From an uncultured Ruminococcus sp. (lineage in GTDB: Bacteria; Bacillota; Clostridia; Oscillospirales; Acutalibacteraceae), in contig CACWOX010000001.1 in the NCBI GenBank assembly GCA_902762615.1, positions 124,001 to 188,000 of the forward strand: a stretch of 64,000 nucleotides of DNA, given 5' to 3'. Position 1 is the first letter of the stretch. Every line of letters begins with the position of its first letter. Positions 1-64,000 of the stretch are shown piece after piece. A program made the position numbers and the translations under genes. The notes beneath the pieces are model-generated. The model had not been told where the DNA came from, did no database searches, and saw nothing but the letters and a program-made list of their open reading frames with translations.

Positions 1-264
1 TACGCCTGCCTTTTTAAGACCGTCCATAAACTGAGAGTAGTTGATGCCGTTGAACTTGCAGGCAGCCGAGATTCTGGTGATCCACAGGCGGCGGAAGTCG
101 CGCTTCTTCTGTCTGCGGCCGATGTAGGCATAATTGCCGGACTTCATAACGGCTTCCTTAGCCATCTTGAAGTGCTTGCTTCTTGCGCCCCAGTATCCCT
201 TAGCGAGCTTTAATGTCTTTTTTCTTCTCTTGCGAGTGGCAAGAGCACCTTTTACACGTGCCAT
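1..264 (-). CDS. rplT: Ribosomal protein L20, 3' part cut by window edge
   Basis: L20 binds 23S rRNA early in assembly of the large subunit. Read from the ATG at 264, the product starts [16 protein letters not shown] and continues through the conserved [11 protein letters not shown] and [11 protein letters not shown] segments, which identifies the family. About 88 of the usual ~117 residues are present; the C-terminus lies beyond base 1. A ribosome binding site (TTGGAGGT on the minus strand) precedes the start. It is the last gene of infC-rpmI-rplT, 55 bp after rpmI. In Firmicutes L20 represses this operon through the leader RNA, a role that fits the leader seen upstream of infC. Confidence 0.97.
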
Positions 265-319
265 TTATATGTTACCTCCAATAATAGTCTGAATTATGAT
301 GCTTCCAAATCAACAAGGA

Positions 320-523
320 TTATTTGTAAGGAAGAAGTCTCTTGACCTGAGCTACATTGGTCTTGTCGGTAACTGCCATCTTTCTCAGGTTTCTCTTACG
401 CTTGGTGGATTTCTTGGAGCTGTTGAGCTTATGTCTTCTGTTTGTCTTGCCGTGCAGAACCTTGCCGTTCTTTGTAATCTTGAAACGCTTCTTTGCACCG
501 CTGTGTGTCTTGATTTTGGGCAT
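320..523 (-). CDS. rpmI: Ribosomal protein L35
   Basis: Small basic large-subunit protein of 67 residues, the usual length is 64-67. The N-terminus MPKIKTHSGAKKRFK and the internal HKLNSSKKSTKRKRNLRK stretch are the family hallmarks. A strong AAGGAGG ribosome binding site sits 8-9 bases before the ATG. It lies between infC (23 bp upstream) and rplT (55 bp downstream) in the standard bacterial order, so the three genes are almost certainly one transcript from the promoter at 1299-1327. Confidence 0.98.
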   Translation of the reverse strand: MPKIKTHSGAKKRFKITKNGKVLHGKTNRRHKLNSSKKSTKRKRNLRKMAVTDKTNVAQVKRLLPYK

Positions 524-546
524 TTGAATATCCTCCTTAATTAATC

Positions 547-1068
547 TTACTTGTTGGGCTTAGCCGCAAGGAACATCATCATGCTGCGGCCTTCCAGCTT
601 CGCAGGCTTTTCCACTACCGCTACGTCAGCCAGCGCCTCGGCGAACTTCTTCATGATAACCAGACCGTGCTCCGGATGACCCAGCTCACGTCCCTTGAAT
701 CTGATCGTTGCCTTGACCTTGTCGCCGCCCTGAACAAACTTGGCAGCCTGCTTGACCTTGGTCTCAAAGTCGTGGGTATCAATGCCCAGAGAAAGGCGAA
801 CCTCCTTGATATCAAACGTACGCTGATTCTTTTTGGCTTCCTTTTCGCGCTTCTGCTGTTCAAAACGATATTTGCCGTAGTCCATGATTTTGCAGACGGG
901 AGGAACTGCCTGAGGAGCTATCTTGACCAGATCGAGATTAGCCTCCGCCGCCTTATCGAGAGCCTCCGCCGCGCTCATTATACCGAGCTGGCCGCCGTCC
1001 GCACCGATGACGCGCACTTCCTTGTCACGAATATCTTCGTTGATCTGCACCTGTTGTTCTTTGCTTAT
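547..1068 (-). CDS. infC: Translation initiation factor IF-3, probable ATA start
   Basis: IF-3 keeps ribosomal subunits apart and proofreads the start codon. The protein ISKEQQVQINEDIRDKEVRV... matches IF-3 from its first residues, with the KIMDYGKYRFEQQK linker and the GRELGHPEHG and EGRSMMMFLAPK-like segments. The reading frame stays open to 1170, but those upstream codons run through a leader terminator and do not resemble IF-3. A GGGGG motif at about 1078-1082 lies about nine bases before an ATA codon at 1066-1068, giving 173 residues, the family length. Non-standard ATT/ATA/ATC starts are known for infC and let IF-3 repress its own translation. A TTG at 1072-1074 is the alternative, but it is very close to the GGGGG. 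Confidence 0.93.
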   Translation of the reverse strand: MSKEQQVQINEDIRDKEVRVIGADGGQLGIMSAAEALDKAAEANLDLVKIAPQAVPPVCKIMDYGKYRFEQQKREKEAKKNQRTFDIKEVRLSLGIDTHDFETKVKQAAKFVQGGDKVKATIRFKGRELGHPEHGLVIMKKFAEALADVAVVEKPAKLEGRSMMMFLAAKPNK

Positions 1069-1106
1069 GACCAAGCACCCCCAAATAAAATGGAATTTTT
1101 GTACAC

Positions 1107-1146
1107 AAAAAAGCACGGAGCAGGTATTTTGCCGAACCCTCCGTGC
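1107..1146 (-). terminator. Leader terminator (attenuator) before infC
   Basis: On the minus strand GCACGGAG (1139-1146) pairs perfectly with CTCCGTGC (1113-1120), followed directly by six T (1107-1112). It lies about 40 bases before infC and inside the leader, so it must be conditionally read through. This is the arrangement of the L20-type leader of Firmicutes infC-rpmI-rplT operons. The competing antiterminator fold was not worked out. Confidence 0.85.
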
Positions 1147-1298
1147 CATTCTTTCATAAACAAAACGCATTTCACAATGAACTTGCCCGCAATGAGCCGC
1201 TCAGAATGAAGCTGCCATGAAAAATATTGACCGACCGCCTAATGTAAGAACGGAGGTGAGGGAGGCAATACGCCGCCGACTTCTTTATTGTCTGAATA

Positions 1299-1327
1299 AG
1301 TATAGCATACTGTTTTTTAAATGTCAA
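1299..1327 (-). promoter_or_regulatory. Sigma-A promoter for infC-rpmI-rplT
   Basis: Minus-strand TTGACA (1322-1327), 17 bp spacer, TATACT (1299-1304). Transcription should start near 1292, leaving a leader of about 220 nt before infC. It lies just past the stop of the nitroreductase gene, so the operon is transcribed independently of it. Confidence 0.9.
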
Positions 1328-1338
1328 GTGTTTTTTGA

Positions 1339-1881
1339 TTAAATATAAGAAACATACTCCTCAACGTCCTTGCGCTTAGGCTCATTCGGCTCCTGCGCGG
1401 GATAGCCAATGGCAATGAGCGCGGAAACAGCACGGCTGTCGTCCAGCCCGATGATACGCGCGACCTCCCGCTCGTCAAATATTCCCATGATGACCGAGCC
1501 GACGCCGTAATTGTGCGCCGCCAGACAGAAGGTCTGCGCCGCTATGCCCGCGTCGAACATCTGCCACTCGCTGCCCTTGCTTGTGGTGAAGGAGCCGTCC
1601 GGCTCGTAGCCGCATATTCCCTTGACAGAGGTGAGGACGACCAGCGCCGCCGCGCCTTTGATAATGCCCGCGTTGTGTTCCCTGCCCATCACGCCTTCAT
1701 CGGCAATTTTTTCTATGATATCGCGGCTCTCCACCACAACATATCCGGGCGTCTGGCTGTTCTTCCATGTGGGAGCGAAGCGCGCCGCGTCGATGATGGT
1801 TTCTATTGTCTCGCGGCTGACCTTTTCACCGGTGAAACGGCGCACGCTGCGTCTTGTTCTGATTCCTTCAATAAGCTCCAT
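1339..1881 (-). CDS. Nitroreductase-family protein
   Basis: A 180-residue flavoprotein of the NADH oxidase/nitroreductase superfamily, which usually binds FMN as a dimer and reduces nitro groups, quinones or flavins. The N-terminal RTRRSVRRFTGEKVS and DAARFAPTWKNSQTP segments are the FMN-contacting signature; the C-terminal SALIAIGYPAQEPNEPKRK is typical of the end of the domain. Length fits the small single-domain group. The start has an AAGGAG site eight bases upstream. It stands alone between the infC promoter and an AT-rich gap, and its substrate cannot be read from sequence. Confidence 0.88.
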   Translation of the reverse strand: MELIEGIRTRRSVRRFTGEKVSRETIETIIDAARFAPTWKNSQTPGYVVVESRDIIEKIADEGVMGREHNAGIIKGAAALVVLTSVKGICGYEPDGSFTTSKGSEWQMFDAGIAAQTFCLAAHNYGVGSVIMGIFDEREVARIIGLDDSRAVSALIAIGYPAQEPNEPKRKDVEEYVSYI

Positions 1882-2248
1882 TGCTATTGCTCCTTGCGTT
1901 TTAATGATTAAAGCGGCTATTTTCCTTAATCCAGATGACGACGCGTACCATCGAAATGATCTTGGAAAAACCTATAAATCCCTGAAATTCGGGCTGAAAT
2001 GACATAATGACCGAATTTCTTACTATAGAGAGCTATATATAATAATATATATATATCTATAAACATAAAAAAGGTAATTAGGTAATTATTAATATTCGGG
2101 AACTTCCGCAAGCCTCTGCCACAGAGCGTTCCGAAATTCCGGTAAAAAACCTTCCACGTTATTTCAATGGCATGCAACGTCATTTTTGGTCATACCGCGT
2201 GATTTTTTCTGCCGCGTCCTTCGGAATGTCCGAATAAATGTCCTCTGC
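1882..2248. other. Gap without a supported gene
   Basis: 367 bp between the nitroreductase start and the murC stop. It contains an AT-rich stretch of TA repeats around 2035-2060 and short direct repeats of GGTAATTA near 2075-2090. An 85-codon minus-strand frame (2183-1926) has no family resemblance or ribosome binding site that I can see. The nitroreductase promoter should lie here, but I could not place a convincing -35/-10 pair. Confidence 0.5.
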
Positions 2249-3655
2249 TTACCGCTTGTTGAGCTTGGCGGTCATCAGCTTGGCGCACTTGTAAACGTCG
2301 CCGCAGCCCATTGTGATGACCAGATCGCCTTCCTCGGCGTTGGCGAGGACGAAATCAGCCGCTTCCTCCAAGGTATGCTCTAAATAGCAGCCCGGAATGA
2401 GCGCCTGCAAATCCTCCGACCTGATGCCGAGATCGTCCCATTCCCTGCCGCCCATGATGTCGGTGAGAACCACCTTGTCGGCAATTTGCAGCACGTCGGC
2501 AAATTCCTGCATGTGCTGCTTGGTGCGGGTGTAGGTGAAGGGCTGGAACACTGCCCACACGCGCTTGTAATCCATCTCCTTGCAGGCGTGAAGCGTCGCT
2601 TCAATCTCTGTGGGATGATGCGCGTAGTCGTCGGCTATGGTGATACCGTTATGTACGGTATGAATTTCAAATCTGCGGGACGCGCCCGAGAACATTCCCA
2701 GCCCCTTCTTCACGTCGTCGGGCGTTGCGCCGACGTAAATCGAAGCAGCCGCAGCCGCGAGCGCGTTGAGAACATTGTGCTCCCCCGGCACCTTGAGGGT
2801 GATCTCGGTAAGCTTCTCTCCCCTGCCGTCACAATTGTGCATGAGGTCGAACTTCCAGAAGCCGCCGCTTGCCTGCTGCACGTTCACAGCGTAATAGTCG
2901 TTCTTAGGGTCAAGACCGAAGGTGATGATCCGCGCCTTGGTGGTGTCGAGCGCCTTCATGGTGTTCGCATCGTCGCCATTGGCAATGACTACGCCGGTGG
3001 TCTGGTCGGCAAACTGACGGAAGGAGGCGATGATGTTGTCCAGCGTACCGAAGTAGTCGAGGTGATCGGCGTCGATATTCAATATGACGGCAACCTCGGG
3101 AGTGATCTGGAGGAAGGTATCGACAAATTCGCAGGCTTCACATACCATGCGGTCGCTCCTGCCGGCTCTGCCGTAACCCTCGATGAGAGCCAGCTTGCCG
3201 CCGATCACAACGGTGGGGTCGAGCTGACCCGCCATGAGTATTGTCGTGACCATGGAAGTAGTGGTGGTCTTGCCGTGGGTGCCGGAAATGGCAATATCCC
3301 GCTTGTATCTGCGGCAGACAGCGCCTAACAGCACCGAGCGCTCGATAGTCGGCACGCCCGATTCCAGAGCCGCGACAAGCTCGGGGTTGTCCTTGGCGAT
3401 GGCTGCGGAATAGACCACCAGCTCGGCGTCACCGATATTCTCGGCGCGCTGACCGATGGCGACCTTGATGCCGAAGGAACGCAGGCGCTTGACGGTGTCG
3501 GAATTGTCGTCCACGTCCGAGCCGGAGATCTGCTTGCCGTCGCCCAGCAGAATATCCACCAGAGGACACATGCCTGAGCCGCCTATGCCGATGAAATGAA
3601 TGCGGCTGACCCTGTTCAAAAGCTCGTCGTATTCTCTGATAACCTTGCTTCTCAT
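2249..3655 (-). CDS. murC: UDP-N-acetylmuramate--L-alanine ligase
   Basis: Adds L-alanine to UDP-MurNAc, the first amino-acid step of cytoplasmic peptidoglycan precursor synthesis, using ATP. The Mur ligase plan is clear: N-terminal HFIGIGGSGMCPL nucleotide motif (residues 20-32), P-loop GTHGKTTT (125-132), central ILNIDADHLDYFGT, and C-terminal DDYAHHPTEI and VFQPFTYTRT motifs characteristic of MurC rather than MurD/E/F. The frame is open to 3814, but a promoter at 3723-3751 excludes starts upstream of about 3716. ATGs at 3664, 3661 and 3655 follow an AAAGGA; 3655 has the best spacing and gives 468 residues. Confidence 0.95.
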   Translation of the reverse strand: MRSKVIREYDELLNRVSRIHFIGIGGSGMCPLVDILLGDGKQISGSDVDDNSDTVKRLRSFGIKVAIGQRAENIGDAELVVYSAAIAKDNPELVAALESGVPTIERSVLLGAVCRRYKRDIAISGTHGKTTTTSMVTTILMAGQLDPTVVIGGKLALIEGYGRAGRSDRMVCEACEFVDTFLQITPEVAVILNIDADHLDYFGTLDNIIASFRQFADQTTGVVIANGDDANTMKALDTTKARIITFGLDPKNDYYAVNVQQASGGFWKFDLMHNCDGRGEKLTEITLKVPGEHNVLNALAAAAASIYVGATPDDVKKGLGMFSGASRRFEIHTVHNGITIADDYAHHPTEIEATLHACKEMDYKRVWAVFQPFTYTRTKQHMQEFADVLQIADKVVLTDIMGGREWDDLGIRSEDLQALIPGCYLEHTLEEAADFVLANAEEGDLVITMGCGDVYKCAKLMTAKLNKR

Positions 3656-3722
3656 TATCATCATATCCTTTTTGCCAAATTTATTTGATTCATGAAATGA
3701 TTGGAATTCATCTGTCTGCATT

Positions 3723-3751
3723 ATTTTAGCACTTTTTTGCCCTCCTGTAAA
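3723..3751 (-). promoter_or_regulatory. Promoter for murC
   Basis: Minus-strand TTTACA (3746-3751), 17 bp, TAAAAT (3723-3728). The expected start of transcription near 3716 leaves a short leader and rules out the longer murC reading frame. Confidence 0.8.
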
Positions 3752-3819
3752 GAGCAAATTTAGCCGATTGTAAAAGCTGCATAAATCCGGGCGCTTTGAA
3801 ATTGAAATCATCATTTTTT

Positions 3820-4037
3820 CTCCGCTCGGGGGGCAAGGCAGATCTTGATATTGCGCTGTTTCTGTATTTGCCTAAGCCCGTTTCAGGTCTCAGCACGTCT
3901 CGCTCGGTCGGCTTTAAAAAGCCTCCCTCGTAGTGGCGCTCCGCCCTGGACCTGCCAGGGAGCCTTGCCCCCTGGACCCCACGCTCACATTCGTTCGCTA
4001 ATTACGGCGCTGCGCGCTTTCCTTTTTTCTTTTTACA
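3820..4037. repeat. Dispersed non-coding repeat, copy A
   Basis: A ~215 bp block that resembles 11402-11616 in the same orientation. Shared landmarks in order: CTCGGG...GGG, AAGCCCGTTT, a GACCTGCCAGG segment followed by a palindrome (here CCAGGGAGCCTTGCCCCCTGG), CCCCACGCTC.CATTCG, CGCTA.TTACGGCGCT, and CGCGCTTTCCTTTTTTCTTTT. Between the landmarks the copies differ and carry small insertions. It ends at the stop of the next minus-strand gene. No reading frame is shared by both copies. Confidence 0.8.
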
Positions 4038-4443
4038 CGCCGTGCCGCGTCGCCTTGCGAACGGCGAGAATCAGCGTACTGAGCATAATGGCGGGTATCG
4101 ACAGCAGATACCAGTACGCCCAGTATTCCGGACAAATCTGTCCCATCACATTCAGTGCCTTGTCGGAGTAATCCCATATCATCATATTCAGCCGGACATT
4201 CAAAAGCCACCCGACGGCAAATTCCACCGAGGTGATATAAAAGCTGCACAAAGAACATCTGCTGAGGAGATCAAGGTCGCCGTGGCGTTCATTGCAGAGG
4301 TGTATGAGCAGCAGACAGACGCCGCCCGTAATTGCCATTGTCCAGTGCGTCCTGCCGCGCCAAAGTATTTCTATAAGGCTGTATAATACCGCGCCGGTGA
4401 CGAACACGCCGGCGTATTCCTTTTTGTTGTTTGCCATTTCCAT
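4033..4443 (-). CDS. Putative membrane permease of the CmpB/DUF-type ABC_trans family
   Basis: A 136-residue membrane protein with about four hydrophobic segments. The central stretch VEFAVGWLLN...WDYSDKALNVMGQICPEYWAYW matches the pattern EF.TG...WDYS..P.N..GQIC...W of the putative ABC-transporter type IV (CmpB) family, whose function is poorly known. No ATPase or binding protein lies next to it. The last codons run into the dispersed repeat. An AAAGGA site lies about a dozen bases before the ATG. Assignment is to a family; transport activity is unproven. Confidence 0.65.
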   Translation of the reverse strand: MEMANNKKEYAGVFVTGAVLYSLIEILWRGRTHWTMAITGGVCLLLIHLCNERHGDLDLLSRCSLCSFYITSVEFAVGWLLNVRLNMMIWDYSDKALNVMGQICPEYWAYWYLLSIPAIMLSTLILAVRKATRHGV

Positions 4444-4551
4444 TTTGATTGATCATCCTTTCCTAATAACTGATTAAAAAGATTAAAAATATTCTTCACC
4501 TGTCCGAAAAAAATATCCCGCCGCGGCACAATGCAATTATTGCCTTGCACG

Positions 4552-4594
4552 CAAAAAGCTCCGCGCACCGACAGATTTTGCCGACGCACGGAGC
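4552..4594 (-). terminator. Terminator after the zinc-ribbon membrane protein
   Basis: Minus-strand GCTCCGTGCGTCGG pairs with CTGTCGGTGCGCGGAGC around a small loop and is followed by TTTTTG. It lies about 20 bases after the stop at 4617. Confidence 0.85.
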
Positions 4595-4616
4595 AATTGA
4601 ATTACAAAAGTGAAAA

Positions 4617-5351
4617 TCACACGGAAACCGAAATGCCGAGAATCATAGCGGTCGCCACGATCTGAGCGGCGTTGCAGAGCACTCTGCCCCAGAAGGACAT
4701 CTCGCCCGCCGTTCTCTTGGCATAGTCGTTGAACATGGTGATGCTGCCCAGCATGCCGATCAGCACCAGCACCACCGACACGGTAAACAGCACAAATGAG
4801 AACAGGAACGCGGCAAAGCTCATGATGGTCATCGGGAAGAAGCAAATGGTGACCGCTTTGAAGGTTTTGATCAGCGGAAGTCTTTTTCCTTCCAGCACCG
4901 AGAAAAGGTACTGTATGCCCGCAAATGCCGCGAGACAGCCCGCCATTGTCAGCAGCGAGAAAAAAAATATGCCTACTCCCGAAGTGTTGACGTCCTGCGA
5001 AATCAGATTGGACAGCATATACGAATCCAGACCGGTCACTTTGTTAATTGCCCAGTCTACGCCGTTGCTGAATATCACCGATGTACCCAGAGCCGCAAAT
5101 ATGACATTGACCGCGCCGAATACGATCCACATAAACGAATCGTTGACAACGCTGTCCACCGCCTTGTGCGGCTCCTTAGAAAAGAATGCCTTGGCGCAGT
5201 CCAGCAAGCTCATTCCGGAAGCCTTGATGTCAAAGCCTCCGCTCTTCTGTCCGGAAGAGTCAGTGTTAACATTTGGTTCACCGTCGCAGTTCGGACAGGT
5301 GTTGTCGGGTCTGAGCAGAGCGCCGCAGCGTGTGCAAAATCTTGAATCCAT
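4617..5351 (-). CDS. Zinc-ribbon membrane protein
   Basis: The 244-residue product opens with CTRCGALLRPDNTCPNC, a four-cysteine zinc ribbon, then a Ser/Gly linker, then about five hydrophobic segments from residue ~73 to the end. This zinc_ribbon_2 plus integral-membrane architecture is common in Clostridia and has no assigned role. It starts 36 bp after the solute-binding lipoprotein and ends at a clear terminator, so both are probably one transcript from 6781-6809. A sensor, assembly or stress role is possible but nothing in the sequence decides it. Confidence 0.75.
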   Translation of the reverse strand: MDSRFCTRCGALLRPDNTCPNCDGEPNVNTDSSGQKSGGFDIKASGMSLLDCAKAFFSKEPHKAVDSVVNDSFMWIVFGAVNVIFAALGTSVIFSNGVDWAINKVTGLDSYMLSNLISQDVNTSGVGIFFFSLLTMAGCLAAFAGIQYLFSVLEGKRLPLIKTFKAVTICFFPMTIMSFAAFLFSFVLFTVSVVLVLIGMLGSITMFNDYAKRTAGEMSFWGRVLCNAAQIVATAMILGISVSV

Positions 5352-5387
5352 AATAAATCTCTCCTTTGAGTATTGGTACTGAAGCTT

Positions 5388-6716
5388 CTAATCAACGCTT
5401 ATCTCGGGAAAAGCGACCCTCACAGAGGACTTGAAGTCGCTGACTGCCTGATCTGCCGTTTTAAGACCGCCGGCGCACTGGTTCATATAGGTGTTGAATA
5501 TGCCGCCGATGTCGCTGTCATAGATCGTCATGCCGACCATGGATATTCCCTTTGCCGCGATGGAAAGCTGCTGGTAATAATTCTGACCGCCGATAAACGA
5601 ATCCTCAAACTGCGGGTCAAATCTCACCTGCGAAACGATCTCGCTGCTTGCGGCAAATTCGCCCGTGGTGCGGAAATACCGTATCGACTGATCCATTCTC
5701 GTTTCATCGTCCGTACAGCCTGTAAAGAGCGAAATGAAATCGCCGGCTTCCTCTTTGTTTTTGCTGCCGCTGTAGCCGGCAAACCAGCTGCCGCCCCAGC
5801 AGTAATTGGACGGTCCGGGAACCACCGCCCAGTCGCCGTAGCTTCCCTCGCCCTTCATCTTGCCGCCGCACGCCTTCTTCATCACATACAGCATGCAGAT
5901 GCCGGACGAAAAATAGCCGAATACGCTCTGCGTGTCGCTGATGCCGCCCAGCCACGCCTCCGACCACTGCTCGGCGGTGTACATCAGATGATCCGAAGCC
6001 ATTTTCTGCATATAATCGACATATGCCTTTTTGCACGGGCTGAATACAAGGCTTCCGTTTCGCACCCACGGCTGATCGTCCGACGCGAGGTAAGGCCGGA
6101 GCATATCCTCCTGCCCTGCCAGCATTCTGGTCTTGCCGTCCGACGCCTCGGAAATCTTCTTTGCGGTGGCGTAAAAGTTATCCCAATTGCTTATCATCGC
6201 CTGCACCTCGTCGGGATTGTCGGTGCCGAGATAGGCTTTTGCCATCGACCTGCGATACATGAAGATGCCGGGGTCAGCCTGCCAGCCGACCGCCTTGACC
6301 TGCCCGTGCGCGGTGGTCGCCGCTTCGACAACATAGGGGAAATATCTTTCGATCGTGACCTCAAGCCCCAGATCGGAAACGTCGGCTGTGAGATCGGACT
6401 CTATGTATTTTTTTACATTGTCGGGCGACAGCATGAAAACGTCCGGAATACCCTCTCCGCTCTCGATTGCCTTTGTCAGCTCCTCCTCAAAATCGGCAGA
6501 AGTGACCGCCCGTATGCTGGCGGAAAAGCTGAGGTCAAGCGGTGTGGTTTTGAGAAAATCCTCCAGCTCCTTGCGGTATTCCTCGGAATAGACCCAGACG
6601 GTAATTTTGCTTTTGCCGCCGCAGGAACCGAGCAAAGCCGCCATAGAGAACACCATCGAAACCGAGAGGACAAGAGACATGATCCTTCGCAGGAATTTAT
6701 TTCCGCCAAAAATCAA
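5388..6716 (-). CDS. Extracellular solute-binding lipoprotein (orphan)
   Basis: 442 residues. The N-terminus has a basic stretch, a hydrophobic signal segment and a lipobox ALLGSC near residues 27-32, so it is an exported lipoprotein. The body has the layout of ABC sugar-type binding proteins (SBP family 1): early ITVWVYSEEYRKELEDFLK, then PDVFMLSPDNVKKYIES, and a GGSWFAGYSGSKNKEEAGDFISLF segment. No permease or ATPase genes are adjacent; the downstream partner is instead a zinc-ribbon membrane protein. The start is TTG at 6714-6716, with AAAGGAG eight bases upstream. The ligand is unknown. Confidence 0.82.
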   Translation of the reverse strand: MIFGGNKFLRRIMSLVLSVSMVFSMAALLGSCGGKSKITVWVYSEEYRKELEDFLKTTPLDLSFSASIRAVTSADFEEELTKAIESGEGIPDVFMLSPDNVKKYIESDLTADVSDLGLEVTIERYFPYVVEAATTAHGQVKAVGWQADPGIFMYRRSMAKAYLGTDNPDEVQAMISNWDNFYATAKKISEASDGKTRMLAGQEDMLRPYLASDDQPWVRNGSLVFSPCKKAYVDYMQKMASDHLMYTAEQWSEAWLGGISDTQSVFGYFSSGICMLYVMKKACGGKMKGEGSYGDWAVVPGPSNYCWGGSWFAGYSGSKNKEEAGDFISLFTGCTDDETRMDQSIRYFRTTGEFAASSEIVSQVRFDPQFEDSFIGGQNYYQQLSIAAKGISMVGMTIYDSDIGGIFNTYMNQCAGGLKTADQAVSDFKSSVRVAFPEISVD

Positions 6717-6780
6717 ACGCTTCTCTCCTTTTCAGGGTAAAAATATAGTTATGATAGCATGAGCATTTACTCATAAAGCT

Positions 6781-6809
6781 ATTATATATCATATTATTCT
6801 GATTTACAA
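6781..6809 (-). promoter_or_regulatory. Promoter for the lipoprotein/zinc-ribbon pair
   Basis: Minus-strand TTGTAA (6804-6809), 17 bp, TATAAT (6781-6786), about 65 bp before the TTG start. Confidence 0.8.
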
Positions 6810-6856
6810 GGTCTATTTTATGAAAAATTTCCAAAAAAGGACAGGAGTGCATCGCC

Positions 6857-7921
6857 ATGCCGGATTCATTCAAAAGCGCAGTGAAATATACCGTTTATTG
6901 TATCGTCTTTTACCTCGGGGTAAAATACGCGCTTGCGCTCATTGCGCCCTTTGTCATAGGACTGGGCATTGCGGCGGCGGTGCAGAAGCCGGCGGAGCTG
7001 CTTTCCTCGAGAATACCCCGTCTCAGCCGGAAAGTATGCTGCGTGATCATGACCTCCGCCGTCCTGTTCGGGGCAGCCGCGGTCATTTACCTTGTCATAT
7101 GCTCAGCGGTAAACGGAGCCATGTCATTCTGCCCGGGGATTCCCAATCATCTGGACAAAATCAGGCAATGGGTTGCCGCCGCGTCATATGGCGCGGAGAA
7201 CGCCGGCACATGGGAAAAATTTACCGCCTTTGTCGCCTCGGGCGCGAATTGGTGCATGGACTTTTTCACCGAAAATTACCGTCAGTATCTCCCCTCCGTG
7301 CTGAGCCGTTCCACAAGGCTGATCACCGGACTGCCCTCACTTCTGACAGCGGCGGTATTCACGCTGCTTGCCGCCCTCTTCGGCAGCGGTGAATTCAATG
7401 AGATCAAAAAGTCGGTCAAAAGACTTCTTCCGGAGGATATCGCCGCCAAAGTCTCCCTGATCATCAGAACGTCGGTCAGCACACTGTCCGCTATGTTTAA
7501 AACCTACGGGCTCATCATGCTCATCACCTTCGGGGAGCTGACGGTGGGACTGGGAATCATGTCGTTTGCGGGGTACGGCACAGGCAGCATTATCACGGTT
7601 GCCCTCGTTATTTCGCTGATAGATATTCTGCCGGTACTCGGCACAGGAACGGTGCTGATTCCGTGGGGGCTTTTTGAGATCATATCCGGCAGGCTGACCT
7701 CGGGAATCATGCTGCTGGTGATGTTCGCCGTCATTGAAGTGATACGCAATCTGCTCGAACCAAAGCTCATCGCGGGCAGGCTGGAAATGCACCCGTTCTT
7801 TACCCTTGCGGGCGTATATGTCGGCGGCAAGCTGTTCGGCGCTTCGGGAATCATTGTTATGCCGCTTGCCCTGATGATATTCCGCCAGCTTCTCAGACAG
7901 AAAAACGACGCCGCGGATTGA
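6857..7921 (+). CDS. AI-2E family transporter / YtvI-like membrane protein
   Basis: A 354-residue polytopic membrane protein. The pattern, an N-terminal hydrophobic hairpin, a long soluble-looking middle segment (residues ~85-150) and a C-terminal membrane block with DILPVLGTGTVLIPWG and EPKLIAGRLEMHPFFTLAGVYVGGKLFG, is that of the AI-2E/PerM family. In spore-formers the closest relatives are YtvI-type sporulation membrane proteins. AGGAG lies nine bases before the ATG. It stands alone and diverges from the lipoprotein gene. Confidence 0.82.
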   Translation: MPDSFKSAVKYTVYCIVFYLGVKYALALIAPFVIGLGIAAAVQKPAELLSSRIPRLSRKVCCVIMTSAVLFGAAAVIYLVICSAVNGAMSFCPGIPNHLDKIRQWVAAASYGAENAGTWEKFTAFVASGANWCMDFFTENYRQYLPSVLSRSTRLITGLPSLLTAAVFTLLAALFGSGEFNEIKKSVKRLLPEDIAAKVSLIIRTSVSTLSAMFKTYGLIMLITFGELTVGLGIMSFAGYGTGSIITVALVISLIDILPVLGTGTVLIPWGLFEIISGRLTSGIMLLVMFAVIEVIRNLLEPKLIAGRLEMHPFFTLAGVYVGGKLFGASGIIVMPLALMIFRQLLRQKNDAAD

Positions 7922-7967
7922 TGTCTGCCGCAGCGTCGTATGTTTTAATGATGGAAACTGTAATCAA

Positions 7968-8417
7968 TTACTGCTCATCAGCGGCAGTTTCCCCCGAAGT
8001 GCCGACTTGGTCAAAGGCGTCGGATTCTTCGGCGGCATCTTCGGATTTTTCGTCAGCATCAGCTTTATCTTCGGATTTTTCGGGCTGCCAAGCATCAGCC
8101 GCCTTTTTAGCCCTTTCCTCGATCTTTTTTTCGTTTTCCTCCAGCTTTTTGGCGGTGATCTGTTTGATATAGCTGTCGTCCACCATGCACTGATACATTC
8201 TGATGAACGCCATAAAAAGAAAAACCGCTATAATGACATACGGCACAAATCTCGGAAATCCGGCGTACACGTCGCCCGATATTCCGAAAATCACAATAAA
8301 CACCATCAAAGTGTAAAAGATCGCAGAAGCAACCATTTTGACGCGGGTGAGCTTTTCTATCAGCTCTCGCATTCTGTTTTCGGACAAACCCATTTGCTTT
8401 AACACGATAACCAACAT
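7968..8417 (-). CDS. Two-pass membrane protein with acidic tail, unknown
   Basis: 149 residues. Two hydrophobic segments (about residues 30-50 and 56-76) follow a basic N-terminus; the last 50 residues are highly charged, first Lys/Glu-rich and then Asp/Glu/Ala-rich, and probably disordered. No family recognised. A GGAGG site sits seven bases before the ATG. The upstream neighbour on the same strand is a Sel1-repeat gene 40 bp away, so the two may be cotranscribed. Confidence 0.7.
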   Translation of the reverse strand: MLVIVLKQMGLSENRMRELIEKLTRVKMVASAIFYTLMVFIVIFGISGDVYAGFPRFVPYVIIAVFLFMAFIRMYQCMVDDSYIKQITAKKLEENEKKIEERAKKAADAWQPEKSEDKADADEKSEDAAEESDAFDQVGTSGETAADEQ

Positions 8418-8457
8418 AAACAGACCTCCACATTCACAGACCGTACAGGCGCAAGCA

Positions 8458-9192
8458 TCACATTACGCCGGGAAAGCCGAGATTTTTCAGGGCTTCGTTT
8501 GCCGGCTTGCTGCCAGCCTTTGCCGCTTTGCGGTACCAGCCCGCCGCTTCGGACAAATCCTTTTCCACGCCGATACCTTTCTCACAGCACATGGCGTAAA
8601 GCAGCTCTCCCTGATGATTTCCCGCCTGAGCGGCAGTCAGAAGATACTCCGCACCCTTTTCCCTGTCCTCCTGAGAGGAAGCGCTTTCAAACGCCAGCTT
8701 CATTCCGAACAGCGCACACGCCGCCGGCAATCGGTTATCCGCTGCCATTTTCATGTAACGGGTCGCCTTCTCGGCGTTTTTCTCCACTCCGGTTCCGCTG
8801 TCGTAGAGCATGCACATATTGAACATAGCGTCAGGCAATCCCGCCTCCGCTGCCGTCGTAAAACACTCCGCCGCCTTGGCAGGGTCTTTTTTCTCTCCGC
8901 AAATGCCGTGTAAAGCGCATACGCCGATACGGTTCACCGCGTGGACATATCCCTGCGCGGCGGATCTGCGCCAGTAGTCTCCGGCAGCGACGTCGTCCTT
9001 TTCCACCCCTTCGCCGCCCAGCAGGAAACAGCCGTAGGTGAACTGTGCCTTTGCGTCGCCCCTGTCGGCGGCAGTCTTTGCGGCTTGAGCAGCTCCTGCC
9101 GGATCGCGCTCCCATTCGTCGGTGCCGTTTGAAAGAGCTTCGACAAGCTCGTTGATTTCTTCGTTTGACATATTTTCATAATCAAAATTCAT
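8458..9192 (-). CDS. Sel1-like repeat protein
   Basis: 244 residues made largely of Sel1/TPR-like units of about 36 residues: repeats such as AKAQFTYGCFLLGGEGVEKD, AAGDYWRRSAAQGYVHA, AAECFTTAAEAGLPDA and AAGWYRKAAKAGSKPA are visible. At least five units can be counted. These helical repeats act as protein-binding scaffolds. There is no signal peptide, so a cytoplasmic site is likely. GGGAGAT precedes the ATG. Partner proteins cannot be inferred; the next gene downstream encodes a two-pass membrane protein. Confidence 0.88.
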   Translation of the reverse strand: MNFDYENMSNEEINELVEALSNGTDEWERDPAGAAQAAKTAADRGDAKAQFTYGCFLLGGEGVEKDDVAAGDYWRRSAAQGYVHAVNRIGVCALHGICGEKKDPAKAAECFTTAAEAGLPDAMFNMCMLYDSGTGVEKNAEKATRYMKMAADNRLPAACALFGMKLAFESASSQEDREKGAEYLLTAAQAGNHQGELLYAMCCEKGIGVEKDLSEAAGWYRKAAKAGSKPANEALKNLGFPGVM

Positions 9193-9228
9193 GATAGACT
9201 ATCTCCCGTTTTTTCAAATAATCATCAG

Positions 9229-9966
9229 TCAAATGGATTGAATCAGATCCATCAGCTCGCTCCAGTGGTTTATCTCAATGCCCTCGGTCAGCTGACATTC
9301 GCTGTCGTACCTGAGATTGCCCTTATACCACACGGGTGTCATGCCCGCAGCCGACGAGCCCTTTATGTCGGGAATGAACTGATCGCCGCAGAACCAGACC
9401 TTGTCGGCGGTCACGCCCGCCAGACCAAGCGCCGCCTCAAATATCCGGCTGCTCGGCTTGCGGAAAAGGTAATCGCATGACGAAATGACAAAGTCAAAAT
9501 CAGCCTCGGGAATGGCTCCGTAAATTCTCTCCCGCAGCGTATTGCCGCAGAACGACAGGTTGCTGACCACGCCGGTGCGAATGCCCTCACGCTTTAAGAA
9601 AGCCAACAGCGCAACGATTCCCTCACAGGGTTCACAGGGATTTGCATTGCTCCAGAATATCGGTTCCAGCGCGCGCAGGTCGGTATCCGGCGGAAACCCG
9701 ATGCCGTATTTGGCGAAAAGATAGCGGTTGATGCTCTCCTCCGAAACCTCAGTGAGCCGTTTGTGCCGGGTCGCCGGATTAAATCTGCCCAGCTCGGCGT
9801 TCATCGCCTCGACCTCGCTCTGAAGCGTCGCTCCGGTGACGCCGCGGGGATTGGAAATCGCAAGCCGCAGGATACTGTCATATCCCGCCGCGCCGTCGAA
9901 CGCGCCCTCTTTGATCAGGGTCTGTCCGTAGTCGAACATGATAAATTCCGGCTTGCTAAGAGCCAT
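9229..9966 (-). CDS. HAD-family hydrolase
   Basis: About 245 residues with the haloacid dehalogenase motifs: MFDYGQTL near the N-terminus (here Asp then Tyr in place of the usual DxD), VVSNLSF as motif II, the KPSSRIFEAAL lysine region as motif III, and WFCGDQFIPDIKGSSAAGM as motif IV. The motif I variant DYGQT, with Tyr/Gly where the acid/base Asp is usual, is seen in some YjjG/PPase-like members. The ATG at 9966 has AAGGGCGG seven bases upstream; an ATG at 9996 is possible but lacks a site. Substrate unknown. Confidence 0.83.
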   Translation of the reverse strand: MALSKPEFIMFDYGQTLIKEGAFDGAAGYDSILRLAISNPRGVTGATLQSEVEAMNAELGRFNPATRHKRLTEVSEESINRYLFAKYGIGFPPDTDLRALEPIFWSNANPCEPCEGIVALLAFLKREGIRTGVVSNLSFCGNTLRERIYGAIPEADFDFVISSCDYLFRKPSSRIFEAALGLAGVTADKVWFCGDQFIPDIKGSSAAGMTPVWYKGNLRYDSECQLTEGIEINHWSELMDLIQSI

Positions 9967-10068
9967 AAAAACGCCGCCCTTCTGTCGATCATTCACTCTG
10001 GACTGATATAAAAATAATTATATCACAAACACATACAACAAACAAGAGTTGTTTTAAAAATATTTTTA

Positions 10069-11301
10069 TTATGCAGGCGAATGTCGGGACGCATCCTCCT
10101 GACCTGCCTTGAAGCTGTATATGGGCTTGATCACTTCGTCGATACCGACAGTGGGCGAAATATTGTCCACAATGTCCTCCATGCGCTTGTATGCCATCGG
10201 GCATTCGTCCAGCGTATCGCCGTTGATCGAGGTGGAATAAATTCCCTGCATTTCCTTGCGGAAGGAATACACAGTGAAGCTCTCACGCGCCTCCCTGCGG
10301 CTCATGAGCCTTCCGGCGCCGTGCGGCGCGGAGTAGTTCCAGTCGGCATTGCCCTTGCCGGTGCAGAGCAGGCAGCCGTCGCGCATGTTGATGGGAATGA
10401 TGAGCTTTTCGCCTGCCTTGGCTGACACGGCTCCCTTGCGCAGAATCATGCTGTCTATGTCAATGTAATTGTGAATGGTGGTAAATTCGTCCTCGACCTT
10501 GAGCTTCAATTCCTTGATCAGCTCGTGCGCCATAGCCTTGCGGTTGAGCATGGCAAAGCGCTGCACGATTTTCATATCGTGAATATACATATCAAACAAA
10601 CGACCGCTGACGTAGGCAAGCTGGCGCGGGACGTTTGCTTCGATTCCGTCGCTGAGCGCCTTGATCGCCGACTCAATCTCCTGCTCCCTGCCCTCCGCCT
10701 TGTAACGCTCGATCAGGCTGCGCACCTCGTCCTGCGGCACGCTCTGGAGCGCCTTCCACGCCTGCTCCTGATAATAAAACGCCACTTCCAGTCCCAGATG
10801 ACGGCTTCCCGAATGTATCACGAGATAAATGCCTCCGTCCGCTCCCTTATCGGCTTCGATGAAATGATTGCCGCCGCCGAGAGTGCCGAGACTGCGGTAC
10901 GCCTTGCCGATATTCACTCTGTCGGCGCAGTAAAGCTCATTTAAATCTATCTCTTCCGCGAAGGGGTGGGAGCTGCCGCGCACGCTGAAGCCGGCAGGTA
11001 TCAGCGCATGAACCGCCTTGTCGAGCTTCTGAACCTCGATGAATTTGTTTTTGAGCCTGACGACCTCCATGCCGCAGCCGATATCCACGCCGACGAGATT
11101 CGGCACTGCCGTATCGGATATGGTCATTGTGGTGCCGATGGTGCAGCCTGCTCCGGCATGTACGTCCGGCATAATGCGGATGCTCGAATTCTGCGTGAAG
11201 GGCTGGTCGCAAAGGGTCTTGATCTGTTCGATTGCCGACTGCTCCACCACATTGGTAAAGATTTTGGCGGTATTGTATTTTCCGATGACTGTCTGTTCCA
11301 T
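10069..11301 (-). CDS. rtcB: RtcB-family RNA ligase
   Basis: 410 residues of the RtcB family, GTP- and Mn-dependent ligases joining RNA 2',3'-cyclic phosphate or 3'-phosphate ends to 5'-OH. Metal and catalytic motifs are present: MPDVHAGAGCTIG, VGVDIGCGMEVVR, LGGGNHFIE, HSGSRHLG and, near the C-terminus, the CLLCTGKGNADWNYSAPHGAGRLMSR block containing the guanylated histidine. The length is on the short side, as in the bacterial RtcB2-type group. No RNA repair partner (rtcA, prfH) is adjacent; in such genomes the gene is often alone. AGGAG lies 13 bases before the ATG. Confidence 0.93.
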   Translation of the reverse strand: MEQTVIGKYNTAKIFTNVVEQSAIEQIKTLCDQPFTQNSSIRIMPDVHAGAGCTIGTTMTISDTAVPNLVGVDIGCGMEVVRLKNKFIEVQKLDKAVHALIPAGFSVRGSSHPFAEEIDLNELYCADRVNIGKAYRSLGTLGGGNHFIEADKGADGGIYLVIHSGSRHLGLEVAFYYQEQAWKALQSVPQDEVRSLIERYKAEGREQEIESAIKALSDGIEANVPRQLAYVSGRLFDMYIHDMKIVQRFAMLNRKAMAHELIKELKLKVEDEFTTIHNYIDIDSMILRKGAVSAKAGEKLIIPINMRDGCLLCTGKGNADWNYSAPHGAGRLMSRREARESFTVYSFRKEMQGIYSTSINGDTLDECPMAYKRMEDIVDNISPTVGIDEVIKPIYSFKAGQEDASRHSPA

Positions 11302-11401
11302 ATTATGTTTTTCACTCCTTTATTAATAAAAACCGGCTGATTGTAAAACAGTATGAATGAGGTAAATCGAGGGCTTTGCCAATTTGAATATGCATGTTTA
11401 T

Positions 11402-11616
11402 TCTCCACTCGGGACAAGGGGGAATCGTGATTTGACACTTTTTCTGTTGCGCCCAAGCCCGTTTTAAGTCGCAGCGCATTGCAGCGAGGGGCGCTGCCCT
11501 TGACCTGCCAGGAGGAACAAGTTCCCTGTGCTGTCGCTTGTCGACAGCTAAGACTCCCCACGCTCGCATTCGCTCGCTAGTTACGGCGCTTCGCGCTTTC
11601 CTTTTTTCTTTTACAA
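11402..11616. repeat. Dispersed non-coding repeat, copy B
   Basis: Second copy of the element at 3820-4037, same orientation, filling most of the gap between the decarboxylase-like gene and rtcB. It carries the same landmarks, with the palindromic part here CCAGGAGGAACAAGTTCC plus an inserted GTCGCTTGTCGACAGC-type hairpin. The right end is the best conserved part (CCCCACGCTCGCATTCG through CTTTCCTTTTTTCTTTTACA). Confidence 0.8.
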
Positions 11617-11702
11617 TCGCCTAAAAAAACCGCTGCCCGATCATTATTGTATCGCACAGCGGCTTGAATTTCAATATTTAACTCCTAAAGAAAACATTAA
11701 GA

Positions 11703-12500
11703 TTACATCATGGATATTGCCATTCCGAGCTTTTCGCCCATTCTTACACGGGTTTCAAGCCCCTTGCGGGTGTTCGCCATGAATTCGTCCTCGGGGAACA
11801 TCATGCCCTTTTTGAAGAGCAGAATGATGCCGGCAGTCGAGCAGAGAAATCTTCCCTTGACCTCACCGCGCACAAATGCGGGACTGCCGCTGTCGCTCAG
11901 CTGCTCTACGCCCTTGGCATTGCCGCAGGCTTCAATTTGAGCCACCCCGTGAAAGCGCTTGGTATTCATGATAGTGCAGCTTCTTGGACCGAAGAACATC
12001 GAGTCCTCCGTATTCTTTTCCCCGTCGAGCTGGCGGAAATCGCATACCACGCCGTCGTCGATATGGATAAATCTGTGCGGGTCGGCTTCGTCCAGCCGGA
12101 TAATAAGGGCAAGTCCCTCGGCAAATTCCCTCGCGTCGCCCTCGCCGCCCAGGAGTTTATCCACCGAGTACATATGTCCGTTGACAGGTATCGTGCAGAG
12201 AATGTTGATGAAATGCGCCGTCAGCCAACCGTCACAGGGACAGATAAGGCTTCCCGGAAACTGGTCGATGGGACGGACGCCCTCTTTGAAATCTCGTGCC
12301 AGATAATCCTCATAGCTCTCATACGCCGCCGCGTCGTCAGGCTCGCATTCCGACAGATCGACATTGTACTTCTCCATGTGGTTCTTTATCTCCACCTTGG
12401 GAAAAAGTCCCAGCTTCAGCTTGTTCGATGTGGGTAGATATTTGCTTTTATTCGCCTCGATGACCGGTCTTGCGCCGTATCCTCTAACTTCGCTGCTCAT
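11703..12500 (-). CDS. Phosphatidylserine decarboxylase-related protein
   Basis: 265 residues related to phosphatidylserine decarboxylase, which makes phosphatidylethanolamine with a self-generated pyruvoyl group. Visible landmarks: PCDGWL, the NGHMYSVDKLLGG segment (compare KGxxYSLxxLLG), LDEADPHRFIHIDDG (the PxDYHRxH region) and a C-terminal GRFLCSTAGIILLFKKG. The last aligns with the self-cleavage motif LGST, but reads CST, keeping the serine that forms pyruvate. Activity on phosphatidylserine is probable but not certain. A GGAGG site precedes the ATG, and no pssA neighbour is present. Confidence 0.82.
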   Translation of the reverse strand: MSSEVRGYGARPVIEANKSKYLPTSNKLKLGLFPKVEIKNHMEKYNVDLSECEPDDAAAYESYEDYLARDFKEGVRPIDQFPGSLICPCDGWLTAHFINILCTIPVNGHMYSVDKLLGGEGDAREFAEGLALIIRLDEADPHRFIHIDDGVVCDFRQLDGEKNTEDSMFFGPRSCTIMNTKRFHGVAQIEACGNAKGVEQLSDSGSPAFVRGEVKGRFLCSTAGIILLFKKGMMFPEDEFMANTRKGLETRVRMGEKLGMAISMM

Positions 12501-12544
12501 AATAACCTCCGTTTATCTTTTCATCAGGTGACTTGACAATTTAT

Positions 12545-12573
12545 ATTATACATAATTCGTCTGGGATTGTAAA
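12545..12573 (-). promoter_or_regulatory. Promoter for the decarboxylase-like gene
   Basis: Minus-strand TTTACA (12568-12573), 17 bp, TATAAT (12545-12550), 45 bp before the ATG. Confidence 0.85.
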
Positions 12574-12640
12574 GTATTTATGTCATATTTTTTTGTTTTT
12601 TGCCATCTTCGCCAAAACACAGGAAAAATGACGGACATTA

Positions 12641-12669
12641 TCATATTTTTACCCGCCGCGGCATATTTA
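12641..12669 (+). promoter_or_regulatory. Sigma-E-like promoter for spoIIP
   Basis: TCATATT (12641-12647), 14 bp spacer, CATATTTA (12662-12669). This fits the mother-cell sigma-E pattern (ATATT, 13-15 bp, CATACA/T-rich) better than a sigma-A promoter. spoIIP belongs to the sigma-E regulon in Bacillus, which supports the reading. Confidence 0.7.
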
Positions 12670-12719
12670 TTGCATTGAAGAATTTAAAATGCGGCGCACA
12701 GCCGCGACGGAGGTAAAAA

Positions 12720-13889
12720 ATGATGAGCAAATACAAATCCTTTTCGGTGCATTCGGGAATATGCAGCTGCCGCAGGGCAATTGCGGCAGTCGCGGCGGGA
12801 ATAACGGCGGCAGCGCTGCCTCTCACCATTCTCGGAGTAGGCACTGTGGGAGCGATCCTGTTCAAGGTATCGAATATTTCGGCACACACCATGATGCCGA
12901 CGGCGGCAGTCTCTTCACACGAAAATGAGCCGGTATCCGAGGCGGAGAACAGCGCCTCGCAGACCCAAGAGGAACAGCCGACGTCCTCAGAGGAAGCTGC
13001 CGAGCCGAAAAAGGCAAGCGGCGGCAGGGAGACAGACAATACCTCCTCCGACACATCGTCCCAGACCGAGGAAAAATCCGAGCAGAAGGACAGCGGCAAG
13101 GGCAAGGTCAGTGAGAAGCAGATACAAAACTCCGGCTACAGCTACAGCAGCGTTTATGTGAAGGACGGCAATTCCAATTACAACCTCGACATCAAAAAGC
13201 TGCTCAATACCAGTGCCAAATGCAAGATAAAAAAGAACGCAGGCTATCAGGTATTGATTGTTCACACCCACACCACCGAGAGCTACGCCGAAAAGAGCCA
13301 GGACTGGTACAGCAAGAAATACAACCCCCGCACTACCGACAAATCCGAGAGCGTTGTCGCCGTCGCTGACGAGATAGAAAAGAAGCTCGAGGCGGCAGGC
13401 ATACGCACACTTCACATAACCACCTATCACGACTATCCCGAATACACAGGCGCATACGACCGCGCACGCAAGACCATTAAGGCATATCTGAAAAAATATC
13501 CCTCCATAGAGATGGTGATTGACGTACACCGCGATTCCATCACAAGGGAGGACGGCACCAAGATCAAGCCCACCGCCAAGATCAAAGGCAAGAAGGCTGC
13601 GCAGGTGATGATCATTACCGGATGCGACAACGAGGGCAAGCTGGATTTCGGCGGTTGGCGCGACAATTCCATCATTGCCGTGCAGCTTCAGAAGAAGATG
13701 GCTGACAAATACGCAGGGCTGGCGCGTCCGCTCTACTTCGCGCCCTTCAGATACAATATGGACCTGACCCCGAACTCCCTTCTGATCGAATTCGGCACCG
13801 ACGTGAACACTCTTTCCGAAGCGAAATATTCCGGTCAGCTTGTGGGGAACTGCCTTGTCGATGTGCTTGAAAAATACGTGGTAAAGTAA
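12720..13889 (+). CDS. spoIIP: Stage II sporulation protein P
   Basis: A membrane-anchored peptidoglycan amidase/endopeptidase that, with SpoIID and SpoIIM, thins the septum and drives engulfment. The 389-residue product has an N-terminal hydrophobic anchor (about residues 22-48), a long Ser/Glu-rich disordered linker (60-130), then the catalytic domain with HTHTTESY (182-189), IDVHRDS (267-273) and LLIEFGT (354-360), matching the zinc-binding His/Glu set of the family. GGAGG lies six bases before the ATG. The adjacent gpr is not seen here, as it is in many Firmicutes; gpr is at 26 kb instead. Confidence 0.95.
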   Translation: MMSKYKSFSVHSGICSCRRAIAAVAAGITAAALPLTILGVGTVGAILFKVSNISAHTMMPTAAVSSHENEPVSEAENSASQTQEEQPTSSEEAAEPKKASGGRETDNTSSDTSSQTEEKSEQKDSGKGKVSEKQIQNSGYSYSSVYVKDGNSNYNLDIKKLLNTSAKCKIKKNAGYQVLIVHTHTTESYAEKSQDWYSKKYNPRTTDKSESVVAVADEIEKKLEAAGIRTLHITTYHDYPEYTGAYDRARKTIKAYLKKYPSIEMVIDVHRDSITREDGTKIKPTAKIKGKKAAQVMIITGCDNEGKLDFGGWRDNSIIAVQLQKKMADKYAGLARPLYFAPFRYNMDLTPNSLLIEFGTDVNTLSEAKYSGQLVGNCLVDVLEKYVVK

Positions 13890-13986
13890 GCAGTTTCCGG
13901 GCGTATAAAACATAATTCACATGCATAAACGCACGCAATTCGCAAATAATAGAATTATGAATAAACGTGAAGGAGAGCATCGGACA

Positions 13987-14172
13987 TTGAAAAAACTCAC
14001 TCAGCTTCATGTCAACGTCTCGGCGTATCTGTTCGCTTTGACATTGACGGTGATACTCTGCATTTTCGCCGCCGCCATGTGCTATATGGAGCTTTGCGCG
14101 AGGGAGACGCTGCTCCATTCGGGCGGAATGCCCTTGGAATTCTTCGACTGGCTCATTGAATGGCTGGATTAG
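13987..14172 (+). CDS. Small single-pass membrane protein, unknown
   Basis: 61 residues from a TTG at 13987 that has AAGGAGAG nine bases upstream; longer in-frame starts lack a site. One hydrophobic segment (about residues 11-33) is followed by a short hydrophilic, acidic tail with EFFDWLIEWLD. It lies 97 bp after spoIIP on the same strand with no clear terminator between them, so coexpression in the mother cell is possible. No family recognised. Confidence 0.55.
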   Translation: MKKLTQLHVNVSAYLFALTLTVILCIFAAAMCYMELCARETLLHSGGMPLEFFDWLIEWLD

Positions 14173-14279
14173 CGCATAATACGCAGTGCGTAATGTGTCA
14201 TTCGTCATATAAAAATTGTAATATTTATACAAATAATTCCTGTCAATATATCCGGAATTAAAAAATATACAAAAATCTC

Positions 14280-14308
14280 TTGACAATCCACCGTAACAAT
14301 GCTATAAT
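14280..14308 (+). promoter_or_regulatory. Promoter for the T-box/trpB transcript
   Basis: TTGACA (14280-14285), 17 bp, TATAAT (14303-14308), consensus at every base. Transcription should begin near 14315, at the foot of T-box stem I. Confidence 0.92.
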
Positions 14309-14314
14309 CACCAC

Positions 14315-14633
14315 ATCAAAAACCTGAGAGTAAGAGTAGTAACCGAATCCCCTGCATTTCCAGAGAGCGGCGGTTGGTGTGACGGCGCAATGTACATTTC
14401 GGCGAATGGACTTATGAGGGCGAACGAAAGCATATGTCTTTTTTGGGCGTGTGCAAGTAGCAATCGACGGGAATTCGCGCCCGTTATCAAGGCGAGACGT
14501 ATTTTTTTGTACGTGCAAAGGTGGTCGGTTTCAGGCGGAAACCGGCAAGCCGGGTGGTACCGCAGGTGTATGATATTTTGCAATTATCGCTCCTGTCCCA
14601 GCAGTAAGCAGTTGGGACAGGAGTTTTTTTATT
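14315..14633 (+). promoter_or_regulatory. T-box leader, tryptophan specifier
   Basis: A tRNA-sensing attenuator. Stem I shows the AGAGAG bulge (about 14361-14366) and the GGTTGGTG apical loop motif, then GCGAATGGAC with the specifier triplet TGG (Trp) at 14407-14409. The antiterminator carries the T-box GGGTGGTACCGCAG at 14552-14565. A terminator follows at 14590. The TGG specifier agrees with the downstream trpB gene. The acceptor-pairing TGGT would pair G73 of tRNA-Trp only by a U-G wobble. Confidence 0.93.
14590..14633 (+). terminator. T-box regulated terminator
   Basis: CTCCTGTCCCA (14590-14600) pairs with TGGGACAGGAG (14613-14623), followed by seven T. It is the terminator that the antiterminator must prevent when uncharged tRNA is bound. 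Confidence 0.92.
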
Positions 14634-14687
14634 TCCTTAACCAACAACACACCTATCTTTGATCAAAATATCGAAAGGAAGATCGCA

Positions 14688-16067
14688 ATGAAACAGGACA
14701 AAAACATTCCCTACAAGGTATATCTCACGGAGGAGGAGCTGCCGAAGGCATGGTACAACGTCCGCGCGGATATGAAGAACAAGCCCGCTCCCCTGCTCAA
14801 CCCCGGCACAGGCAAGCCGCTCAAGGCGGAGGAACTCTCCCCCATTTTCTGCGACGAGCTGATCAAGCAGGAGCTTGATGACGACACCGCCTACATTGAA
14901 ATTCCCCAGGAAATCAGGGACTGCTACAAGATGTTCCGTCCCTCTCCGCTGGTCCGGGCATACTTTTTGGAGGAAGCGCTCGGCACTCCCGCCAAGATCT
15001 ACTACAAATTCGAGGGCAACAACACCAGCGGCAGCCACAAGCTCAATTCCGCGATGGCGCAGGCATATTACGCCAAGAAGCAGGGTCTGAAAGGCGTCAC
15101 CACCGAGACCGGCGCAGGTCAGTGGGGAACGGCTCTTTCGATGGCGTGTTCCTTCTTCGGTCTGGACTGCAAGGTCTACATGGTCAAGGTTTCCTATGAA
15201 CAGAAGCCCTTCCGCCGCGAGGTCATGCGCACCTACGGCGCGTCGGTCACTCCTTCCCCCTCCACCGAGACCGAGATCGGCAAGAAGATTCTCGCCGAAT
15301 TCCCCGGCACCACAGGAAGTCTCGGCTGCGCCATCTCAGAAGCAGTAGAAGCCGCCACCAAGCAGGAAGGCTATCGCTATGTGCTCGGCAGCGTGCTCAA
15401 TCAGGTGCTGCTGCACCAGTCCATCATCGGTCTGGAAGCAAAGGCGGCGTTTGACAAGCTCGGCGTAAAGCCCGACATCATCATCGGCTGTGCCGGCGGC
15501 GGTTCCAACCTCGGCGGTCTGATCTCCCCCTTCATGGGCGAAAAGCTCAGAGGCGAAGCCGACTACCGCATCATCGCTGTGGAACCCGCCTCCTGCCCGA
15601 GTCTGACAAGAGGCAAGTTCGCCTATGACTTCTGCGACACCGGCAAGGTCTGCCCTCTGGCAAAGATGTACACCCTCGGCAGCGGCTTCATTCCGGCTCC
15701 CAACCACGCGGGCGGTCTGCGCTATCACGGCATGAGCAGCATTCTCTCGCAGCTCTATCACGACGGCTACATGGAGGCAACCTCCGTCTGCCAGACCGAC
15801 GTATTCAAGGCGGCTGAGCAGTTCGCGAGAGTGGAGGGCATTCTTCCCGCCCCCGAAAGCTCACACGCTATCAAGGCGGCAATCGACGAGGCTCTCAAGT
15901 GCAAGGAGACCGGCGAGGAAAAGACCATTCTCTTCGGACTCACCGGCACAGGCTATTTTGACATGGTGGCATACGAGAAATTCCACAACGGCGAGATGAC
16001 CGACTACATTCCCACCGACGAGGAGCTTGCAGCCAGCCTTGCAGGCCTTCCTGCCGTCGCGGAATAA
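14688..16067 (+). CDS. trpB: Tryptophan synthase beta chain, TrpB2 type
   Basis: A PLP enzyme condensing indole and L-serine to tryptophan. The 459-residue length and features such as RPSPLVRAYFLEEALG, the N-terminal extension and TGAGQWGTALS point to the long TrpB2 group rather than the ~400-residue TrpB1. The PLP lysine is in GSHKLNSA (Lys118) and the phosphate-binding loop is GCAGGGSNLGG. No trpA or other trp genes are adjacent, so it probably salvages free indole, or works with trpA located elsewhere. It is controlled by the Trp T-box 55 bp upstream; GAAAGGAAG precedes the ATG. Confidence 0.93.
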   Translation: MKQDKNIPYKVYLTEEELPKAWYNVRADMKNKPAPLLNPGTGKPLKAEELSPIFCDELIKQELDDDTAYIEIPQEIRDCYKMFRPSPLVRAYFLEEALGTPAKIYYKFEGNNTSGSHKLNSAMAQAYYAKKQGLKGVTTETGAGQWGTALSMACSFFGLDCKVYMVKVSYEQKPFRREVMRTYGASVTPSPSTETEIGKKILAEFPGTTGSLGCAISEAVEAATKQEGYRYVLGSVLNQVLLHQSIIGLEAKAAFDKLGVKPDIIIGCAGGGSNLGGLISPFMGEKLRGEADYRIIAVEPASCPSLTRGKFAYDFCDTGKVCPLAKMYTLGSGFIPAPNHAGGLRYHGMSSILSQLYHDGYMEATSVCQTDVFKAAEQFARVEGILPAPESSHAIKAAIDEALKCKETGEEKTILFGLTGTGYFDMVAYEKFHNGEMTDYIPTDEELAASLAGLPAVAE

Positions 16068-16117
16068 TGCAGTCAGACTGTACAACATTACAACTGAAAA
16101 ATAATTTAAAAAAACAC

Positions 16118-16146
16118 TTGATTTTTGCTCTGCCGTGTGCTAATAT
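16118..16146 (+). promoter_or_regulatory. Promoter for rpmE
   Basis: TTGATT (16118-16123), 17 bp, TAATAT (16141-16146), 85 bp before the rpmE ATG. The -10 element lies within an inverted repeat (16130-16172). Confidence 0.75.
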
Positions 16147-16172
16147 AGATTGGTAAATCTATTACACGGCAG
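16130..16172. promoter_or_regulatory. Inverted repeat across the rpmE promoter
   Basis: CTGCCGTG (16130-16137) and CACGGCAG (16165-16172) are perfect inverted copies. Inside them AGATT and AATCT form a second inverted pair around a GGTA centre near 16151. The start of transcription is expected near 16153, so most of the left arm would not be in the RNA; a DNA operator is therefore more likely than a leader hairpin. Confidence 0.55.
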
Positions 16173-16230
16173 CCGTGAAGTGATTAAACTCCGAATCGGC
16201 TGTACGGGATTTTTGAAAGAGGTGACAACC

Positions 16231-16431
16231 ATGCAGGAGAAGATGCATCCCACATACGAGGATACAACCATTACATGCGCTTGCGGCAATGTCATTCACA
16301 CACGTTCCACTAAGAAGGACATTCGTGTTGAAATTTGTTCCAAATGTCATCCGTTCTTTACGGGCAAGCAGAAGTTGGTTGATACAGGCGGACGTGTTGA
16401 CAGATTCAAGAAGCGCTTTGGTCTGAAATAA
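16231..16431 (+). CDS. rpmE: Ribosomal protein L31, zinc-type
   Basis: 66 residues: [27 protein letters not shown]... then [29 protein letters not shown], the complete L31 signature. The cysteines in TCACG and CSKCH mark the zinc-containing (C+) form. The ATG at 16231 has AAAGAGGTG six bases upstream; the longer frame from 16150 crosses the promoter region and is not used. Zinc-type L31 genes are often paired with zinc-free paralogues under Zur; no second copy is visible here. Confidence 0.95.
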
Positions 16432-16485
16432 TCAGGTAAGCGATTGTTGATCTGCTCGTAATACCCTATTCTTCGTAAAAAAATC

Positions 16486-16527
16486 GCGGCTCTTCGGTAT
16501 CTCAGATTACCGGGGAGCCGCTTTTTA
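16486..16527 (+). terminator. Terminator after rpmE
   Basis: GCGGCTC...CGGTA pairs with TACCG...GAGCCGC around TCTCAGAT, followed by TTTTTAT. Confidence 0.9.
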
Positions 16528-16563
16528 TCAGTGTGACATGCGGAGCTTTATAAAGTGTGGGGG

Positions 16564-17280
16564 TTATTTAGTTTGTACTTGCCCCTTTCCCCCTTCTGCC
16601 TGCGTCTCGTCTTGGTAGACCTTGCGGGCATAGATAAGCAGAATAACCGTTCCGACCAAGAGATACCCCAGCGTAAGGAAAGGAACCGCAATTGCCGAAA
16701 CAACAGCAGATGTGACGATCATCAGCAGTCCGATAATGACAAACACAATGCCGCCGATCCGGTTGCATTTTTTCCATGTGCTGTCGTTGTACAGGCTCCA
16801 CGACACGCGGAAGCCGAAGAGATTGTTGCGGGGAGCCTTTGGCATAAAATTGCCCAGAACGACACACAGCACGCCTATCATTATGAACGACAGCCGTACT
16901 ATCAGATCGGAATTGACTTCCGTATGCCGCGAAGTGGCATTGCGGTAGGTCATGTAAAGAATGCCGCATTGCAGCGCTCCGAAAACCACCGGCACAGCGA
17001 GCGAAGTGATACCCAGCACCTTGCTGTTTGCCCTGGCTGTTTTCGCCTCGCTTTCGTCGGCGCTTTCCGCCCTCTTTGCGTAATGCCTGGTTACAAACGA
17101 GCTGACCGCGACGATCAGCAGGATAAGCAGCGGCATTAAGAACAATTCATACCTGCTCCCCATGCGGTCCACATTTCCTTCCACATCATAATGCATCGGC
17201 ACCTGCTCCGGCATGAACGGCAGCACCGCCGCCGTGACGACAAGCGGGAGCAGAGCGACGATTCCTCTGAGCTTTTTCAT
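16564..17280 (-). CDS. SdpI-family membrane protein (DUF1648 plus SdpI)
   Basis: 238 residues with about six membrane segments. The N-terminal part has MPEQVPMHYDVEGNVDRMGSR, the DUF1648 signature; the C-terminal half has GNFMPKAPRNNLFGFRVSWSLYNDSTWKKCNRIGG, the SdpI signature. In Bacillus, SdpI confers immunity to the SdpC toxin and sequesters the repressor SdpR. No sdpC or sdpR-like gene adjoins, so it is an orphan member, and a broader envelope role is possible. Promoter at 17311-17339. Confidence 0.88.
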   Translation of the reverse strand: MKKLRGIVALLPLVVTAAVLPFMPEQVPMHYDVEGNVDRMGSRYELFLMPLLILLIVAVSSFVTRHYAKRAESADESEAKTARANSKVLGITSLAVPVVFGALQCGILYMTYRNATSRHTEVNSDLIVRLSFIMIGVLCVVLGNFMPKAPRNNLFGFRVSWSLYNDSTWKKCNRIGGIVFVIIGLLMIVTSAVVSAIAVPFLTLGYLLVGTVILLIYARKVYQDETQAEGGKGQVQTK

Positions 17281-17310
17281 AATATTGCCTCCTGTTAATT
17301 CTTTAAATAC

Positions 17311-17339
17311 ATTCTATCATGCACACAAATAATTGTCAA
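17311..17339 (-). promoter_or_regulatory. Promoter for the SdpI-like gene
   Basis: Minus-strand TTGACA (17334-17339), 17 bp, TAGAAT (17311-17316), 31 bp before the start codon. Confidence 0.85.
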
Positions 17340-17418
17340 GGACAATCGGATGATTGCGTTTTATGAACGTTCAGAATAGATCATTCGGGATAACAAATAA
17401 AAAATCCGAAAAAAACAC

Positions 17419-17447
17419 TTGACAAACCGGTTTGCGTTTGATATAAT
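17419..17447 (+). promoter_or_regulatory. Promoter for tRNA-Gly
   Basis: TTGACA (17419-17424), 17 bp, TATAAT (17442-17447), ending 24 bp before the tRNA. Confidence 0.92.
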
Positions 17448-17471
17448 AATCAGGCAATCGCAGATCGGCAT

Positions 17472-17547
17472 GCGGAATTAGCTCATCTGGTAGAGCGCCA
17501 CCTTGCCAAGGTGGAGGTAGCGAGTTCGAGCCTCGTATTCCGCTCCA
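17472..17547 (+). tRNA. tRNA-Gly (anticodon GCC)
   Basis: 76 nt including an encoded CCA. The acceptor GCGGAAT pairs with ATTCCGC; the D arm, the anticodon stem CCACC/GGTGG enclosing TTGCCAA, and the T arm with GTTCGAG are all intact. Its own promoter and terminator make it a single-tRNA unit. Confidence 0.97.
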
Positions 17548-17553
17548 TCAGCA

Positions 17554-17590
17554 AGCGCCACAGTATTTAAATTGTGGCGCTTTTCTTTTT
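17554..17590 (+). terminator. Terminator after tRNA-Gly
   Basis: GCGCCACA pairs with TGTGGCGC around GTATTTAAAT, then TTTTCTTTTTTTT. Confidence 0.92.
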
Positions 17591-17617
17591 TTTCATTTTC
17601 TTGCAGGGGGACGTTAA

Positions 17618-18160
17618 ATGACATTCAAGCCTATCGAAACACAGCGCCTTATCATCAGAAAATTCAAGCCAAGCGATTACACCGAGCTTTACGATTATCT
17701 TTCGGACATCAATGTGGTTCGCTTTGAGCCCTATGAACCCTATTCATTGGAGCAGGCAAAGCGGGAAGCCGAGTTCCGTTCCAACTCAGACGAATTCTTT
17801 GCCGTCACACTGAAGGACAGCGGCAGGCTGATAGGCAATCTCTATCTTGGCAAGCGGCAATTTGACACCTTCGAGCTTGGATATGTCTTTGACCGGAACT
17901 GGCAGATGTGCGGCTATGCGACCGAATCGGCGACCGCTCTGCTCAACTACACCTTCGCCACACTCAAAGCCCACCGTGTGATCGCGGAATGCCATTCCCT
18001 CAACTACCGTTCGCACAAGCTGATGGAGCGTCTGGGCATGAGGAAAGAAGCTGAATTTAAGCAGAACATTTATTTCAAAAAGGATTCCTTCGGCAATCCG
18101 ATATGGCAGGACACGCTGCAATACGCCATACTCAGTTCCGAATGGAACAGGAAGGAATAA
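17618..18160 (+). CDS. GNAT acetyltransferase, RimJ/RimL-like
   Basis: 180 residues. ETQRLIIRKFKPSDYTELYDYLSD at the N-terminus, the ELGYVFDRNWQMCGYATESATALLNYTF acetyl-CoA-binding segment and the C-terminal NYRSHKLMERLGMRKEAEF are the Acetyltransf_3 (RimJ/RimL) pattern. Members acetylate protein N-termini or small amines; the substrate is not predictable. AGGGGG lies before the ATG. Its stop is 4 bp from the nth start, so the two are translated from one message. Confidence 0.87.
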   Translation: MTFKPIETQRLIIRKFKPSDYTELYDYLSDINVVRFEPYEPYSLEQAKREAEFRSNSDEFFAVTLKDSGRLIGNLYLGKRQFDTFELGYVFDRNWQMCGYATESATALLNYTFATLKAHRVIAECHSLNYRSHKLMERLGMRKEAEFKQNIYFKKDSFGNPIWQDTLQYAILSSEWNRKE

Positions 18161-18164
18161 AGGC

Positions 18165-18794
18165 ATGACTAAAAAAGACCTCGCCGCGCAGACCGTTGCG
18201 GCACTCAAAAAAATTTACCCCGACGCTTTATGCTCGCTTACATACAAAAATCCGGTAGAGCTGCTGATTGCCGTGCGGCTGTCGGCGCAATGCACTGACA
18301 CGAGGGTGAACAAGGTCACTCCGGTGCTGTTTGAAAAATATCCCACGCTCGAATCGCTCTGTAACGCTTCGGCGGAGGACATAGGCGAAATCATAAAGCC
18401 CTGCGGACTTTTCAACACCAAGGCGCGGGACATCAAAAATCTCGCCCTGATGATACGCGATGAGCATGGCGGCGCCGTTCCCGACACCATGGAGCAATTG
18501 CTGAAACTGCCGGGGGTGGGACGCAAGACAGCCAATCTCATTCTGGGCGACGTCTACGGCAAGCCTGCCATCGTCGCCGACACGCACTGCATTCGCATTG
18601 CAGGCAGAATCGGGCTGACCGACGGCACCAAAGACCCGGTGAAGGTGGAAAGGCAGCTGCGCGAATGTGTCGAGCCGCAGGAGGGCAACAATCTCTGCCA
18701 CAGGTTCGTACTGTTCGGGCGCGAAACCTGCACGGCGCGTTCCCCCAAGTGCGGCAATTGTCCGCTCAGCGGCTTCTGCCATTTTGAAAAATGA
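18165..18794 (+). CDS. nth: Endonuclease III
   Basis: Base-excision DNA glycosylase/AP lyase for oxidised pyrimidines. The 209-residue product has the helix-hairpin-helix LPGVGRKTANL with catalytic Lys121, catalytic Asp139 in VADTHCIRI, and a C-terminal 4Fe-4S cluster of spacing C-x6-C-x2-C-x5-C (CTARSPKCGNCPLSGFC). Length matches the family. It follows the acetyltransferase gene by 4 bp and precedes pflA by about 100 bp. Confidence 0.97.
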   Translation: MTKKDLAAQTVAALKKIYPDALCSLTYKNPVELLIAVRLSAQCTDTRVNKVTPVLFEKYPTLESLCNASAEDIGEIIKPCGLFNTKARDIKNLALMIRDEHGGAVPDTMEQLLKLPGVGRKTANLILGDVYGKPAIVADTHCIRIAGRIGLTDGTKDPVKVERQLRECVEPQEGNNLCHRFVLFGRETCTARSPKCGNCPLSGFCHFEK

Positions 18795-18891
18795 ACAAAA
18801 AGAACAATAAAAGCCAATCGCTAATGTGGATAAGGCTGATTCTGTTTTTGTCACGAAAAAGCCATTGAATTTAGAGGAGAGATAGTTTATC

Positions 18892-19629
18892 ATGTTATTA
18901 GGAAGGATTCACTCCACCGAATCATTCGGCTCCGTGGACGGTCCCGGCGTGAGATTTGTCATCTTTATGCAGGGCTGCCGGCTGCGCTGCCGCTACTGCC
19001 ACAATCCCGACACATGGAAAACTGACGAGGGCGGCAAAATGCAGTCGGCGGACGAGCTGCTTGACGCTGCCGAAAGGTACCGGGGATATTGGGGCAGCGA
19101 GGGCGGCATTACCATGAGCGGAGGCGAACCGCTGCTGCAAATCGACTTTCTGCTCGACCTTTTCCGCAAGGCAAAGCAGCGGGACGTCAACACATGCATC
19201 GACACGGCGGGACAGCCCTTCACCCGTGAGGAACCCTATTTCTCAAAATTCCGGGAGCTGTGCGGGGTCACCGATCTTTTCATCGCGGACATCAAGCACA
19301 TCGACCCGCAGCGGCATATTGAGCTTACCGGAAAAGACAATGGGAACATTCTAGACATGCTGCGCTTTTTGTCGGACATCGGCAAGCCGGTATGGATCCG
19401 GCACGTGCTTGTTCCCGGCATAACCGACGACGACGGTTTTCTCAGACGAACGGCGGAATTCATTCAAACACTGGGCAATGTGCGGAAGGTGGAGGTTCTA
19501 CCCTATCACTCATTCGGAATATACAAGTGGGAAATGCTTGGAATCCCCTATTCGCTCAGAGATACCCAGCCGCCGGACAAAGACAGAGTGGCAAACGCTC
19601 AGAGAATATTGCGTTCTGCAATAGAGTGA
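18892..19629 (+). CDS. pflA: Pyruvate formate-lyase activating enzyme
   Basis: Radical SAM enzyme that abstracts hydrogen from a PFL backbone glycine to make the glycyl radical. The 245-residue product shows [17 protein letters not shown] followed by CRYC, giving the C-x3-C-x2-C cluster site (CRLRCRYC), and the [10 protein letters not shown] glycine-rich SAM motif. GAGGAGAG precedes the ATG. It lies 64 bp upstream of pflB on the same strand; this pair supplies anaerobic conversion of pyruvate to acetyl-CoA and formate. Confidence 0.96.
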
Positions 19630-19693
19630 GTCAGCAGGCTCCGCGCAAATGCGGACAGGAATATTTTTATTAAGCAGGAAAGGATTTGATCCT

Positions 19694-21943
19694 ATGAGCA
19701 ACAACGCATGGAGAGGCTTTAAGGGCAGAGTATGGAAAGAGGACGTGAATGTGAGAGACTTCATTCAGTCCAATTACACCCCCTATGACGGCGACGAGAG
19801 CTTCCTGGAAGGTCCCACCGAGGCGACCGACAAGCTCTGGGGCAGACTGCAGGAGCTGCAAAAGGAAGAACGCGCCAGGGGCGGCGTGCTGGAGTGCGAG
19901 ACCGAAGTGGTATCCCGCATGAACGCCTACGGTCCCGGCTATATCGACGAATCCATGAAGGATCTGGAAAAGATCGTCGGATTGCAGACCGACAAGCCGC
20001 TCAAACGCGCATTCATGCCCTACGGCGGCATCAAGATGGCGGAGCAGGCGGCTGCGACCTACGGCTACACCGTCAATCCCGAGCTTGTCAAAATATTCAC
20101 CCAGTACCACAAGACCCACAATCAGGCGGTATTCGACGCTTACACCCCCGAGATGAAGCTCGCGCGCCACAGCCATATCATCACCGGTCTGCCTGACACC
20201 TACGGCAGAGGCAGAATCGTCGGCGATTACAGACGCGTCGCGCTCTACGGCATTGATTATCTCATTGAGAAGAAGGAAAACGACCTCGCCCACTGCGGCG
20301 GCGGCAACATGATAGACAAATTCATCCGTCTGCGTGAGGAAATCGCCGAACAGCTTCGCGCCCTCAGAGGCATGCGGAAGATGGCGAGAATATACGGCTA
20401 CGACATTTCCCGTCCGGCTGAAAACGCGCAGGAAGCCGTGCAGTGGGTTTACTTCGGCTACCTCGCCGCCATCAAGACCCAGAACGGCGCCGCGATGAGC
20501 GTCGGCAGAATTTCGACATTCCTCGACATATACATTCAGCGCGACCTCGAGGAAGGCACCATTACCGAGAAGGAAGCGCAGGAGCTGATCGACCACATGG
20601 TCATGAAATTCCGTATGGTCAAATTCGCCCGTATTCCCTCCTACAACGCCCTTTTCTCAGGCGATCCGGTTTGGGCTACCCTCGAAATGGCTGGCATAGG
20701 CGTGGACGGAAGACACATGGTCACCAAGAACGACTTCCGCTTCCTGCACACCCTTGAGGACATGGGTCCCTCTCCCGAACCCAATCTCACGGTGCTTTAT
20801 TCTTCGAGACTTCCCGAGAACTTCAAGAAATACACCGCTAAAATATCCATCAATACTTCCTCCATACAGTACGAAAACGACTGCGTCATGCGTCCGGTAT
20901 GGGGCGACGACTACAGCATATGCTGCTGCGTTTCCGCCACGCAGACCGGCAAGGAAATGCAGTTCTTCGGCGCGAGAGCCAACCTTGCCAAATGCCTGCT
21001 TTACGCCCTCAACGGCGGCATTGACGCCAAATCCAAGGAGCAGATCGGTCCGAAATACCTCCCCTTCACAGGCGACATTCTCACATACGATGAAGTCATT
21101 GAGAAATTCGACGCCATGATGGACTGGCTGGTCGAGCTGTATGTCAACACCCTCAATCTCATTCACTATATGCACGACAAGTACTACTATGAAGCCGCCG
21201 AAATGGCACTGATCGACACCGACGTCCGCCGCACCTTCGCCACCGGCATTGCGGGATTCTCACATGTTGTCGATTCGCTCTGCGCCATCAAGTATGCCAC
21301 CGTCAAGCCCATCAGAGACGAGGACGGACTGATCGTGGACTTCGAGACCGAAGGCGACTTCCCGCGCTACGGCAATGACGACGACCGCGCCGACGAAATC
21401 GCCATATGGCTGCTCAAAACCTTCATCAACAAGGTCAAGGGCTGCCACACCTACCGCGATTCCGAGCCGACCACATCCATTCTCACCATCACATCAAATG
21501 TTGTCTACGGCAAGGCGACAGGCGCTACGCCCGACGGACGCAAGGCATTCACCCCCTTTGCTCCCGGCGCCAATCCCGCCTACGGAGCCGAAAAGAACGG
21601 ACTGCTGGCTTCGCTCAATTCCGTTGCCAAGCTGCCCTACGAATACGCCCTCGACGGCATTTCCAATACCCAGACCATCAGCCCTGACGCGCTCGGACAC
21701 ACCGAGGAGGAACGCGTCAACAACCTCTGGCATGTGCTGGACGGTTACTTTGACAAGGGCGCTCACCACCTCAACGTCAACGTATTCGGCATAGACAAGC
21801 TCAAGGACTGCATGGAGCATCCCGAGAAGCCGGAGTACGCCAACTTCACCATCCGCGTATCGGGCTACGCCGTCAAATTCATCGACCTGACTCCCGAACA
21901 GCAGCTCGACGTGATCGCCCGTTCGGCTCACGAGTGCATGTGA
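19694..21943 (+). CDS. pflB: Formate C-acetyltransferase (pyruvate formate-lyase)
   Basis: 749-residue glycyl-radical enzyme cleaving pyruvate with CoA to formate and acetyl-CoA, a main fermentation step. The catalytic cysteines are in SICCCVSA (residues 410-412), and the radical glycine is in RVSGYA (Gly724) at the C-terminus, as in true PFL. The N-terminal [20 protein letters not shown] also matches PFL rather than the diol dehydratase-like or benzylsuccinate synthase-like relatives. The ATG at 19694 has AGGAAAGGAT upstream; the longer frame from 19649 lacks a site. No formate channel gene is adjacent. Confidence 0.97.
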
Positions 21944-21971
21944 TTTTTTAAATAAAAAGGGGGATTTCAAT

Positions 21972-22226
21972 ATGTATAATGTCTCGGTACCGATACCGGA
22001 TGAAGTACTTTTTGACGCACATCTTTCCAAAAGGAAGTCCGAAGTATACGTCAGACAGGCAGCTGCTTTGTTTTATTACACAAAGCTTGGCATTTCTTTG
22101 GGATACTGCGCCGACATTGCGGATATGAACAAGACGGATTTTATCAAATTGCTCTCGGAAAACGGCATTTCTATATTTGAATTTGAAAATGAGGATGAAC
22201 TGAGCGAGGATATCGCCAATGCGTAA
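21972..22226 (+). CDS. UPF0175-like antitoxin candidate
   Basis: 84 residues. The VPIPDEVLFDAHLSKRKSEVYVRQAAALFYYTKLGISLGYCADIADMNKTDFIKLLSENGI core matches the UPF0175 family: a short helical stretch followed by a helix-turn-helix-like GYCADIADMNKTDFIKLL. Members are found as antitoxins next to DUF3368 proteins. AAAGGGGG lies before the ATG. It overlaps the next gene by 8 bp, and the pair lies 28 bp after pflB with visibly lower G+C than the pfl genes. Confidence 0.75.
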   Translation: MYNVSVPIPDEVLFDAHLSKRKSEVYVRQAAALFYYTKLGISLGYCADIADMNKTDFIKLLSENGISIFEFENEDELSEDIANA

Positions 22227-22707
22227 AGTAATAGTGAATTCAACGCCGATTCTTGCCCTTGGCAATATCGGAAAACTGGATATCCTTCGTCAATTATACG
22301 GAACAATATATATTGCTGACGCTGTTTACAAAGAAGTCACAGCAACCGATGACAAAGCTAGTGCGGCATTACGTCTTTCAGAAAATTGGATAAAGGTGCT
22401 GAACATAGATAATCCGCAGGATTATGCCATGTACCGCGCAAAGCTCCATGCGGGTGAAGTTGAGACAATGATACTTGCGCAGCAGGATTCATTTGGAGCC
22501 GATTTGGTGATCCTTGATGATCTGGCAGCAAGAAAAACCGCTAAATACCTCGGCTTAACTGTAACCGGCACGATCGGTGTACTGATAAAAGCAAAGCAAG
22601 AAGGCATTGTTCCTGAGGTCAGACCGCTGCTTGACAAAATGATTGCGAACGGGTTTTATATAAGTGAAAAAACAATGAATATGGTTTTATCCAAAATCGG
22701 TGAATAA
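22219..22707 (+). CDS. DUF3368 (PIN-like) toxin candidate
   Basis: 162 residues. The N-terminal VNSTPILALGNIGKLDIL, the LHAGEVETMILAQ middle and ADLVILDDLAARKTAKYLGLTVTGTIGVLIKAK are the DUF3368 pattern, a PIN-domain-like fold with acidic residues at the expected sites (Glu in AGEVE, Asp-Asp in LDDLAA). Such proteins pair with UPF0175 antitoxins, as here, in a VapBC-like arrangement. The 8 bp overlap shows translational coupling. RNase activity is inferred from the fold, not shown. Confidence 0.78.
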   Translation: MRKVIVNSTPILALGNIGKLDILRQLYGTIYIADAVYKEVTATDDKASAALRLSENWIKVLNIDNPQDYAMYRAKLHAGEVETMILAQQDSFGADLVILDDLAARKTAKYLGLTVTGTIGVLIKAKQEGIVPEVRPLLDKMIANGFYISEKTMNMVLSKIGE

Positions 22708-22711
22708 TAAA

Positions 22712-22755
22712 GCAAGGCGGTACCTTCCTCAATTGGAGTGTGCGCCTTGCTTTTT
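22712..22755 (+). terminator. Terminator after the UPF0175/DUF3368 pair
   Basis: GCAAGGCG and CGCCTTGC are separated by about 25 bases and followed by TTTTTC. Confidence 0.85.
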
Positions 22756-22768
22756 CTTTAATTATGTA

Positions 22769-22797
22769 TTGATAATTTGTTTTGTTTGTGTTATAAT
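22769..22797 (+). promoter_or_regulatory. Promoter for the Mrp/NBP35-like gene
   Basis: TTGATA (22769-22774), 17 bp, TATAAT (22792-22797), 38 bp before the ATG. Confidence 0.85.
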
Positions 22798-22834
22798 AAT
22801 ACTTAACATCATTTTGTTTAGGAGATAATCAACT

Positions 22835-23668
22835 ATGAGTGAATGTACACACGATTGCAGCACATGCTCGGCAAACTGTTCCAGCCGTCAGCCCTCCAAA
22901 GAGGACTTTCTGGAGAAGCTCAATGACCTGAGCAGCGTCAAGAAGGTAATAGGCGTTGTCAGCGGCAAGGGCGGCGTCGGCAAATCCCTCGTCACCTCGA
23001 TGCTGGCAGTTACCTTCAATCGCCGCAATTTCAAGACCGCCATTCTCGACGCAGACGTAACCGGTCCTTCCATTCCCAAGGCTTTCGGCGTGAAGGAGAA
23101 GGCGCACGGCACCGAGCAGTATATCATTCCCGCCGTCACCAAGACCGGAATCCAGATGATTTCCGTCAATCTTCTGCTGGACAACGAGACTGACCCTGTT
23201 GTTTGGAGAGGTCCCGTGATCGCCGGCACCGTCAAGCAGTTCTGGACAGACGTGATCTGGAAGGACGTAGACTACATGTTCGTCGATATGCCTCCCGGAA
23301 CCGGCGACGTGCCGCTGACGGTGTTCCAGTCGCTTCCGCTCGACGGCATTGTGATAGTCACCTCGCCGCAGGAGCTTGTTTCCATGATCGTAACAAAGGC
23401 TGTCAATATGGCGAAGCTGATGGACATTCCGATTCTCGGCATTGTGGAAAACATGAGCTATGTGGAATGCCCCGACTGCGGCAGGAAGATCAACGTATTC
23501 GGCGAGAGCAAGACCGACGCCGTTGCAGCCGAATTCGGTCTGAAAGTGCTCGCCAAGCTGCCGCTTGACCCTGTGTTGGCAAACAACTGCGACAACGGTC
23601 TTATCGAGCTTTTTGAAGGCGACTATATGGAATCAGCCGCCGACGAAATCGAAAAGGCTGTCAACTGA
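22835..23668 (+). CDS. Mrp/NBP35-type Fe-S carrier ATPase
   Basis: 277 residues of the ApbC/Mrp P-loop family, which binds and delivers Fe-S clusters. The deviant Walker A GVVSGKGGVGKS, FVDMPPGTGDVPLTV and the CPDCGR pair (C-x2-C, the bridging cluster site) are clear. An additional N-terminal cysteine cluster, CTHDCSTCSANC, resembles the NBP35-type N-terminal 4Fe-4S motif. A TTAGGAGA site precedes the ATG, and the gene has its own promoter and terminator. It may serve the glycyl-radical and radical SAM enzymes encoded just upstream, but that is inference. Confidence 0.92.
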   Translation: MSECTHDCSTCSANCSSRQPSKEDFLEKLNDLSSVKKVIGVVSGKGGVGKSLVTSMLAVTFNRRNFKTAILDADVTGPSIPKAFGVKEKAHGTEQYIIPAVTKTGIQMISVNLLLDNETDPVVWRGPVIAGTVKQFWTDVIWKDVDYMFVDMPPGTGDVPLTVFQSLPLDGIVIVTSPQELVSMIVTKAVNMAKLMDIPILGIVENMSYVECPDCGRKINVFGESKTDAVAAEFGLKVLAKLPLDPVLANNCDNGLIELFEGDYMESAADEIEKAVN

Positions 23669-23710
23669 TTTTTCGTATTATCTCAATACAAATAATTCCT
23701 CATCGAAAGA

Positions 23711-23746
23711 GCGATACCTTGTGCAATGCAAGACATCGCTTTTTTG
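23711..23746 (+). terminator. Terminator after the Mrp/NBP35-like gene
   Basis: GCGAT..CTTG pairs with CAAG..ATCGC, an imperfect stem with one internal loop, followed by TTTTTT. Confidence 0.75.
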
Positions 23747-23811
23747 TTTGAGCCGCTGACAGCAGCAATAATTATCATAATATCCTCACTCAGAATAATC
23801 GTCTGTTGCTA

Positions 23812-23840
23812 TTGACTATCGGAAATCACTGTGTTAGAAT
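23812..23840 (+). promoter_or_regulatory. Promoter for the SUKH-like gene
   Basis: TTGACT (23812-23817), 17 bp, TAGAAT (23835-23840), 37 bp before the ATG. Confidence 0.8.
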
Positions 23841-23877
23841 AACTTTGTATCTTTTTTAAAGGAAATGATCATATATT

Positions 23878-24408
23878 ATGACTCCTGCCGAATTCACCCA
23901 AAAATGGAAGCATTCTCCTATAGTGAAATTCAGGCTTCCGGCACAGGCATCGGAGGGACTCAGCTGCTGCTCTGCATCCGTTCTCAGAGAATACGGTCTG
24001 CCTCAGACTGCCGAGCCGTGGCTCAGCTTTATGGAATTCGTTCCGACTGATCGACTGACCCCGCTTGACGCACAAGGTCTTTTTCCGATAGGCTGTCTTG
24101 CAAACGGGAGCTTTATCTGCATAGAAAAACAGTCCGACAGGCTCGTTATATTCGACCCAAACGAACCGGATGAGCTGTGGGCTCTGAATTCATCGCTCGA
24201 AGCGCTCTATGAAAGCATGGTGATATTTGCCTCTTTCATTGAAGAGGTCAACCGTCGCAATCCCAATTACAACAGCAATTTTAAGATACCCGACGGTATG
24301 CTCAGCGAGCTGAAAGAAAAACTCACTGCCTGCGATTCCGAGGCTATGGCGGCTAAAGGCTACTGGTATTGTGAAATCGGAGTGCTTGACGACAGCTCCG
24401 TTATGTAA
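23878..24408 (+). CDS. SUKH-superfamily (SUKH-4-like) protein
   Basis: 176 residues. LREYGLPQTAEPWLSFMEF followed by FPIGCLANGSFICIEKQSDRLVIFDPNEPDELWALNSSLEALYESMVIFASFIEEV has the layout of SUKH immunity proteins: a glycine-proline element, then a beta strand pair carrying G.....I...... and an aromatic/acidic helix. SUKH proteins neutralise contact-dependent or polymorphic toxins. No toxin gene lies nearby, so it would be an orphan immunity gene or a domesticated member. The match is by pattern only. Confidence 0.6.
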   Translation: MTPAEFTQKWKHSPIVKFRLPAQASEGLSCCSASVLREYGLPQTAEPWLSFMEFVPTDRLTPLDAQGLFPIGCLANGSFICIEKQSDRLVIFDPNEPDELWALNSSLEALYESMVIFASFIEEVNRRNPNYNSNFKIPDGMLSELKEKLTACDSEAMAAKGYWYCEIGVLDDSSVM

Positions 24409-24459
24409 TGTACGAAATTCAACTGATATTTATTTGTTTATGAAACCGGTGTATTTTAT

Positions 24460-26049
24460 ATGAACGCAGGATACAGATACGCAAACGACAACCACCATTC
24501 ACCCCATTTCGACACAAAAGGCTGCGGCATGCAGCTGTACTCCGGACTTGGAATCGTGCTGCTGGTGCTTTTCGGCTCGCTTTATTATATCTTCAAGGTG
24601 ACTCTTCTTCCTATTGAGATCCACAATTCAATGCCCTACATGACGCCTGAAACCGTCGCGCTGTCCATGCAGCCGGCAGTATCGCAGAACCTCGCTGACC
24701 GTCGCTTCACATTGCAGGTCGACGGCAAGGAGACGGAATTCCGGTTGGGTGATTTTGAATTTACCTCTTCCCCCTATGAGGACGGACATTCGGAGGAAGT
24801 GACCTACAAAAACGCAAAGGGCAAGGAACTGACAAAGGTCATCACCACCAAAGGCAATCTCTGCTTCAACGAAACGGCAGTACATGATTTCATCTACCAA
24901 TTAGCCAAGCAGTACGGTACGCCCATGATTGCGCCGAAATACAAGATAAGCGGAGACAAACTTACCGTCTACAAAGGCTCCGACGGCGTGGGAATAGATT
25001 ATGACAACCTGATAGATACGGTTTACGAACGCATCAAGGCGGACGACTACAGCCCGATTTCCACCAAAATAGTCACCCTGACCACACCTGAAGTCGACAT
25101 CGACCAAATATACAATGAAGTGAAATGCGGTCCCTCCAGCGCATACGTCACCGAGGATTCCGCAGGCAACCCCCAATTTACTGCCGACATCATAGGCAAG
25201 GACTTCGACCTTGAAGCGGCACGGAATACCATTCAATCGCAAGCCGACAAAACCAAGTGGACCATCAAATTGACGCTGACTTACCCTGAGGTTAGTCTTA
25301 AAGAGGTCCGCGCCCCCTATTGCCTTGATGTGCTCTCCACCTGCACCACATCCTACAAGGGCTCAAGCAAGGAGAGATCCAACAACGTCGAGCGTGCGGC
25401 AGACAACATCAATACCTACGGAGATTTTACCGACGGATATATCATGCAGCCGGGCGATGAATTTTCGTTCAACGGAGTGGTCGGACAGCGCACTGCCAAA
25501 AACGGATTCATGAAGGCTCCCGTCTATCTCTCGTCCGGCTCCAGCGAGGATTACGGCGGCGGCATCTGTCAGGTTTCCACCACCCTTTACTGCGCCGCGC
25601 TCTACGCAAATTTGCAGATAACCGAGCGGCACAATCATATTTATGTCATTCACTACTGGCCCACCGAGGGCTGCGACTCGACTGTGGACTGGGGGCACCT
25701 TGATTTCAAGTTTCGCAACAACAAGGAGTATCCCATTAAGGTAAAGCTCACCTACGAGAATAAGAAGCTGACTGCAACCATCACCGGCACAGAGGACGGA
25801 ATAACCGTTAAGCTCGAAAGTGAAGTGGAAAGCAAGGTCGCGTTTGATATTGTCTACAAGCGTCCGAACGCAGACAATCCCGAGGGCAAAACCACCGGCG
25901 GCGACAAAGGCAAGACCATTCGCGTGTGGAAGAAGGTATATCAGGACGGCAATCTGATTGAAAAAAAGAAGCTCTCGTATGACCTTTACAAGCCGCTGAC
26001 CAAAACCATTTACACCAAAAACCTTCCGGAAGGCGCTCAATACAGCTGA
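24460..26049 (+). CDS. VanW family protein
   Basis: 529 residues with a short cytoplasmic N-terminus, one membrane segment (about residues 24-46) and an extracellular body. The middle region is the peptidoglycan-binding-4-type repeat domain; the VanW domain begins near PGDEFSFNGVVGQRT and contains the hallmark GGGICQVSTTLYCAALYANLQITERHNH. VanW domains occur in vancomycin-resistance clusters, but most chromosomal copies, like this one, have no van genes beside them and an unknown cell-wall role. The tail after residue 440 may be a beta-rich G5-like segment. The ribosome binding site is weak. Confidence 0.9.
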   Translation: MNAGYRYANDNHHSPHFDTKGCGMQLYSGLGIVLLVLFGSLYYIFKVTLLPIEIHNSMPYMTPETVALSMQPAVSQNLADRRFTLQVDGKETEFRLGDFEFTSSPYEDGHSEEVTYKNAKGKELTKVITTKGNLCFNETAVHDFIYQLAKQYGTPMIAPKYKISGDKLTVYKGSDGVGIDYDNLIDTVYERIKADDYSPISTKIVTLTTPEVDIDQIYNEVKCGPSSAYVTEDSAGNPQFTADIIGKDFDLEAARNTIQSQADKTKWTIKLTLTYPEVSLKEVRAPYCLDVLSTCTTSYKGSSKERSNNVERAADNINTYGDFTDGYIMQPGDEFSFNGVVGQRTAKNGFMKAPVYLSSGSSEDYGGGICQVSTTLYCAALYANLQITERHNHIYVIHYWPTEGCDSTVDWGHLDFKFRNNKEYPIKVKLTYENKKLTATITGTEDGITVKLESEVESKVAFDIVYKRPNADNPEGKTTGGDKGKTIRVWKKVYQDGNLIEKKKLSYDLYKPLTKTIYTKNLPEGAQYS

Positions 26050-26056
26050 CGGCAGC

Positions 26057-26884
26057 TCAGAACAGCTTCATGATCTCGGTCGGGTGCAGATGAGGCTGAA
26101 GCGCGCCGTTGACCGACGCGGCAATGAACCGCGCCGCACGGTCGGTCAGCAGATCTATCTCACGGGGAGTGATCATCATGTCGCTGCCTGCTTCGTTTCT
26201 CTCATCGGCGCGCAGCTCCGCCACTGTAGGCACGCCCATCGAGATCACCCTTGTGCCGAGATAGGCGCTGTCTATGCAGGGTCGGTCATTCCCCACGCCC
26301 GAGCCGGGCGATATTCCCGTATCACAGATCTGAAGCGTTCTGCCAAGACGTGAAAGACTTCGGGCAGCCATCGCGTCTATCACGATAACCGCCGAGGGCT
26401 TCAGCCCTTCACACAGCCATTTGATGTGTTCGGCGGCTTCCACTCCGGTCTGTCCCAGCACGCCCGGTGCAATCACAGCTGTTTTGCGGAGAGGAGACAG
26501 CCCGCATTTGTCGGCAAGTTCTCCCGAAATGTGACGTGTGGCAAGAATTCTGCTCACCGACTTCGGACCGATCGAATCGGGTGTGATAGAGGAATTGCCA
26601 AGTCCGGCAGTCAAAACGCAGCCGTGTTCCGGCAGCAGCTCCCGCAGAATGTCGGCTGCCGCCTCAAAGCATTCGTCCGGCTCAAAAGCCGCGTCGGAAA
26701 ACGGCAGCATTTCCAGTGTATAATACTTTCCCTGCGGCTTGCCTATCAATCCTGAGGCGGACTCGTCGCTTATTACGGTGCGCGTTACCGTCACACCGTT
26801 CATTACGCTTACATCAGAGGTCACGCCGTCTGTTTTCTCTGCTCCTTCGGCAAGCTCAATCGTCAGATCGGTGCGGTAATTCAT
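26057..26884 (-). CDS. gpr: Germination protease GPR
   Basis: Aspartic-type protease that degrades small acid-soluble spore proteins at germination. The 275-residue product starts MNYRTDLTIELAE, the autoprocessing region, and has VLTAGLGNSSITPDSIGPKSV, HISGEL, GVLGQTGVEAAEHIKWL and PSAVIVIDAMAARSLSRLG, all typical of GPR; conserved aspartates lie in the TPDS and VIDAMA motifs. At 275 residues it is somewhat shorter than the ~325 of Clostridium forms. It diverges from rpsT, the common Firmicutes arrangement. AAAGGAG lies 14 bases before the ATG, an unusually long gap. Confidence 0.95.
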   Translation of the reverse strand: MNYRTDLTIELAEGAEKTDGVTSDVSVMNGVTVTRTVISDESASGLIGKPQGKYYTLEMLPFSDAAFEPDECFEAAADILRELLPEHGCVLTAGLGNSSITPDSIGPKSVSRILATRHISGELADKCGLSPLRKTAVIAPGVLGQTGVEAAEHIKWLCEGLKPSAVIVIDAMAARSLSRLGRTLQICDTGISPGSGVGNDRPCIDSAYLGTRVISMGVPTVAELRADERNEAGSDMMITPREIDLLTDRAARFIAASVNGALQPHLHPTEIMKLF

Positions 26885-27052
26885 GGTTGTAAGCCACTCT
26901 CCTTTGACCGCATTTGCGGCGGTCGGTTGATTTCAATAGTTTTATTCTGCCCCAATATAATGCAAATATACATAATTTTGCCACGGTCAAACGGAAAGAT
27001 ATGTTCAATTATCACATTACTGAATAAATTTTGAAAAAAATAAAAAAATATG

Positions 27053-27081
27053 TTGCAATTTAAATTGATTCATGTTAAAAT
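27053..27081 (+). promoter_or_regulatory. Promoter for rpsT
   Basis: TTGCAA (27053-27058), 17 bp, TAAAAT (27076-27081), 39 bp before the GTG start. Confidence 0.75.
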
Positions 27082-27120
27082 TGATTTATGCGACTGAACC
27101 CGAATAAGGAGGTGTTTATT

Positions 27121-27375
27121 GTGCCCAACATTAAGTCCGCAAAGAAGAGAGTGCTTGTTTCCGCAAGCAAGACTGCTCGCAACAAGGCTGTTAAGTCCAA
27201 CCTCAAGACCACCATCAAAAAGGCTGAGGCAGCTATCGCAGAGGGTGGCGACAGCAGCGAGGCTATCCGTCTCGCCATCAAGAGAATTGACCAGGCTCAG
27301 GCAAAGGGCATTCTCCACAAGAATACCGCCGCAAGAAGAAAGTCCAAGCTCGTTCGCAAGCTCAACAACGCATAA
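27121..27375 (+). CDS. rpsT: Ribosomal protein S20
   Basis: 84 residues: MPNIKSAKKRVLVSASKTARNKAVKSNLKTTIKKAE... through LHKNTAARRKSKLVRKLN, the complete S20 signature. Translation starts at GTG 27121, with AAGGAGG eight bases upstream; the in-frame ATG at 27088 would add 11 residues not seen in S20. Binds 16S rRNA early in small-subunit assembly. Monocistronic with its own promoter and terminator, divergent from gpr. Confidence 0.97.
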   Translation: MPNIKSAKKRVLVSASKTARNKAVKSNLKTTIKKAEAAIAEGGDSSEAIRLAIKRIDQAQAKGILHKNTAARRKSKLVRKLNNA

Positions 27376-27459
27376 TTGAGCTTTTCGGAGAGGACACAGA
27401 CGCTCTTGCTATGTATCTGTGAATTTGTCAGGATTCGGCAGTGTTGTATCATTGCCGTC

Positions 27460-27520
27460 AAAAGCGAAGCGATAATGCCGATCAATCTTGCGGTGTTTCG
27501 CTCCGCTTTTATTTTTTATT
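27460..27520 (+). terminator. Terminator after rpsT
   Basis: AAAGCGAAGCGA pairs with TCGCTCCGCTTT (one mismatch), around a loop of about 25 bases, followed by TATTTTTTATT. Confidence 0.8.
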
Positions 27521-27551
27521 TGAATGTTGTGTAAATTGTACCAAATAGTAA

Positions 27552-27580
27552 TTGACAAATGGGACAATTACATGTAGAAT
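27552..27580 (+). promoter_or_regulatory. Promoter for the 55-residue membrane protein
   Basis: TTGACA (27552-27557), 17 bp, TAGAAT (27575-27580). The leader is about 120 nt and contains a CCGAC...GTCGG hairpin at about 27630-27655. Confidence 0.85.
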
Positions 27581-27708
27581 AAATGATAGTGAGTTATAAT
27601 TCTCTTGTGAATTATATAAATCATATCGCCGACCGCCCGTTGGGGCTTTAGTCGGGTATCGTTTGCTTCACTAATTATGTAATTCTTTTTTTAAGGAGTG
27701 TTATTTTT

Positions 27709-27876
27709 ATGGAAAAGAAACATGAATCTTTGAGCCTTTGGACGATTATCGGCTTGATCGCTGCGGTTGCGGCTGTCGTAGCTTCCATTACCACTGCCAT
27801 GATCATCATCAAGAAGAAGGAAAAGGAAAAGGAAGACCGCGAGCTTCAGGATTATCTCGATTATTCCATCCAGTAA
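27709..27876 (+). CDS. Small single-pass membrane protein, unknown
   Basis: 55 residues. One strongly hydrophobic helix (about residues 10-34) is flanked by a basic N-terminus (MEKKHESL) and a highly charged KKKEKEKEDRELQDYLDY tail, predicting one membrane span with a cytoplasmic tail. TTAAGGAG lies ten bases before the ATG, a strong promoter lies upstream and a terminator downstream, so this is a real gene despite its size. No family recognised. Confidence 0.8.
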   Translation: MEKKHESLSLWTIIGLIAAVAAVVASITTAMIIIKKKEKEKEDRELQDYLDYSIQ

Positions 27877-27934
27877 GCTTACTGTGTGCCGCGGATTCCC
27901 GACCGCAGGCAGTCGTTATCATCTGAAAAAGCGG

Positions 27935-27984
27935 ACGGCGGGGTTTGTCATAATCTTCTGACGGATTCCCGCCGTTTGTTTTGT
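27935..27984 (+). terminator. Terminator after the 55-residue protein gene
   Basis: ACGGCGGG (27935-27942) pairs with CCCGCCGT (27968-27975), followed by TTGTTTTGTT. Confidence 0.82.
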
Positions 27985-28018
27985 TATCATCCGACAATGA
28001 CAGGGGACTGACAGCGTA

Positions 28019-28702
28019 ATGAGCAGAATTCTGATTATTGAGGACAGCGCGGACATCAACGCGCTGCTTGCCGAGACACTTACGGCAGCCGGTTACGAAA
28101 CTGAGTCGTCCTATGACGGGCTGAACGGGCAGAAAGCCGCTCTTTCGGGCAGGCATGACCTCATCATCACCGATATTATGCTCCCGTACATCTGCGGCGA
28201 CGAGATTCTTCGCAAGCTCAGAGAAAAAAGCAGCGTTCCGGTGATCATCATATCCGCCAAAGACATGGTTAGCACCAAGATAGATCTGCTCAAGATGGGC
28301 GCGGACGATTACATCACCAAGCCATTCGATCTGGGCGAGGTGACGGCACGTGTGGAAACAGCCCTCAGACGTGCGGGAGGCAGTTCGATTTTGCCCACAG
28401 CCGTACTGCGCTACAAGGATATCGAGCTGGACTGCTCCGATATGCGCATCACCGTCGGCGGCAGGGAAGTAAAATGCACCGCCAAAGAAACGCAGATACT
28501 CGAAATGCTGCTGCGCAATCCCGACAAGGTTTTTACCAAAGCCAACATATACGAGTCTGTATGGCAGGAGGATTATCTGGGCGACGATAACGCCGTCAAG
28601 ACCCACATAAGCAACCTTCGCAGCAAGCTGGAAAAGCTCAGTCCCGGCAGTCAGTACATCGAAACTGTCTGGGGACTCGGATACAGATTATACAAACAAT
28701 AA
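28019..28702 (+). CDS. OmpR/PhoB-family response regulator, orphan
   Basis: 227 residues. The receiver domain (1-120) has ILIIEDS acidic residues, the phosphoacceptor Asp in IITDIMLP (Asp54), the Ser/Thr site IIISAKD and Lys in YITKPFD. The C-terminal winged helix (about 130-227) has ELDCSDMRITVGGREVKCTAKETQILEMLLRNPDKVFTK and HISNLRSKLE...YIETVWGLGYRL, the OmpR DNA-binding signature. No histidine kinase gene is adjacent. Neighbours are a small membrane protein and an Imm42-like gene, neither an obvious partner. Confidence 0.93.
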   Translation: MSRILIIEDSADINALLAETLTAAGYETESSYDGLNGQKAALSGRHDLIITDIMLPYICGDEILRKLREKSSVPVIIISAKDMVSTKIDLLKMGADDYITKPFDLGEVTARVETALRRAGGSSILPTAVLRYKDIELDCSDMRITVGGREVKCTAKETQILEMLLRNPDKVFTKANIYESVWQEDYLGDDNAVKTHISNLRSKLEKLSPGSQYIETVWGLGYRLYKQ

Positions 28703-28729
28703 ACAACGATAGAATTGAGATGAGTTGAA

Positions 28730-29263
28730 ATGATAGCCGGAAATCCCGACACCTTCGCAGTGATCACCGAAAAGGTGGCAAACTGGCGCACAGACAGTAA
28801 GGTCAGCGGAATGCTGCATGTCTGCATCAACGGAGTGGCATATCCCCGCAAGCCTCGCGCCACCGACGTCGAGAGCGACATTCTCTGCCTGTTCGACGAA
28901 CGAACCTCCGCATTTTCCCACCCAAAGGTCAGCCGCAAGCTGTTTGACATGAAGGGCAAAAAGCTCTTTAAGCGGCTGAGAGAGCTGCGTTTCCCGCAGT
29001 ATTATTCGGGCGACCGCTATGCCGAGGAGGATTGCCGTTACGACGCGGTATTTATCGGACCGGCGTCCGCAGGCTACCACGTCTTTGTGCTGAGCGACGG
29101 TCAGAATGTCCGTCTGGTCATCGGTCGCCGCAAAAAAAGAAAGCACGGCGGCAGGCTCCGCTACATCGACGACGTCATTATCACCGCAGAGGAATACCAG
29201 CGCACGGTAAACAGGCTCTATCTCTTTTACAGAGGCATACTGGAGACTTCGGCTGACAAATAA
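28730..29263 (+). CDS. Imm42-like protein (tentative)
   Basis: 177 residues. The start MIAGNPDTFAVITEKVANW...GMLHVCINGVAYP resembles the Imm42 immunity family, whose members begin with a GNP/GDP..FAI motif and a later INGK.YP element. The middle has many basic residues (RRKKRKHGG) and the end is helical. A cognate toxin is not visible. It lies 27 bp after the response regulator and before a terminator, so the two may share a transcript. Treat the family call as a suggestion. Confidence 0.5.
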   Translation: MIAGNPDTFAVITEKVANWRTDSKVSGMLHVCINGVAYPRKPRATDVESDILCLFDERTSAFSHPKVSRKLFDMKGKKLFKRLRELRFPQYYSGDRYAEEDCRYDAVFIGPASAGYHVFVLSDGQNVRLVIGRRKKRKHGGRLRYIDDVIITAEEYQRTVNRLYLFYRGILETSADK

Positions 29264-29302
29264 CCAAGGTATTCATTTTTTTATTATTTTTAATACAAGA
29301 AA

Positions 29303-29358
29303 CGCCCGTATTTCCGCATTTTTCCGAAAAGAAAAATATGGAGCTGCGGGATTTTTTT
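29303..29358 (+). terminator. Terminator after the Imm42-like gene
   Basis: CCCGTA.TTTCC.GCATTTTTC pairs with GAAAAATAT.GGAG.CTGCGGG with small internal loops, followed by ATTTTTTT. Confidence 0.75.
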
Positions 29359-29378
29359 GCCCTGACGGACAATTACAA

Positions 29379-29407
29379 TTGCATTTGACGCAGGTATGTG
29401 TTATAAT
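29379..29407 (+). promoter_or_regulatory. Promoter for the dnaD-dnaI pair
   Basis: TTGCAT (29379-29384), 17 bp, TATAAT (29402-29407), 37 bp before the ATG at 29445. Confidence 0.8.
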
Positions 29408-29444
29408 AATATTCCGTCAGAAAACAGGGAGAGGAGAGAGTGAT

Positions 29445-30566
29445 ATGAGTGAAAAAAAGAGTATGGAATATTCCATCACCATGGGCAACTGGAATTCGGT
29501 CTTTGCCGTACCTTCATGTGTGGTGGACGAGCACATGAAGCTCGCCGGCGCGGCTCAGCTCAAGGTGCTGCTCTACATGCTTCGTCACGGCGGCGAAGCG
29601 GTAACCCTTGACGCGCTTGCCTTTGCCATAGGACAAAAGCCCTCCGACACGCAGGACGCTCTGGATTACTGGGTCAACTGCGGACTTCTGTGTGAAGGCG
29701 GTATTCAGAGCCAGCCCGAAAGAAAGGAAAAAGCCAAAGAAGCAGCCCCCGACGCCGAAGTCAGAACCACCATTCCCCAAGCTTCGGTGAACAACGCACT
29801 GGGAAAGTCGGAAGAGAAAAAGGCGCCTGTCACACGGGACAAGATACGCTATCCGTTTGACGAATGCATGAGGTACGTCGCCGAGGACAACGCCCTGAAA
29901 AACATGCTCACCGCGGTGGAGTCCACCCTCGGCAAGCAGCTCACCCACACCGAGGTCACATGCTTTGTCACACTGGTAAAATGGCACGGACTGCCCTGCA
30001 CGGTGGTGCCAATGCTGGTGCAGTACTGCAAATCCATCGGCAAGCCGAGCATGTCCTACATAGAGGCAACCGGAATAGGCTGGGCTGCCGAGGAAATAGA
30101 TAATTTTGAAAAGGCAGAGAAAAAGATCTCCGCACTTACCGCAAAGCGCAGAGCATGGAATACTGTCCGCTCCGCGCTGGAAATTCCCGAACGCAAGGCA
30201 ACCGACAGTGAGCTGAAATACTGCGACCTGTGGATCAACGGACAGCATATCGAGGTGGATCTTGTGCGGCACGCCTACGACAAATGCGTCAACAAAAACG
30301 GCAAGCTGAGCTTTGCCTATATGAACGGCATCATCAAGCGTTACTTCGAGCAGGGTATAACCGACCTTACCTCCGCGCTCAAACTGGACGAGCAGAACCG
30401 CGAGGCGATGGAGGCAAGAAGGCAGGTTCGCGGCGAATCCCGCGGAGGCAAACAGAACGAACATTTCGGCGAGACATACGCCGCCGAGGATATAGAAGCC
30501 ATTCTGGACGCGGAATGGGCTAAGGAAATGGCAGCAGGCAGCGGAAACTGCAATTATGACGATTGA
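29445..30566 (+). CDS. dnaD: DnaD-domain replication initiation protein
   Basis: 373 residues. The N-terminal winged-helix part (1-100) begins SITMGNWNSVFAVPSCVVDEHMKLAGAAQLKVLLYML, and two DnaB_2-type helical units follow: one near LTHTEVTCFVTLVKWHGLPCTVVPMLVQYC and a second near SELKYCDLWINGQHIEVDLVRHAYDKC...YMNGIIKRY. This is the DnaD/DnaB-like architecture that helps load the replicative helicase in Firmicutes. AGGAGAG precedes the ATG. The dnaI-like gene follows by 25 bp, the expected functional partner. Confidence 0.88.
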   Translation: MSEKKSMEYSITMGNWNSVFAVPSCVVDEHMKLAGAAQLKVLLYMLRHGGEAVTLDALAFAIGQKPSDTQDALDYWVNCGLLCEGGIQSQPERKEKAKEAAPDAEVRTTIPQASVNNALGKSEEKKAPVTRDKIRYPFDECMRYVAEDNALKNMLTAVESTLGKQLTHTEVTCFVTLVKWHGLPCTVVPMLVQYCKSIGKPSMSYIEATGIGWAAEEIDNFEKAEKKISALTAKRRAWNTVRSALEIPERKATDSELKYCDLWINGQHIEVDLVRHAYDKCVNKNGKLSFAYMNGIIKRYFEQGITDLTSALKLDEQNREAMEARRQVRGESRGGKQNEHFGETYAAEDIEAILDAEWAKEMAAGSGNCNYDD

Positions 30567-30591
30567 AACTAACTGCAAGGAGCTTTGAATA

Positions 30592-31587
30592 ATGGGATAT
30601 TCACGAGAAGTATATGATCAGGCAAAATTCCTTCTGGATTCCTACCGCAGGCAGGCGGTCAATGAAAACGACGAGCGCCGCAAGGCATTCATGGCGGCAA
30701 ATCCGGAATACGCCGAGCTGGAAAGAGAAATAGCGCAGACTTCGATCAGACTCACCCGCGTCATGCTCAACGGACAGAAGGATATCACCGATACGGTAGC
30801 CCAGATACGGGACAACAATTTAGCCATGCAGCGCCGTCAGCTTGAAATACTGCGTCAGAACGGCTGCCCCGAAGATTATCTCGAGCCGAAATACCACTGC
30901 GCCAAGTGCGGCGACACAGGCTTTATCGACGGCAAAATGTGCTCCTGCTTCAAAGAGATACTTCGCAAAATGGCATACGAAGAGCTGAACCGTTCCACGC
31001 CCCTTGAGCTTTGCTCCTTCCAGAGCTTTTCGCTCGATTTTTACCCCGAAAAGGCAACCTCCTCCAATCTGTCACCGCGCCATATGATGGAGGGAGTCAA
31101 GCGCCATTGCTGGGAATATGCCAATTCCTTTACCCTGCAATCGCCGAATCAGCTCTTTCAGGGCGGCGTGGGACTCGGCAAAACGCACCTCTCGCTTGCC
31201 ATCGCAAGCAAGGTGATCAGCAAGGGCTACGGCGTGATCTACGGCTCGGCGCAGAATTTCTTCAATACCATTGAAGGTGAGCACTTCGGCAGAAGCGACG
31301 ACAAGCAGTACACACTCAATCTCCTCAAAGCCTGCGATTTGCTGATACTCGACGATATTGGCACCGAATTCACTACCCAATTCACTACGGCAGTGTTATA
31401 CGATATCATCAACACCCGCCTGCTGTGCCGCAGACCCACCATCATCAGCACCAATCTCAACATAGACGGGCTAAAGAATAAGTACGACGAACGTATTACA
31501 TCCCGCATTTCAGGGAACTACACCCGCATACATTTTGTAGGCAGCGACGTAAGATTAGAGGTCAAAAAAAAGATCATAAAAAGCTGA
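30592..31587 (+). CDS. dnaI: DnaI/DnaC-like helicase loader ATPase
   Basis: 331 residues. An N-terminal coiled helical region (1-95) is followed by a zinc-ribbon CAKCGDTGFIDGKMCSC (C-x2-C...C-x-C, about 103-119), as in DnaI-type loaders, and an AAA+ domain with Walker A GGVGLGKTHLS, Walker B LLILDDIG and sensor-1 PTIISTNL; ERITSRIS is the arginine-finger region. It loads the DnaB/DnaC replicative helicase. It follows dnaD by 25 bp in one transcript. Prophage DnaC-like proteins have the same fold, but no phage genes surround this one. Confidence 0.9.
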   Translation: MGYSREVYDQAKFLLDSYRRQAVNENDERRKAFMAANPEYAELEREIAQTSIRLTRVMLNGQKDITDTVAQIRDNNLAMQRRQLEILRQNGCPEDYLEPKYHCAKCGDTGFIDGKMCSCFKEILRKMAYEELNRSTPLELCSFQSFSLDFYPEKATSSNLSPRHMMEGVKRHCWEYANSFTLQSPNQLFQGGVGLGKTHLSLAIASKVISKGYGVIYGSAQNFFNTIEGEHFGRSDDKQYTLNLLKACDLLILDDIGTEFTTQFTTAVLYDIINTRLLCRRPTIISTNLNIDGLKNKYDERITSRISGNYTRIHFVGSDVRLEVKKKIIKS

Positions 31588-31617
31588 TTCTTTATCCATC
31601 ATTGTTTATATGTACCG

Positions 31618-31653
31618 CTCCGCATTGTCATTCTTTGGCAAGCGGAGTTTTTT
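31618..31653 (+). terminator. Terminator after dnaI
   Basis: CTCCGC (31618-31623) pairs with GCGGAG (31642-31647), followed by TTTTTT. Confidence 0.82.
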
Positions 31654-31672
31654 GCATGACAAAAACGAAAAA

Positions 31673-32059
31673 TTAATTTGCCTTGCGGATATTCTGATCG
31701 TCCTGTCCCAGACCGAAGCTGATGGAAATAGCCTGATCCACCTTATCCATTGTGCTGTCCTCCAGTCTGCCCATACACTCCTTGAGCCTGCGCTTGTCGA
31801 GCGTGCGTATCTGTTCCAGCAGCACCACCGAATCCTTGTGCAGCCCGCATTCCATCGACTGCACATAAATGTGGGTAGGAAGGTGTGATTTCTCGGTCTG
31901 GCTGGTAATGGCGGCGGCTATCACCGTCGGGCTGAAGCGATTGCCCACATCGTTCTGCACGATAAGTACGGGACGCACGCCGCCCTGCTCCGAACCGACC
32001 ACCGGACTTAGATCCGCGTAATATATATCTCCTCTTCTTACATTCATACTATTGGTCAT
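31673..32059 (-). CDS. MazF/PemK (EndoA-type) endoribonuclease toxin, solitary
   Basis: 128 residues. [31 protein letters not shown], then [20 protein letters not shown] and [16 protein letters not shown] are the full MazF/EndoA pattern, a sequence-specific mRNA interferase. In Bacillus ndoA follows its antitoxin gene; here no antitoxin-like frame is present in the 295 bp upstream. Either the antitoxin is elsewhere or the enzyme is regulated otherwise. Start is ATG 32059 with AGAGAGG close by; ATG 32047 (MNVRRGD) is also possible. Confidence 0.9.
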
Positions 32060-32237
32060 CGTCCTCTCTGTTTTTCACTTCGTAAAGCGGAGCGCTTTTT
32101 TATCTCCGCAATGTTATTTTTGCCGCATGCGGCACATATAATCACAAAATCAACGATGTTTTTCAAATTGTTCACAGTGATGATTTGTTTTTCCGGTTTC
32201 ACCGCGGCAGACTTCTGCCTACCTATTAATATATTAT

Positions 32238-32257
32238 GCATATCGTGTGGGATATGC
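32238..32257. promoter_or_regulatory. Inverted repeat upstream of the mazF-like gene
   Basis: GCATATC (32238-32244) and GATATGC (32251-32257) are perfect inverted copies with a 6 bp centre, about 180 bp upstream of the toxin start in a gap with no gene. It could be an operator. I could not fix a promoter around it. Confidence 0.4.
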
Positions 32258-32290
32258 GCATAAGCTGTCGAAAATACTGCATTTATTATG

Positions 32291-32328
32291 AAAAAATCCC
32301 ACGGCACATTCCTTTCTGTGTCGTGGGA
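32291..32328 (-). terminator. Terminator after the comM/yifB gene
   Basis: Minus-strand TCCCACG.CACA pairs with TGTG.CGTGGGA around AGAAAGGAA, then TTTTTT. It separates the comM operon from the mazF-like gene. Confidence 0.9.
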
Positions 32329-32354
32329 AAAGCTATGCAATTATGTAACAAAAA

Positions 32355-33887
32355 TCAGTTGCGCCAATACTCGCGGTCAAGCGTGCGGTAACGTATGGCT
32401 TCCATTACGTGATCGGAAGAAATGATCTCCGAGCCGCTGAGATCGGCAACCGTGCGTGAGACCTTTACGATTCTGTCGTAGGCGCGGCCCGAGAGCTTGA
32501 GGCGGTCGAAAGCCATCTGAAGCACGCGGGAGGCGTCATCCGTCATGCGGCAGAATTCGTGAATCGTCGCGGGCGTAATGCGGGCGTTGCAGGTGATTCC
32601 TGTGCCGGCAAAGCGCTCCTGCTGAATGAGCCGAGCCTTGTTGACGCGTTCCCGAATGCTTTTGGAGCTTTCGGAGGGCTTTGCGCGGGAAAGCGCCTTG
32701 TATTCCACCGGCGGCACCTCCACATGAATATCCATGCGGTCGAGCAGCGGTCCGGATATCTTGCCCAGATATTTGGCGACCGCACCGCTGCGGCAGGTGC
32801 ATTGCCGCGTGGGATGCCCGAAATAGCCGCACTGACAGGGATTCATCGCGGCTATCATCTGAAAATCACACGGATATGTGATGCGTCCGCTGCTTCTTGA
32901 AATGGTGATCTGATGATCCTCGAGAGGCTGACGCAGTATTTCAAGTGCGGATTTGTCAAATTCCGGCAGCTCGTCAAGAAAGAGAACGCCGTTGTGTGCA
33001 AGCGATACCTCACCGGGACCCGGTATGCGTCCGCCTCCCGCCAGAGCCACCGACGACGCGCTGTGATGCGGCGAACGGAAGGGACGCGTGCGTATGAGCT
33101 GCACATCGTGCGGCAATAAACCCGCTATTGAATGAATTTTGGTGACCTGAATGGATTCTTCAAATGTCATATCGGGAAGGATCGAAGGCAGCCGCTTGGC
33201 AAGCATGCTCTTGCCGGAACCCGGCGGTCCGATGAGCAGCACGTTATGCCCTCCTGCGGCAGCTACCTCAAGCGCCCGCTTTGGCGCCTCCTGCCCTCTG
33301 ACGTCGGAGAAATCGAGCGGCGAAAGGATGGACGGCTTTTCGGGAAAATCGCGTGAGCTGACAGGCAGCAATTCCGTTTTGCCGTTGATGTGATCGACAA
33401 TCTCTCCCACCCTGTCAACGGCATATATTGTAATTCCGTCCACCACCGAGGCTTCCGCAGCATTGGCACGGGGAATAAAGAGCGATTGATAGCCGAGATC
33501 GCGGGCTTCGATCGCCATTGCCAGCACGCCTTTAACGGGACGCACTTCACCCGAAAGCGACAGCTCTCCGATGAAAGAGCTGCCCTCCGGCACGTGATCA
33601 AGCTGATGTGAAACAAGGAGCACTGCCATAAAGATAGGCAGGTCGTACATCGGGCCTTCCTTCCGGATATCGGCGGGGGCAAGATTGACGGTAATTCTCG
33701 AAACAGGGAATTCAAAACCGCAGTTGTGGACAGCTGCCCTCACGCGGTCGCGGGATTCTTTGACCGACGCGTCCGGCAATCCAACCACATCAAAGCCCGG
33801 AAAGCTCTCGTCGGTGTCGGCTTCCACCTTAACGCCGTAAGCGTCAATGCCAAAACAGCCGAGACTGTTTATCACGGCAAACGACAT
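32355..33887 (-). CDS. YifB/ComM-family Mg-chelatase-like AAA+ ATPase
   Basis: 510 residues. The N-terminal Lon-like S5-fold domain (GIDAYGVKVEADTDESFPGFDVVGLPDASVKESRDRV) is followed by the AAA+ core with Walker A IGPPGSGKSMLAKRLP, the NGVLFLDELPEFDKSALE Walker B, the cysteine set CQCGYFGHP...QCTC, and the C-terminal SGRAYDRIVKVSRTVADL. ComM acts as a branch-migration helicase in natural transformation; the wider family role is less clear. It is the last gene of a long minus-strand run, 4 bp after the kinase gene. Confidence 0.93.
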   Translation of the reverse strand: MSFAVINSLGCFGIDAYGVKVEADTDESFPGFDVVGLPDASVKESRDRVRAAVHNCGFEFPVSRITVNLAPADIRKEGPMYDLPIFMAVLLVSHQLDHVPEGSSFIGELSLSGEVRPVKGVLAMAIEARDLGYQSLFIPRANAAEASVVDGITIYAVDRVGEIVDHINGKTELLPVSSRDFPEKPSILSPLDFSDVRGQEAPKRALEVAAAGGHNVLLIGPPGSGKSMLAKRLPSILPDMTFEESIQVTKIHSIAGLLPHDVQLIRTRPFRSPHHSASSVALAGGGRIPGPGEVSLAHNGVLFLDELPEFDKSALEILRQPLEDHQITISRSSGRITYPCDFQMIAAMNPCQCGYFGHPTRQCTCRSGAVAKYLGKISGPLLDRMDIHVEVPPVEYKALSRAKPSESSKSIRERVNKARLIQQERFAGTGITCNARITPATIHEFCRMTDDASRVLQMAFDRLKLSGRAYDRIVKVSRTVADLSGSEIISSDHVMEAIRYRTLDREYWRN

Positions 33888-33891
33888 GATC

Positions 33892-35598
33892 TCACTCCTC
33901 CCCTATCGGCAGAATTATTTCCTTCATATTCTTTGTAAATTCATTCTTTCGCGGTCGAATCGCAACGCGTTTACTGCTGACCAACAGGGTCCCGAACTGA
34001 TTGACGAATCTCTCGCTGTCCATACAATCCATTCGCCTGTCAAGAACTACATTGCCATCCCTGTCGGTTACACGGACATGCGGAATGATCTGCATATCGT
34101 CCTCCACCGCCGTACACACCTGCACTGTAAACGAAGAGGTTTCCTTGACCTTATAAAGCGTCTCAAAATCGCTGCCCTTCGCCGTAATGTCGTCAAGCAG
34201 ACGGTAAACTGCCGTTCTCTCGTCCTCGGTATGGCAAAAGTGGGTTGTAATCACATCTACAGCGGTCTGAAGGTACCATTCGCCCGTTTTATACCTGAGC
34301 GAACGGAATGTTTCCTCACTCACGCCCACATCGACATATCTGTACCAATCAAATTCTCCCCGGCACACAGGAAGGTCAGAAATAAATCTGGAATGACCTT
34401 CGGGAAGGCGTGTGGTAAAATTGATGTAAAGATGGTCAAATCTGCCTATATGCGGCAATGTGAATTTTCTTTCAATCAAAGCGCGAATCAGTCTTTCGGT
34501 GGGAGCAAGCGCGTTCTTCCCGCAGCAGGATGTACAGTCGCGGCGTGTGTCAATATGAACTGCTGAAGTCTCGGCAAAGAAACGGATATCTTTGATGACC
34601 CGCGCCGGACGGTCGGCTTCCGGATGGATGGTGGGCTTGTCGGAAAGTCTGCCCTGTCCGATGAATTCCCTGATCAGAGAATTCTCAGGAATCAGTCCCT
34701 CGTCGAGATTTTCAAAGAGCGCAAGCCGCCTGATGTATTCCTGCGCCTCGGTGTAATAAGGGCTGCTCTCCGGCAGGCTGCCCAGTATCTCAATTGCCTT
34801 GTCAGCTATCGCGTTGACCTCGTAAATGTGTATGGAATTGATGGTGACAGTGGCAAGCCGCTTGTAAGCCGAAATATAGAGCTTTTCGCCGCGAAGCACC
34901 TGCGGCCACATTTCAAACGTGCGGTCGGGCGAGCTGCTGCGGAACTGATAATCGCGCACAAGCCGGCGCAGGAATCTGATCTGATGGGCTGAGATGACCG
35001 TTTCGTCGCCTTCCTTGATGCCCTGCTTGACGCTGATGTAAATTTTGACCATTCTCTCATTGGGCAGACAGTCAGTGATGATGGGATTGAGTGCGTGTAT
35101 GCCTTCAACGATAATAACGTCATTCTCCCCGACATGAAGCGGATAGCGCTCCGGCGCGGGACTCTTGGCGGCGAAATCGAAACGCGGCATCATCGTGCTT
35201 CCGTGTTCCAGCAGCTCATTAAGACATTCCTTCATCAGATCAATGTCGAGCGCATAGACCGATTCATAATCATACTTGCCGTCCGGAAGCTGCGGCGCCT
35301 GCCCTTCCCCCTTGAAGAAATCGTCCAGCGAAAGGCAGACCGCGTTTGCCCCCGACGCTTTCACACGGCTTACCAGCATATTGGCAGTGGTGGTCTTGCC
35401 CGAGCTGGAAGGTCCCGACATCATGATGAGCTTTCTCCCCTTGCCCGTAGACATGACAAAATCGGCTATTTCATTAATGCGCTTGGCGTACTGCTCCTCC
35501 ATCTGACTAATCAGCTCGGCAGGCGAATTGAGCACCGCATTGTTGATATGCCGCAAGCGTTCGGTGTAGTGAATGTAGTAATCAACAAAATTGATCAT
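33892..35598 (-). CDS. Uridine kinase-like P-loop kinase fused to an unassigned C-terminal domain
   Basis: 568 residues, more than twice a normal uridine kinase (~210). Residues about 55-290 are the phosphoribulokinase/uridine kinase domain: Walker A SGPSSSGKTTTANML, SLDDFFKGE, and DVIIVEGIHALNPIIT; the insert RRLVRDYQFRSSSPDRTFEMWPQV is the family lid. Clostridial proteins of this group usually have a TGS-like domain ahead of the kinase; here the N-terminus is short. Residues ~350-568 contain RRDCTSCCGK and an all-new stretch that I do not recognise. It overlaps hemZ by 17 bp. Confidence 0.78.
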   Translation of the reverse strand: MINFVDYYIHYTERLRHINNAVLNSPAELISQMEEQYAKRINEIADFVMSTGKGRKLIMMSGPSSSGKTTTANMLVSRVKASGANAVCLSLDDFFKGEGQAPQLPDGKYDYESVYALDIDLMKECLNELLEHGSTMMPRFDFAAKSPAPERYPLHVGENDVIIVEGIHALNPIITDCLPNERMVKIYISVKQGIKEGDETVISAHQIRFLRRLVRDYQFRSSSPDRTFEMWPQVLRGEKLYISAYKRLATVTINSIHIYEVNAIADKAIEILGSLPESSPYYTEAQEYIRRLALFENLDEGLIPENSLIREFIGQGRLSDKPTIHPEADRPARVIKDIRFFAETSAVHIDTRRDCTSCCGKNALAPTERLIRALIERKFTLPHIGRFDHLYINFTTRLPEGHSRFISDLPVCRGEFDWYRYVDVGVSEETFRSLRYKTGEWYLQTAVDVITTHFCHTEDERTAVYRLLDDITAKGSDFETLYKVKETSSFTVQVCTAVEDDMQIIPHVRVTDRDGNVVLDRRMDCMDSERFVNQFGTLLVSSKRVAIRPRKNEFTKNMKEIILPIGEE

Positions 35599-37039
35599 AG
35601 AATTCCTTTATTCCCTTCTTTCTGGTTATCATTTCGTCAAAGCGTGATATATATTCGTAGGGATATTTGTAATTGAAAATTCGCTCGATGTTGTTGACAT
35701 GGGGCTGCTTGAGCTTGGTAACGGCACCGCCGCCGACTGCCAGAATGGTGTGTGTTTCGTCCATGATAAAGACGTTATACACGCCCTCAAATCCCGGCTT
35801 TGCCCAGCCGACATTTTCAAGATTACCCACCATGCCCGACTGGCGGTAGAGATAATACGGGTCGTATCCGCTCTCGGTAAGCCGCTTCTCGCCGTAATCC
35901 AGCATTTGCGCGGCAAGCTCTCCTTCGGCGTTGTACTGTGCGATATGCCCCGTGACCATGCTTGCCGAGCGCTTCATGGCAAGGGTGTGAACCGTAATGG
36001 AAGCCGGATCGAGCGCGATCACGCCGTCAATCGTACGCATGTAGGATGCGAGCGTGTCGCCCTGCAATCCCGCGATCAAGTCCATATTGATATTGTCAAA
36101 GCCGGCTGCCTTCGCCATATTCATTGCGTCATAGACCTGCGCTACGGTGTGCCGCCGTCCGATGGAACGGAGAATCTCGTCATTGAGCGTCTGGGGATTG
36201 ATGCTTATTCTGCCAACGCCGCTGCGCTTTATCGCGGCGAGCTTTTCGGGTGTAACGGTGTCGGGTCTGCCCACTTCTACAGTGAATTCCTTTATATCGC
36301 TCATGTCAAAACAGTCCGAGGTCGCTGTCAGCACACGTTCCAGCTGCTCAGCAGAAAGGGTGGTCGGTGTGCCGCCGCCCATGTAGACCGATTCGAGATG
36401 AAGTCCAAGCGAAGCGGCAATATCCGCGGTGATTTTCAATTCCCTCACCAGCAGCTCGGTGTACTCGGGAATGAGCTTTGCGGCGTGTTCAACGGACTGC
36501 GAAACGAAGGAACAATAGCTGCACCGCGAGGGACAGAACGGCACCGAGATATACAGGCTGAATGAATTGTCGTGCGAGAGGGAAAGTATCTTATCCTCCC
36601 CCACAACGGTCCGCCTGCTGATGGCGAGCTTCTTGTCCGACACGAGATAATCTTCCTTAAACCTGCGCTCCGCTTCTTCCCTGCCGTATTCGCGCGTAAG
36701 CATACGCAGCAGCTTCATGGGGCGGATTCCCGTGAGCAGCCCCCACGGCGGATTGAAACCTGTGAGCTTTATCAGCTGTCGGCAGAGCAGCTGCGCAATC
36801 GTCAGCTCACAGTAATTCTTATTGTCAGCCTTGTCTGCCGGAGCAGTCGTCTCGTCGTAATATTCGCGGTCGCCCAGCTTTAATTTTGACGATAGACAGG
36901 CTCCCTGCCAGCGCACCTCAATTCGCAGAGCGTCCGGGTCGCTCTGCTCGGATTCGTTCATCTTCTGGTCGGGAAAGAACACCCGCGCCAGCTTTTCGTA
37001 TTCATACCTTGAAGCTATGCCGTCTGTCAGAATATACAT
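35582..37039 (-). CDS. hemZ: HemZ-type coproporphyrinogen III oxidase-like radical SAM protein
   Basis: 485 residues. The radical SAM cluster site is SVPFCPSRCSYCSF (C-x3-C-x2-C), with a YMGGGTPTTLSAEQL SAM-binding stretch and VGRPDTVTPEKLAAIKRSGVGRISINPQTLNDEIL, as in HemN/HemZ. The long N-terminal region with GFNPPWGLLTGIRPMKLL is typical of the Firmicutes HemZ group rather than HemN/HemW. Its exact reaction in anaerobes lacking a full heme pathway is uncertain. It sits between an MBL hydrolase gene and the kinase gene, a recurring clostridial order. Confidence 0.9.
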   Translation of the reverse strand: MYILTDGIASRYEYEKLARVFFPDQKMNESEQSDPDALRIEVRWQGACLSSKLKLGDREYYDETTAPADKADNKNYCELTIAQLLCRQLIKLTGFNPPWGLLTGIRPMKLLRMLTREYGREEAERRFKEDYLVSDKKLAISRRTVVGEDKILSLSHDNSFSLYISVPFCPSRCSYCSFVSQSVEHAAKLIPEYTELLVRELKITADIAASLGLHLESVYMGGGTPTTLSAEQLERVLTATSDCFDMSDIKEFTVEVGRPDTVTPEKLAAIKRSGVGRISINPQTLNDEILRSIGRRHTVAQVYDAMNMAKAAGFDNINMDLIAGLQGDTLASYMRTIDGVIALDPASITVHTLAMKRSASMVTGHIAQYNAEGELAAQMLDYGEKRLTESGYDPYYLYRQSGMVGNLENVGWAKPGFEGVYNVFIMDETHTILAVGGGAVTKLKQPHVNNIERIFNYKYPYEYISRFDEMITRKKGIKEFYDQFC

Positions 37040-37065
37040 GAATCATTCAAACCTTTATATTTCAA

Positions 37066-37686
37066 TTAGCAATAGGGATTGTACTCGCGTTCCGATGCAA
37101 GGGTGGTGGGCGCGTCGTGTCCGGGGTACACCGTGTAATTTCCGTCAAGCTTCATCAGCCTTTTCAGAGAACCTCTCAGCTGTGTCATGCTGCCGCCCGG
37201 GAAGTCGGTACGTCCCGCAGACATGCGGAACAGCGTATCGCCTGAAAAAATGATCCCGTCGGTGATAAAGCAACAGCTTCCCACCGTGTGACCGGGCGTA
37301 TGCATGACAGTGAATTCCGTCTGCCCCACGGTGAATTTCTCGCCGTCCGTCAATTCAATGTCCGGCTTGGGATAGACCTCTCCCCTGCCCGTAAACGGCG
37401 CGGAGAGATTGACATACATATCGCGAAGTCCCGGCACGTCGGGCGCAAGAATCGCAATTTTCGCGCCTGTCAGCTCCTTAACGGCACTCACGCCTCCCAC
37501 ATGGTCAAAGTGACAGTGGGTGAGCAATATATAGTCGAATTTATCACAGCCGAATGTTTCAATATTTGACTGCAAATAGTCATCCATTTCGCCCGGGTCA
37601 ACGATGGCACACCTTCCGGTGGCTTCGTCGCAGTATATATAGCAGTTGGTGCCAAGCTCTCCGACCGATATTCTTTTTACGCTCAT
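37066..37686 (-). CDS. Metallo-beta-lactamase-fold hydrolase, glyoxalase II-like
   Basis: 206 residues. LLTHCHFDHVGG is the H-x-H-x-D-H zinc motif; further ligands are in VMHTPGHTVGSCC, SGDTLF and the C-terminal YPGHDAPTTL. This is the YcbL-type small hydroxyacylglutathione hydrolase-like group. The natural substrate is unclear in organisms without glutathione. GGAGG precedes the ATG. It is followed by hemZ (26 bp) and lies about 100 bp after dtd. Confidence 0.92.
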   Translation of the reverse strand: MSVKRISVGELGTNCYIYCDEATGRCAIVDPGEMDDYLQSNIETFGCDKFDYILLTHCHFDHVGGVSAVKELTGAKIAILAPDVPGLRDMYVNLSAPFTGRGEVYPKPDIELTDGEKFTVGQTEFTVMHTPGHTVGSCCFITDGIIFSGDTLFRMSAGRTDFPGGSMTQLRGSLKRLMKLDGNYTVYPGHDAPTTLASEREYNPYC

Positions 37687-37787
37687 AATTCATCAGACCT
37701 CCGTTGAGCCATAACATGAACAATGGTGAAAGGCAACAGTTCTTTCAGCCTATTGTCGATTTTATGCTGATCTTCGATTGAAATTAT

Positions 37788-38264
37788 TCATTTAGCGAGC
37801 GAACGCGAACGCTTCAGTTCTTCCGAGTCCAGAATGATCGTCACAGGACCGTCATTGAGCAGCTCCACCTTCATATCCGCGCCGAATTCGCCCGTCTGCA
37901 CGTCGGGAATGCCGTATTCCTCCCGCAGGAGTTTTATATAGTACTCGTAAAGCGCATTGGCACAGTCGGGAGCCGCTGCGCCGGCAAAGCTCGGACGGTT
38001 GCCCCTTCGGCAGTCCGCGTAAAGCGTAAACTGTGAAATCACCAGCACCGAACCGCCAATATCGGCAAGCGACAGATTCATCTTGCCGCCGTCGTCGCAG
38101 AATATTCTCATTCCTGCCGTCTTCTTGGCAAGGAGCTGCACGTCCTCACGGGTATCGCCTTCCCCTGCCCCGAACAGCACAAGGAAGCCCTGCCCGATCT
38201 TGCCTTTTATTTCTCCGTCTATCGTCACTGATGCGTGTGTCACACGCTGAATGACTGCGCGCAT
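37788..38264 (-). CDS. dtd: D-aminoacyl-tRNA deacylase
   Basis: Removes D-amino acids (and glycine) mischarged onto tRNA. The family motifs SQFTLYAD and NDGPVTI are both present, along with [17 protein letters not shown] at the start. The ATG at 38264 has AGGAGG eleven bases upstream; the ATG at 38273 is only two bases from that site and is less likely. The 158 residues are slightly longer than the usual ~149. It is part of the minus-strand run with the MntR-like regulator upstream. Confidence 0.95.
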
Positions 38265-38324
38265 ACCCGTCATCTCCTCCTATCAAAAATCGGCAGCCCG
38301 AATTACCCCAGACCGCCGATCAAT

Positions 38325-38705
38325 TTACTGCTGCTCGTTTTTCAGCTTTTTGTACTGACCCTTGATTGCTTCAAAGCTCTCGCCGCTGATGATGTGCTCT
38401 ATTCTGCATGCGTCCCTCACAGCGGTTTCAGGCTCCACTCCCAGCAGAATAAAATAATCGGATATCGTGCGATGACGCTCGTACATCTTATCTGCGATCG
38501 CAAAGCCCGATTCAGTTAGCGTAATAAATCCGCTCTCGTCCACATTGATATAGCCGTTTTCGCGCAGATTCTTCATGGCGACGCTGACGCTCGGCTTGGA
38601 AAAGCTCAGCTCATTTGCAATGTCTATCGAACGAACCGAACCTTTTCTCTCATTGATGATAAGAATCGTTTCAAGGTAATTCTCGGCAGATTCCCTTATA
38701 TTCAT
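38325..38705 (-). CDS. MntR/DtxR-family metal-dependent regulator
   Basis: 126 residues. A winged helix at the N-terminus (ESAENYLETILIINERKGSVRSIDIANELSFSKPSVSVAMKNLRENGYINVDESGFITLTESG) is followed by the metal-binding and dimer part ERHRTISDYFILLGVEPETAVRDACRIEHIIS, with candidate ligands His in ERHR and Glu-His in IEH as in MntR. Cytoplasmic repressor, probably responding to Mn or Fe. There is no transporter gene beside it. GAGGGGAG precedes the ATG. Confidence 0.92.
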   Translation of the reverse strand: MNIRESAENYLETILIINERKGSVRSIDIANELSFSKPSVSVAMKNLRENGYINVDESGFITLTESGFAIADKMYERHRTISDYFILLGVEPETAVRDACRIEHIISGESFEAIKGQYKKLKNEQQ

Positions 38706-38857
38706 TTTTAAAATACTCCCCTCAATTGAAATAACCTTATTTAATAATTATACACTCAAAAATGCACAATTACAACAATTATCTCACTGCTGAAAAGAAA
38801 AAAATATTGAATTTTTCGTGAATTGCTGTAAACTGCTGAAATCACTGCATTAGCGCC

Positions 38858-39961
38858 TTATTTAAAGAACATATAAAGTCTGCATTGCAGCGTTCCGTTG
38901 TAGAGCTTGCGCTGCTTGTCACATTTGCGCCCGAAATACTGCTCAAACTGGTCGTCCGGGGTGATAACGGCGTAGCTCCAGCCGTCTTTGCGAATAAATC
39001 TCTCGCCCATTATCTTATATATTTTACGGGCGCTCTCCACGTCCATCAGCCTTTCGCCATATGGCGGATTGCACACCACAACGCCCTTCTCGCCGTCAAG
39101 GTCAAAGCCGGCAATATCCCGCTGTTCAAATACAATCCGCTTGGACATGCCCGCTTTGTAGGCGTTCTCGCGTGCCAGTTCTATCACTTCGGGGTTGATG
39201 TCGTAGCCGCAGGCGGTAAATTCCGCGTCACGCTTGATAAGATCCTTCGCCCTTGTGCGTTCGCTCTGCCATATTTCCGAGGGAACGACGCGCCATTCCT
39301 CCGAGACAAACGACCTGCGAAGTCCGGGGGCGACATTGAGCGCCTTGAGCGCCGACTCGATGAGGATGGTTCCCGAACCGCAGCAGGGGTCAATCACGTG
39401 GGAATAGCTGCGAACAAAGGCGACATCCGCCATGGCAGCCGCCAATGTCTCGCGGATTGGCGCAGCCGCTCCGTTGCGGCGATATCCTCGCTTGTGTAGA
39501 CTTGCGCCGGAGGTGTCGATCATCAGCAGCACATTGTCCTTCATTATGATGAAATTGATTCTGTGAATGGCTCCCGTCTCCTCAAACCAGCTCAGCGAAT
39601 ATTTTTGCGACAGGCGATCAACCACCGCCTTTTTGATGATCTTCTGGCAGTCCGGCACCGAATGGAGCTTGGAACTGAGGGAGCTGCCCTTGACCGGAAA
39701 GGCATCGGACTTGCCTATCCAGCGTTCCCACGGCAGCGCCTTTGTCCCTTCAAAAAGCTCGTCAAAGGTGGTCGCCCTGAATCTGCCCATCACAATGCAT
39801 ATGCGCTCGGAGTAGCGGCTGTTCAGATTGGCGCGGACAAGCATTGATTCGTCGCCTTCAAACAGTACTCTGCCATTCTCGGCGGCGACATTTTCCGCTC
39901 CCATACGGCGAAGCTCTCCCGCGGCAAGCCCTTCCACACCGAATTGACAGGGGGCAGCCAT
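38858..39961 (-). CDS. THUMP-domain class I SAM RNA methyltransferase (RlmL/YpsC-like)
   Basis: About 367 residues. The N-terminal ferredoxin-like/THUMP part runs from MAAPCQFGVEGLAAGELRRMGAENV to about residue 140; the methyltransferase domain has DPCCGSGTILIESAL (SAM motif I), YDINPEVIELARENA and VVCNPPYGERL, the NPPY catalytic motif. Such enzymes make m2G in 23S rRNA. The start is uncertain: the frame is open to a TTG at 40025-40027; ATG 39961 fits the family N-terminus but lacks a strong ribosome binding site. Confidence 0.88.
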   Translation of the reverse strand: MAAPCQFGVEGLAAGELRRMGAENVAAENGRVLFEGDESMLVRANLNSRYSERICIVMGRFRATTFDELFEGTKALPWERWIGKSDAFPVKGSSLSSKLHSVPDCQKIIKKAVVDRLSQKYSLSWFEETGAIHRINFIIMKDNVLLMIDTSGASLHKRGYRRNGAAAPIRETLAAAMADVAFVRSYSHVIDPCCGSGTILIESALKALNVAPGLRRSFVSEEWRVVPSEIWQSERTRAKDLIKRDAEFTACGYDINPEVIELARENAYKAGMSKRIVFEQRDIAGFDLDGEKGVVVCNPPYGERLMDVESARKIYKIMGERFIRKDGWSYAVITPDDQFEQYFGRKCDKQRKLYNGTLQCRLYMFFK

Positions 39962-40005
39962 TAATATTTTACTGCTTATGTTAATCAAAACCTTTCCATC
40001 AAAAA

Positions 40006-40479
40006 TCAGACTTTTTTCTCGGGGCAAAGCTCATTCCAGTGGTAGGAGGCGCCGTCAGTGCGAATCATAAGCACACATTCGCGTGCGCCCGGCTTCTTCC
40101 TTCTCCACAGGGAACATTCATACACAACAGTGTCACCGCCCTTGTAGGCATAGAGAAATTCGAGCGGTCTGCCCTTCTCGTTGATTTTGCGCATGAGCTT
40201 CTCCAAGCTGAATTGCTTGCGTGTGGTCTTGCCGTTCTTCTTCTCAAAAAATACATAGCAGGTCACATTCTCGTCCGGCGTGCCTACAGGAAGATTGAAG
40301 TCCACCTGCGCAGCGTCGGTGCGAAGTGCCTTGCCATAGGTGTTGCGCGGATGCTTCTTGCCAATACATATGCCGTCGTCAAAGGTAAATGAAATAACCC
40401 TGTCGCCCACCGTCATTCCGGTGGCACGGCAATCGTGCAGGCTGATGAACTTGTCGCTGTTTTCTACAAACTGATACAT
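40006..40479 (-). CDS. Conserved-looking protein of unknown function
   Basis: 157 residues, soluble, no signal peptide. It begins MYQFVENSDKFISLHDCRATGMTVGDRVISFTFDDGI and is rich in strands in the first half, with a basic KKNGKTTRKQFSLEKLMRKINEKG segment in the middle. I do not recognise the family. AAAGGAG lies before the ATG. It sits between the U32 gene and the THUMP methyltransferase, close enough (about 36 bp and 44 bp) to be in one transcript with them, but no RNA-modification motif is visible. Confidence 0.7.
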   Translation of the reverse strand: MYQFVENSDKFISLHDCRATGMTVGDRVISFTFDDGICIGKKHPRNTYGKALRTDAAQVDFNLPVGTPDENVTCYVFFEKKNGKTTRKQFSLEKLMRKINEKGRPLEFLYAYKGGDTVVYECSLWRRKKPGARECVLMIRTDGASYHWNELCPEKKV

Positions 40480-40515
40480 AAAATTTGCTCCTTTGAAATA
40501 ATGCTTTAACTGTTT

Positions 40516-41751
40516 TTATTCTTTAATTCTCACAAACGAACCTTTTGGAATCATTTGTCCGCTGTAGGGTATTTTTACAATCATGGTGGCATGCGGCGCG
40601 GCTTCGATGGAATTGCCGTCGCCGTCATACATCTCTGTGATATTCAACAGGAAGGGCTTTGCGTGAGGGGGCATAATATCGAGCGTATCGCCCACGCGGA
40701 ATTTATTGCGCTGGCTGAGTGTCAGCACACCGCCGCCGCATTCCTCCACCATTCCGGCAACCTTGTACTCGCGGACATATCCGCCGTTTGCAAGCACCTG
40801 TCCCGGCTCATCTCCGAGGTAAAAGCCTGTGGAATACTCCCTGTGGCTCACCTTGCGCAGCTCGTCAAGAATAGCTTTATCGGGCTTGTAATCGGGCGAC
40901 GGCGAAGCGTAATATCCGTCTATCGCCTGTCTGTAGGCATTGGTGACCGCTGCCGTGTAATAGGCTGATTTCGCACGACCCTCTATCTTGAAGGAGGTGA
41001 TCCCACATTCCACCAGACGCGGAATGTATTCGATCATGCACATATCGCGGGAATTGAGAATGTGTGTGCCGTGATCCTCGAATATCTCGAATTTCTGCCC
41101 TTCGCGCTTTTCCTCGGTGAGATAATACTTCCATCGGCAGGGCTGTGCGCAGTCGCCTCGATTGGCGTCGCGTCCGGTCATGTAGCTCGACAGCAGGCAT
41201 CTGCCCGAAAAAGAAACGCACATCGAGCCGTGGACGAAGGCTTCTATTTCCAGTTCCGGCGGCGTTTTCGCCCGAAGTGCCGCTATCTCATCAAAGCAAA
41301 GCTCCCGGGCAAGCACCACGCGGGAAGCGCCCATATTGTAAAATTCGTTTGCCGTGGCGTAATTGGCGACGCCCGCCTGTGTGGATATATGAACATGCAC
41401 ATTCGGCGCGTATTTCTGCGCCAGACGCATCACGCCTATGTCGGCAATGATGAACGCGTCCACTCCCGCACTTGCCGCCTTCTCAAGAAAATCGGGCAGC
41501 GCGTCAATTTCATCGTTGCGCGGAATGGTGTTGCAGGTGACGTACACCTTCGCGTTCGCGGCATGCGCCAGTTTGACTCCCTCTGCAAGCTGTTCATGGG
41601 TGAAATTATTGGCTCCGGCTCTCATGCCGAATGACGTTCCGGCGAGATACACCGCGTCCGCGCCGTACATCAACGCGCACTTCAGCCGCTCAATATCTCC
41701 CGCGGGAGAAAGCAGCTCCACGCGGTTGTTGTTTGACATTGTTTCGGACAT
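40516..41751 (-). CDS. U32 peptidase-family protein, TrhP-like tRNA hydroxylation factor
   Basis: 411 residues. It begins RVELLSPAGDIERLKCALMYGADAVYLAG and carries the U32 signature EAFVHGSMCVSFSGRCLLSSYMTGRDANRGDCAQPCRW with its conserved cysteines, then SFKIEGR. Named peptidases, these proteins bind a 4Fe-4S cluster and, in Bacillus and E. coli, are needed for prephenate-dependent hydroxylation of U34 in tRNA (TrhP). A second U32 gene is often paired with it; none is seen here. AAGGGGAA precedes the ATG. Confidence 0.92.
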   Translation of the reverse strand: MSETMSNNNRVELLSPAGDIERLKCALMYGADAVYLAGTSFGMRAGANNFTHEQLAEGVKLAHAANAKVYVTCNTIPRNDEIDALPDFLEKAASAGVDAFIIADIGVMRLAQKYAPNVHVHISTQAGVANYATANEFYNMGASRVVLARELCFDEIAALRAKTPPELEIEAFVHGSMCVSFSGRCLLSSYMTGRDANRGDCAQPCRWKYYLTEEKREGQKFEIFEDHGTHILNSRDMCMIEYIPRLVECGITSFKIEGRAKSAYYTAAVTNAYRQAIDGYYASPSPDYKPDKAILDELRKVSHREYSTGFYLGDEPGQVLANGGYVREYKVAGMVEECGGGVLTLSQRNKFRVGDTLDIMPPHAKPFLLNITEMYDGDGNSIEAAPHATMIVKIPYSGQMIPKGSFVRIKE

Positions 41752-41864
41752 ATTGCGTTCCCCTTTGTGTCCTTGTTATATAAAACAATCATACCACAAA
41801 TTCCGCAATAATTCAATAAAGATTTATTCTCCCCACAAAATAATATGAAAAATTCAAAAAAAAC

Positions 41865-41893
41865 TTGATTTTACCAAAGCAGTATGATATAAT
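41865..41893 (+). promoter_or_regulatory. Promoter for tRNA-Leu
   Basis: TTGATT (41865-41870), 17 bp, TATAAT (41888-41893), 25 bp before the tRNA. Confidence 0.88.
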
Positions 41894-41918
41894 TCATCTT
41901 ACGGATATATTTTAATCT

Positions 41919-42005
41919 GCCGGTGTGGTGGAATTGGCAGACACACGGGACTTAAAATCCCGTGATGGCAACATCGTACCGGTTCAAGCCCGGTCACCGG
42001 CACCA
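41919..42005 (+). tRNA. tRNA-Leu (anticodon TAA)
   Basis: 87 nt with encoded CCA and a long variable arm (TGATGGCAACATCG), as expected for leucine. Acceptor GCCGGTG pairs with CACCGGC, discriminator A; the anticodon loop is CTTAAAA within GGGA/TCCC. Confidence 0.96.
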
Positions 42006-42040
42006 TATGGCGCACGCTTTGCAATGCAAAGCGGCTAAGA

Positions 42041-42074
42041 GAATAGTGAATGGTGAATAGTGAATAGTGAATAG
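42041..42074. repeat. Heptamer tandem repeat
   Basis: About five head-to-tail units of TGAATAG (one reads TGAATGG), between tRNA-Leu and the TagF-like gene, just after a GCTTTGC/GCAAAGC inverted repeat at 42016-42032. No reading frame crosses it. Repeat number could vary between strains. Confidence 0.85.
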
Positions 42075-42147
42075 TTAGTTTTATTCGTTGATTCACTTCT
42101 GCTGTTTACTATTCTTTTTTATATATCATCCGAAAGGAATTTTAAAA

Positions 42148-43263
42148 ATGAAAAAACTCATTTTTATTCTGCTCAAATACGGAATGAGATTTATCTATTT
42201 CTTCATGAAGCTGTTGATTCCTGTCAGCGACAAGGCGGTTTTTCTCAGCCGTCAGTCTGACGAGCCTTCGGAAAATTTTCTGCTGCTCGAGCAGGAGCTT
42301 CAAAGGGTATCGCCCTCCACCAAGTGCGAATTCTACTGCCGCCTCGGGCTGAAAAGCGAAATGGGGCTATCCTACGCCCTGCTGATGCTGCGTCAGATGA
42401 AGGCTCTCGCGGGCGCGAAGCTCTGCATTACCGAGAGCTACTGCATTCCGATCAGCATTCTCCGCCACAAAAAGCAGCTGCGCGTCGTGCAGATATGGCA
42501 TTCCATGGTGGCGGTAAAGAAATTCGGCTGGCAGACGGTGGACATGCCGGAAGGCACCTCCTCTGACATAGCGCGTATTATGCAGATGCACAACGGCTAC
42601 GACTTCGTCGCAGTCGGCAGCGAATATATGCGACCGTTCTTTGCCGAGGCGATGAACACGCCGCTTGAAAAGGTACTGCCGCTCGGCACGCCGGTTGCCG
42701 ACCGACTGCTGCATTCAGCCGACCGGTACGATGAGCTTCGCGAGCGGTTCTATGAAGCATATCCGCAGGCAAAGGGCAAAAAAATCGCAGTCTGGCTGCC
42801 CACCATGCGCCGCGATTATCCCATAGACTGCGGCGACATGATAGAGAGCTTCGACTGCGAAAAATATGCGCTCGTTGTAAAGCTCCACCCGCTCGACCGT
42901 CAGACCGTCATTACAGGCGGGACAGCGATTGCGGATAAATTATTCACAACCGAGCAGGCGATTGTGTTTGCGGACGCCGTTATATCGGATTATTCCGGCG
43001 CCGCCGCCGAAGCCGCTCTGCTTGGCAAGCCGGTCTATTTCTTCGTACCCGACACTGAACGCTATGCCAACGAGTGCGGCATAAATGTCAATCCCCTTAC
43101 AGTATTCCCCAGCGTCTCTTTTGCAGACCCGAAGGAACTGGCTGACGCGGTGCTGAATGAAAAAGCAACCAATAATGATATATTCCGCGTGCGTGTGCTT
43201 CTGTGCGGCGGCTGCGACGGGCATTCCACCCAAAACATCATCAGATTGGCGCTGAATCAATGA
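42148..43263 (+). CDS. CDP-glycerol glycerophosphotransferase (TagF-like) family protein
   Basis: 371 residues. LRVVQIWHSMVAVKKFG, VAVGSEYMRPFFAEAM, LGTPVADRLL, KKIAVWLPTMRRDYP, VVKLHPLD and VISDYSGAAAEAALLGKPVYFFVPDTERY make up the glycosyltransferase-B-type pattern of TagF/TagB enzymes, which build glycerol-phosphate chains of teichoic acids or surface polysaccharides. At this length it is a single catalytic domain without a glycosyltransferase fusion. AAAGGA lies nine bases before the ATG. No other teichoic acid genes are near. Confidence 0.87.
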   Translation: MKKLIFILLKYGMRFIYFFMKLLIPVSDKAVFLSRQSDEPSENFLLLEQELQRVSPSTKCEFYCRLGLKSEMGLSYALLMLRQMKALAGAKLCITESYCIPISILRHKKQLRVVQIWHSMVAVKKFGWQTVDMPEGTSSDIARIMQMHNGYDFVAVGSEYMRPFFAEAMNTPLEKVLPLGTPVADRLLHSADRYDELRERFYEAYPQAKGKKIAVWLPTMRRDYPIDCGDMIESFDCEKYALVVKLHPLDRQTVITGGTAIADKLFTTEQAIVFADAVISDYSGAAAEAALLGKPVYFFVPDTERYANECGINVNPLTVFPSVSFADPKELADAVLNEKATNNDIFRVRVLLCGGCDGHSTQNIIRLALNQ

Positions 43264-44097
43264 TCACATAATCCGGTTGAAATTCTCAGCAAGCCATTTT
43301 GCCACCGCGTCCTCGTCGTTTGACTCTATCACATCGTCGGCAACCTTCTTTAACGGCTCCACGGCGTTTTCCACCGCGTAGCATTCGTCTGAGACTTCAA
43401 ACAGAGGCACATCGTTGATGGAATCCCCGAATGAAATAATGCGCTCCATGCCGGTCAGCTTTTTGATGGTGTCGAGGGCGTGCGCCTTGCTGACGCGATA
43501 ATCCATTATCTCCAGCCAAAAACAGGCGGGACCGTAGATATCCTTTTGCAGCAGGCAATTGAGCGAATCTTCCGCGGTCAGATCAACGCAAAGAGGCGAG
43601 AGCAGCTCGTCGGAATCCTCAATGCATGTGACGTAAAAAATCTCTCCGCAAAACAGATCGTCAAAGCTGTCTACCGGCAGCATTCTTTCATCCTCTCTTC
43701 GTGAATCGAGATACATCTGCATTCCGACACTCTCGGTTCCTCTCTGCCACAGCACCTTTTCTTCTCCGTCAAGGTATGTGTATACCAAGGGACTCACTCC
43801 GAATTTGTCAAGCGTCTCCCTGATCAGCTCTACCTGATGCACGTCAAGCCCCTGTATTTCAATGATTTCACCTGTTCCGGGGCTTTTGATGCAGGCTCCG
43901 TTGTAGGTAATGACAGGCAGAGAAAGCTCCAGTCCCTTCGTAACCCTCATGGCGGAATTGAGCGAGCGGGCTGTGGCATATGTAAAATTCAATCCCCTTC
44001 GTATAAGAGAATTGAGCGCAGAAACGGTAAATTCGGACAGACGCACATCTGAATGCAGCAGCGTGCCGTCAAGATCTGAAATAACCATTGTATTCAA
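43264..44097 (-). CDS. Cof-type HAD hydrolase
   Basis: 277 residues. ISDLDGTLLHSD is motif I, TYATARS motif II, the Lys in VSKAHALDTIKKL motif III and SFGDSINDVPLFEVS motif IV, with a large C2B cap between, as in the Cof/YbiV phosphatases that hydrolyse sugar phosphates and related metabolites. TTG at 44095-44097 has GGAG nine bases upstream and may be the start; ATG 44088 is the alternative. Its stop abuts the stop of the TagF-like gene exactly. Confidence 0.92.
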   Translation of the reverse strand: MNTMVISDLDGTLLHSDVRLSEFTVSALNSLIRRGLNFTYATARSLNSAMRVTKGLELSLPVITYNGACIKSPGTGEIIEIQGLDVHQVELIRETLDKFGVSPLVYTYLDGEEKVLWQRGTESVGMQMYLDSRREDERMLPVDSFDDLFCGEIFYVTCIEDSDELLSPLCVDLTAEDSLNCLLQKDIYGPACFWLEIMDYRVSKAHALDTIKKLTGMERIISFGDSINDVPLFEVSDECYAVENAVEPLKKVADDVIESNDEDAVAKWLAENFNRIM

Positions 44098-44128
44098 AAA
44101 AAATCACTCCAAGGACTGTTATATAATT

Positions 44129-45106
44129 ATGAAACTCGGAAACACCGAAATTAAAGGCAAGGCTGTTCTCGCGCCGATGGCAGGCGTCACCGACCGCGCC
44201 TTCCGTGAATTATGTATGGGCTACGGCGCAGCCTACTGCGTCAGTGAAATGGTCAGCGCCAAAGGACTGATCATGAGCGACCGCAAGACTGCCGAACTGC
44301 TTGCCATTTCTGATAACGAGCGCCCGATGGCAATACAGCTCTTCGGCTATGAGCCGGAGGTGTTGGCGCAGGCAGCCCGCATAGCCGCGCAGCAAAATCC
44401 GGCAGCCATTGACATCAATATGGGCTGTCCCGCTCCAAAGATCGCAGGCAATCACAGCGGCAGCGCTCTGATGAAGGATCCCGCGCTCTGCGGCAGAATC
44501 GTTGAAACAGTCGCAAAAGCCGTGGATATTCCCGTGACGGTAAAAATACGCAAGGGCTGGGACAGCTCCAGCGTCAATGCCGTCGAGGTCGCCAGGGCAT
44601 GCGAATCGGCAGGCGCACAGATGATAGCCGTACACGGGCGAACCCGTGAGCAGATGTACGCTCCTCCAGCCGACTGGGATATTATCGCCGCCGTCAAAAA
44701 CGCGGTATCCGTCCCTGTAATAGGCAACGGGGATATCTACTCGGCTAAGGACGCCATGATGATGCTCGAAAAAACAGGCTGCGACCTCGTGATGGTTGGC
44801 AGAGGCTCACTGGGCAACCCATGGATCTTCCGCGAAATCAATTCGCAGTACGATCTGGAACGTCCCGTATCGCCGCCCGGCATTTACGAGAGAATGACGG
44901 TTATGAACCGCCACATTGAAAAGCTCTGTCTTTACAAAGGCGAGAATGTAGGCATGCGCGAAGCGCGGAAGCATACCGCGTGGTACATGCGCGGCATAAA
45001 GGGCGCCGCAAAGCTGAGAGTGATGTGCGGGGAACTTCGCACACTAAGCGACATGAAGGAACTGACGAAGCAGGCTTTGATATCGGCACTGGATTTAAAT
45101 GAATAA
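44129..45106 (+). CDS. dusB: tRNA-dihydrouridine synthase B
   Basis: 325 residues. FMN enzyme reducing uridines in tRNA. LAPMAGVTDRAFRELCMGYGAAYCVSEMVSA, INMGCPAPKIAGNHSGSALM (with the active-site Cys), VKIRKGWD, AVHGRTREQMY and VIGNGDIYSAKDA are all the expected Dus motifs; LVMVGRGSLGNPWIF binds FMN phosphate. The ATG at 44129 is preceded by AAGGA at 13 bases. It diverges from the Cof-type HAD gene. Confidence 0.95.
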   Translation: MKLGNTEIKGKAVLAPMAGVTDRAFRELCMGYGAAYCVSEMVSAKGLIMSDRKTAELLAISDNERPMAIQLFGYEPEVLAQAARIAAQQNPAAIDINMGCPAPKIAGNHSGSALMKDPALCGRIVETVAKAVDIPVTVKIRKGWDSSSVNAVEVARACESAGAQMIAVHGRTREQMYAPPADWDIIAAVKNAVSVPVIGNGDIYSAKDAMMMLEKTGCDLVMVGRGSLGNPWIFREINSQYDLERPVSPPGIYERMTVMNRHIEKLCLYKGENVGMREARKHTAWYMRGIKGAAKLRVMCGELRTLSDMKELTKQALISALDLNE

Positions 45107-45109
45107 AAC

Positions 45110-45161
45110 AAAATCGCACTGCATGGATTTAACACAATCATAATCTGTGCAGTGCAATTTT
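45110..45161. terminator. Bidirectional terminator between convergent genes
   Basis: GCACTGCA (45116-45123) pairs with TGCAGTGC (45148-45155); AATTTT follows on the plus strand and GATTTTG on the minus strand, serving dusB and the opposing membrane-protein gene. Confidence 0.85.
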
Positions 45162-45171
45162 CCTTACGGCA

Positions 45172-45579
45172 TCAATTGTCTTCTTTATGCTCGGCTACCT
45201 TGACAAATATGAAGGCTCCAACCATTACCACCATAAAAGCGGCTCCGCAGACTATAAAAATCTGGGAATTTTCCGCGGGCTTCATGGTAAAATGTGAATC
45301 ATCATGCTCTAATTTCTGTATGGAATTGGGATTTACATAGCTGTCATTTTCCGAAACCTGCGATGTCTGATCATTATTGTGCACCAGAGTGGGATCGGTT
45401 TTGATAAAGTAATAGATCAATGACACAGCCACAATCATTACAAGCAGGGAAATCGCAGTCATGATGAGAAGACTATGCTTGCTATCGGATTTTTTCTCTT
45501 TTTTATCTTCATCAGGAAGATTAATTTCCACGATTTCTGACTTGCTTTCATATTTATCTGCAATAGTTGAAGTGCTCAC
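45172..45579 (-). CDS. Two-pass membrane protein, unknown
   Basis: 135 residues. A charged N-terminal tail (1-35, Lys/Glu/Asp-rich), a first hydrophobic segment (about 37-59), an extracellular-looking Asn/Ser/Asp-rich loop, and a second segment (about 106-127) ending in a short charged tail. No family recognised. It has its own promoter (45619-45647) and a terminator, so it is expressed alone. Confidence 0.72.
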   Translation of the reverse strand: MSTSTIADKYESKSEIVEINLPDEDKKEKKSDSKHSLLIMTAISLLVMIVAVSLIYYFIKTDPTLVHNNDQTSQVSENDSYVNPNSIQKLEHDDSHFTMKPAENSQIFIVCGAAFMVVMVGAFIFVKVAEHKEDN

Positions 45580-45618
45580 AAAACATCATACCTTTCCAAC
45601 ATGTCATATCACTTTAGT

Positions 45619-45647
45619 ATTTTAACACACCGCCGGCTTTTTTTCAA
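45619..45647 (-). promoter_or_regulatory. Promoter for the two-pass membrane protein
   Basis: Minus-strand TTGAAA (45642-45647), 17 bp, TAAAAT (45619-45624). Confidence 0.8.
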
Positions 45648-45698
45648 CCGTGTTTTTAGATAAAAATGAATCATAAATAATGTTAACAAATATCATTT

Positions 45699-47525
45699 TC
45701 AGTCATATCTCAATTGATTTCTGCCGCGATCCGAACTTCGTCGCTCGTTTCTGCCATCAGGATTCATCTGACGCTGCCTCTTTCGGCGCTCCTCCATCAG
45801 ATATTTTTCCTGATCGGTCATCTCCCGGCGCTGCCTTGGACGTTCTCCTCTGTCGAATTCATCCGAACGGCGGCGCTGTCTCGGGCGCTCGTCCTCTCCG
45901 AATTCGTCCGAAGCACGGCGGCGCTGTCTCGGGCGCTCGTCCTCTCCGAATTCATCCGAACGGCGGCGCTGTCTCGGGCGCTCGTCCTCCCCGAATTCAT
46001 CCGAACGGCGGCGCTGTCTCGGGCGCTCGTCCTCCACGAATTCGTCCGAACGGCGGCGCTGTCTCGGGCGCTCGTCCTCCCCGAATTCGTCCGAAGCACG
46101 GCGGCGCTGTCTCGGGCGCTCGTCCTCCCCGAATTCATCCGAACGGCGACGCTGTCTCGGGCGCTCGTCCTCCCCGAATTCGTCCGAACGGCGACGCTGT
46201 CTCGGGCGCTCGTCCTCCCCGAATTCGTCCGAACGGCGACGCTGTCTCGGGCGCTCGTCCTCCCCAAATTCATCCGAAGCACGGCGGCGCTGTCTCGGGC
46301 GCTCGTCCTCTCCGTATTCATCTGAAGCACGGCGGCGCTGTCTCGGACGCTCGTCCTCCCCGAATTCATCCGAATCACGGCGGCGCTGTCTCGGACGCTC
46401 GTCGGAATTGCCGCTGGAGCGGGACAGCATCCGTCTTTTTTCCATGATGAATCGCTCCTCCTCGGTCAGCTCGTCATCATCTGCGTATTCCGATGCGCCA
46501 ATATCCGAAGTATAGTCAAATTGTTCCTCCTCAGAAGCTCTGCGTGCGTCATAATCGTCTGCCATATCCGTGATATCAAGCCCCTGTTCTTTGGCTTTTG
46601 CCATATTGCCAAGATCGCGCAGACGGCTTTTCAGTGAGCTGCCTGTTTTCTTCTTCGGCTTGGGCTCCACAGGCTCTCCGTCGTTGCGTGCGCCCGAACC
46701 GAATATGTTCTGATATATTCTCGCGGTGGGAATCTCCACATATTCGCCTGCGTGTGCGAGCAGCTTGTTGAACGCCGTCATTTCCTTTTTGTATTTGAGG
46801 AATATCATAATGATCATCGCGTAAAACAGGCACGCTGACAATCTCTCGTATAATCTCAGGCTGAACATCGCGTGCAGAGCAGTGGCATTCCCTCTGGGGA
46901 TACTCCTGAATATCCACTCCGCGTGATAACGCAGCTTGTCGGTATCCACTAACTTTCCGAGATTGCTCCAGTCAAATTCCGGCTTCCACGCAAAGCTGAG
47001 GGCGCTGAAGGAGAGCATTGTTCTTATCGAGGTCACGGTCATGGCAAGAACCGCCGCAACCGAACCGACAGAACCTATGACCGGCTGAAGCTTGAATTCC
47101 ATGCAGGACATCACCAGATTCACCAGCAGGGCAAAAAACGAACAGAATGTCAAAAGCTCAAGCAGGCTGCCCGAAATACCGAGCATTCTTCCCTCACGAA
47201 GCAAAGAGGCAAGGGAATTGAGCAGCAGCATAAACGCCGCCGCCGTAGCTATCAGCAGACTGATCATGCTGAACGCCATTCCCATAGCCTTGATTCTGGC
47301 AAAGATTGCCGAGGTCAGAAGTCCCAGCGGCAACATGACGTATGCCACATAGAGCATATTGCTTCGCAATGTACTGCCAAGCGTATTTGCCTCGAGCATG
47401 TTCATGCGGAAGGCACAGGCACAGAAAACAGCCGACAGAAGGCCCACCACGAGCACCGATGTCTTGCAGAGAAATCTTCGCACTCCGTCGGACGGCGCTA
47501 TTATATTGCTGTAGTTGTTCTCCAT
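45699..47525 (-). CDS. Multi-pass membrane protein with a long Arg/Asp/Glu repeat tail
   Basis: 608 residues. The N-terminal half has about seven hydrophobic segments (from residue 20 to ~270). From about residue 290 the protein is hydrophilic and probably disordered; residues ~385-580 are about 13 units of 15-16 residues with consensus (A)SDEFGEDERPRQRRR, alternately strongly acidic and strongly basic. The DNA repeats are nearly identical, so unit number may vary. No family recognised. The next gene upstream is a similar membrane-plus-charged-tail protein. Confidence 0.8.
   Translation of the reverse strand: MENNYSNIIAPSDGVRRFLCKTSVLVVGLLSAVFCACAFRMNMLEANTLGSTLRSNMLYVAYVMLPLGLLTSAIFARIKAMGMAFSMISLLIATAAAFMLLLNSLASLLREGRMLGISGSLLELLTFCSFFALLVNLVMSCMEFKLQPVIGSVGSVAAVLAMTVTSIRTMLSFSALSFAWKPEFDWSNLGKLVDTDKLRYHAEWIFRSIPRGNATALHAMFSLRLYERLSACLFYAMIIMIFLKYKKEMTAFNKLLAHAGEYVEIPTARIYQNIFGSGARNDGEPVEPKPKKKTGSSLKSRLRDLGNMAKAKEQGLDITDMADDYDARRASEEEQFDYTSDIGASEYADDDELTEEERFIMEKRRMLSRSSGNSDERPRQRRRDSDEFGEDERPRQRRRASDEYGEDERPRQRRRASDEFGEDERPRQRRRSDEFGEDERPRQRRRSDEFGEDERPRQRRRSDEFGEDERPRQRRRASDEFGEDERPRQRRRSDEFVEDERPRQRRRSDEFGEDERPRQRRRSDEFGEDERPRQRRRASDEFGEDERPRQRRRSDEFDRGERPRQRREMTDQEKYLMEERRKRQRQMNPDGRNERRSSDRGRNQLRYD
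45838..46400. repeat. 45/48 bp coding tandem repeats
   Basis: About 13 tandem units encoding (A)SDEFGEDERPRQRRR. Units are 45 or 48 bp depending on an extra codon (Ala in most cases), and most differ by only a few bases. The G+C-rich units also keep other frames open, producing long spurious frames on the plus strand. Confidence 0.92.
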
Positions 47526-47551
47526 TTTAAATCACCGTCTCCCATTCTCAA

Positions 47552-47596
47552 CAAAAAACAACGTCATGATATGAGAGCCTGCTGACGTTGTTTTCA
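47552..47596 (-). terminator. Terminator between the two repeat-rich membrane genes
   Basis: Minus-strand CAACGTCA pairs with TGACGTTG around about 17 bases, followed by TTTTTTG. Confidence 0.82.
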
Positions 47597-47612
47597 TTGT
47601 CTTATTGAAAAA

Positions 47613-48761
47613 TTATTGCTTATCTTCCGCGTTTTCGGAGGTCTGTCCTTCGTCAGCGGATGTCTCGGGATTCTCGTCGGTCTGACCGTTGTCCGAAGGA
47701 ACGTCGTCCTTCTTACTTTCAAACAGGGCGTTGATGTCCACAACCTCACCGACATTCTCCTGCTCTTCCTGTGTCTCCTCCGCCGCGTCATAAGAGGTCT
47801 CAAAAGCTATCTCGGGAGAGACCTCGGGAGCGTCAGTTTCCGGCAGGGCATCGGCGGCAGCTGTTGCATCGCTACTGTCGGTTTCGGTTTTTTCCTTTTT
47901 CTTTTTGCTCTTGGATTTTTTGCCGCTTTTTTCCTTCTTGCCGTCCTTGTCCTTCTTGTCGCTCTTTTTCTTTTTGGAGGATTTTTCGGCTTCCTCCTCG
48001 AATTCAATGCGGTAATTCTTGTCACGAATGGCGTTGTCCACCTCGCTGAATACCCTGTCGACCTGATCTATCGCATTCAAAAAGAGGAACCACAGCGCCG
48101 CGTAGAATATGGGAGCAATTCCCAGTCTGATGAAATCGCAGAGACCTGAGCTGTAAAAGCCGTCGCCGCCGCCTTTTACCCAGATTTTCGTGATAAAGAA
48201 CACCAGCGGCATGATAATATTGACTGCCAGTCCGAAGAGAGCCAGCATCTTGAATGAATCGGAATAGCTGCGGCGTATCATATTCTGATTGAGCACCGTA
48301 AGTATGAACATTGCCGCAAAGGCGCAGGCGACAAGCCAGCCCAGATAGACAAAATAAAATATCGACATAGCGACGGGATATTTGCCGCTGTGAAGTATTT
48401 CGTCCGAGAAGCGATAAAGCACATCGTAAATAAGCATGCCGTAATAAGCCAGCCTGACATATTCCAGATAAATGAGCGGCTTAACTCCGAGTTGCGGCAT
48501 ACTTTCGCCGCAATTCATGAAGTAGACATAGTACGACACCAGCACAAGCCCCAGACAGCATGCAAGATCCATGATAATAAGTCCGTTGGTCAGCGGGTCC
48601 ATTGCATGACTGCTCTTGCCGACGAGCTTCATCACGTCGCCGAATGCGCCTAACAGTCCGCTTAGTATGATACTGTAAACAAAAAATATTCCGTCGCTCA
48701 GGCAGTCATTGATAAATATTCTGCCGTCAAGACCGATCTGTCTGTTGCCCTTCAAAATCAA
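47613..48761 (-). CDS. Multi-pass membrane protein with charged low-complexity tail
   Basis: 382 residues. About seven hydrophobic segments lie between residues 20 and 235, followed by a Lys-rich run (about 255-292, KKKKSDKKDKDGKKEKSGKK-like) and then an acidic Glu/Asp/Ala/Thr-rich tail to the end. The same plan, membrane block then oppositely charged disordered stretches, is seen in the next gene downstream. No family recognised. Promoter 48816-48844, terminator 47552-47596. Confidence 0.78.
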   Translation of the reverse strand: MILKGNRQIGLDGRIFINDCLSDGIFFVYSIILSGLLGAFGDVMKLVGKSSHAMDPLTNGLIIMDLACCLGLVLVSYYVYFMNCGESMPQLGVKPLIYLEYVRLAYYGMLIYDVLYRFSDEILHSGKYPVAMSIFYFVYLGWLVACAFAAMFILTVLNQNMIRRSYSDSFKMLALFGLAVNIIMPLVFFITKIWVKGGGDGFYSSGLCDFIRLGIAPIFYAALWFLFLNAIDQVDRVFSEVDNAIRDKNYRIEFEEEAEKSSKKKKSDKKDKDGKKEKSGKKSKSKKKKEKTETDSSDATAAADALPETDAPEVSPEIAFETSYDAAEETQEEQENVGEVVDINALFESKKDDVPSDNGQTDENPETSADEGQTSENAEDKQ

Positions 48762-48815
48762 TCATTCCTCAATAATAAATTTTGCATAAGCTGCCGCGCA
48801 TGAATATACAAATGT

Positions 48816-48844
48816 ATGATAGCACAAAAAGCAGACTCATTCAA
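48816..48844 (-). promoter_or_regulatory. Promoter for the membrane/charged-tail gene
   Basis: Minus-strand TTGAAT (48839-48844), 17 bp, TATCAT (48816-48821). Confidence 0.78.
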
Positions 48845-48899
48845 GGTTAAAATGCAAATGAGATTAAAAATTTACCGATAATCCACATTTTTTAAACCG

Positions 48900-50540
48900 T
48901 CAGTCCCGCTTCCGTCTGGCAAATGTCTTTTTTGGGGAAGAACGCCTGGCTCGATCGTTGGCAAAGCCCTCTCTGTATGAGGCGTTGTCATCGGGATTTT
49001 CGTAACGCCTTCCGCTGCCGAATCCGTCATTCAGATCCCCAAGGTCACCGTCAAATCCGTCACTCATACTTCCAAGGTCATCGTCAAATCCGTCGCTCAA
49101 ATCACCGAGGTCGTCGTCAAATCCGTCGCTAAGGTCGCCCGATCTGTCCGGCGCGTTGTATTGACCGGAAATCGCCTGATTGTAAACCCTGTCGTATTCC
49201 ATCTCGGCAGCCTTCCTGCCCGGGTCAACCTTGTGCTCCGACTCAAAGCCGTATCGGGAATTCATGTCAAACGAAAAGGCGTCCATGTCGGTGTAAAACT
49301 GCCTGTCGTCATTGATGCCGCGATAGTTGTACGGATCCTCCTCCGGCGGCTTCTCATAAACCCCTATGCGTCTGCGCTGCTGCTCGTTGGTATTGCTGAT
49401 AGCGTCGATCAGGTCATAAAGCTCACTCTCGGCGGCTCGCACCTCGCCTAAATTTTCGGGAGCCTTTATGTCTCCGGGGCGTATGCGGGTATCGGTGCTT
49501 ACTGATCGGATATAGCTGCGCATTCGGTCATATTCCTGCTCGGTCTCGCCCGATTTGTTCTGTTCTTCGAGAATTTTTCTGATATCCGAGGCAAGGGTGG
49601 GTGTTCCTATGCCGTCCTGTTCCGGCTCATACTCCGGCTCGGGCAGCACGTATACCTTCGGACGAAAGCTGGGCAGCCGCCTGCGGAATTTTGCAAATGC
49701 CGCTCCCAAAGCCGCAAACAATCCGTCCGTACTGCCTTCTGAATGCGGTACATCGGCATCCGACTGTGCGTTTTCCGGATTGATTGCATCAAAATCGTCA
49801 AAGCCGTAACGCTCGCTATTGTCTTCGGGGTAGGAATCATTTTCCGATATGCTGTCATATTCGTTTTGTGAAAAATCATAATTATCACGATTGCCGGAAT
49901 ATATATGATCGGAATTATCACGATAACCCGCGTCGTCGGGATAGCCGCTGTATCTGTAGCCGTCGCTGCCGAAGTCATTCTGCTGCTCATATTCCCGCTC
50001 AGCAGAATCGGTCGGAGGATTGTCCTCCGGTTCATCGTTCCGGAATTGCCCGAACGTATTATCCTGCGTCTGCGGCATTTCTTCCGACAAGGGCGCAAAG
50101 CCTTCGTCAACCGCGCTGTCATATTCATTGGCAAAGGAAGCGTCCGGTCCGTCCACAGCGGTGCTTCGCGCGGGCTTTCCGTTGCCGGTAAAGCGGTCGG
50201 AAATCGCCTTGAAGAGTGCTCCAAAGCCTGCTTTAAGATCCGCCTTTTCGCGGTCGGAGCGTTGTTTTTCCGGCGCATTGTCATGCGCCGGCATGGAATA
50301 TTCAGCGGGCAATGGCACATCGTCGCCATTCTGGGGCATTTCCTGCGGAAAACCGCTGTTTAAGCGATCACGATCGTCAAAGCCGTCACTCATGCCTCCA
50401 AGGTCGTCGTCAAAACCGCCGCCAAAATCGTCATTAAAGCCGTCGTCCAAACCGTCGTCGAATCCATCGTTAAAGCCGTCGTTCAGCGCCGCACTTTCGC
50501 TATTTCCTTTTCGGAATTTCTTAAAATCCGGCAAGCCCAT
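48900..50540 (-). CDS. Large acidic, mostly disordered protein with Asp-Gly-Phe repeats
   Basis: 546 residues from ATG 50540 (GGAAAGGAAG just upstream; the frame extends further but into its own promoter). No membrane segment. Residues ~17-60 and ~495-535 are repeats of DGFDDDLGD/SMSDGFDD type; the first quarter and middle are rich in Asp, Asn, Tyr, Ser and Gln (for example DNSDHIYSGNRDNYDF). Only residues ~290-470 look ordered, with VYVLPEPEYEPEQ and ASDIRKILEEQNK helices. The C-terminus is basic (ARRSSPKKTFARRKRD). No family recognised. Confidence 0.72.
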   Translation of the reverse strand: MGLPDFKKFRKGNSESAALNDGFNDGFDDGLDDGFNDDFGGGFDDDLGGMSDGFDDRDRLNSGFPQEMPQNGDDVPLPAEYSMPAHDNAPEKQRSDREKADLKAGFGALFKAISDRFTGNGKPARSTAVDGPDASFANEYDSAVDEGFAPLSEEMPQTQDNTFGQFRNDEPEDNPPTDSAEREYEQQNDFGSDGYRYSGYPDDAGYRDNSDHIYSGNRDNYDFSQNEYDSISENDSYPEDNSERYGFDDFDAINPENAQSDADVPHSEGSTDGLFAALGAAFAKFRRRLPSFRPKVYVLPEPEYEPEQDGIGTPTLASDIRKILEEQNKSGETEQEYDRMRSYIRSVSTDTRIRPGDIKAPENLGEVRAAESELYDLIDAISNTNEQQRRRIGVYEKPPEEDPYNYRGINDDRQFYTDMDAFSFDMNSRYGFESEHKVDPGRKAAEMEYDRVYNQAISGQYNAPDRSGDLSDGFDDDLGDLSDGFDDDLGSMSDGFDGDLGDLNDGFGSGRRYENPDDNASYREGFANDRARRSSPKKTFARRKRD

Positions 50541-50570
50541 CTTCCTTTCCCAAAAACACTCGTAATAATT

Positions 50571-50599
50571 ATGATACCACATTCATAGATATAAGTAAA
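50571..50599 (-). promoter_or_regulatory. Promoter for the disordered-protein gene
   Basis: Minus-strand TTTACT (50594-50599), 17 bp, TATCAT (50571-50576). It overlaps the candidate sigma-E promoter of spmA on the other strand. Confidence 0.7.
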
Positions 50600-50616
50600 T
50601 CGGTTTTGCATAAAAA
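50588..50616 (+). promoter_or_regulatory. Sigma-E-like promoter for spmAB
   Basis: GATATAA (50588-50594), 14 bp spacer, CATAAAAA (50609-50616), the same geometry as the element before spoIIP. The match is weaker there than at spoIIP. spmAB belongs to a mother-cell operon in Bacillus. Confidence 0.5.
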
Positions 50617-50652
50617 ATTTTAAAATAATTGAGCGCTAAGGACGTGACAGCC

Positions 50653-51252
50653 ATGATGAATTATATTTTTGCCGCCATGCTGCTGATTGCCTCTGCATGG
50701 GGCATTTTCTCAGGAAACGGCGGGGAGGTATCGTCCGCCATACTGCAAAGCGGCATCAGCACCGCTGAGCTGATGATGAAGGTTGCCGGAGGCATGGTGC
50801 TGTGGAGCGGCATAATGGCGATTGCCGAAAAATCGGGACTCACCGATATGATTGCCAAAATAATCCGTCCGCTGCTGCGGCTGATCATGCCGGAGCTGGA
50901 AAAAGGCAGTGACGCAGAAAAATACGTCTGCATGAACATTTCGGCAAATATTCTGGGACTGGGCAACGCAGCCACGCCTCCCGGATTAAAGGCAATGCGT
51001 GCAATGGCAAAGCAAAACCGCATATCGGACGGGAAGCCGAGCAATGAGATGGTAACATTCGCCGTTCTCAACACCGCCTCGGTGCAGCTCATTCCCGCAA
51101 CCGTCATGACCCTGCGCAGCGCCGCCGACTCGTCCGACCCGGGAGGAATACTGCCCTGTGTCTGGATTTCCTCCGTCTGTGCGCTGACGGCAGGTCTTCT
51201 GATGTGCAGGGCATTGCAGACTGCCCCCAAAGGGGAATGCGATAATGGGTAA
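50653..51252 (+). CDS. spmA: Spore maturation protein A
   Basis: 199 residues from ATG 50653 (AAGGA ten bases upstream). The gate-type domain signature MVLWSGIMAIAEKSGLTDMIAKIIRPLLRLIMPEL and NISANILGLGNAATPPGLKAM are characteristic of SpmA. With SpmB it is needed for full core dehydration of spores. Membrane protein with several hydrophobic helices. It overlaps spmB by 8 bp and probably lies behind a sigma-E promoter. Confidence 0.93.
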   Translation: MMNYIFAAMLLIASAWGIFSGNGGEVSSAILQSGISTAELMMKVAGGMVLWSGIMAIAEKSGLTDMIAKIIRPLLRLIMPELEKGSDAEKYVCMNISANILGLGNAATPPGLKAMRAMAKQNRISDGKPSNEMVTFAVLNTASVQLIPATVMTLRSAADSSDPGGILPCVWISSVCALTAGLLMCRALQTAPKGECDNG

Positions 51253-51754
51253 TTACATTGTACTCTTCACTGTCTCCGGAATCATCATTTTCGGGCTGAT
51301 AAAAAAAGTAAAAATATTCGACGCGTTTCTTGAGGGTGCAAAAGACGGACTGCACACCGCTGCGGGCATCATTCCCGCTCTTACCGCGCTGACACTCTGC
51401 GTCTCGGCGCTGCGTGCTTCGGGCGCTGTGGAAGCCCTCGGACAGCTTACCGCTCCGCTCATAGGAATGGCGCACATTCCGCCCGAAACCCTGCCGCTCA
51501 TGCTGATACGTCCGATATCCGGCAGCGGTGCGCTGGCTGTGCTGCAAGGCATCTTTGCCTCCTGCGGTCCCGACAGCATCGCCGGAAATGTCGCCTCGGT
51601 GATGATGGGTTCCACCGAGACCACCTTTTACACCATCACGGTCTACTTTGGCAGCGTGGGAGTCAAAAAGACGGGATGTACCATTCCCGCCGCACTGACA
51701 GCCGACCTCACCGGCATGATAATTGCCGCGCTGACGGTCAATTTATTAATGTGA
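51245..51754 (+). CDS. spmB: Spore maturation protein B
   Basis: 169 residues. VKIFDAFLEGAKDGLHTAAGIIPALTALTLCVSALRASGA, then LPLMLIRPISGSGALAVLQGIF and GSTETTFYTITVYFGSVGVKKT are the SpmB pattern. Functions with SpmA, with which it overlaps by 8 bp. A terminator follows about 30 bp after the stop. Confidence 0.94.
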   Translation: MGNYIVLFTVSGIIIFGLIKKVKIFDAFLEGAKDGLHTAAGIIPALTALTLCVSALRASGAVEALGQLTAPLIGMAHIPPETLPLMLIRPISGSGALAVLQGIFASCGPDSIAGNVASVMMGSTETTFYTITVYFGSVGVKKTGCTIPAALTADLTGMIIAALTVNLLM

Positions 51755-51782
51755 AGTGTGAAATGTGGAGTTGTAAAATGTC

Positions 51783-51822
51783 AAAAAACGCCGGAAAAAG
51801 GGGTGACCTCTCCAGCGTTTTT
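51783..51822. terminator. Bidirectional terminator between spmB and the LRR gene
   Basis: AAAAACGC.GGA pairs with TCC.GCGTTTTT around an AAAAAGGGGTGACC-type loop; A and T runs flank both sides. Confidence 0.8.
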
Positions 51823-51879
51823 ATCATCTGTATTACTGTTTTGGGAATGTTGCACTATCCTATGAACGGAATCAGAGCA

Positions 51880-53181
51880 TTAACCAATCTTCACCGTTGC
51901 AGTGGCGGAATTGACCGTATTGCCTGCGCTGTCGGTGATCTTGCAGTAGATCTGAATGCCGTTCCATGTGGCGTTGGGAGTGACTGTCTCGGTGCGTCCG
52001 ATACGTCCCTTCCACTCGCTGAATGATTTCTGTCCCTTCTTCTTGAAATACCACTGGTACTTCAATCTGCTACCGCTGGCTTTCACAGAGAAGGTGACCG
52101 ATTCACCGAGCTTAACGCTTTGGCTCTTGGGCTGGGAGGTGATTTCTATAGCGGGTTTGACGGTGACAGTCGCTTTGTCGGAGGCAACAGAATTGCCTTT
52201 GCTGTCGGTAATCTTGCAGTAAATCTGAATGCCGTCCCATGTGGCGTTGGGGGTGACTGTCTCGGTGCGTCCGATACGACCCTTCCACTCGCTGAATGAA
52301 GTCTGACCCTTCTTCTTGAAATACCACTGGTACTTCAATCCGCTGCCGCTGGCTTTCACGGAGAAGGTGACCGATTCACCGAGCCTGATGCTCTGGCTCT
52401 TGGGCTGGGCGGTGATATTGACAGACAGACAATTGAGATTCAGCGTATTTCCTACGGTAAGGGGAAATCTCGCTGTTTCCCAGTCGGCAGAAGACCCTGC
52501 ATAATTGACGGTTTCTATTGTATTGCGTCTGCCGCCAAAACCGTCGCCGTCAGGTCCTAAATCAAAATACACATAAAAGGCTTCTTTATCAACCAGCGGA
52601 TACAAAGTATAGATATTCAGTGTTTTTAATCCCCTACAGTCCGAAAAGGCACAACGCTCTATTTGTTTAACGGACGCGGGTATGGTGACTTCTGTCAAAC
52701 CGCTGCAATCGTAAAAAGCATACTCTGAAATATCTGTCACGGTGTTGGGAATCATTACCTTGCCTCTTTTACCCTGAGGGCACACCAGTAATATTGTCTT
52801 GCTCTTATTATACAGCATACCGTCCACAGAGGAATACTTAGTGTTGCCGCTGGCGACATTGATTTTTTCCAGTTTAACGCAGCCTGAGAATACATATTCA
52901 TCAATGCTCGTCACAGAATCCGGTATCGTTACGCTTTTCAGACCGGTGCAGTCTTCAAATGCCAATTCCCCAATGCCAGTGACGGTATCGGGGATTACCA
53001 CATCTCCGCCGCTGCCTTTATACTCGGTCAGCACGCCGTTCTTGATGATAAAATCACTTGCCGCCTGCATATGACTTGTCCCGACAGCCTTGGAAGCGCT
53101 GCTGCTCGCCGCGAGCGCTGTGCCGCCCGCTGAGAGGAAAAATGCCGCGGTCAATCCGACCGCAAGAATCTTCTTGATCAT
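51880..53181 (-). CDS. Secreted BspA-like LRR_5 protein with two Ig-like repeats
   Basis: 433 residues. The N-terminal MIKKILAVGLTAAFFLSAGGTALAA is a signal peptide. Residues ~45-235 are BspA/TpLRR-type leucine-rich repeats (units such as AFEDCTGLKSVTIPDSVTSI, AFYDCSGLTEVTIPASVKQI). Two Ig-like domains follow, each with ITAQPKSQS...LGESVTFSVKASGS.LKYQWYFKKKGQ.SFSEWKGRIGRT and nearly identical in protein and DNA. There is no LPXTG or SLH anchor, so it is secreted or held non-covalently. Surface adhesion is typical of the family. An in-frame TTG at 53191-53193 is a less likely start. Confidence 0.9.
   Translation of the reverse strand: MIKKILAVGLTAAFFLSAGGTALAASSSASKAVGTSHMQAASDFIIKNGVLTEYKGSGGDVVIPDTVTGIGELAFEDCTGLKSVTIPDSVTSIDEYVFSGCVKLEKINVASGNTKYSSVDGMLYNKSKTILLVCPQGKRGKVMIPNTVTDISEYAFYDCSGLTEVTIPASVKQIERCAFSDCRGLKTLNIYTLYPLVDKEAFYVYFDLGPDGDGFGGRRNTIETVNYAGSSADWETARFPLTVGNTLNLNCLSVNITAQPKSQSIRLGESVTFSVKASGSGLKYQWYFKKKGQTSFSEWKGRIGRTETVTPNATWDGIQIYCKITDSKGNSVASDKATVTVKPAIEITSQPKSQSVKLGESVTFSVKASGSRLKYQWYFKKKGQKSFSEWKGRIGRTETVTPNATWNGIQIYCKITDSAGNTVNSATATVKIG
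51886..52406. repeat. Two direct copies of an Ig-like domain coding unit
   Basis: About 250 bp each, roughly 51886-52137 and 52150-52406, differing at only a small fraction of positions. The near-identity suggests recent duplication or gene conversion. Confidence 0.85.
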
Positions 53182-53308
53182 TTTTTTGATCAACCCTTTC
53201 GTAAAAATATTATACTGCCGTTTGACGGCAATGAACTTACCCGTTCATTTATATAACGTTCCAAGATGGAAAAAAGTTTCATTACTATTTTAAAAAAAGC
53301 ATTAAAAC

Positions 53309-53342
53309 AGCCGAAGTTTGTACAAACGCACAGACTTCGGCT
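53309..53342 (-). terminator. Terminator after the GH2 operon
   Basis: Minus-strand AGCCGAAGT (rc of 53334-53342) pairs with ACTTCGGCT (rc of 53309-53317), followed by GTTTTAA. The T run is short. Confidence 0.65.
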
Positions 53343-53380
53343 ATATGAATTGTTGATATTCACAATAATATTTTTCTTGT

Positions 53381-53650
53381 TTATTCCTGCTGATCCGTTA
53401 TCTCATATTTAAGCAGATTGTCCACCGGCATGTATTTCCTGCCGCATATCGCGTAAACTCTGCCGCATATGCCGCATTTAACCAGAGGAAGATACACTTC
53501 CTCCCCCGAATCTCCGAGATGCTTTATCGAAATCCCGCGCGCTGCAAGATGTTCCTTGCAGCATTCCGGCAGCCGTTCCCGTCTCAGAAAGGTGCGGTGA
53601 ATGGCATATCCGCTGCCCGATGGGGAAAAAAATTCACTCAGACTGCTCAT
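53381..53650 (-). CDS. Small protein with paired CxxC motif, unknown
   Basis: 89 residues. KCGICGRVYAICGRKYMPVDNLLKYE has a zinc-knuckle-like CxxC plus a later Cys; two more cysteines lie in ECCKEH. It may bind zinc. It overlaps the preceding membrane-protein gene by 17 bp and is the last of the three-gene unit with the GH2 enzyme. No family recognised. Confidence 0.68.
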   Translation of the reverse strand: MSSLSEFFSPSGSGYAIHRTFLRRERLPECCKEHLAARGISIKHLGDSGEEVYLPLVKCGICGRVYAICGRKYMPVDNLLKYEITDQQE

Positions 53651-54134
53651 TTTCTTTTACCATACCCGCAAGCTCGGTATATAGGGCATAAAGCTCGGTA
53701 TTCTCAAACCCCGAAACGCCCTGCGGCAGCTCCTCCGAAAAAATCCTTACAGAGCGAAAGGGGAGCTTTACGGTCATTATGTAGCCGTTTCCAATGGCGT
53801 CATTGGTGAGCGTATCGCGGGTGTAGCTGACGTTCCTGACGTCCTTGCTGTCGAATATCACGCTTCGCCCGCCGAAGGTGAGCCGCACTCTGCCGCTCTC
53901 GGCAAATTCAGCTTTTCCCTCCTGTCCGGCTGCCGCGGACCTGCGGCGGGACATGTACACCACTCCGCAGACCAGAAAGGCAATCGGCACAGCTACCGTG
54001 ATAAAAATGCTGTCGCCGTAGGTTCGGGCAATCGCCGACGAAATCAGCCAGCCCGCCAGAAAGAGCAGTATGCATATGACAATGCCGATAATCTCGCTGT
54101 CCTTGTTTTTGCATTTGAAGGTGATTCTTTTCAA
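53634..54134 (-). CDS. Two-pass membrane protein with C-terminal PH-like region, unknown
   Basis: 166 residues from TTG 54132-54134, chosen because GGAGG lies nine bases upstream; upstream in-frame codons lack a site. Two hydrophobic segments (about 15-35 and 41-60) are followed by a soluble domain with strands RVRLTFGGRSVIFDSKDVRNVSYTRD, GNGYIMTVKLPF and a final helix, reminiscent of a bacterial PH/YdbS-type domain though not clearly one. Its start is 4 bp after the GH2 stop, so translation is coupled. Confidence 0.7.
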   Translation of the reverse strand: MKRITFKCKNKDSEIIGIVICILLFLAGWLISSAIARTYGDSIFITVAVPIAFLVCGVVYMSRRRSAAAGQEGKAEFAESGRVRLTFGGRSVIFDSKDVRNVSYTRDTLTNDAIGNGYIMTVKLPFRSVRIFSEELPQGVSGFENTELYALYTELAGMVKENEQSE

Positions 54135-54138
54135 ATTA

Positions 54139-56556
54139 TCATTCCTCCGGCGGCTGTTCCTCGGTCTTGGAGACATTCAGCTCCTTCGAGGTCTTGCGAA
54201 TCACGCTGAGCGGTATCTCAAATTCGCCCATCGACTGCGTTGTCACCTTGACGTTTGCCTGCTTTCTGCCGCCCTTCGTGCGCAGATAGAAGGCAGCGCC
54301 GCCGCCGATGAGCGGAATCACATCAGGGCCCATCACTTCGAGTGCGCCGTCGCAGGTGACGCTGAGACAGTCGTTGAAGTAGCTGATGCGGTTGTCGTTG
54401 GAATCAACCGCTACTATCTCTATTCTGGCAACGTCGTAGGTCTCGCCGTGAACCAGCTTGCTGCTGCTGACATTGACCTTGAATTTGGTCTTGGTCACGG
54501 GCGCTTTCACAACCGTCGCGGCAACCTGCCCGTTGATAACGCCCTCAAATCTGAATTCCGTTCTGACCGAACGCGTCACGGCATATTCTCTGTAGAGCCG
54601 GACAACCTCTTCCTCAGAGATCTTCTGATTCTTGGAGGAGAAGAGCGACATAAAGCCCTCCTTGACGGGCTGCTGTGCGCCGTCGTCGCTCAGTTCGCTG
54701 ATGGCTCGGCGGACATCCTGCGCCTTTTTATTGTCCAAGCCCTCTTTGCTCTGGAGCTTGTCGCCGATCAGATCGTCAATGAGAATCGGCGGGTGAGGCA
54801 TATGGGGATATCTTCTGCGGTCGGGAAAGAATTCCGCCACAAGCTCGTTGTTTTTATAAAGGCGCACACTGTCGCAGTTGGTGAAGGCATAGACATTGCC
54901 TATCACGCCGAAGCGGTGCTCCCCCGGCATCATGGAAGAGGAAATCTCCAGCACGGTACGGGAGTTGCTCTGGCTGGAATACACTGCCGCGGCAAGCTTC
55001 GGGATTCTGTTGAGGTCGCATATGCCGAAGCTGCACACGCCGTCATTGCCGCCGAAGCTGACGTGCGTGTTGTAATCGCAGAGGACCCAGCCGAAGGTGC
55101 CGATGACGCCCTTGCTGCCGTAAGCCGCGTCGAGCATGCGTGCGTGGCTGAGAGCCTGTTCCAGAAGCTCGCGTTCGCTGCCGAAACTCCGTGCGGGATA
55201 GAGCGAACCGGTGTGTTCGGTTATCATTACGGGAGAATTGCCGGGTGAAATGGCTGCCGTATCATAGACAAAGCTGTCGCTGAGACTGCGCTTTTCGCAG
55301 TCATTGTAGGCGTAGACCTCTTCAAGAGACTCGCCGCCTTTGAAGGATCTCACGCCGTAAAGCGGTCTTGAATTGTCCAGCGATTTGATCAGGTCACAGA
55401 CCTTTCGTGTGAGCAGCGGAATATCCTTGCTGTCGTCTGTACGCGTACCCCACATGACAATGCTGGGAGCGTTTCTGTGCTCGGTCACGGTTTCACGCAC
55501 ATTTTGAGTCAGCGTCTCGAACCAGTCGCCGCCCTTGGCGTATTGATAGCCCGGCATATCCCAGATGATCATAAGACCTATCTCGCTGCAACGCTCGACA
55601 AAGTACCGGCTCTGCGGATAACGGGCGCACCGGACGGCATTGAAGCCAAGCGACTTGATGAGATCGGCGTCGGCACGCTGTGCGGAGGCAGGCATTGCGA
55701 AGCCCTCATAGGCGTAATTCTGCATGCGGTTAATGCCGATGAGCTTCACACGCTTGCCGTTGAGATAGAATCCCTGCGGATCGACCCTGACCTGACGGAA
55801 GCCAATGGTGTAATCCAGCTCGTCGCCGCTCGAGAGGGACACCTTCAAGGTGTAGAGCTTCGGATTTTCGGGGGTCCACGGTATGACATCGGCGGAGACC
55901 GTCCACGAAACATGATAATTCGGCTGCTCGGCGCGGTACTGGCAGACTCCGAGGCGCTGCGTGCCGTCATAAAGCGCGAAGGTCAGCTTGCGTTCGCCTT
56001 CGCCGCCGATTTCTCCGGTGATGTCCAGCTTCCAGCCCTTTTCGGTCAGCATGGGGTTGATAAACGTGTCCTTGATATAGAGCTGGGGAACGCCCTCAAT
56101 CCAGACGTCGCGGTAAATACCGCCGTAGCTCAGAAAGTCAACCGGCGCTCCGTATGGCGGAGTGTCAGCGCGTTCGGTAGAATCCACGATGACGGTGAGC
56201 TTATTCTCGCTGTCGGTCAGCAGATCGGTTATATCCTCGCTGAAGCCCGTGAATCCGCCCTTGTGGGCAAATGCCGCCTTTTCGTTGACAAATACGGCAG
56301 CGCAGCTCATAACGCCGTCAAAGTGGAGAATAATCCTCTTGCCCTCCATCTCGTCCGGAATAACAAAGAGCTTGCTGTACTGCACGATCTTGCTCTCGTC
56401 CTCACCCGTGAAATAGCTGTATTTGGATGTGCCGCTGTTGTGAGGCACGTCCACCGGGCGAATGGAAGTGTCAAAATTTTCATTCTTGCTCTTTTTCGGG
56501 GAATAATCAGGGGTATATCTCCACCCGTAGTTCAATCCTGTCTTGAATCTTAGCAT
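54139..56556 (-). CDS. Glycoside hydrolase family 2 protein with altered catalytic residues
   Basis: 805 residues. GH2 plan: sugar-binding jelly roll (1-160, KIVQYSKLFVIPDE...SYGGIYRDVWIEGV), Ig-like domain, and TIM barrel from ~265 (GKRVKLIGINRMQN...IKSLGFNAVRCARYPQSRYFVERCSEIGLMIIWD). The nucleophile glutamate is present in VMITEHTG (Glu447). The acid/base site, normally WGxRxNES, here reads WGTRTDDSKD (residues 369-377), so the Asn-Glu pair is Asp-Asp. The C-terminal 200 residues hold a linker and an Ig-like domain. No signal peptide. It heads a unit with two unknown proteins. Confidence 0.88.
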   Translation of the reverse strand: MLRFKTGLNYGWRYTPDYSPKKSKNENFDTSIRPVDVPHNSGTSKYSYFTGEDESKIVQYSKLFVIPDEMEGKRIILHFDGVMSCAAVFVNEKAAFAHKGGFTGFSEDITDLLTDSENKLTVIVDSTERADTPPYGAPVDFLSYGGIYRDVWIEGVPQLYIKDTFINPMLTEKGWKLDITGEIGGEGERKLTFALYDGTQRLGVCQYRAEQPNYHVSWTVSADVIPWTPENPKLYTLKVSLSSGDELDYTIGFRQVRVDPQGFYLNGKRVKLIGINRMQNYAYEGFAMPASAQRADADLIKSLGFNAVRCARYPQSRYFVERCSEIGLMIIWDMPGYQYAKGGDWFETLTQNVRETVTEHRNAPSIVMWGTRTDDSKDIPLLTRKVCDLIKSLDNSRPLYGVRSFKGGESLEEVYAYNDCEKRSLSDSFVYDTAAISPGNSPVMITEHTGSLYPARSFGSERELLEQALSHARMLDAAYGSKGVIGTFGWVLCDYNTHVSFGGNDGVCSFGICDLNRIPKLAAAVYSSQSNSRTVLEISSSMMPGEHRFGVIGNVYAFTNCDSVRLYKNNELVAEFFPDRRRYPHMPHPPILIDDLIGDKLQSKEGLDNKKAQDVRRAISELSDDGAQQPVKEGFMSLFSSKNQKISEEEVVRLYREYAVTRSVRTEFRFEGVINGQVAATVVKAPVTKTKFKVNVSSSKLVHGETYDVARIEIVAVDSNDNRISYFNDCLSVTCDGALEVMGPDVIPLIGGGAAFYLRTKGGRKQANVKVTTQSMGEFEIPLSVIRKTSKELNVSKTEEQPPEE

Positions 56557-56591
56557 AATATCCTCCCTATCATAAAAGTAACAGACTACAC

Positions 56592-56640
56592 AAAAAACGC
56601 CGATATTCCCGCCCGAATGAGCACGAGTCTGTCGGCGTTC
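56592..56640 (-). terminator. Terminator after pyrE
   Basis: Minus-strand AACGCCGA pairs with TCGGCGTT around a long loop, followed by TTTTG. It separates pyrE from the GH2 unit. Confidence 0.8.
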
Positions 56641-56649
56641 CCGTAACGA

Positions 56650-57321
56650 TTATTTTACGCAGTACTGCTCCATATAGGCTTCCATTTTAGCCTTCATCTC
56701 ATCGTCAATGTACACCTTGCCGTCCACGGGATTGTTGTGGAGAATATCAATGATTTCCTTTACCGTGACGATAGGATATGTGACAATACCGAATTCCTCA
56801 TAGACTTCCTGAATAGCGGTCTTTTCTCCCTTGCCCTTTTCCATGCGGTCCACCGAAATGACCATTCCTGCAATTTCTATGTCAGCCGCGGCTTTGAGCA
56901 CGGGCAGCGTCTCGCGGATTGCCGTACCTGCCGTGATGACGTCCTCCACGATAAGCACGCGGTCGCCGTCCCTGAGCTTGTAGCCCACCATGGAACCGCC
57001 TTCGCCGTGATCCTTGACCTCTTTGCGGTTGAAGCAGTAGTTGATATCGCGGTCAAAAAGATTGTTCATGGAAATGCCAGCCGCCACGGCAAGCGGAATT
57101 CCCTTGTATGCCGGACCGAAAAGCGCGTCAATTCTTCCCTCGACATGCTCCTGAATATTGCGTGCGTAATATTCGCCCAGCTTGGCAGCCTGTGCGCCTG
57201 TCTTGTAATTGCCTGTATTGACGAAATACGGGGTCTTTCTGCCGCTCTTGGTAGTGAAGTCGCCGAAAAGCAGAACGCCGGAACGCACCATAAATTTAAC
57301 AAAATCCTCTTTATATGACAT
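56650..57321 (-). CDS. pyrE: Orotate phosphoribosyltransferase
   Basis: 223 residues. Joins orotate to PRPP in pyrimidine synthesis. LLFGDFTTKSGRKTPYFVNTGNYKTG, FGPAYKGIPLAVAAGISM, CFNRKEVKDHGEGG and the PRPP-binding VLIVEDVITAGTAIRE are diagnostic. GGAGG lies before the ATG. It is monocistronic here; other pyr genes are not in the window. Confidence 0.96.
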   Translation of the reverse strand: MSYKEDFVKFMVRSGVLLFGDFTTKSGRKTPYFVNTGNYKTGAQAAKLGEYYARNIQEHVEGRIDALFGPAYKGIPLAVAAGISMNNLFDRDINYCFNRKEVKDHGEGGSMVGYKLRDGDRVLIVEDVITAGTAIRETLPVLKAAADIEIAGMVISVDRMEKGKGEKTAIQEVYEEFGIVTYPIVTVKEIIDILHNNPVDGKVYIDDEMKAKMEAYMEQYCVK

Positions 57322-57471
57322 TTTAAATATACCTCCGATGGTAAAAATTTATATACTTAATTATTATAACATCAAAGGCGCTTTATTGCAAGTATAATTT
57401 GTAAAAGAAAAAACAGGCGGTCCAACAGCCCCGACAAAAATATTTTTTTACAATCGCCGGTATAAAAAATA

Positions 57472-57500
57472 TTGCTTTGGACAGCTTGCCGTTGTATAAT
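57472..57500 (+). promoter_or_regulatory. Promoter for nadE
   Basis: TTGCTT (57472-57477), 17 bp, TATAAT (57495-57500), 36 bp before the ATG at 57536. Confidence 0.78.
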
Positions 57501-57535
57501 AATAGCAACAACTTTGACATTGAGGAATGAAGCAT

Positions 57536-59446
57536 ATGAAGGACGGATTTATCAAGACAGCGGCAGGCGTGCCGGAAATCGCTCTGGGCGACTGCTCCGC
57601 CAACGCCGAAAGAATCATATCAATGGCGCGCGACATGAGCGACAAAGGGGTTAAGCTGGCGGTATTCACCGAGCTGGGAATTACCGGCTACACCCTTGAG
57701 GACTTGTTTTTACAGCAGACGCTTCTGAACGCTGCGGAAAATGCGCTTGTACGCATAATCAAAGAAACCGCGCAACTCGATATGCTGATCGCCGTCGGCG
57801 TTCCCGTGCCGGTGGGGTGCTCGCTCTACAACTGCGCGGCTTTCATCAACAAGGGAAAGCTCCTGGGACTTGTTCCCAAAACCCACATTCCCACCTACTC
57901 GGAATTTTACGAGGGCAGACGTTTTTCCGCTTCGCCGGAGAAGGGATTTTTCATCGAATACGCGGGACAAAGGGTTTACCTCGGACAGGGATTCTTCCGC
58001 TGCGCCGAGCTGCCGGAACTGATAGTCGGCGCGGAAATCTGCGAGGACGCGTGGGTGCCTTCTCCCCCTTCTGTCGGGCTTGCACAGGCGGGCGCCAATG
58101 TGATATGCAACCTTTCCTGCTCCAATGAGCTGATCGGCAAGTCGGAATACCGCCGTTCCATCATCAAGGGGCTTTCCGGAAGTCTGGTCTGCGCATATGT
58201 CTATTGCAGTGCGGGCGACGGGGAATCCACCACCGACCTTGTATTTTCGGGACACTGCATGATATGCGAGAACGCCTCCATGCTCGCCCGACAGCGCTGG
58301 AACACAGGCAGCTTTGTCTCCGCCGACATAGACATCCAGCGCATAAACGCAGACCGCCGCAGAATGTCCACCTTCACAGCCGTTCCGTCTGAAAAGTATC
58401 CATTCATCGCGGAATTCAGTCTTGCTGTCACCGAGACAGCGCTGGAACGCAGGTTTTCCCCAACGCCCTTCGTTCCGTCGGACAAAGCCAATCTTGAAGA
58501 GCGATGCCGCGAAATCATCCACATTCAGAGCGCCGGATTGCAGCGCCGTTTAAAGGGGGCGCACGCGGATCACGCCGTTATCGGGCTTTCCGGAGGTCTG
58601 GATTCCACCCTTGCCTGCCTCGTCACGGCGGACGCCTTCAAAAGCCTCGGTCTGCCGCCCGAAAACATCATCGCCCTGACAATGCCCTGCTTCGGCACCA
58701 CCTCCCGCACCAAATCCAACGCCCAGAAGATGGCGGAGGCGATCGGCACTTCCTTCAAGGAAGTGGATATTCACGCCGCCGTGCAGCAGCATTTTTCCGA
58801 CATAGGACACGACGGCGTAACCACCGACGTGACATACGAAAATTCACAGGCGCGCATGAGGACGCTGATTCTGATGAACACCGCCAACAAATGCGGCGGT
58901 CTGGTCGTCGGCACCGGCGACCTCTCGGAGCTGGCTCTCGGCTGGGCAACCTACAACGGCGACCACATGTCGATGTACGGCGTCAACGCGGGCGTTCCCA
59001 AGACGCTTGTGCGCTACCTTGTGGGCTACTTCGCGTCGGTTTCGGATGAGCCGCTCCAATCGGTGCTTTACGACGTGCTTGATACCCCCGTAAGTCCCGA
59101 ACTTCTTCCCCCCGAGGAGAACGGCGACATCGCCCAGCGCACCGAGGATATTGTCGGTCCCTACGAGCTGCACGATTTCTTTATGTATTATATGATGCGC
59201 TGCGGCTTTGCTCCCCACAAAATTTACCGCATAGCCCTTCCGACATTCGAGGAAAAATATTCCCCTGCAATCATCAAAAAGTGGCTGGTGAATTTCGTGC
59301 GCCGCTTCTTTACCCAGCAATTCAAGCGCAGCTGTCTGCCCGACGGTCCCAAGGTGGGCAGCGTGGCGATTTCGCCCAGAGGCGACTGGCGCATGCCTTC
59401 CGACGCGCTGTATGCCGAATGGCTGCGGGACGCGGAGAGCGTGTGA
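57536..59446 (+). CDS. nadE: Glutamine-dependent NAD+ synthetase
   Basis: 636 residues. The N-terminal nitrilase-type glutaminase has the Glu-Lys-Cys triad in FTELGITGYTLEDLF, VPKTHIPTYSEFYEGR and GAEICEDAWVPSPP. The C-terminal synthetase begins at about residue 340 with the PP-loop GLSGGLDSTLA, followed by GTGDLSELALGWATYNGDHMSMYGVNAGVPKTLV. It makes NAD+ from deamido-NAD+ with ATP. The ATG at 57536 has GAGG ten bases upstream; the earlier ATG 57527 is too near. Confidence 0.96.
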   Translation: MKDGFIKTAAGVPEIALGDCSANAERIISMARDMSDKGVKLAVFTELGITGYTLEDLFLQQTLLNAAENALVRIIKETAQLDMLIAVGVPVPVGCSLYNCAAFINKGKLLGLVPKTHIPTYSEFYEGRRFSASPEKGFFIEYAGQRVYLGQGFFRCAELPELIVGAEICEDAWVPSPPSVGLAQAGANVICNLSCSNELIGKSEYRRSIIKGLSGSLVCAYVYCSAGDGESTTDLVFSGHCMICENASMLARQRWNTGSFVSADIDIQRINADRRRMSTFTAVPSEKYPFIAEFSLAVTETALERRFSPTPFVPSDKANLEERCREIIHIQSAGLQRRLKGAHADHAVIGLSGGLDSTLACLVTADAFKSLGLPPENIIALTMPCFGTTSRTKSNAQKMAEAIGTSFKEVDIHAAVQQHFSDIGHDGVTTDVTYENSQARMRTLILMNTANKCGGLVVGTGDLSELALGWATYNGDHMSMYGVNAGVPKTLVRYLVGYFASVSDEPLQSVLYDVLDTPVSPELLPPEENGDIAQRTEDIVGPYELHDFFMYYMMRCGFAPHKIYRIALPTFEEKYSPAIIKKWLVNFVRRFFTQQFKRSCLPDGPKVGSVAISPRGDWRMPSDALYAEWLRDAESV

Positions 59447-59534
59447 GGCTTTTCCAAAGCGTAAAATGAAATTTGAAAAAATTGAAAATAATGCAATAAT
59501 ACCGCCGTTTCGGGCAAAAATAATCTATATTATA

Positions 59535-59563
59535 TTGACAAATTCGGCGCTTTGTGATACAAT
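59535..59563 (+). promoter_or_regulatory. Promoter for the scaffold/GGGtGRT operon
   Basis: TTGACA (59535-59540), 17 bp, TACAAT (59558-59563), leaving a ~190 nt leader before the first gene. Confidence 0.88.
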
Positions 59564-59569
59564 ATCCTG

Positions 59570-59762
59570 CGGGAATAAAGTCCTCCCGTGGGAACTCCGG
59601 AACGCTCGTCAAGCCCGCTCCGTTCATGTTTATGGCGCGTAATGAAAGGAAGCTGATGACTCCTGCGAAACACTATGGCAGAAGCTGTCGGCTTCTTGTG
59701 TAAATCCGGAAAAACCACAGCGGATTACCGACTCAAAAACTTTACTAAGGAGGAAGACTTTT
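59570..59762 (+). promoter_or_regulatory. Structured 5' leader, class not identified
   Basis: Candidate stems: CGGGA/TCCCG (59570-59588), AGGA/TCCT (about 59648-59664), CTGC/GCAG (59663-59681), GAAGC/GCTTC (59681-59695) and AATCCG/CGGATT (59703-59726). The region between has GGAACTCCGGAACGCTCGTCAAGCC and AAACACTATGG, which look conserved-RNA-like rather than random. There is no T run near the end, so any control would act on translation or the element may be an independent RNA. I could not match it to a named riboswitch. Confidence 0.5.
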
Positions 59763-60455
59763 ATGGTCTATTCAAAAGAAGTAACAGAAATGTGTCCTGT
59801 CCATCAGGGCGTACACCATGGCGCTGCTCCCATTCCCGAAGAGGCAAAGTGGGTCAAGGCACGCGACGTCAAGGACATCTCGGGTTACACACACGGCATC
59901 GGCTGGTGCGCACCTCAGCAGGGCTGCTGCAAGCTCTCGCTCAACGTTAAGGAGGGCATCATTCAGGAAGCTCTCGTTGAGACAGTCGGCTGCTCCGGCA
60001 TGACGCATTCCGCAGCTATGGCAGCGGAGATCCTTCCCGGTCTCACCGTTATGGAAGCTCTCAACACCGACTTGGTGTGCGACGCTATCAACACCGCTAT
60101 GAGAGAGCTTTTCCTCCAGATCGTTTACGGTCGCACACAGAGCGCGTTCTCTGAGGACGGTCTTCAGATCGGCGCAGGTTTGGAAGACCTCGGCAAAGGT
60201 GCCAGATCCATGGTCGCCACCACATACGGCACACTCTCCAAGGGTCCCCGTTACCTCGAACTGACAGACGGCTACATCACCGACCTCGCACTCGACGAGG
60301 ACGACGAGATCATCGGCTACAAATATGTCAACTTTGGCAAGATGATGGACTTCATCAAGGCTGGCGACGACGCAAACACCGCCATCAAGAAGGCTTCCGG
60401 TCAGTACGGTCGTGTGGCTGACGCCGTCAGATTCATCGATCCGAGAAAAGAATAA
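59763..60455 (+). CDS. NifU/IscU-like iron-sulfur scaffold protein, diverged
   Basis: 230 residues. The core VETVGCSGMTHSAAMAAEILPGLTVMEALNTD aligns with the second cysteine site of NifU/IscU (FGCGSAIASSS...G.T..EAL). An extra cysteine cluster, WCAPQQGCCK, and a CPVHQGVHHG motif lie N-terminal. The third scaffold cysteine (in KxHCS) is not seen where expected. AAGGAGG precedes the ATG. The partner gene follows by 19 bp. It is the type of scaffold regularly annotated beside GGGtGRT proteins, presumed cytoplasmic. Confidence 0.8.
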   Translation: MVYSKEVTEMCPVHQGVHHGAAPIPEEAKWVKARDVKDISGYTHGIGWCAPQQGCCKLSLNVKEGIIQEALVETVGCSGMTHSAAMAAEILPGLTVMEALNTDLVCDAINTAMRELFLQIVYGRTQSAFSEDGLQIGAGLEDLGKGARSMVATTYGTLSKGPRYLELTDGYITDLALDEDDEIIGYKYVNFGKMMDFIKAGDDANTAIKKASGQYGRVADAVRFIDPRKE

Positions 60456-60474
60456 TCCGAGGAGGTAATGTATA

Positions 60475-61494
60475 ATGGTCACATTTGAATCATACGACAG
60501 AAGAGAAAAACAGATTCTTGCAAAGCTCGCAGAGTACGGCATCGGCTCTATCGAAGAGGCTGAGCAGATCACCAAGGACGCAGGTCTCGACGTTTATCAC
60601 ATGATCGAGAACATTCAGCCCATCTGCTTTGAGAACGCAAAGTGGGCTTACACCGTCGGCGCTGCCATCGCCATCAAGAAGAACTGCCGCAAGGCTTCCG
60701 ACGCCGCCGCAGCTATCGGCGAAGGTCTCCAGTCCTTCTGCATTCCCGGCTCCGTCGCAGATCGCCGCAAGGTCGGTCTCGGTCACGGCAACCTCGGCAA
60801 GATGCTGCTCGAAGAGGACACCGAGTGCTTCGCGTTCCTCGCAGGTCACGAGTCCTTCGCGGCTGCTGAAGGCGCTATCGGTATTGCCGACAAGGCAAAC
60901 AAGGTTCGTCAGAAGCCCCTCCGCGTTATCCTCAACGGTCTGGGCAAGGACGCCGCACAGATCATCTCCAGAATCAACGGCTTCACCTATGTGGAGACGG
61001 AATACGATTATCACACCGGCGAGCTGAAGGAAGTTTACCGCAAGTGCTACTCCAAGGATCCCGCAAGCCCCAGAGCAAAGGTCAACTGCTACGGCGCTAA
61101 CGACGTGCAGGAAGGCGTTGCCATCATGTGGAAGGAGAACGTGGACGTTTCCATCACCGGTAACTCCACCAACCCGACCAGATTCCAGCATCCTGTTGCA
61201 GGCACCTACAAGAAGGAGCGCATCGAGGCTGGCAAGAAGTACTTCTCCGTCGCTTCCGGCGGCGGCACAGGCCGTACACTCCATCCCGACAACATGGCAG
61301 CCGGTCCTGCTTCCTACGGCATGACCGATACACTGGGCAGAATGCATTCCGACGCTCAGTTCGCAGGCTCCTCCTCCGTTCCGGCTCACGTTGAGATGAT
61401 GGGTCTGATCGGCGCAGGCAACAACCCGATGGTCGGTATGACGGTCTCCGTAGCCGTTTCCATCGAAGAGGCTGCAAAGGCTGGCAAGTTCTAA
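60475..61494 (+). CDS. GGGtGRT-family protein of unknown function
   Basis: 339 residues. Contains the name-giving motif SVASGGGTGRTLHPDNMAAGP (about residues 258-278) and other glycine-rich stretches such as VGLGHGNLGKML and IGAGNNPMVGMT. Cysteines are scattered (CFENAKW, KKNCRK, SFCIPG, TECFAF, KCYSKD, NCYGAND), enough to hold a metal cluster. No known enzyme fold is recognised. GAGGAGG precedes the ATG. Translated with the scaffold gene 19 bp upstream, so a cluster-dependent enzyme or carrier is the working idea; this is inference. Confidence 0.82.
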   Translation: MVTFESYDRREKQILAKLAEYGIGSIEEAEQITKDAGLDVYHMIENIQPICFENAKWAYTVGAAIAIKKNCRKASDAAAAIGEGLQSFCIPGSVADRRKVGLGHGNLGKMLLEEDTECFAFLAGHESFAAAEGAIGIADKANKVRQKPLRVILNGLGKDAAQIISRINGFTYVETEYDYHTGELKEVYRKCYSKDPASPRAKVNCYGANDVQEGVAIMWKENVDVSITGNSTNPTRFQHPVAGTYKKERIEAGKKYFSVASGGGTGRTLHPDNMAAGPASYGMTDTLGRMHSDAQFAGSSSVPAHVEMMGLIGAGNNPMVGMTVSVAVSIEEAAKAGKF

Positions 61495-61537
61495 GATTCT
61501 ATATCTTTCCCACCTATTATAATTGAATATTTTTACA

Positions 61538-61585
61538 GGCGTCAGGTCGCCGTGCAGAACGTAGACCTGACGCCTATTTTTGTTT
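61538..61585 (+). terminator. Terminator after the GGGtGRT operon
   Basis: GGCGTCAGGTC (61538-61548) pairs perfectly with GACCTGACGCC (61564-61574), followed by TATTTTTGTTTTTT. Confidence 0.93.
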
Positions 61586-61700
61586 TTTATCAGGAGATGC
61601 AAATAGAGCGATGACGATCTGAAACCGTATTAGGTAATAAAAACTCCCGACCGCGTTTTGTGATGATTTCCAAACACGTCCGGGGATGTATTATTGCAAG

Positions 61701-61988
61701 CTATCCGTTCAGTTTTTTCAGCAAATCCGAGATCTCCGCCAATGTGCATGTGGTTTCATCGAGCTTTTTTGCTACGTCCGACAAATCCCTGAAATTATTA
61801 CGGGTTACCCCCAACAGGTAGTCTGTGGTAACATTAAAAAACTCGGCTAATTTTATGATGGCATAACTGTCAGGATTGGTCTTGCCTGATTCATAATTTG
61901 ACAATGTCTTTTGAGAAATACCCGTTGCTGCCGCTAATTCGGATTGTTTAAGATCAGCGTCCTCGCGCAAATCTCTTATTCTGTTCAT
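61701..61988 (-). CDS. XRE-family regulator (short)
   Basis: 95 residues from ATG 61988 (AAAGAGG nine bases upstream). IRDLREDADLKQSELAAATGISQKTLSNYESGKTNPDSYAIIKLAEFFNVTTDYLLGV is a complete HTH_3 domain. The C-terminal 30 residues (SDVAKKLDETTCTLAEISDLLKKLNG) form an amphipathic helix, probably for dimerisation. It is paralogous to the gene at 62209 on the same strand. Confidence 0.88.
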   Translation of the reverse strand: MNRIRDLREDADLKQSELAAATGISQKTLSNYESGKTNPDSYAIIKLAEFFNVTTDYLLGVTRNNFRDLSDVAKKLDETTCTLAEISDLLKKLNG

Positions 61989-62039
61989 TTGCACCACCCT
62001 CTTTATAATAATACTATACTAAAATCTTTCTAAAAACTC

Positions 62040-62068
62040 TTGACAAAGTAATAATTTGCAATTATAAT
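62040..62068 (+). promoter_or_regulatory. Plus-strand promoter without a downstream gene
   Basis: TTGACA (62040-62045), 17 bp, TATAAT (62063-62068), consensus. The next plus-strand gene starts only at 62659, and a minus-strand gene lies between. AAGTA/TACTT inverted repeats (about 62077-62092) follow at once. It might drive a small RNA or antisense transcript. Confidence 0.6.
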
Positions 62069-62208
62069 GAAATCAAAGTAAAATATTACTTATAAATGCA
62101 GAAATAGTAATAATAAACATCAAGAGTGATTTGCCATATATCTTTAAACGAAAAATAACTTGCGTATTGGCTCAAGGGACTTAGCGGTGTTTTACATTAG
62201 GTTAAAAG

Positions 62209-62535
62209 TCACTTTCCAACGCTGTCAAAAAGCCCCTGCATATATGCCCTCACCTTTTCCTGATTCGGCAAAGAAAGCGCTTTAAAATCACTGATAAATT
62301 TTCTGTCCTGTTCGTCGAGCGAATGGTAAATGACATTGTGCGGCTGCTCGGACAAGCCCAGAATATAGTCGCAGCTCACACCGAAAATTTCCGACAGCTT
62401 TATAAGCGACTGCACACTGGGATAATGCTTGCCGTTTTCATAAGCGCTGACGGTTTCCTGACTGACGCCTAATTCAATACTTAATCTGACTTGTGACATT
62501 CCGCGTTCCTCACGCAGCTGCTTAATTCTGTTCAT
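62209..62535 (-). CDS. XRE-family regulator
   Basis: 108 residues from ATG 62535. IKQLREERGMSQVRLSIELGVSQETVSAYENGKHYPSVQSLIKLSEIFGVSCDYILGLS is the HTH_3 domain; the tail HSLDEQDRKFISDFKALSLPNQEKVRAYMQGLFDS is a typical C-terminal helical extension of Clostridia XRE proteins. It diverges from the Cys-rich small protein, and two matching palindromes lie in the shared 124 bp promoter region, so it is the likely local repressor. Confidence 0.88.
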   Translation of the reverse strand: MNRIKQLREERGMSQVRLSIELGVSQETVSAYENGKHYPSVQSLIKLSEIFGVSCDYILGLSEQPHNVIYHSLDEQDRKFISDFKALSLPNQEKVRAYMQGLFDSVGK

Positions 62536-62556
62536 GCACAATCACCAAAAAACATT

Positions 62557-62575
62557 ATACAAGTTCTACTTGTAA
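62557..62575. promoter_or_regulatory. Operator candidate 1
   Basis: ATACAAGTTCTACTTGTAA, with perfect 6 bp arms ACAAGT/ACTTGT around TCT, overlapping the -35 of the plus-strand promoter and a TATAAT (62554-62559) facing the XRE gene. It shares the pattern TACArGT...ACyTGTA with operator 2, 44 bp away centre to centre. Confidence 0.7.
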
Positions 62576-62598
62576 TTATTAGAGGTATGCGCTATATT
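62570..62598 (+). promoter_or_regulatory. Promoter for the Cys-rich small protein
   Basis: TTGTAA (62570-62575), 17 bp, TATATT (62593-62598), about 60 bp before the TTG start. Operator 1 overlaps the -35 and operator 2 overlaps the start of transcription. Confidence 0.72.
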
Positions 62599-62600
62599 TA

Positions 62601-62619
62601 TTACAGGTTTAACCTGTAA
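62601..62619. promoter_or_regulatory. Operator candidate 2
   Basis: TTACAGGTTTAACCTGTAA; the dyad extends to 13 bp arms with one central base (62597-62623), the longest perfect palindrome noticed in the window. Placed just after the -10 of the plus-strand promoter, as expected of a repressor site. Confidence 0.75.
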
Positions 62620-62658
62620 TAAAAGAATACCAGAATCAGAAAAACGGAGGAATTAACA

Positions 62659-62883
62659 TTGGCAAACACATGCCCGTTCTTGAAAGAAGAATGTTACGAA
62701 AGATATTATTGTCAATTCAAAGAAGATTATATCAATACAGACCACTACAATTCCTACTGTCGTGGTCTCTGCGTTCCAGATTATCTAAAGTGTTCAATAT
62801 ATGAGTCATTTGAGTCTGCAAATTTATACGTTGGATATACGATGTGTCTTGATAATTCGGAACCGGAAAGACACGCCGACTGA
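62659..62883 (+). CDS. Cys-rich small protein, unknown
   Basis: 74 residues from TTG 62659, with CGGAGGA seven bases upstream. Seven cysteines: CPFLKEECYERYYC, YCRGLCVPDYLKC and a late one in TMCLDNSEPE. No signal peptide, so it is probably cytoplasmic and may bind zinc or an Fe-S cluster. Acidic and rich in Tyr. It has its own promoter with two operators, is divergent from an XRE regulator and ends at a good terminator. No family recognised. Confidence 0.75.
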   Translation: MANTCPFLKEECYERYYCQFKEDYINTDHYNSYCRGLCVPDYLKCSIYESFESANLYVGYTMCLDNSEPERHAD

Positions 62884-62917
62884 GCATAATCATTATCAGT
62901 TTTTTATTTCAATCATC

Positions 62918-62962
62918 AAGCTCCGCTTTGACACGTTTGCCAAAACGGAGCTTGTTTTATTT
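62918..62962 (+). terminator. Terminator after the Cys-rich gene
   Basis: AAGCTCCG (62918-62925) pairs with CGGAGCTT (62946-62953), followed by GTTTTATTT. Confidence 0.85.
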
Positions 62963-63527
62963 ATTCATCATATGCAAACGGAACCCGCTGATCGCTCTCG
63001 CCGATGAATTCCTGCGTTGCGTTCGCCAATGCCCTTGCAATCGCGTCGAAATTGTTCAAAATCCACGCCGCGTCGTCGGGATTGTCGTGGTAAGCCACTT
63101 CTACCAGCACGGCGGGATAATTCGGGCGAAGCACTTCTCCGAGAAAGTCTGTCGGGCGTACGTCCACCAGCTGCGGTTCGGGATAGATCTTGCGGAATTC
63201 GTCGGCGATCAAATCTGCCGCTCGTTTGCTCTCAGGGTTGGCAGGGTTGTAATAAACGTCCGTTCCCCGAAGCATTCCGGCGAACTGCTCGGGTGCGGCA
63301 TTGGAATGCAGCGCGAGGTAGAAATCATAAGGTCCTGTGGAATTCGCCTGCTGAATGGACGTGCGGGCGGTCATCTGGGGCGTGTTGCGTGTGTAGTCGA
63401 TACCGAGCCGGTCGAGATAAGGCACAAGCGCGTCGGCAAGGCGGTTCATGTTCTGCTCCTCGGTGCCAAGATTGTTGACGTATTCATTGTATTCCTGCGT
63501 TGACGGGCTGAGATAAATTCTTGCCAT
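62961..63527 (-). CDS. N-acetylmuramoyl-L-alanine amidase (Amidase_3)
   Basis: 188 residues from ATG 63527 (GGAGG ten bases upstream). Amidase_3 motifs: IYLSPSTQEYN with an early site, the DFYLALHSNAAPEQFAGMLRG zinc-histidine region, and VLVEVAYHDNPDDAAWI with the catalytic Glu. It cuts the MurNAc-L-Ala bond of peptidoglycan. There is no signal peptide or cell-wall-binding domain; such short forms occur as phage-type lysins or as spore/mother-cell hydrolases. The frame upstream to 63728 has no ribosome binding site. Confidence 0.88.
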   Translation of the reverse strand: MARIYLSPSTQEYNEYVNNLGTEEQNMNRLADALVPYLDRLGIDYTRNTPQMTARTSIQQANSTGPYDFYLALHSNAAPEQFAGMLRGTDVYYNPANPESKRAADLIADEFRKIYPEPQLVDVRPTDFLGEVLRPNYPAVLVEVAYHDNPDDAAWILNNFDAIARALANATQEFIGESDQRVPFAYDE

Positions 63528-63840
63528 GTTTATGATACCTCCATATATGTTGATAATATGTGCCGTTATCATTTTATGCATGCAATTAACAAAATGACAA
63601 TCAGAAATATCAGAACTTGTTAAAAGCCCCATAATTTGTAAAATAATCATAAAATTAAGACAAACAGGCGCTTTTCCCCTTGAAATATCGCGGGAAATAT
63701 AGTAAAATAATTCATAGATATGCGGCAATGCGGCAGGCGCGGATATTTACGCGGGTTGCGTAAAGCGGCATTATCCAAAATTTTGTAATCCATGCCCCCG
63801 GCAGTGACCGTCGGCATTGACACGAAAGGATGTATTACCC
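63528..63840. other. Gap between the amidase gene and pgk
   Basis: 313 bp, AT-rich in its left half. It holds the pgk promoter and a ~125 nt leader with GC-rich imperfect repeats (GCGGCAATGCGGCAGGCGCGG, then TTTACGCGGGTTGCGTAAA with arms TTTACGC/GCGTAAA). I saw no gene in it. Confidence 0.5.
63680..63708 (+). promoter_or_regulatory. Promoter for pgk
   Basis: TTGAAA (63680-63685), 17 bp, TAAAAT (63703-63708). Confidence 0.75.
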
Positions 63841-64000
63841 ATGAGTTCTCTTCTTAACAAAAAGAGCGTCGACGACATCGACGTAAAAGGCAAGAAAGTT
63901 CTGGTTCGCTGCGACTTTAACGTACCGCTCAAGAACGGCGTTATCACCGACACCAACCGTCTGACCGCTGCTCTGCCCACCATCAAAAAGCTGGTTGCCG
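63841..64000 (+). CDS. pgk: Phosphoglycerate kinase, 5' part cut by window edge
   Basis: Glycolytic enzyme moving phosphate from 1,3-bisphosphoglycerate to ADP. The 53 codons present read [52 protein letters not shown], with the [11 protein letters not shown] substrate-binding motif diagnostic of the family. AAAGGA lies ten bases before the ATG. The remaining ~345 residues lie beyond the window. No gap gene is upstream, so in this organism pgk starts its own transcript. Confidence 0.96.

Follow-up and report, generated by a model that had tools for sequence, protein, structure and literature searches.

A small XRE regulator gene and its control DNA as a probable phage-immunity-like repressor cassette with exchangeable cargo in Clostridia

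Clostridia have very many small stand-alone XRE genes, mostly without an explanation, and the locus considered here raises the question of what such a gene controls and why it is kept. In the window (the whole 64-kb stretch of DNA that was analysed), an XRE gene stands divergently from an ORF for a small Cys-rich protein, and direct reading of the sequence confirmed that two operator-like palindromes lie between them, as the first-pass annotation had described. That annotation had seen in this layout a tightly repressed module, perhaps triggered by redox state or metal. Our comparison of relatives points to a different answer, in which the conserved unit is the XRE gene together with its control DNA, the Cys protein being one of several interchangeable passengers. 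The whole is probably a phage-immunity-like repressor cassette that acts locally, regulates itself, carries exchangeable cargo and perhaps works like O_R of phage lambda. The features of the locus are collected in Table 1.

Table 1. Positions in the window of the regulator, its control sites and the cargo
Feature	Position	Strand	Description
XRE regulator, 108 aa	62209-62535	-	ATG at 62535; Cro/CI-type HTH and C-terminal two-helix hairpin
XRE -10 box TATAAT	62554-62559	-	at the edge of O1; TATAAT in 8/8 aligned loci
O1, TACAAGTTCTACTTGTA	62558-62574	strand-neutral	7/8 symmetric pairs; overlaps XRE -10 and cargo -35
Cargo -35 box TTGTAA	62570-62575	+	TTGT and 17-bp spacer conserved in 8/8 aligned loci
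Om, TAGAGGTATGCGCTATA	62580-62596	strand-neutral	weaker operator-like site; 22 bp from O1 and from O2
Cargo -10 box TATATT	62593-62598	+	TATAnT conserved in all aligned loci
O2, TTTATTACAGGTTTAACCTGTAATAAA	62597-62623		perfect 13+1+13 dyad; core 62602-62618; over expected cargo transcription start
Cargo, 74-aa Cys protein	62659-62883	+	TTG start; GGAGG at 62647-62651
Likely terminator, CAAGCTCCG...CGGAGCTTG	62917-62954		inverted repeat and T-run; common to the convergent cargo and amidase genes

The centres of O1 and O2 (62566 and 62610) are 44 bp apart, between the XRE ATG at 62535 and the cargo TTG at 62659. The cargo promoter reads TTGTAA-N17-TATATT, with O1 on the -35 box and O2 on the expected start of transcription, and the divergent repressor/target layout with matched operators at these two positions, already recognised by the annotation, gains support from its conservation in two genus relatives (G016 and G017). 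Likewise, the view that a 13+1+13 dyad is improbable by chance was borne out, as none of 20,000 first-order Markov sequences modelled on the same 117-bp region contained an arm of 13; besides O2, no perfect dyad with arms of at least 11 (spacer of at most 5) was found in the 64-kb window. O2 begins close to the expected +1; G009 and the window have different outer arms, which are palindromic in both. As an RNA structure, O2 gave no match to an Rfam family, and this reading was dropped; the DNA-operator reading was retained because the O2 core matches O1. The genome search for the operator pattern that the annotation had proposed returned exact matches at O1 and O2 only, and near matches (up to one mismatch) were no more frequent than for the reversed control (13 versus 14 genome-wide). 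A genome-wide XRE regulon was rejected, since the operator is not enriched away from this locus.

The regulator belongs to the Pfam family HTH_3 (2.8e-17; 62.9 bits against a gathering cut-off of 23), and its predicted structure (mean pLDDT 85.8, pTM 0.59) ends in a two-helix hairpin. The best Foldseek match is SinR (1b0n), with 26% identity over the fold match; others are C.Csp231I (4jcx and 3lfp), the DNA-binding domain of ImmR (7t8i) and P22 c2, and the matches thereby include autoregulated or phage-type repressors. XRE relatives in phages have less than 60% identity. No ligand domain was recognised in the protein by Pfam, no Cys residue that might mark a thiol- or metal-sensing XRE is invariant among nine XRE orthologues, and no SinI-like ORF, the neighbour expected of a SinR orthologue, was seen beside the gene in the window. 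The SinR-like C-terminal hairpin suggests that induction might depend on an antagonist protein and not on a metal or a redox ligand. A second XRE gene (61701-61997, minus strand) faces a near-consensus promoter, TTGACA-N17-TATAAT (62040-62068, plus strand), which runs towards the first XRE gene, at its 3' end, without an intervening ORF; judging from this arrangement, the pair may be a second such cassette whose cargo was lost.

The annotation had described the cargo as a protein with seven Cys, and all seven are present in the window, but only C5, C18, C34 and C45 are kept in genus relatives, within the common motif C5-P-[FY]-L ... [FY]C18 ... YC34 ... C45; C11, C37 and C62 are not conserved. 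Relatives of the protein were found in G003, G016, G017, G195 and G426, the more distant of which (G195 and G426) have a CP[YH]L start and a C-P-x-Y ending in common. The protein of the window matched nothing in Pfam, PHROGs, NCBIfam, plasmids or viral contigs, that of a close relative had no phage match, and structure prediction with four sequences gave no confident model (mean pLDDT 40.6). Judged by the four conserved Cys, metal binding is plausible, and their plausible Zn or Fe-S arrangement, along with the nearby Fe-S scaffold-like and GGGtGRT genes of the window, would fit a module centred on the Cys protein and triggered by redox state or metal. Nevertheless, we consider such a trigger very improbable, as three of the seven Cys vary, the XRE protein has neither a conserved Cys nor a ligand domain, the XRE gene of G017 adjoins nadE and not Fe-S genes, and the operators are kept in genomes lacking the Cys gene.

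This last point emerges from the genus relatives, among which XRE orthologues with 78-88% identity occur in G003, G008, G009 and G017, together with an interrupted one in G016. Besides the window, four genus genomes (G008, G009, G016 and G017) retain the two operators along with the two promoters. In G016 and G017 the cargo begins with a membrane protein, after which come 4-Cys proteins with about 33% identity to that of the window, and G016 has an additional copy of the Cys protein fused to a membrane segment. In G008 the XRE gene, both operators and both promoters stand at a different place, before a signal-peptide gene with GETGG repeats, and in G009, where O2 is a perfect 15+1+15 dyad, both operators are kept with no recognisable cargo ORF ahead of the amidase gene. 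Since the operators persist without the Cys gene or beside its replacement, they track the XRE gene and not the Cys gene, and the earlier notion of a module defined by the Cys protein was not supported, the same operators being present in genomes without this gene (G008 and G009) or with unrelated genes in its place. The annotation had expected relatives that share both genes to have the operators as well, and G016 and G017 do keep them. They are missing in G003 alone, where a single deletion, extending from close to O1 into the initial codons of the Cys gene, has taken away the operators together with the start of this gene and its first conserved Cys. This deletion (L004/L012, about 440-500) fuses the region upstream of XRE to the first Cys-gene codons, and the XRE ORF is intact although its operators are gone, which counts against the cassette model. 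In G016 (L002/L038), the XRE gene is interrupted, with its second part in another frame, and the two operators are retained along with an enlarged cargo (membrane protein, Cys-TM fusion and Cys protein); this possibly means constitutive cargo expression, or else an assembly error.

In the window and the genus relatives, the cassette has as neighbours nadE, Fe-S/GGGtGRT genes, amidase and pgk. G011 has this neighbourhood, with a GGGtGRT gene, a 74-aa gene and an amidase, but no cassette, which is thus present or absent as a whole. At the 74-aa gene between the GGGtGRT gene and the amidase, it is absent in G011 (L131) and present in G009 (L026/L031). No integrase or phage structural genes, which would mark a lysogeny module or mobile element, adjoin the cassette in the window or the genus relatives. 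A small XRE gene adjoining a small uncharacterised ORF could also recall a toxin-antitoxin pair with XRE as the antitoxin. We regard this as scarcely credible and rejected it because the cargo is not conserved, being absent in G009, which retains XRE, and truncated in G003; besides, the two genes are divergent and do not form the single operon of a type II toxin-antitoxin system.

The swapping of cargo extends well beyond the close relatives. A scan of genome contigs with the XRE alignment identified four further loci (L034-L037), whose XREs are 53-60% identical (54-60% over the best segment) and all of which keep both operators, both promoters and the block ATTATAyA..TT.TACTTGT..TT...AGrGG..T.TGyTATAnT with its spacing unchanged and small departures in L037. 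The promoter/O1/Om block of the window is 73-80% identical to those of the four loci, versus 20-35% for the 20 bp after O2. In L034, L036 and L120, however, the O2 site is degenerate, and that of L037 is displaced by one base, which weighs against the model put forward below. The genes facing these regulators encode a predicted 4-TM protein (L034), a DUF5067/DUF4352-like lipoprotein followed by a 4-TM protein of the L034 type (L035 and L036) and a 76-aa protein (L037). An extended pattern was matched in 5 of 398 family genomes (reversed control, 0), and its sole match in another genus, in G559 (L107), again has an XRE orthologue on one side and a new cargo on the other, namely a zinc-ribbon, membrane, DUF5067 protein. 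The same arrangement, including the 22-bp pitch described below, occurs in G432 (L114), G866 (L120) and G1045 (L121), and L119 (G1010) is identical to L034 across the stretch compared. Altogether, promoters, sites and spacing are conserved beside XRE orthologues in 13 genomes, and the cargo ranges over the Cys protein, membrane proteins, lipoproteins, a zinc-ribbon protein, a signal-peptide repeat protein and none at all. More distant XRE genes (L116-L118 and L122-L129) also have divergent genes, with no matching block found by eye or with a narrow pattern, and were not used in the comparison. Among the distant XRE relatives, those of L115, L117 and L129 in other Clostridia face SLOG-family genes (YAcAr/YpsA-type), which are one more type of cargo, and L115 has in addition an O1-like site and promoter spacing; by eye, its O1, promoter and O2 (at 43 bp) could be recognised, and it was not scored. 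No description of the cassette was found in the literature searched, which consisted of open-licence papers.

The annotation's count of two operators was right as to O1 and O2 and overlooked a third, weaker site midway between them. With Om included, three 17-bp sites lie at an exact pitch of 22 bp, or about two helical turns, over the cargo promoter. The sites were scored at 64 offsets with a leave-one-out procedure, in which each of 12 loci was scored with a weight matrix from O1 and O2 of the remaining loci (12 of the 13 genomes, G016 being excluded as a near copy of G017); these loci share ancestry and do not amount to 12 independent tests. The mean scores over the 12 loci were 17.3 for O1, 13.6 at +44, 2.5 at +22 (Om) and -2.9 for the next offset, so that Om ranked on average third of 64, behind the two operators. 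The full-site score of Om was slightly negative in the window and also below zero in L033, L034 and L121. Symmetric pairs averaged 3.67 of 8 in Om versus 5.25 in O1 and 6.50 in O2, and the poor symmetry of Om is due to the coincidence of its right half with the cargo -10 box, from which part of its score also stems.

These numbers leave room for a plain two-operator autorepressor, in which XRE would act at O1 and O2 only, repressing its own gene and the neighbouring one, and Om would combine promoter sequence with chance. Such simple two-site autorepression is the main rival to a self-activating and self-limiting switch, and it draws on the far higher scores of O1 and O2 and on the -10 box in the right half of Om, which is conserved on its own account. 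The left half (TAGAGGTA in the window), however, sits in the promoter spacer outside the -10 box and is nevertheless conserved and operator-like, falling within the top 0.3-3% of random 8-mers in 11 of the 12 loci (7% in L121). In addition, the offset of Om is exactly half of the O1-O2 distance, and in L114 this site is a near-complete operator (TAGAAGTTAAACCTATA, score 13.9). Weighing these observations, we take Om to be a probable weak operator and hold the two-operator account to be unlikely.

In the phage-immunity-like cassette that we favour, XRE dimers would most likely bind O1, the weak Om and O2, shutting the rightward cargo promoter through O1 on the -35 box, Om on the spacer and the -10 box, and O2 on the +1, and would tune the leftward promoter of XRE through O1 on its -10 box. 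This leftward promoter combines a perfect -10 box with only 1-4 of 6 consensus bases at the -35 position (three spacings tried in 8 aligned loci), and the centre of Om lies near -41 relative to the predicted XRE start, which makes self-activation by XRE possible. Judged by geometry, XRE at O2 and Om may activate its own gene as lambda CI does at P_RM, and at a high repressor level O1 would close the XRE promoter. Cooperative binding is not assured, as the domain by which lambda CI oligomerises is missing from XRE. The fuller proposal, that three operators at equal spacing and a self-activating, self-limiting repressor promoter constitute a chromosomally domesticated lambda-O_R-like switch, kept through families of Clostridia as a portable controller with its cargo swapped between species, is offered tentatively, as a possibility that falls short of an even chance. 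In this account the cassette is kept for the regulator's own circuit, and the cargo gene can be exchanged or lost.

Some cargo families have links with phages, which may bear on the function of the cargo. Matches to phage protein families were obtained for the membrane cargo of L034 (phrog_9418, 2e-36) and for the L035 lipoprotein (phrog_806, 8e-22). In phage R3.3, genes for an HTH repressor, an M78 peptidase, an L034-type membrane protein, a 4-TM protein and an integrase follow in this order, which puts the 4-TM protein between the repressor/M78 peptidase genes and the integrase; in another phage contig the 4-TM protein comes after two XRE genes. The phrog_9418 4-TM family (L106 3001-3354; L105 3103-3468) is found in phage lysogeny regions, near repressors, M78 peptidase and integrase, and its protein is a candidate for superinfection exclusion. 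The cassette might accordingly be read as a lysogeny module that was domesticated and now blocks incoming phages by means of an exchangeable envelope or surface cargo, a reading that concerns cargo function and is compatible with our explanation of the control region. It is encouraged by the two PHROG matches, by the neighbours of the membrane protein in phage R3.3 and by the location of Ltp-type exclusion lipoproteins in lysogeny modules (PMC3952083). On the other hand, the cargo of the window is a soluble Cys protein with no viral homologue found for its family, no integrase was seen beside the cassette, viral contigs gave no match to the control block, PADLOC gave nothing for the cargo, and repression would hold the cargo off until a signal arrives. 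We judge superinfection exclusion to be quite improbable, and treat the phage-family matches as a lead to function rather than a demonstration. A viral origin of the control block was rejected, given that no copy was found in viral contigs.

Overall, our results describe a regulator inherited as a unit with its control DNA while the controlled gene changes, and consequently the annotation of the cargo says little about the purpose of the regulator. The three sites and two promoters provide a testable layout for a phage-style switch outside phages, and the signature of the control block can be used to find further cargo genes, some of them in families also present in phages.

Several known systems come close to the cassette. 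Lambda O_R with CI and Cro, P22 c2 and phage phi11 have in common with it an HTH_3 regulator, divergent promoters and, with Om counted as a probable weak operator, three evenly spaced 17-bp operator-like sites. The operator pitch in lambda is about 23-24 bp and the CI activation site lies at -42. As in lambda O_R, the promoter of XRE itself has a good -10 and a poor -35 box and a site near -41, and the general logic by which CI activates its own gene from OR2 has been described (PMC10742460). The cassette differs from lambda in its 22-bp pitch, its weak middle site, an unrelated forward cargo, the absence of adjacent phage genes and the lack of both a CI-type C-terminal domain and a Cro gene; opposite XRE, no second repressor was found, and the divergent gene encodes the Cys protein, with no HTH family match, or other cargo. 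ICEBs1 ImmR is an autoregulated repressor with a divergent promoter, a layout shared by the cassette, and its DNA-binding domain is among the fold matches of XRE, whereas no adjacent ImmA protease, integrase or conjugation genes accompany the cassette. The restriction-modification C proteins, such as C.Csp231I, are also small autoregulated HTH proteins with several operators at their own promoter, but the cassette has no restriction-modification genes. SinR of Bacillus subtilis resembles XRE in size and in combining an HTH with a C-terminal helical hairpin, and it controls unlinked biofilm genes and has SinI as its antagonist (PMC3163267), whereas the exact operators of the cassette occur only at its own locus and no adjacent SinI-like gene was seen. 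Finally, Ltp-type lipoproteins (PMC3952083) recall some of the cargo, namely the small lipoproteins and membrane proteins whose families have members in phage genomes, with the difference that Ltp is expressed from a prophage and the cargo of the cassette is host-encoded and predicted to be repressed.
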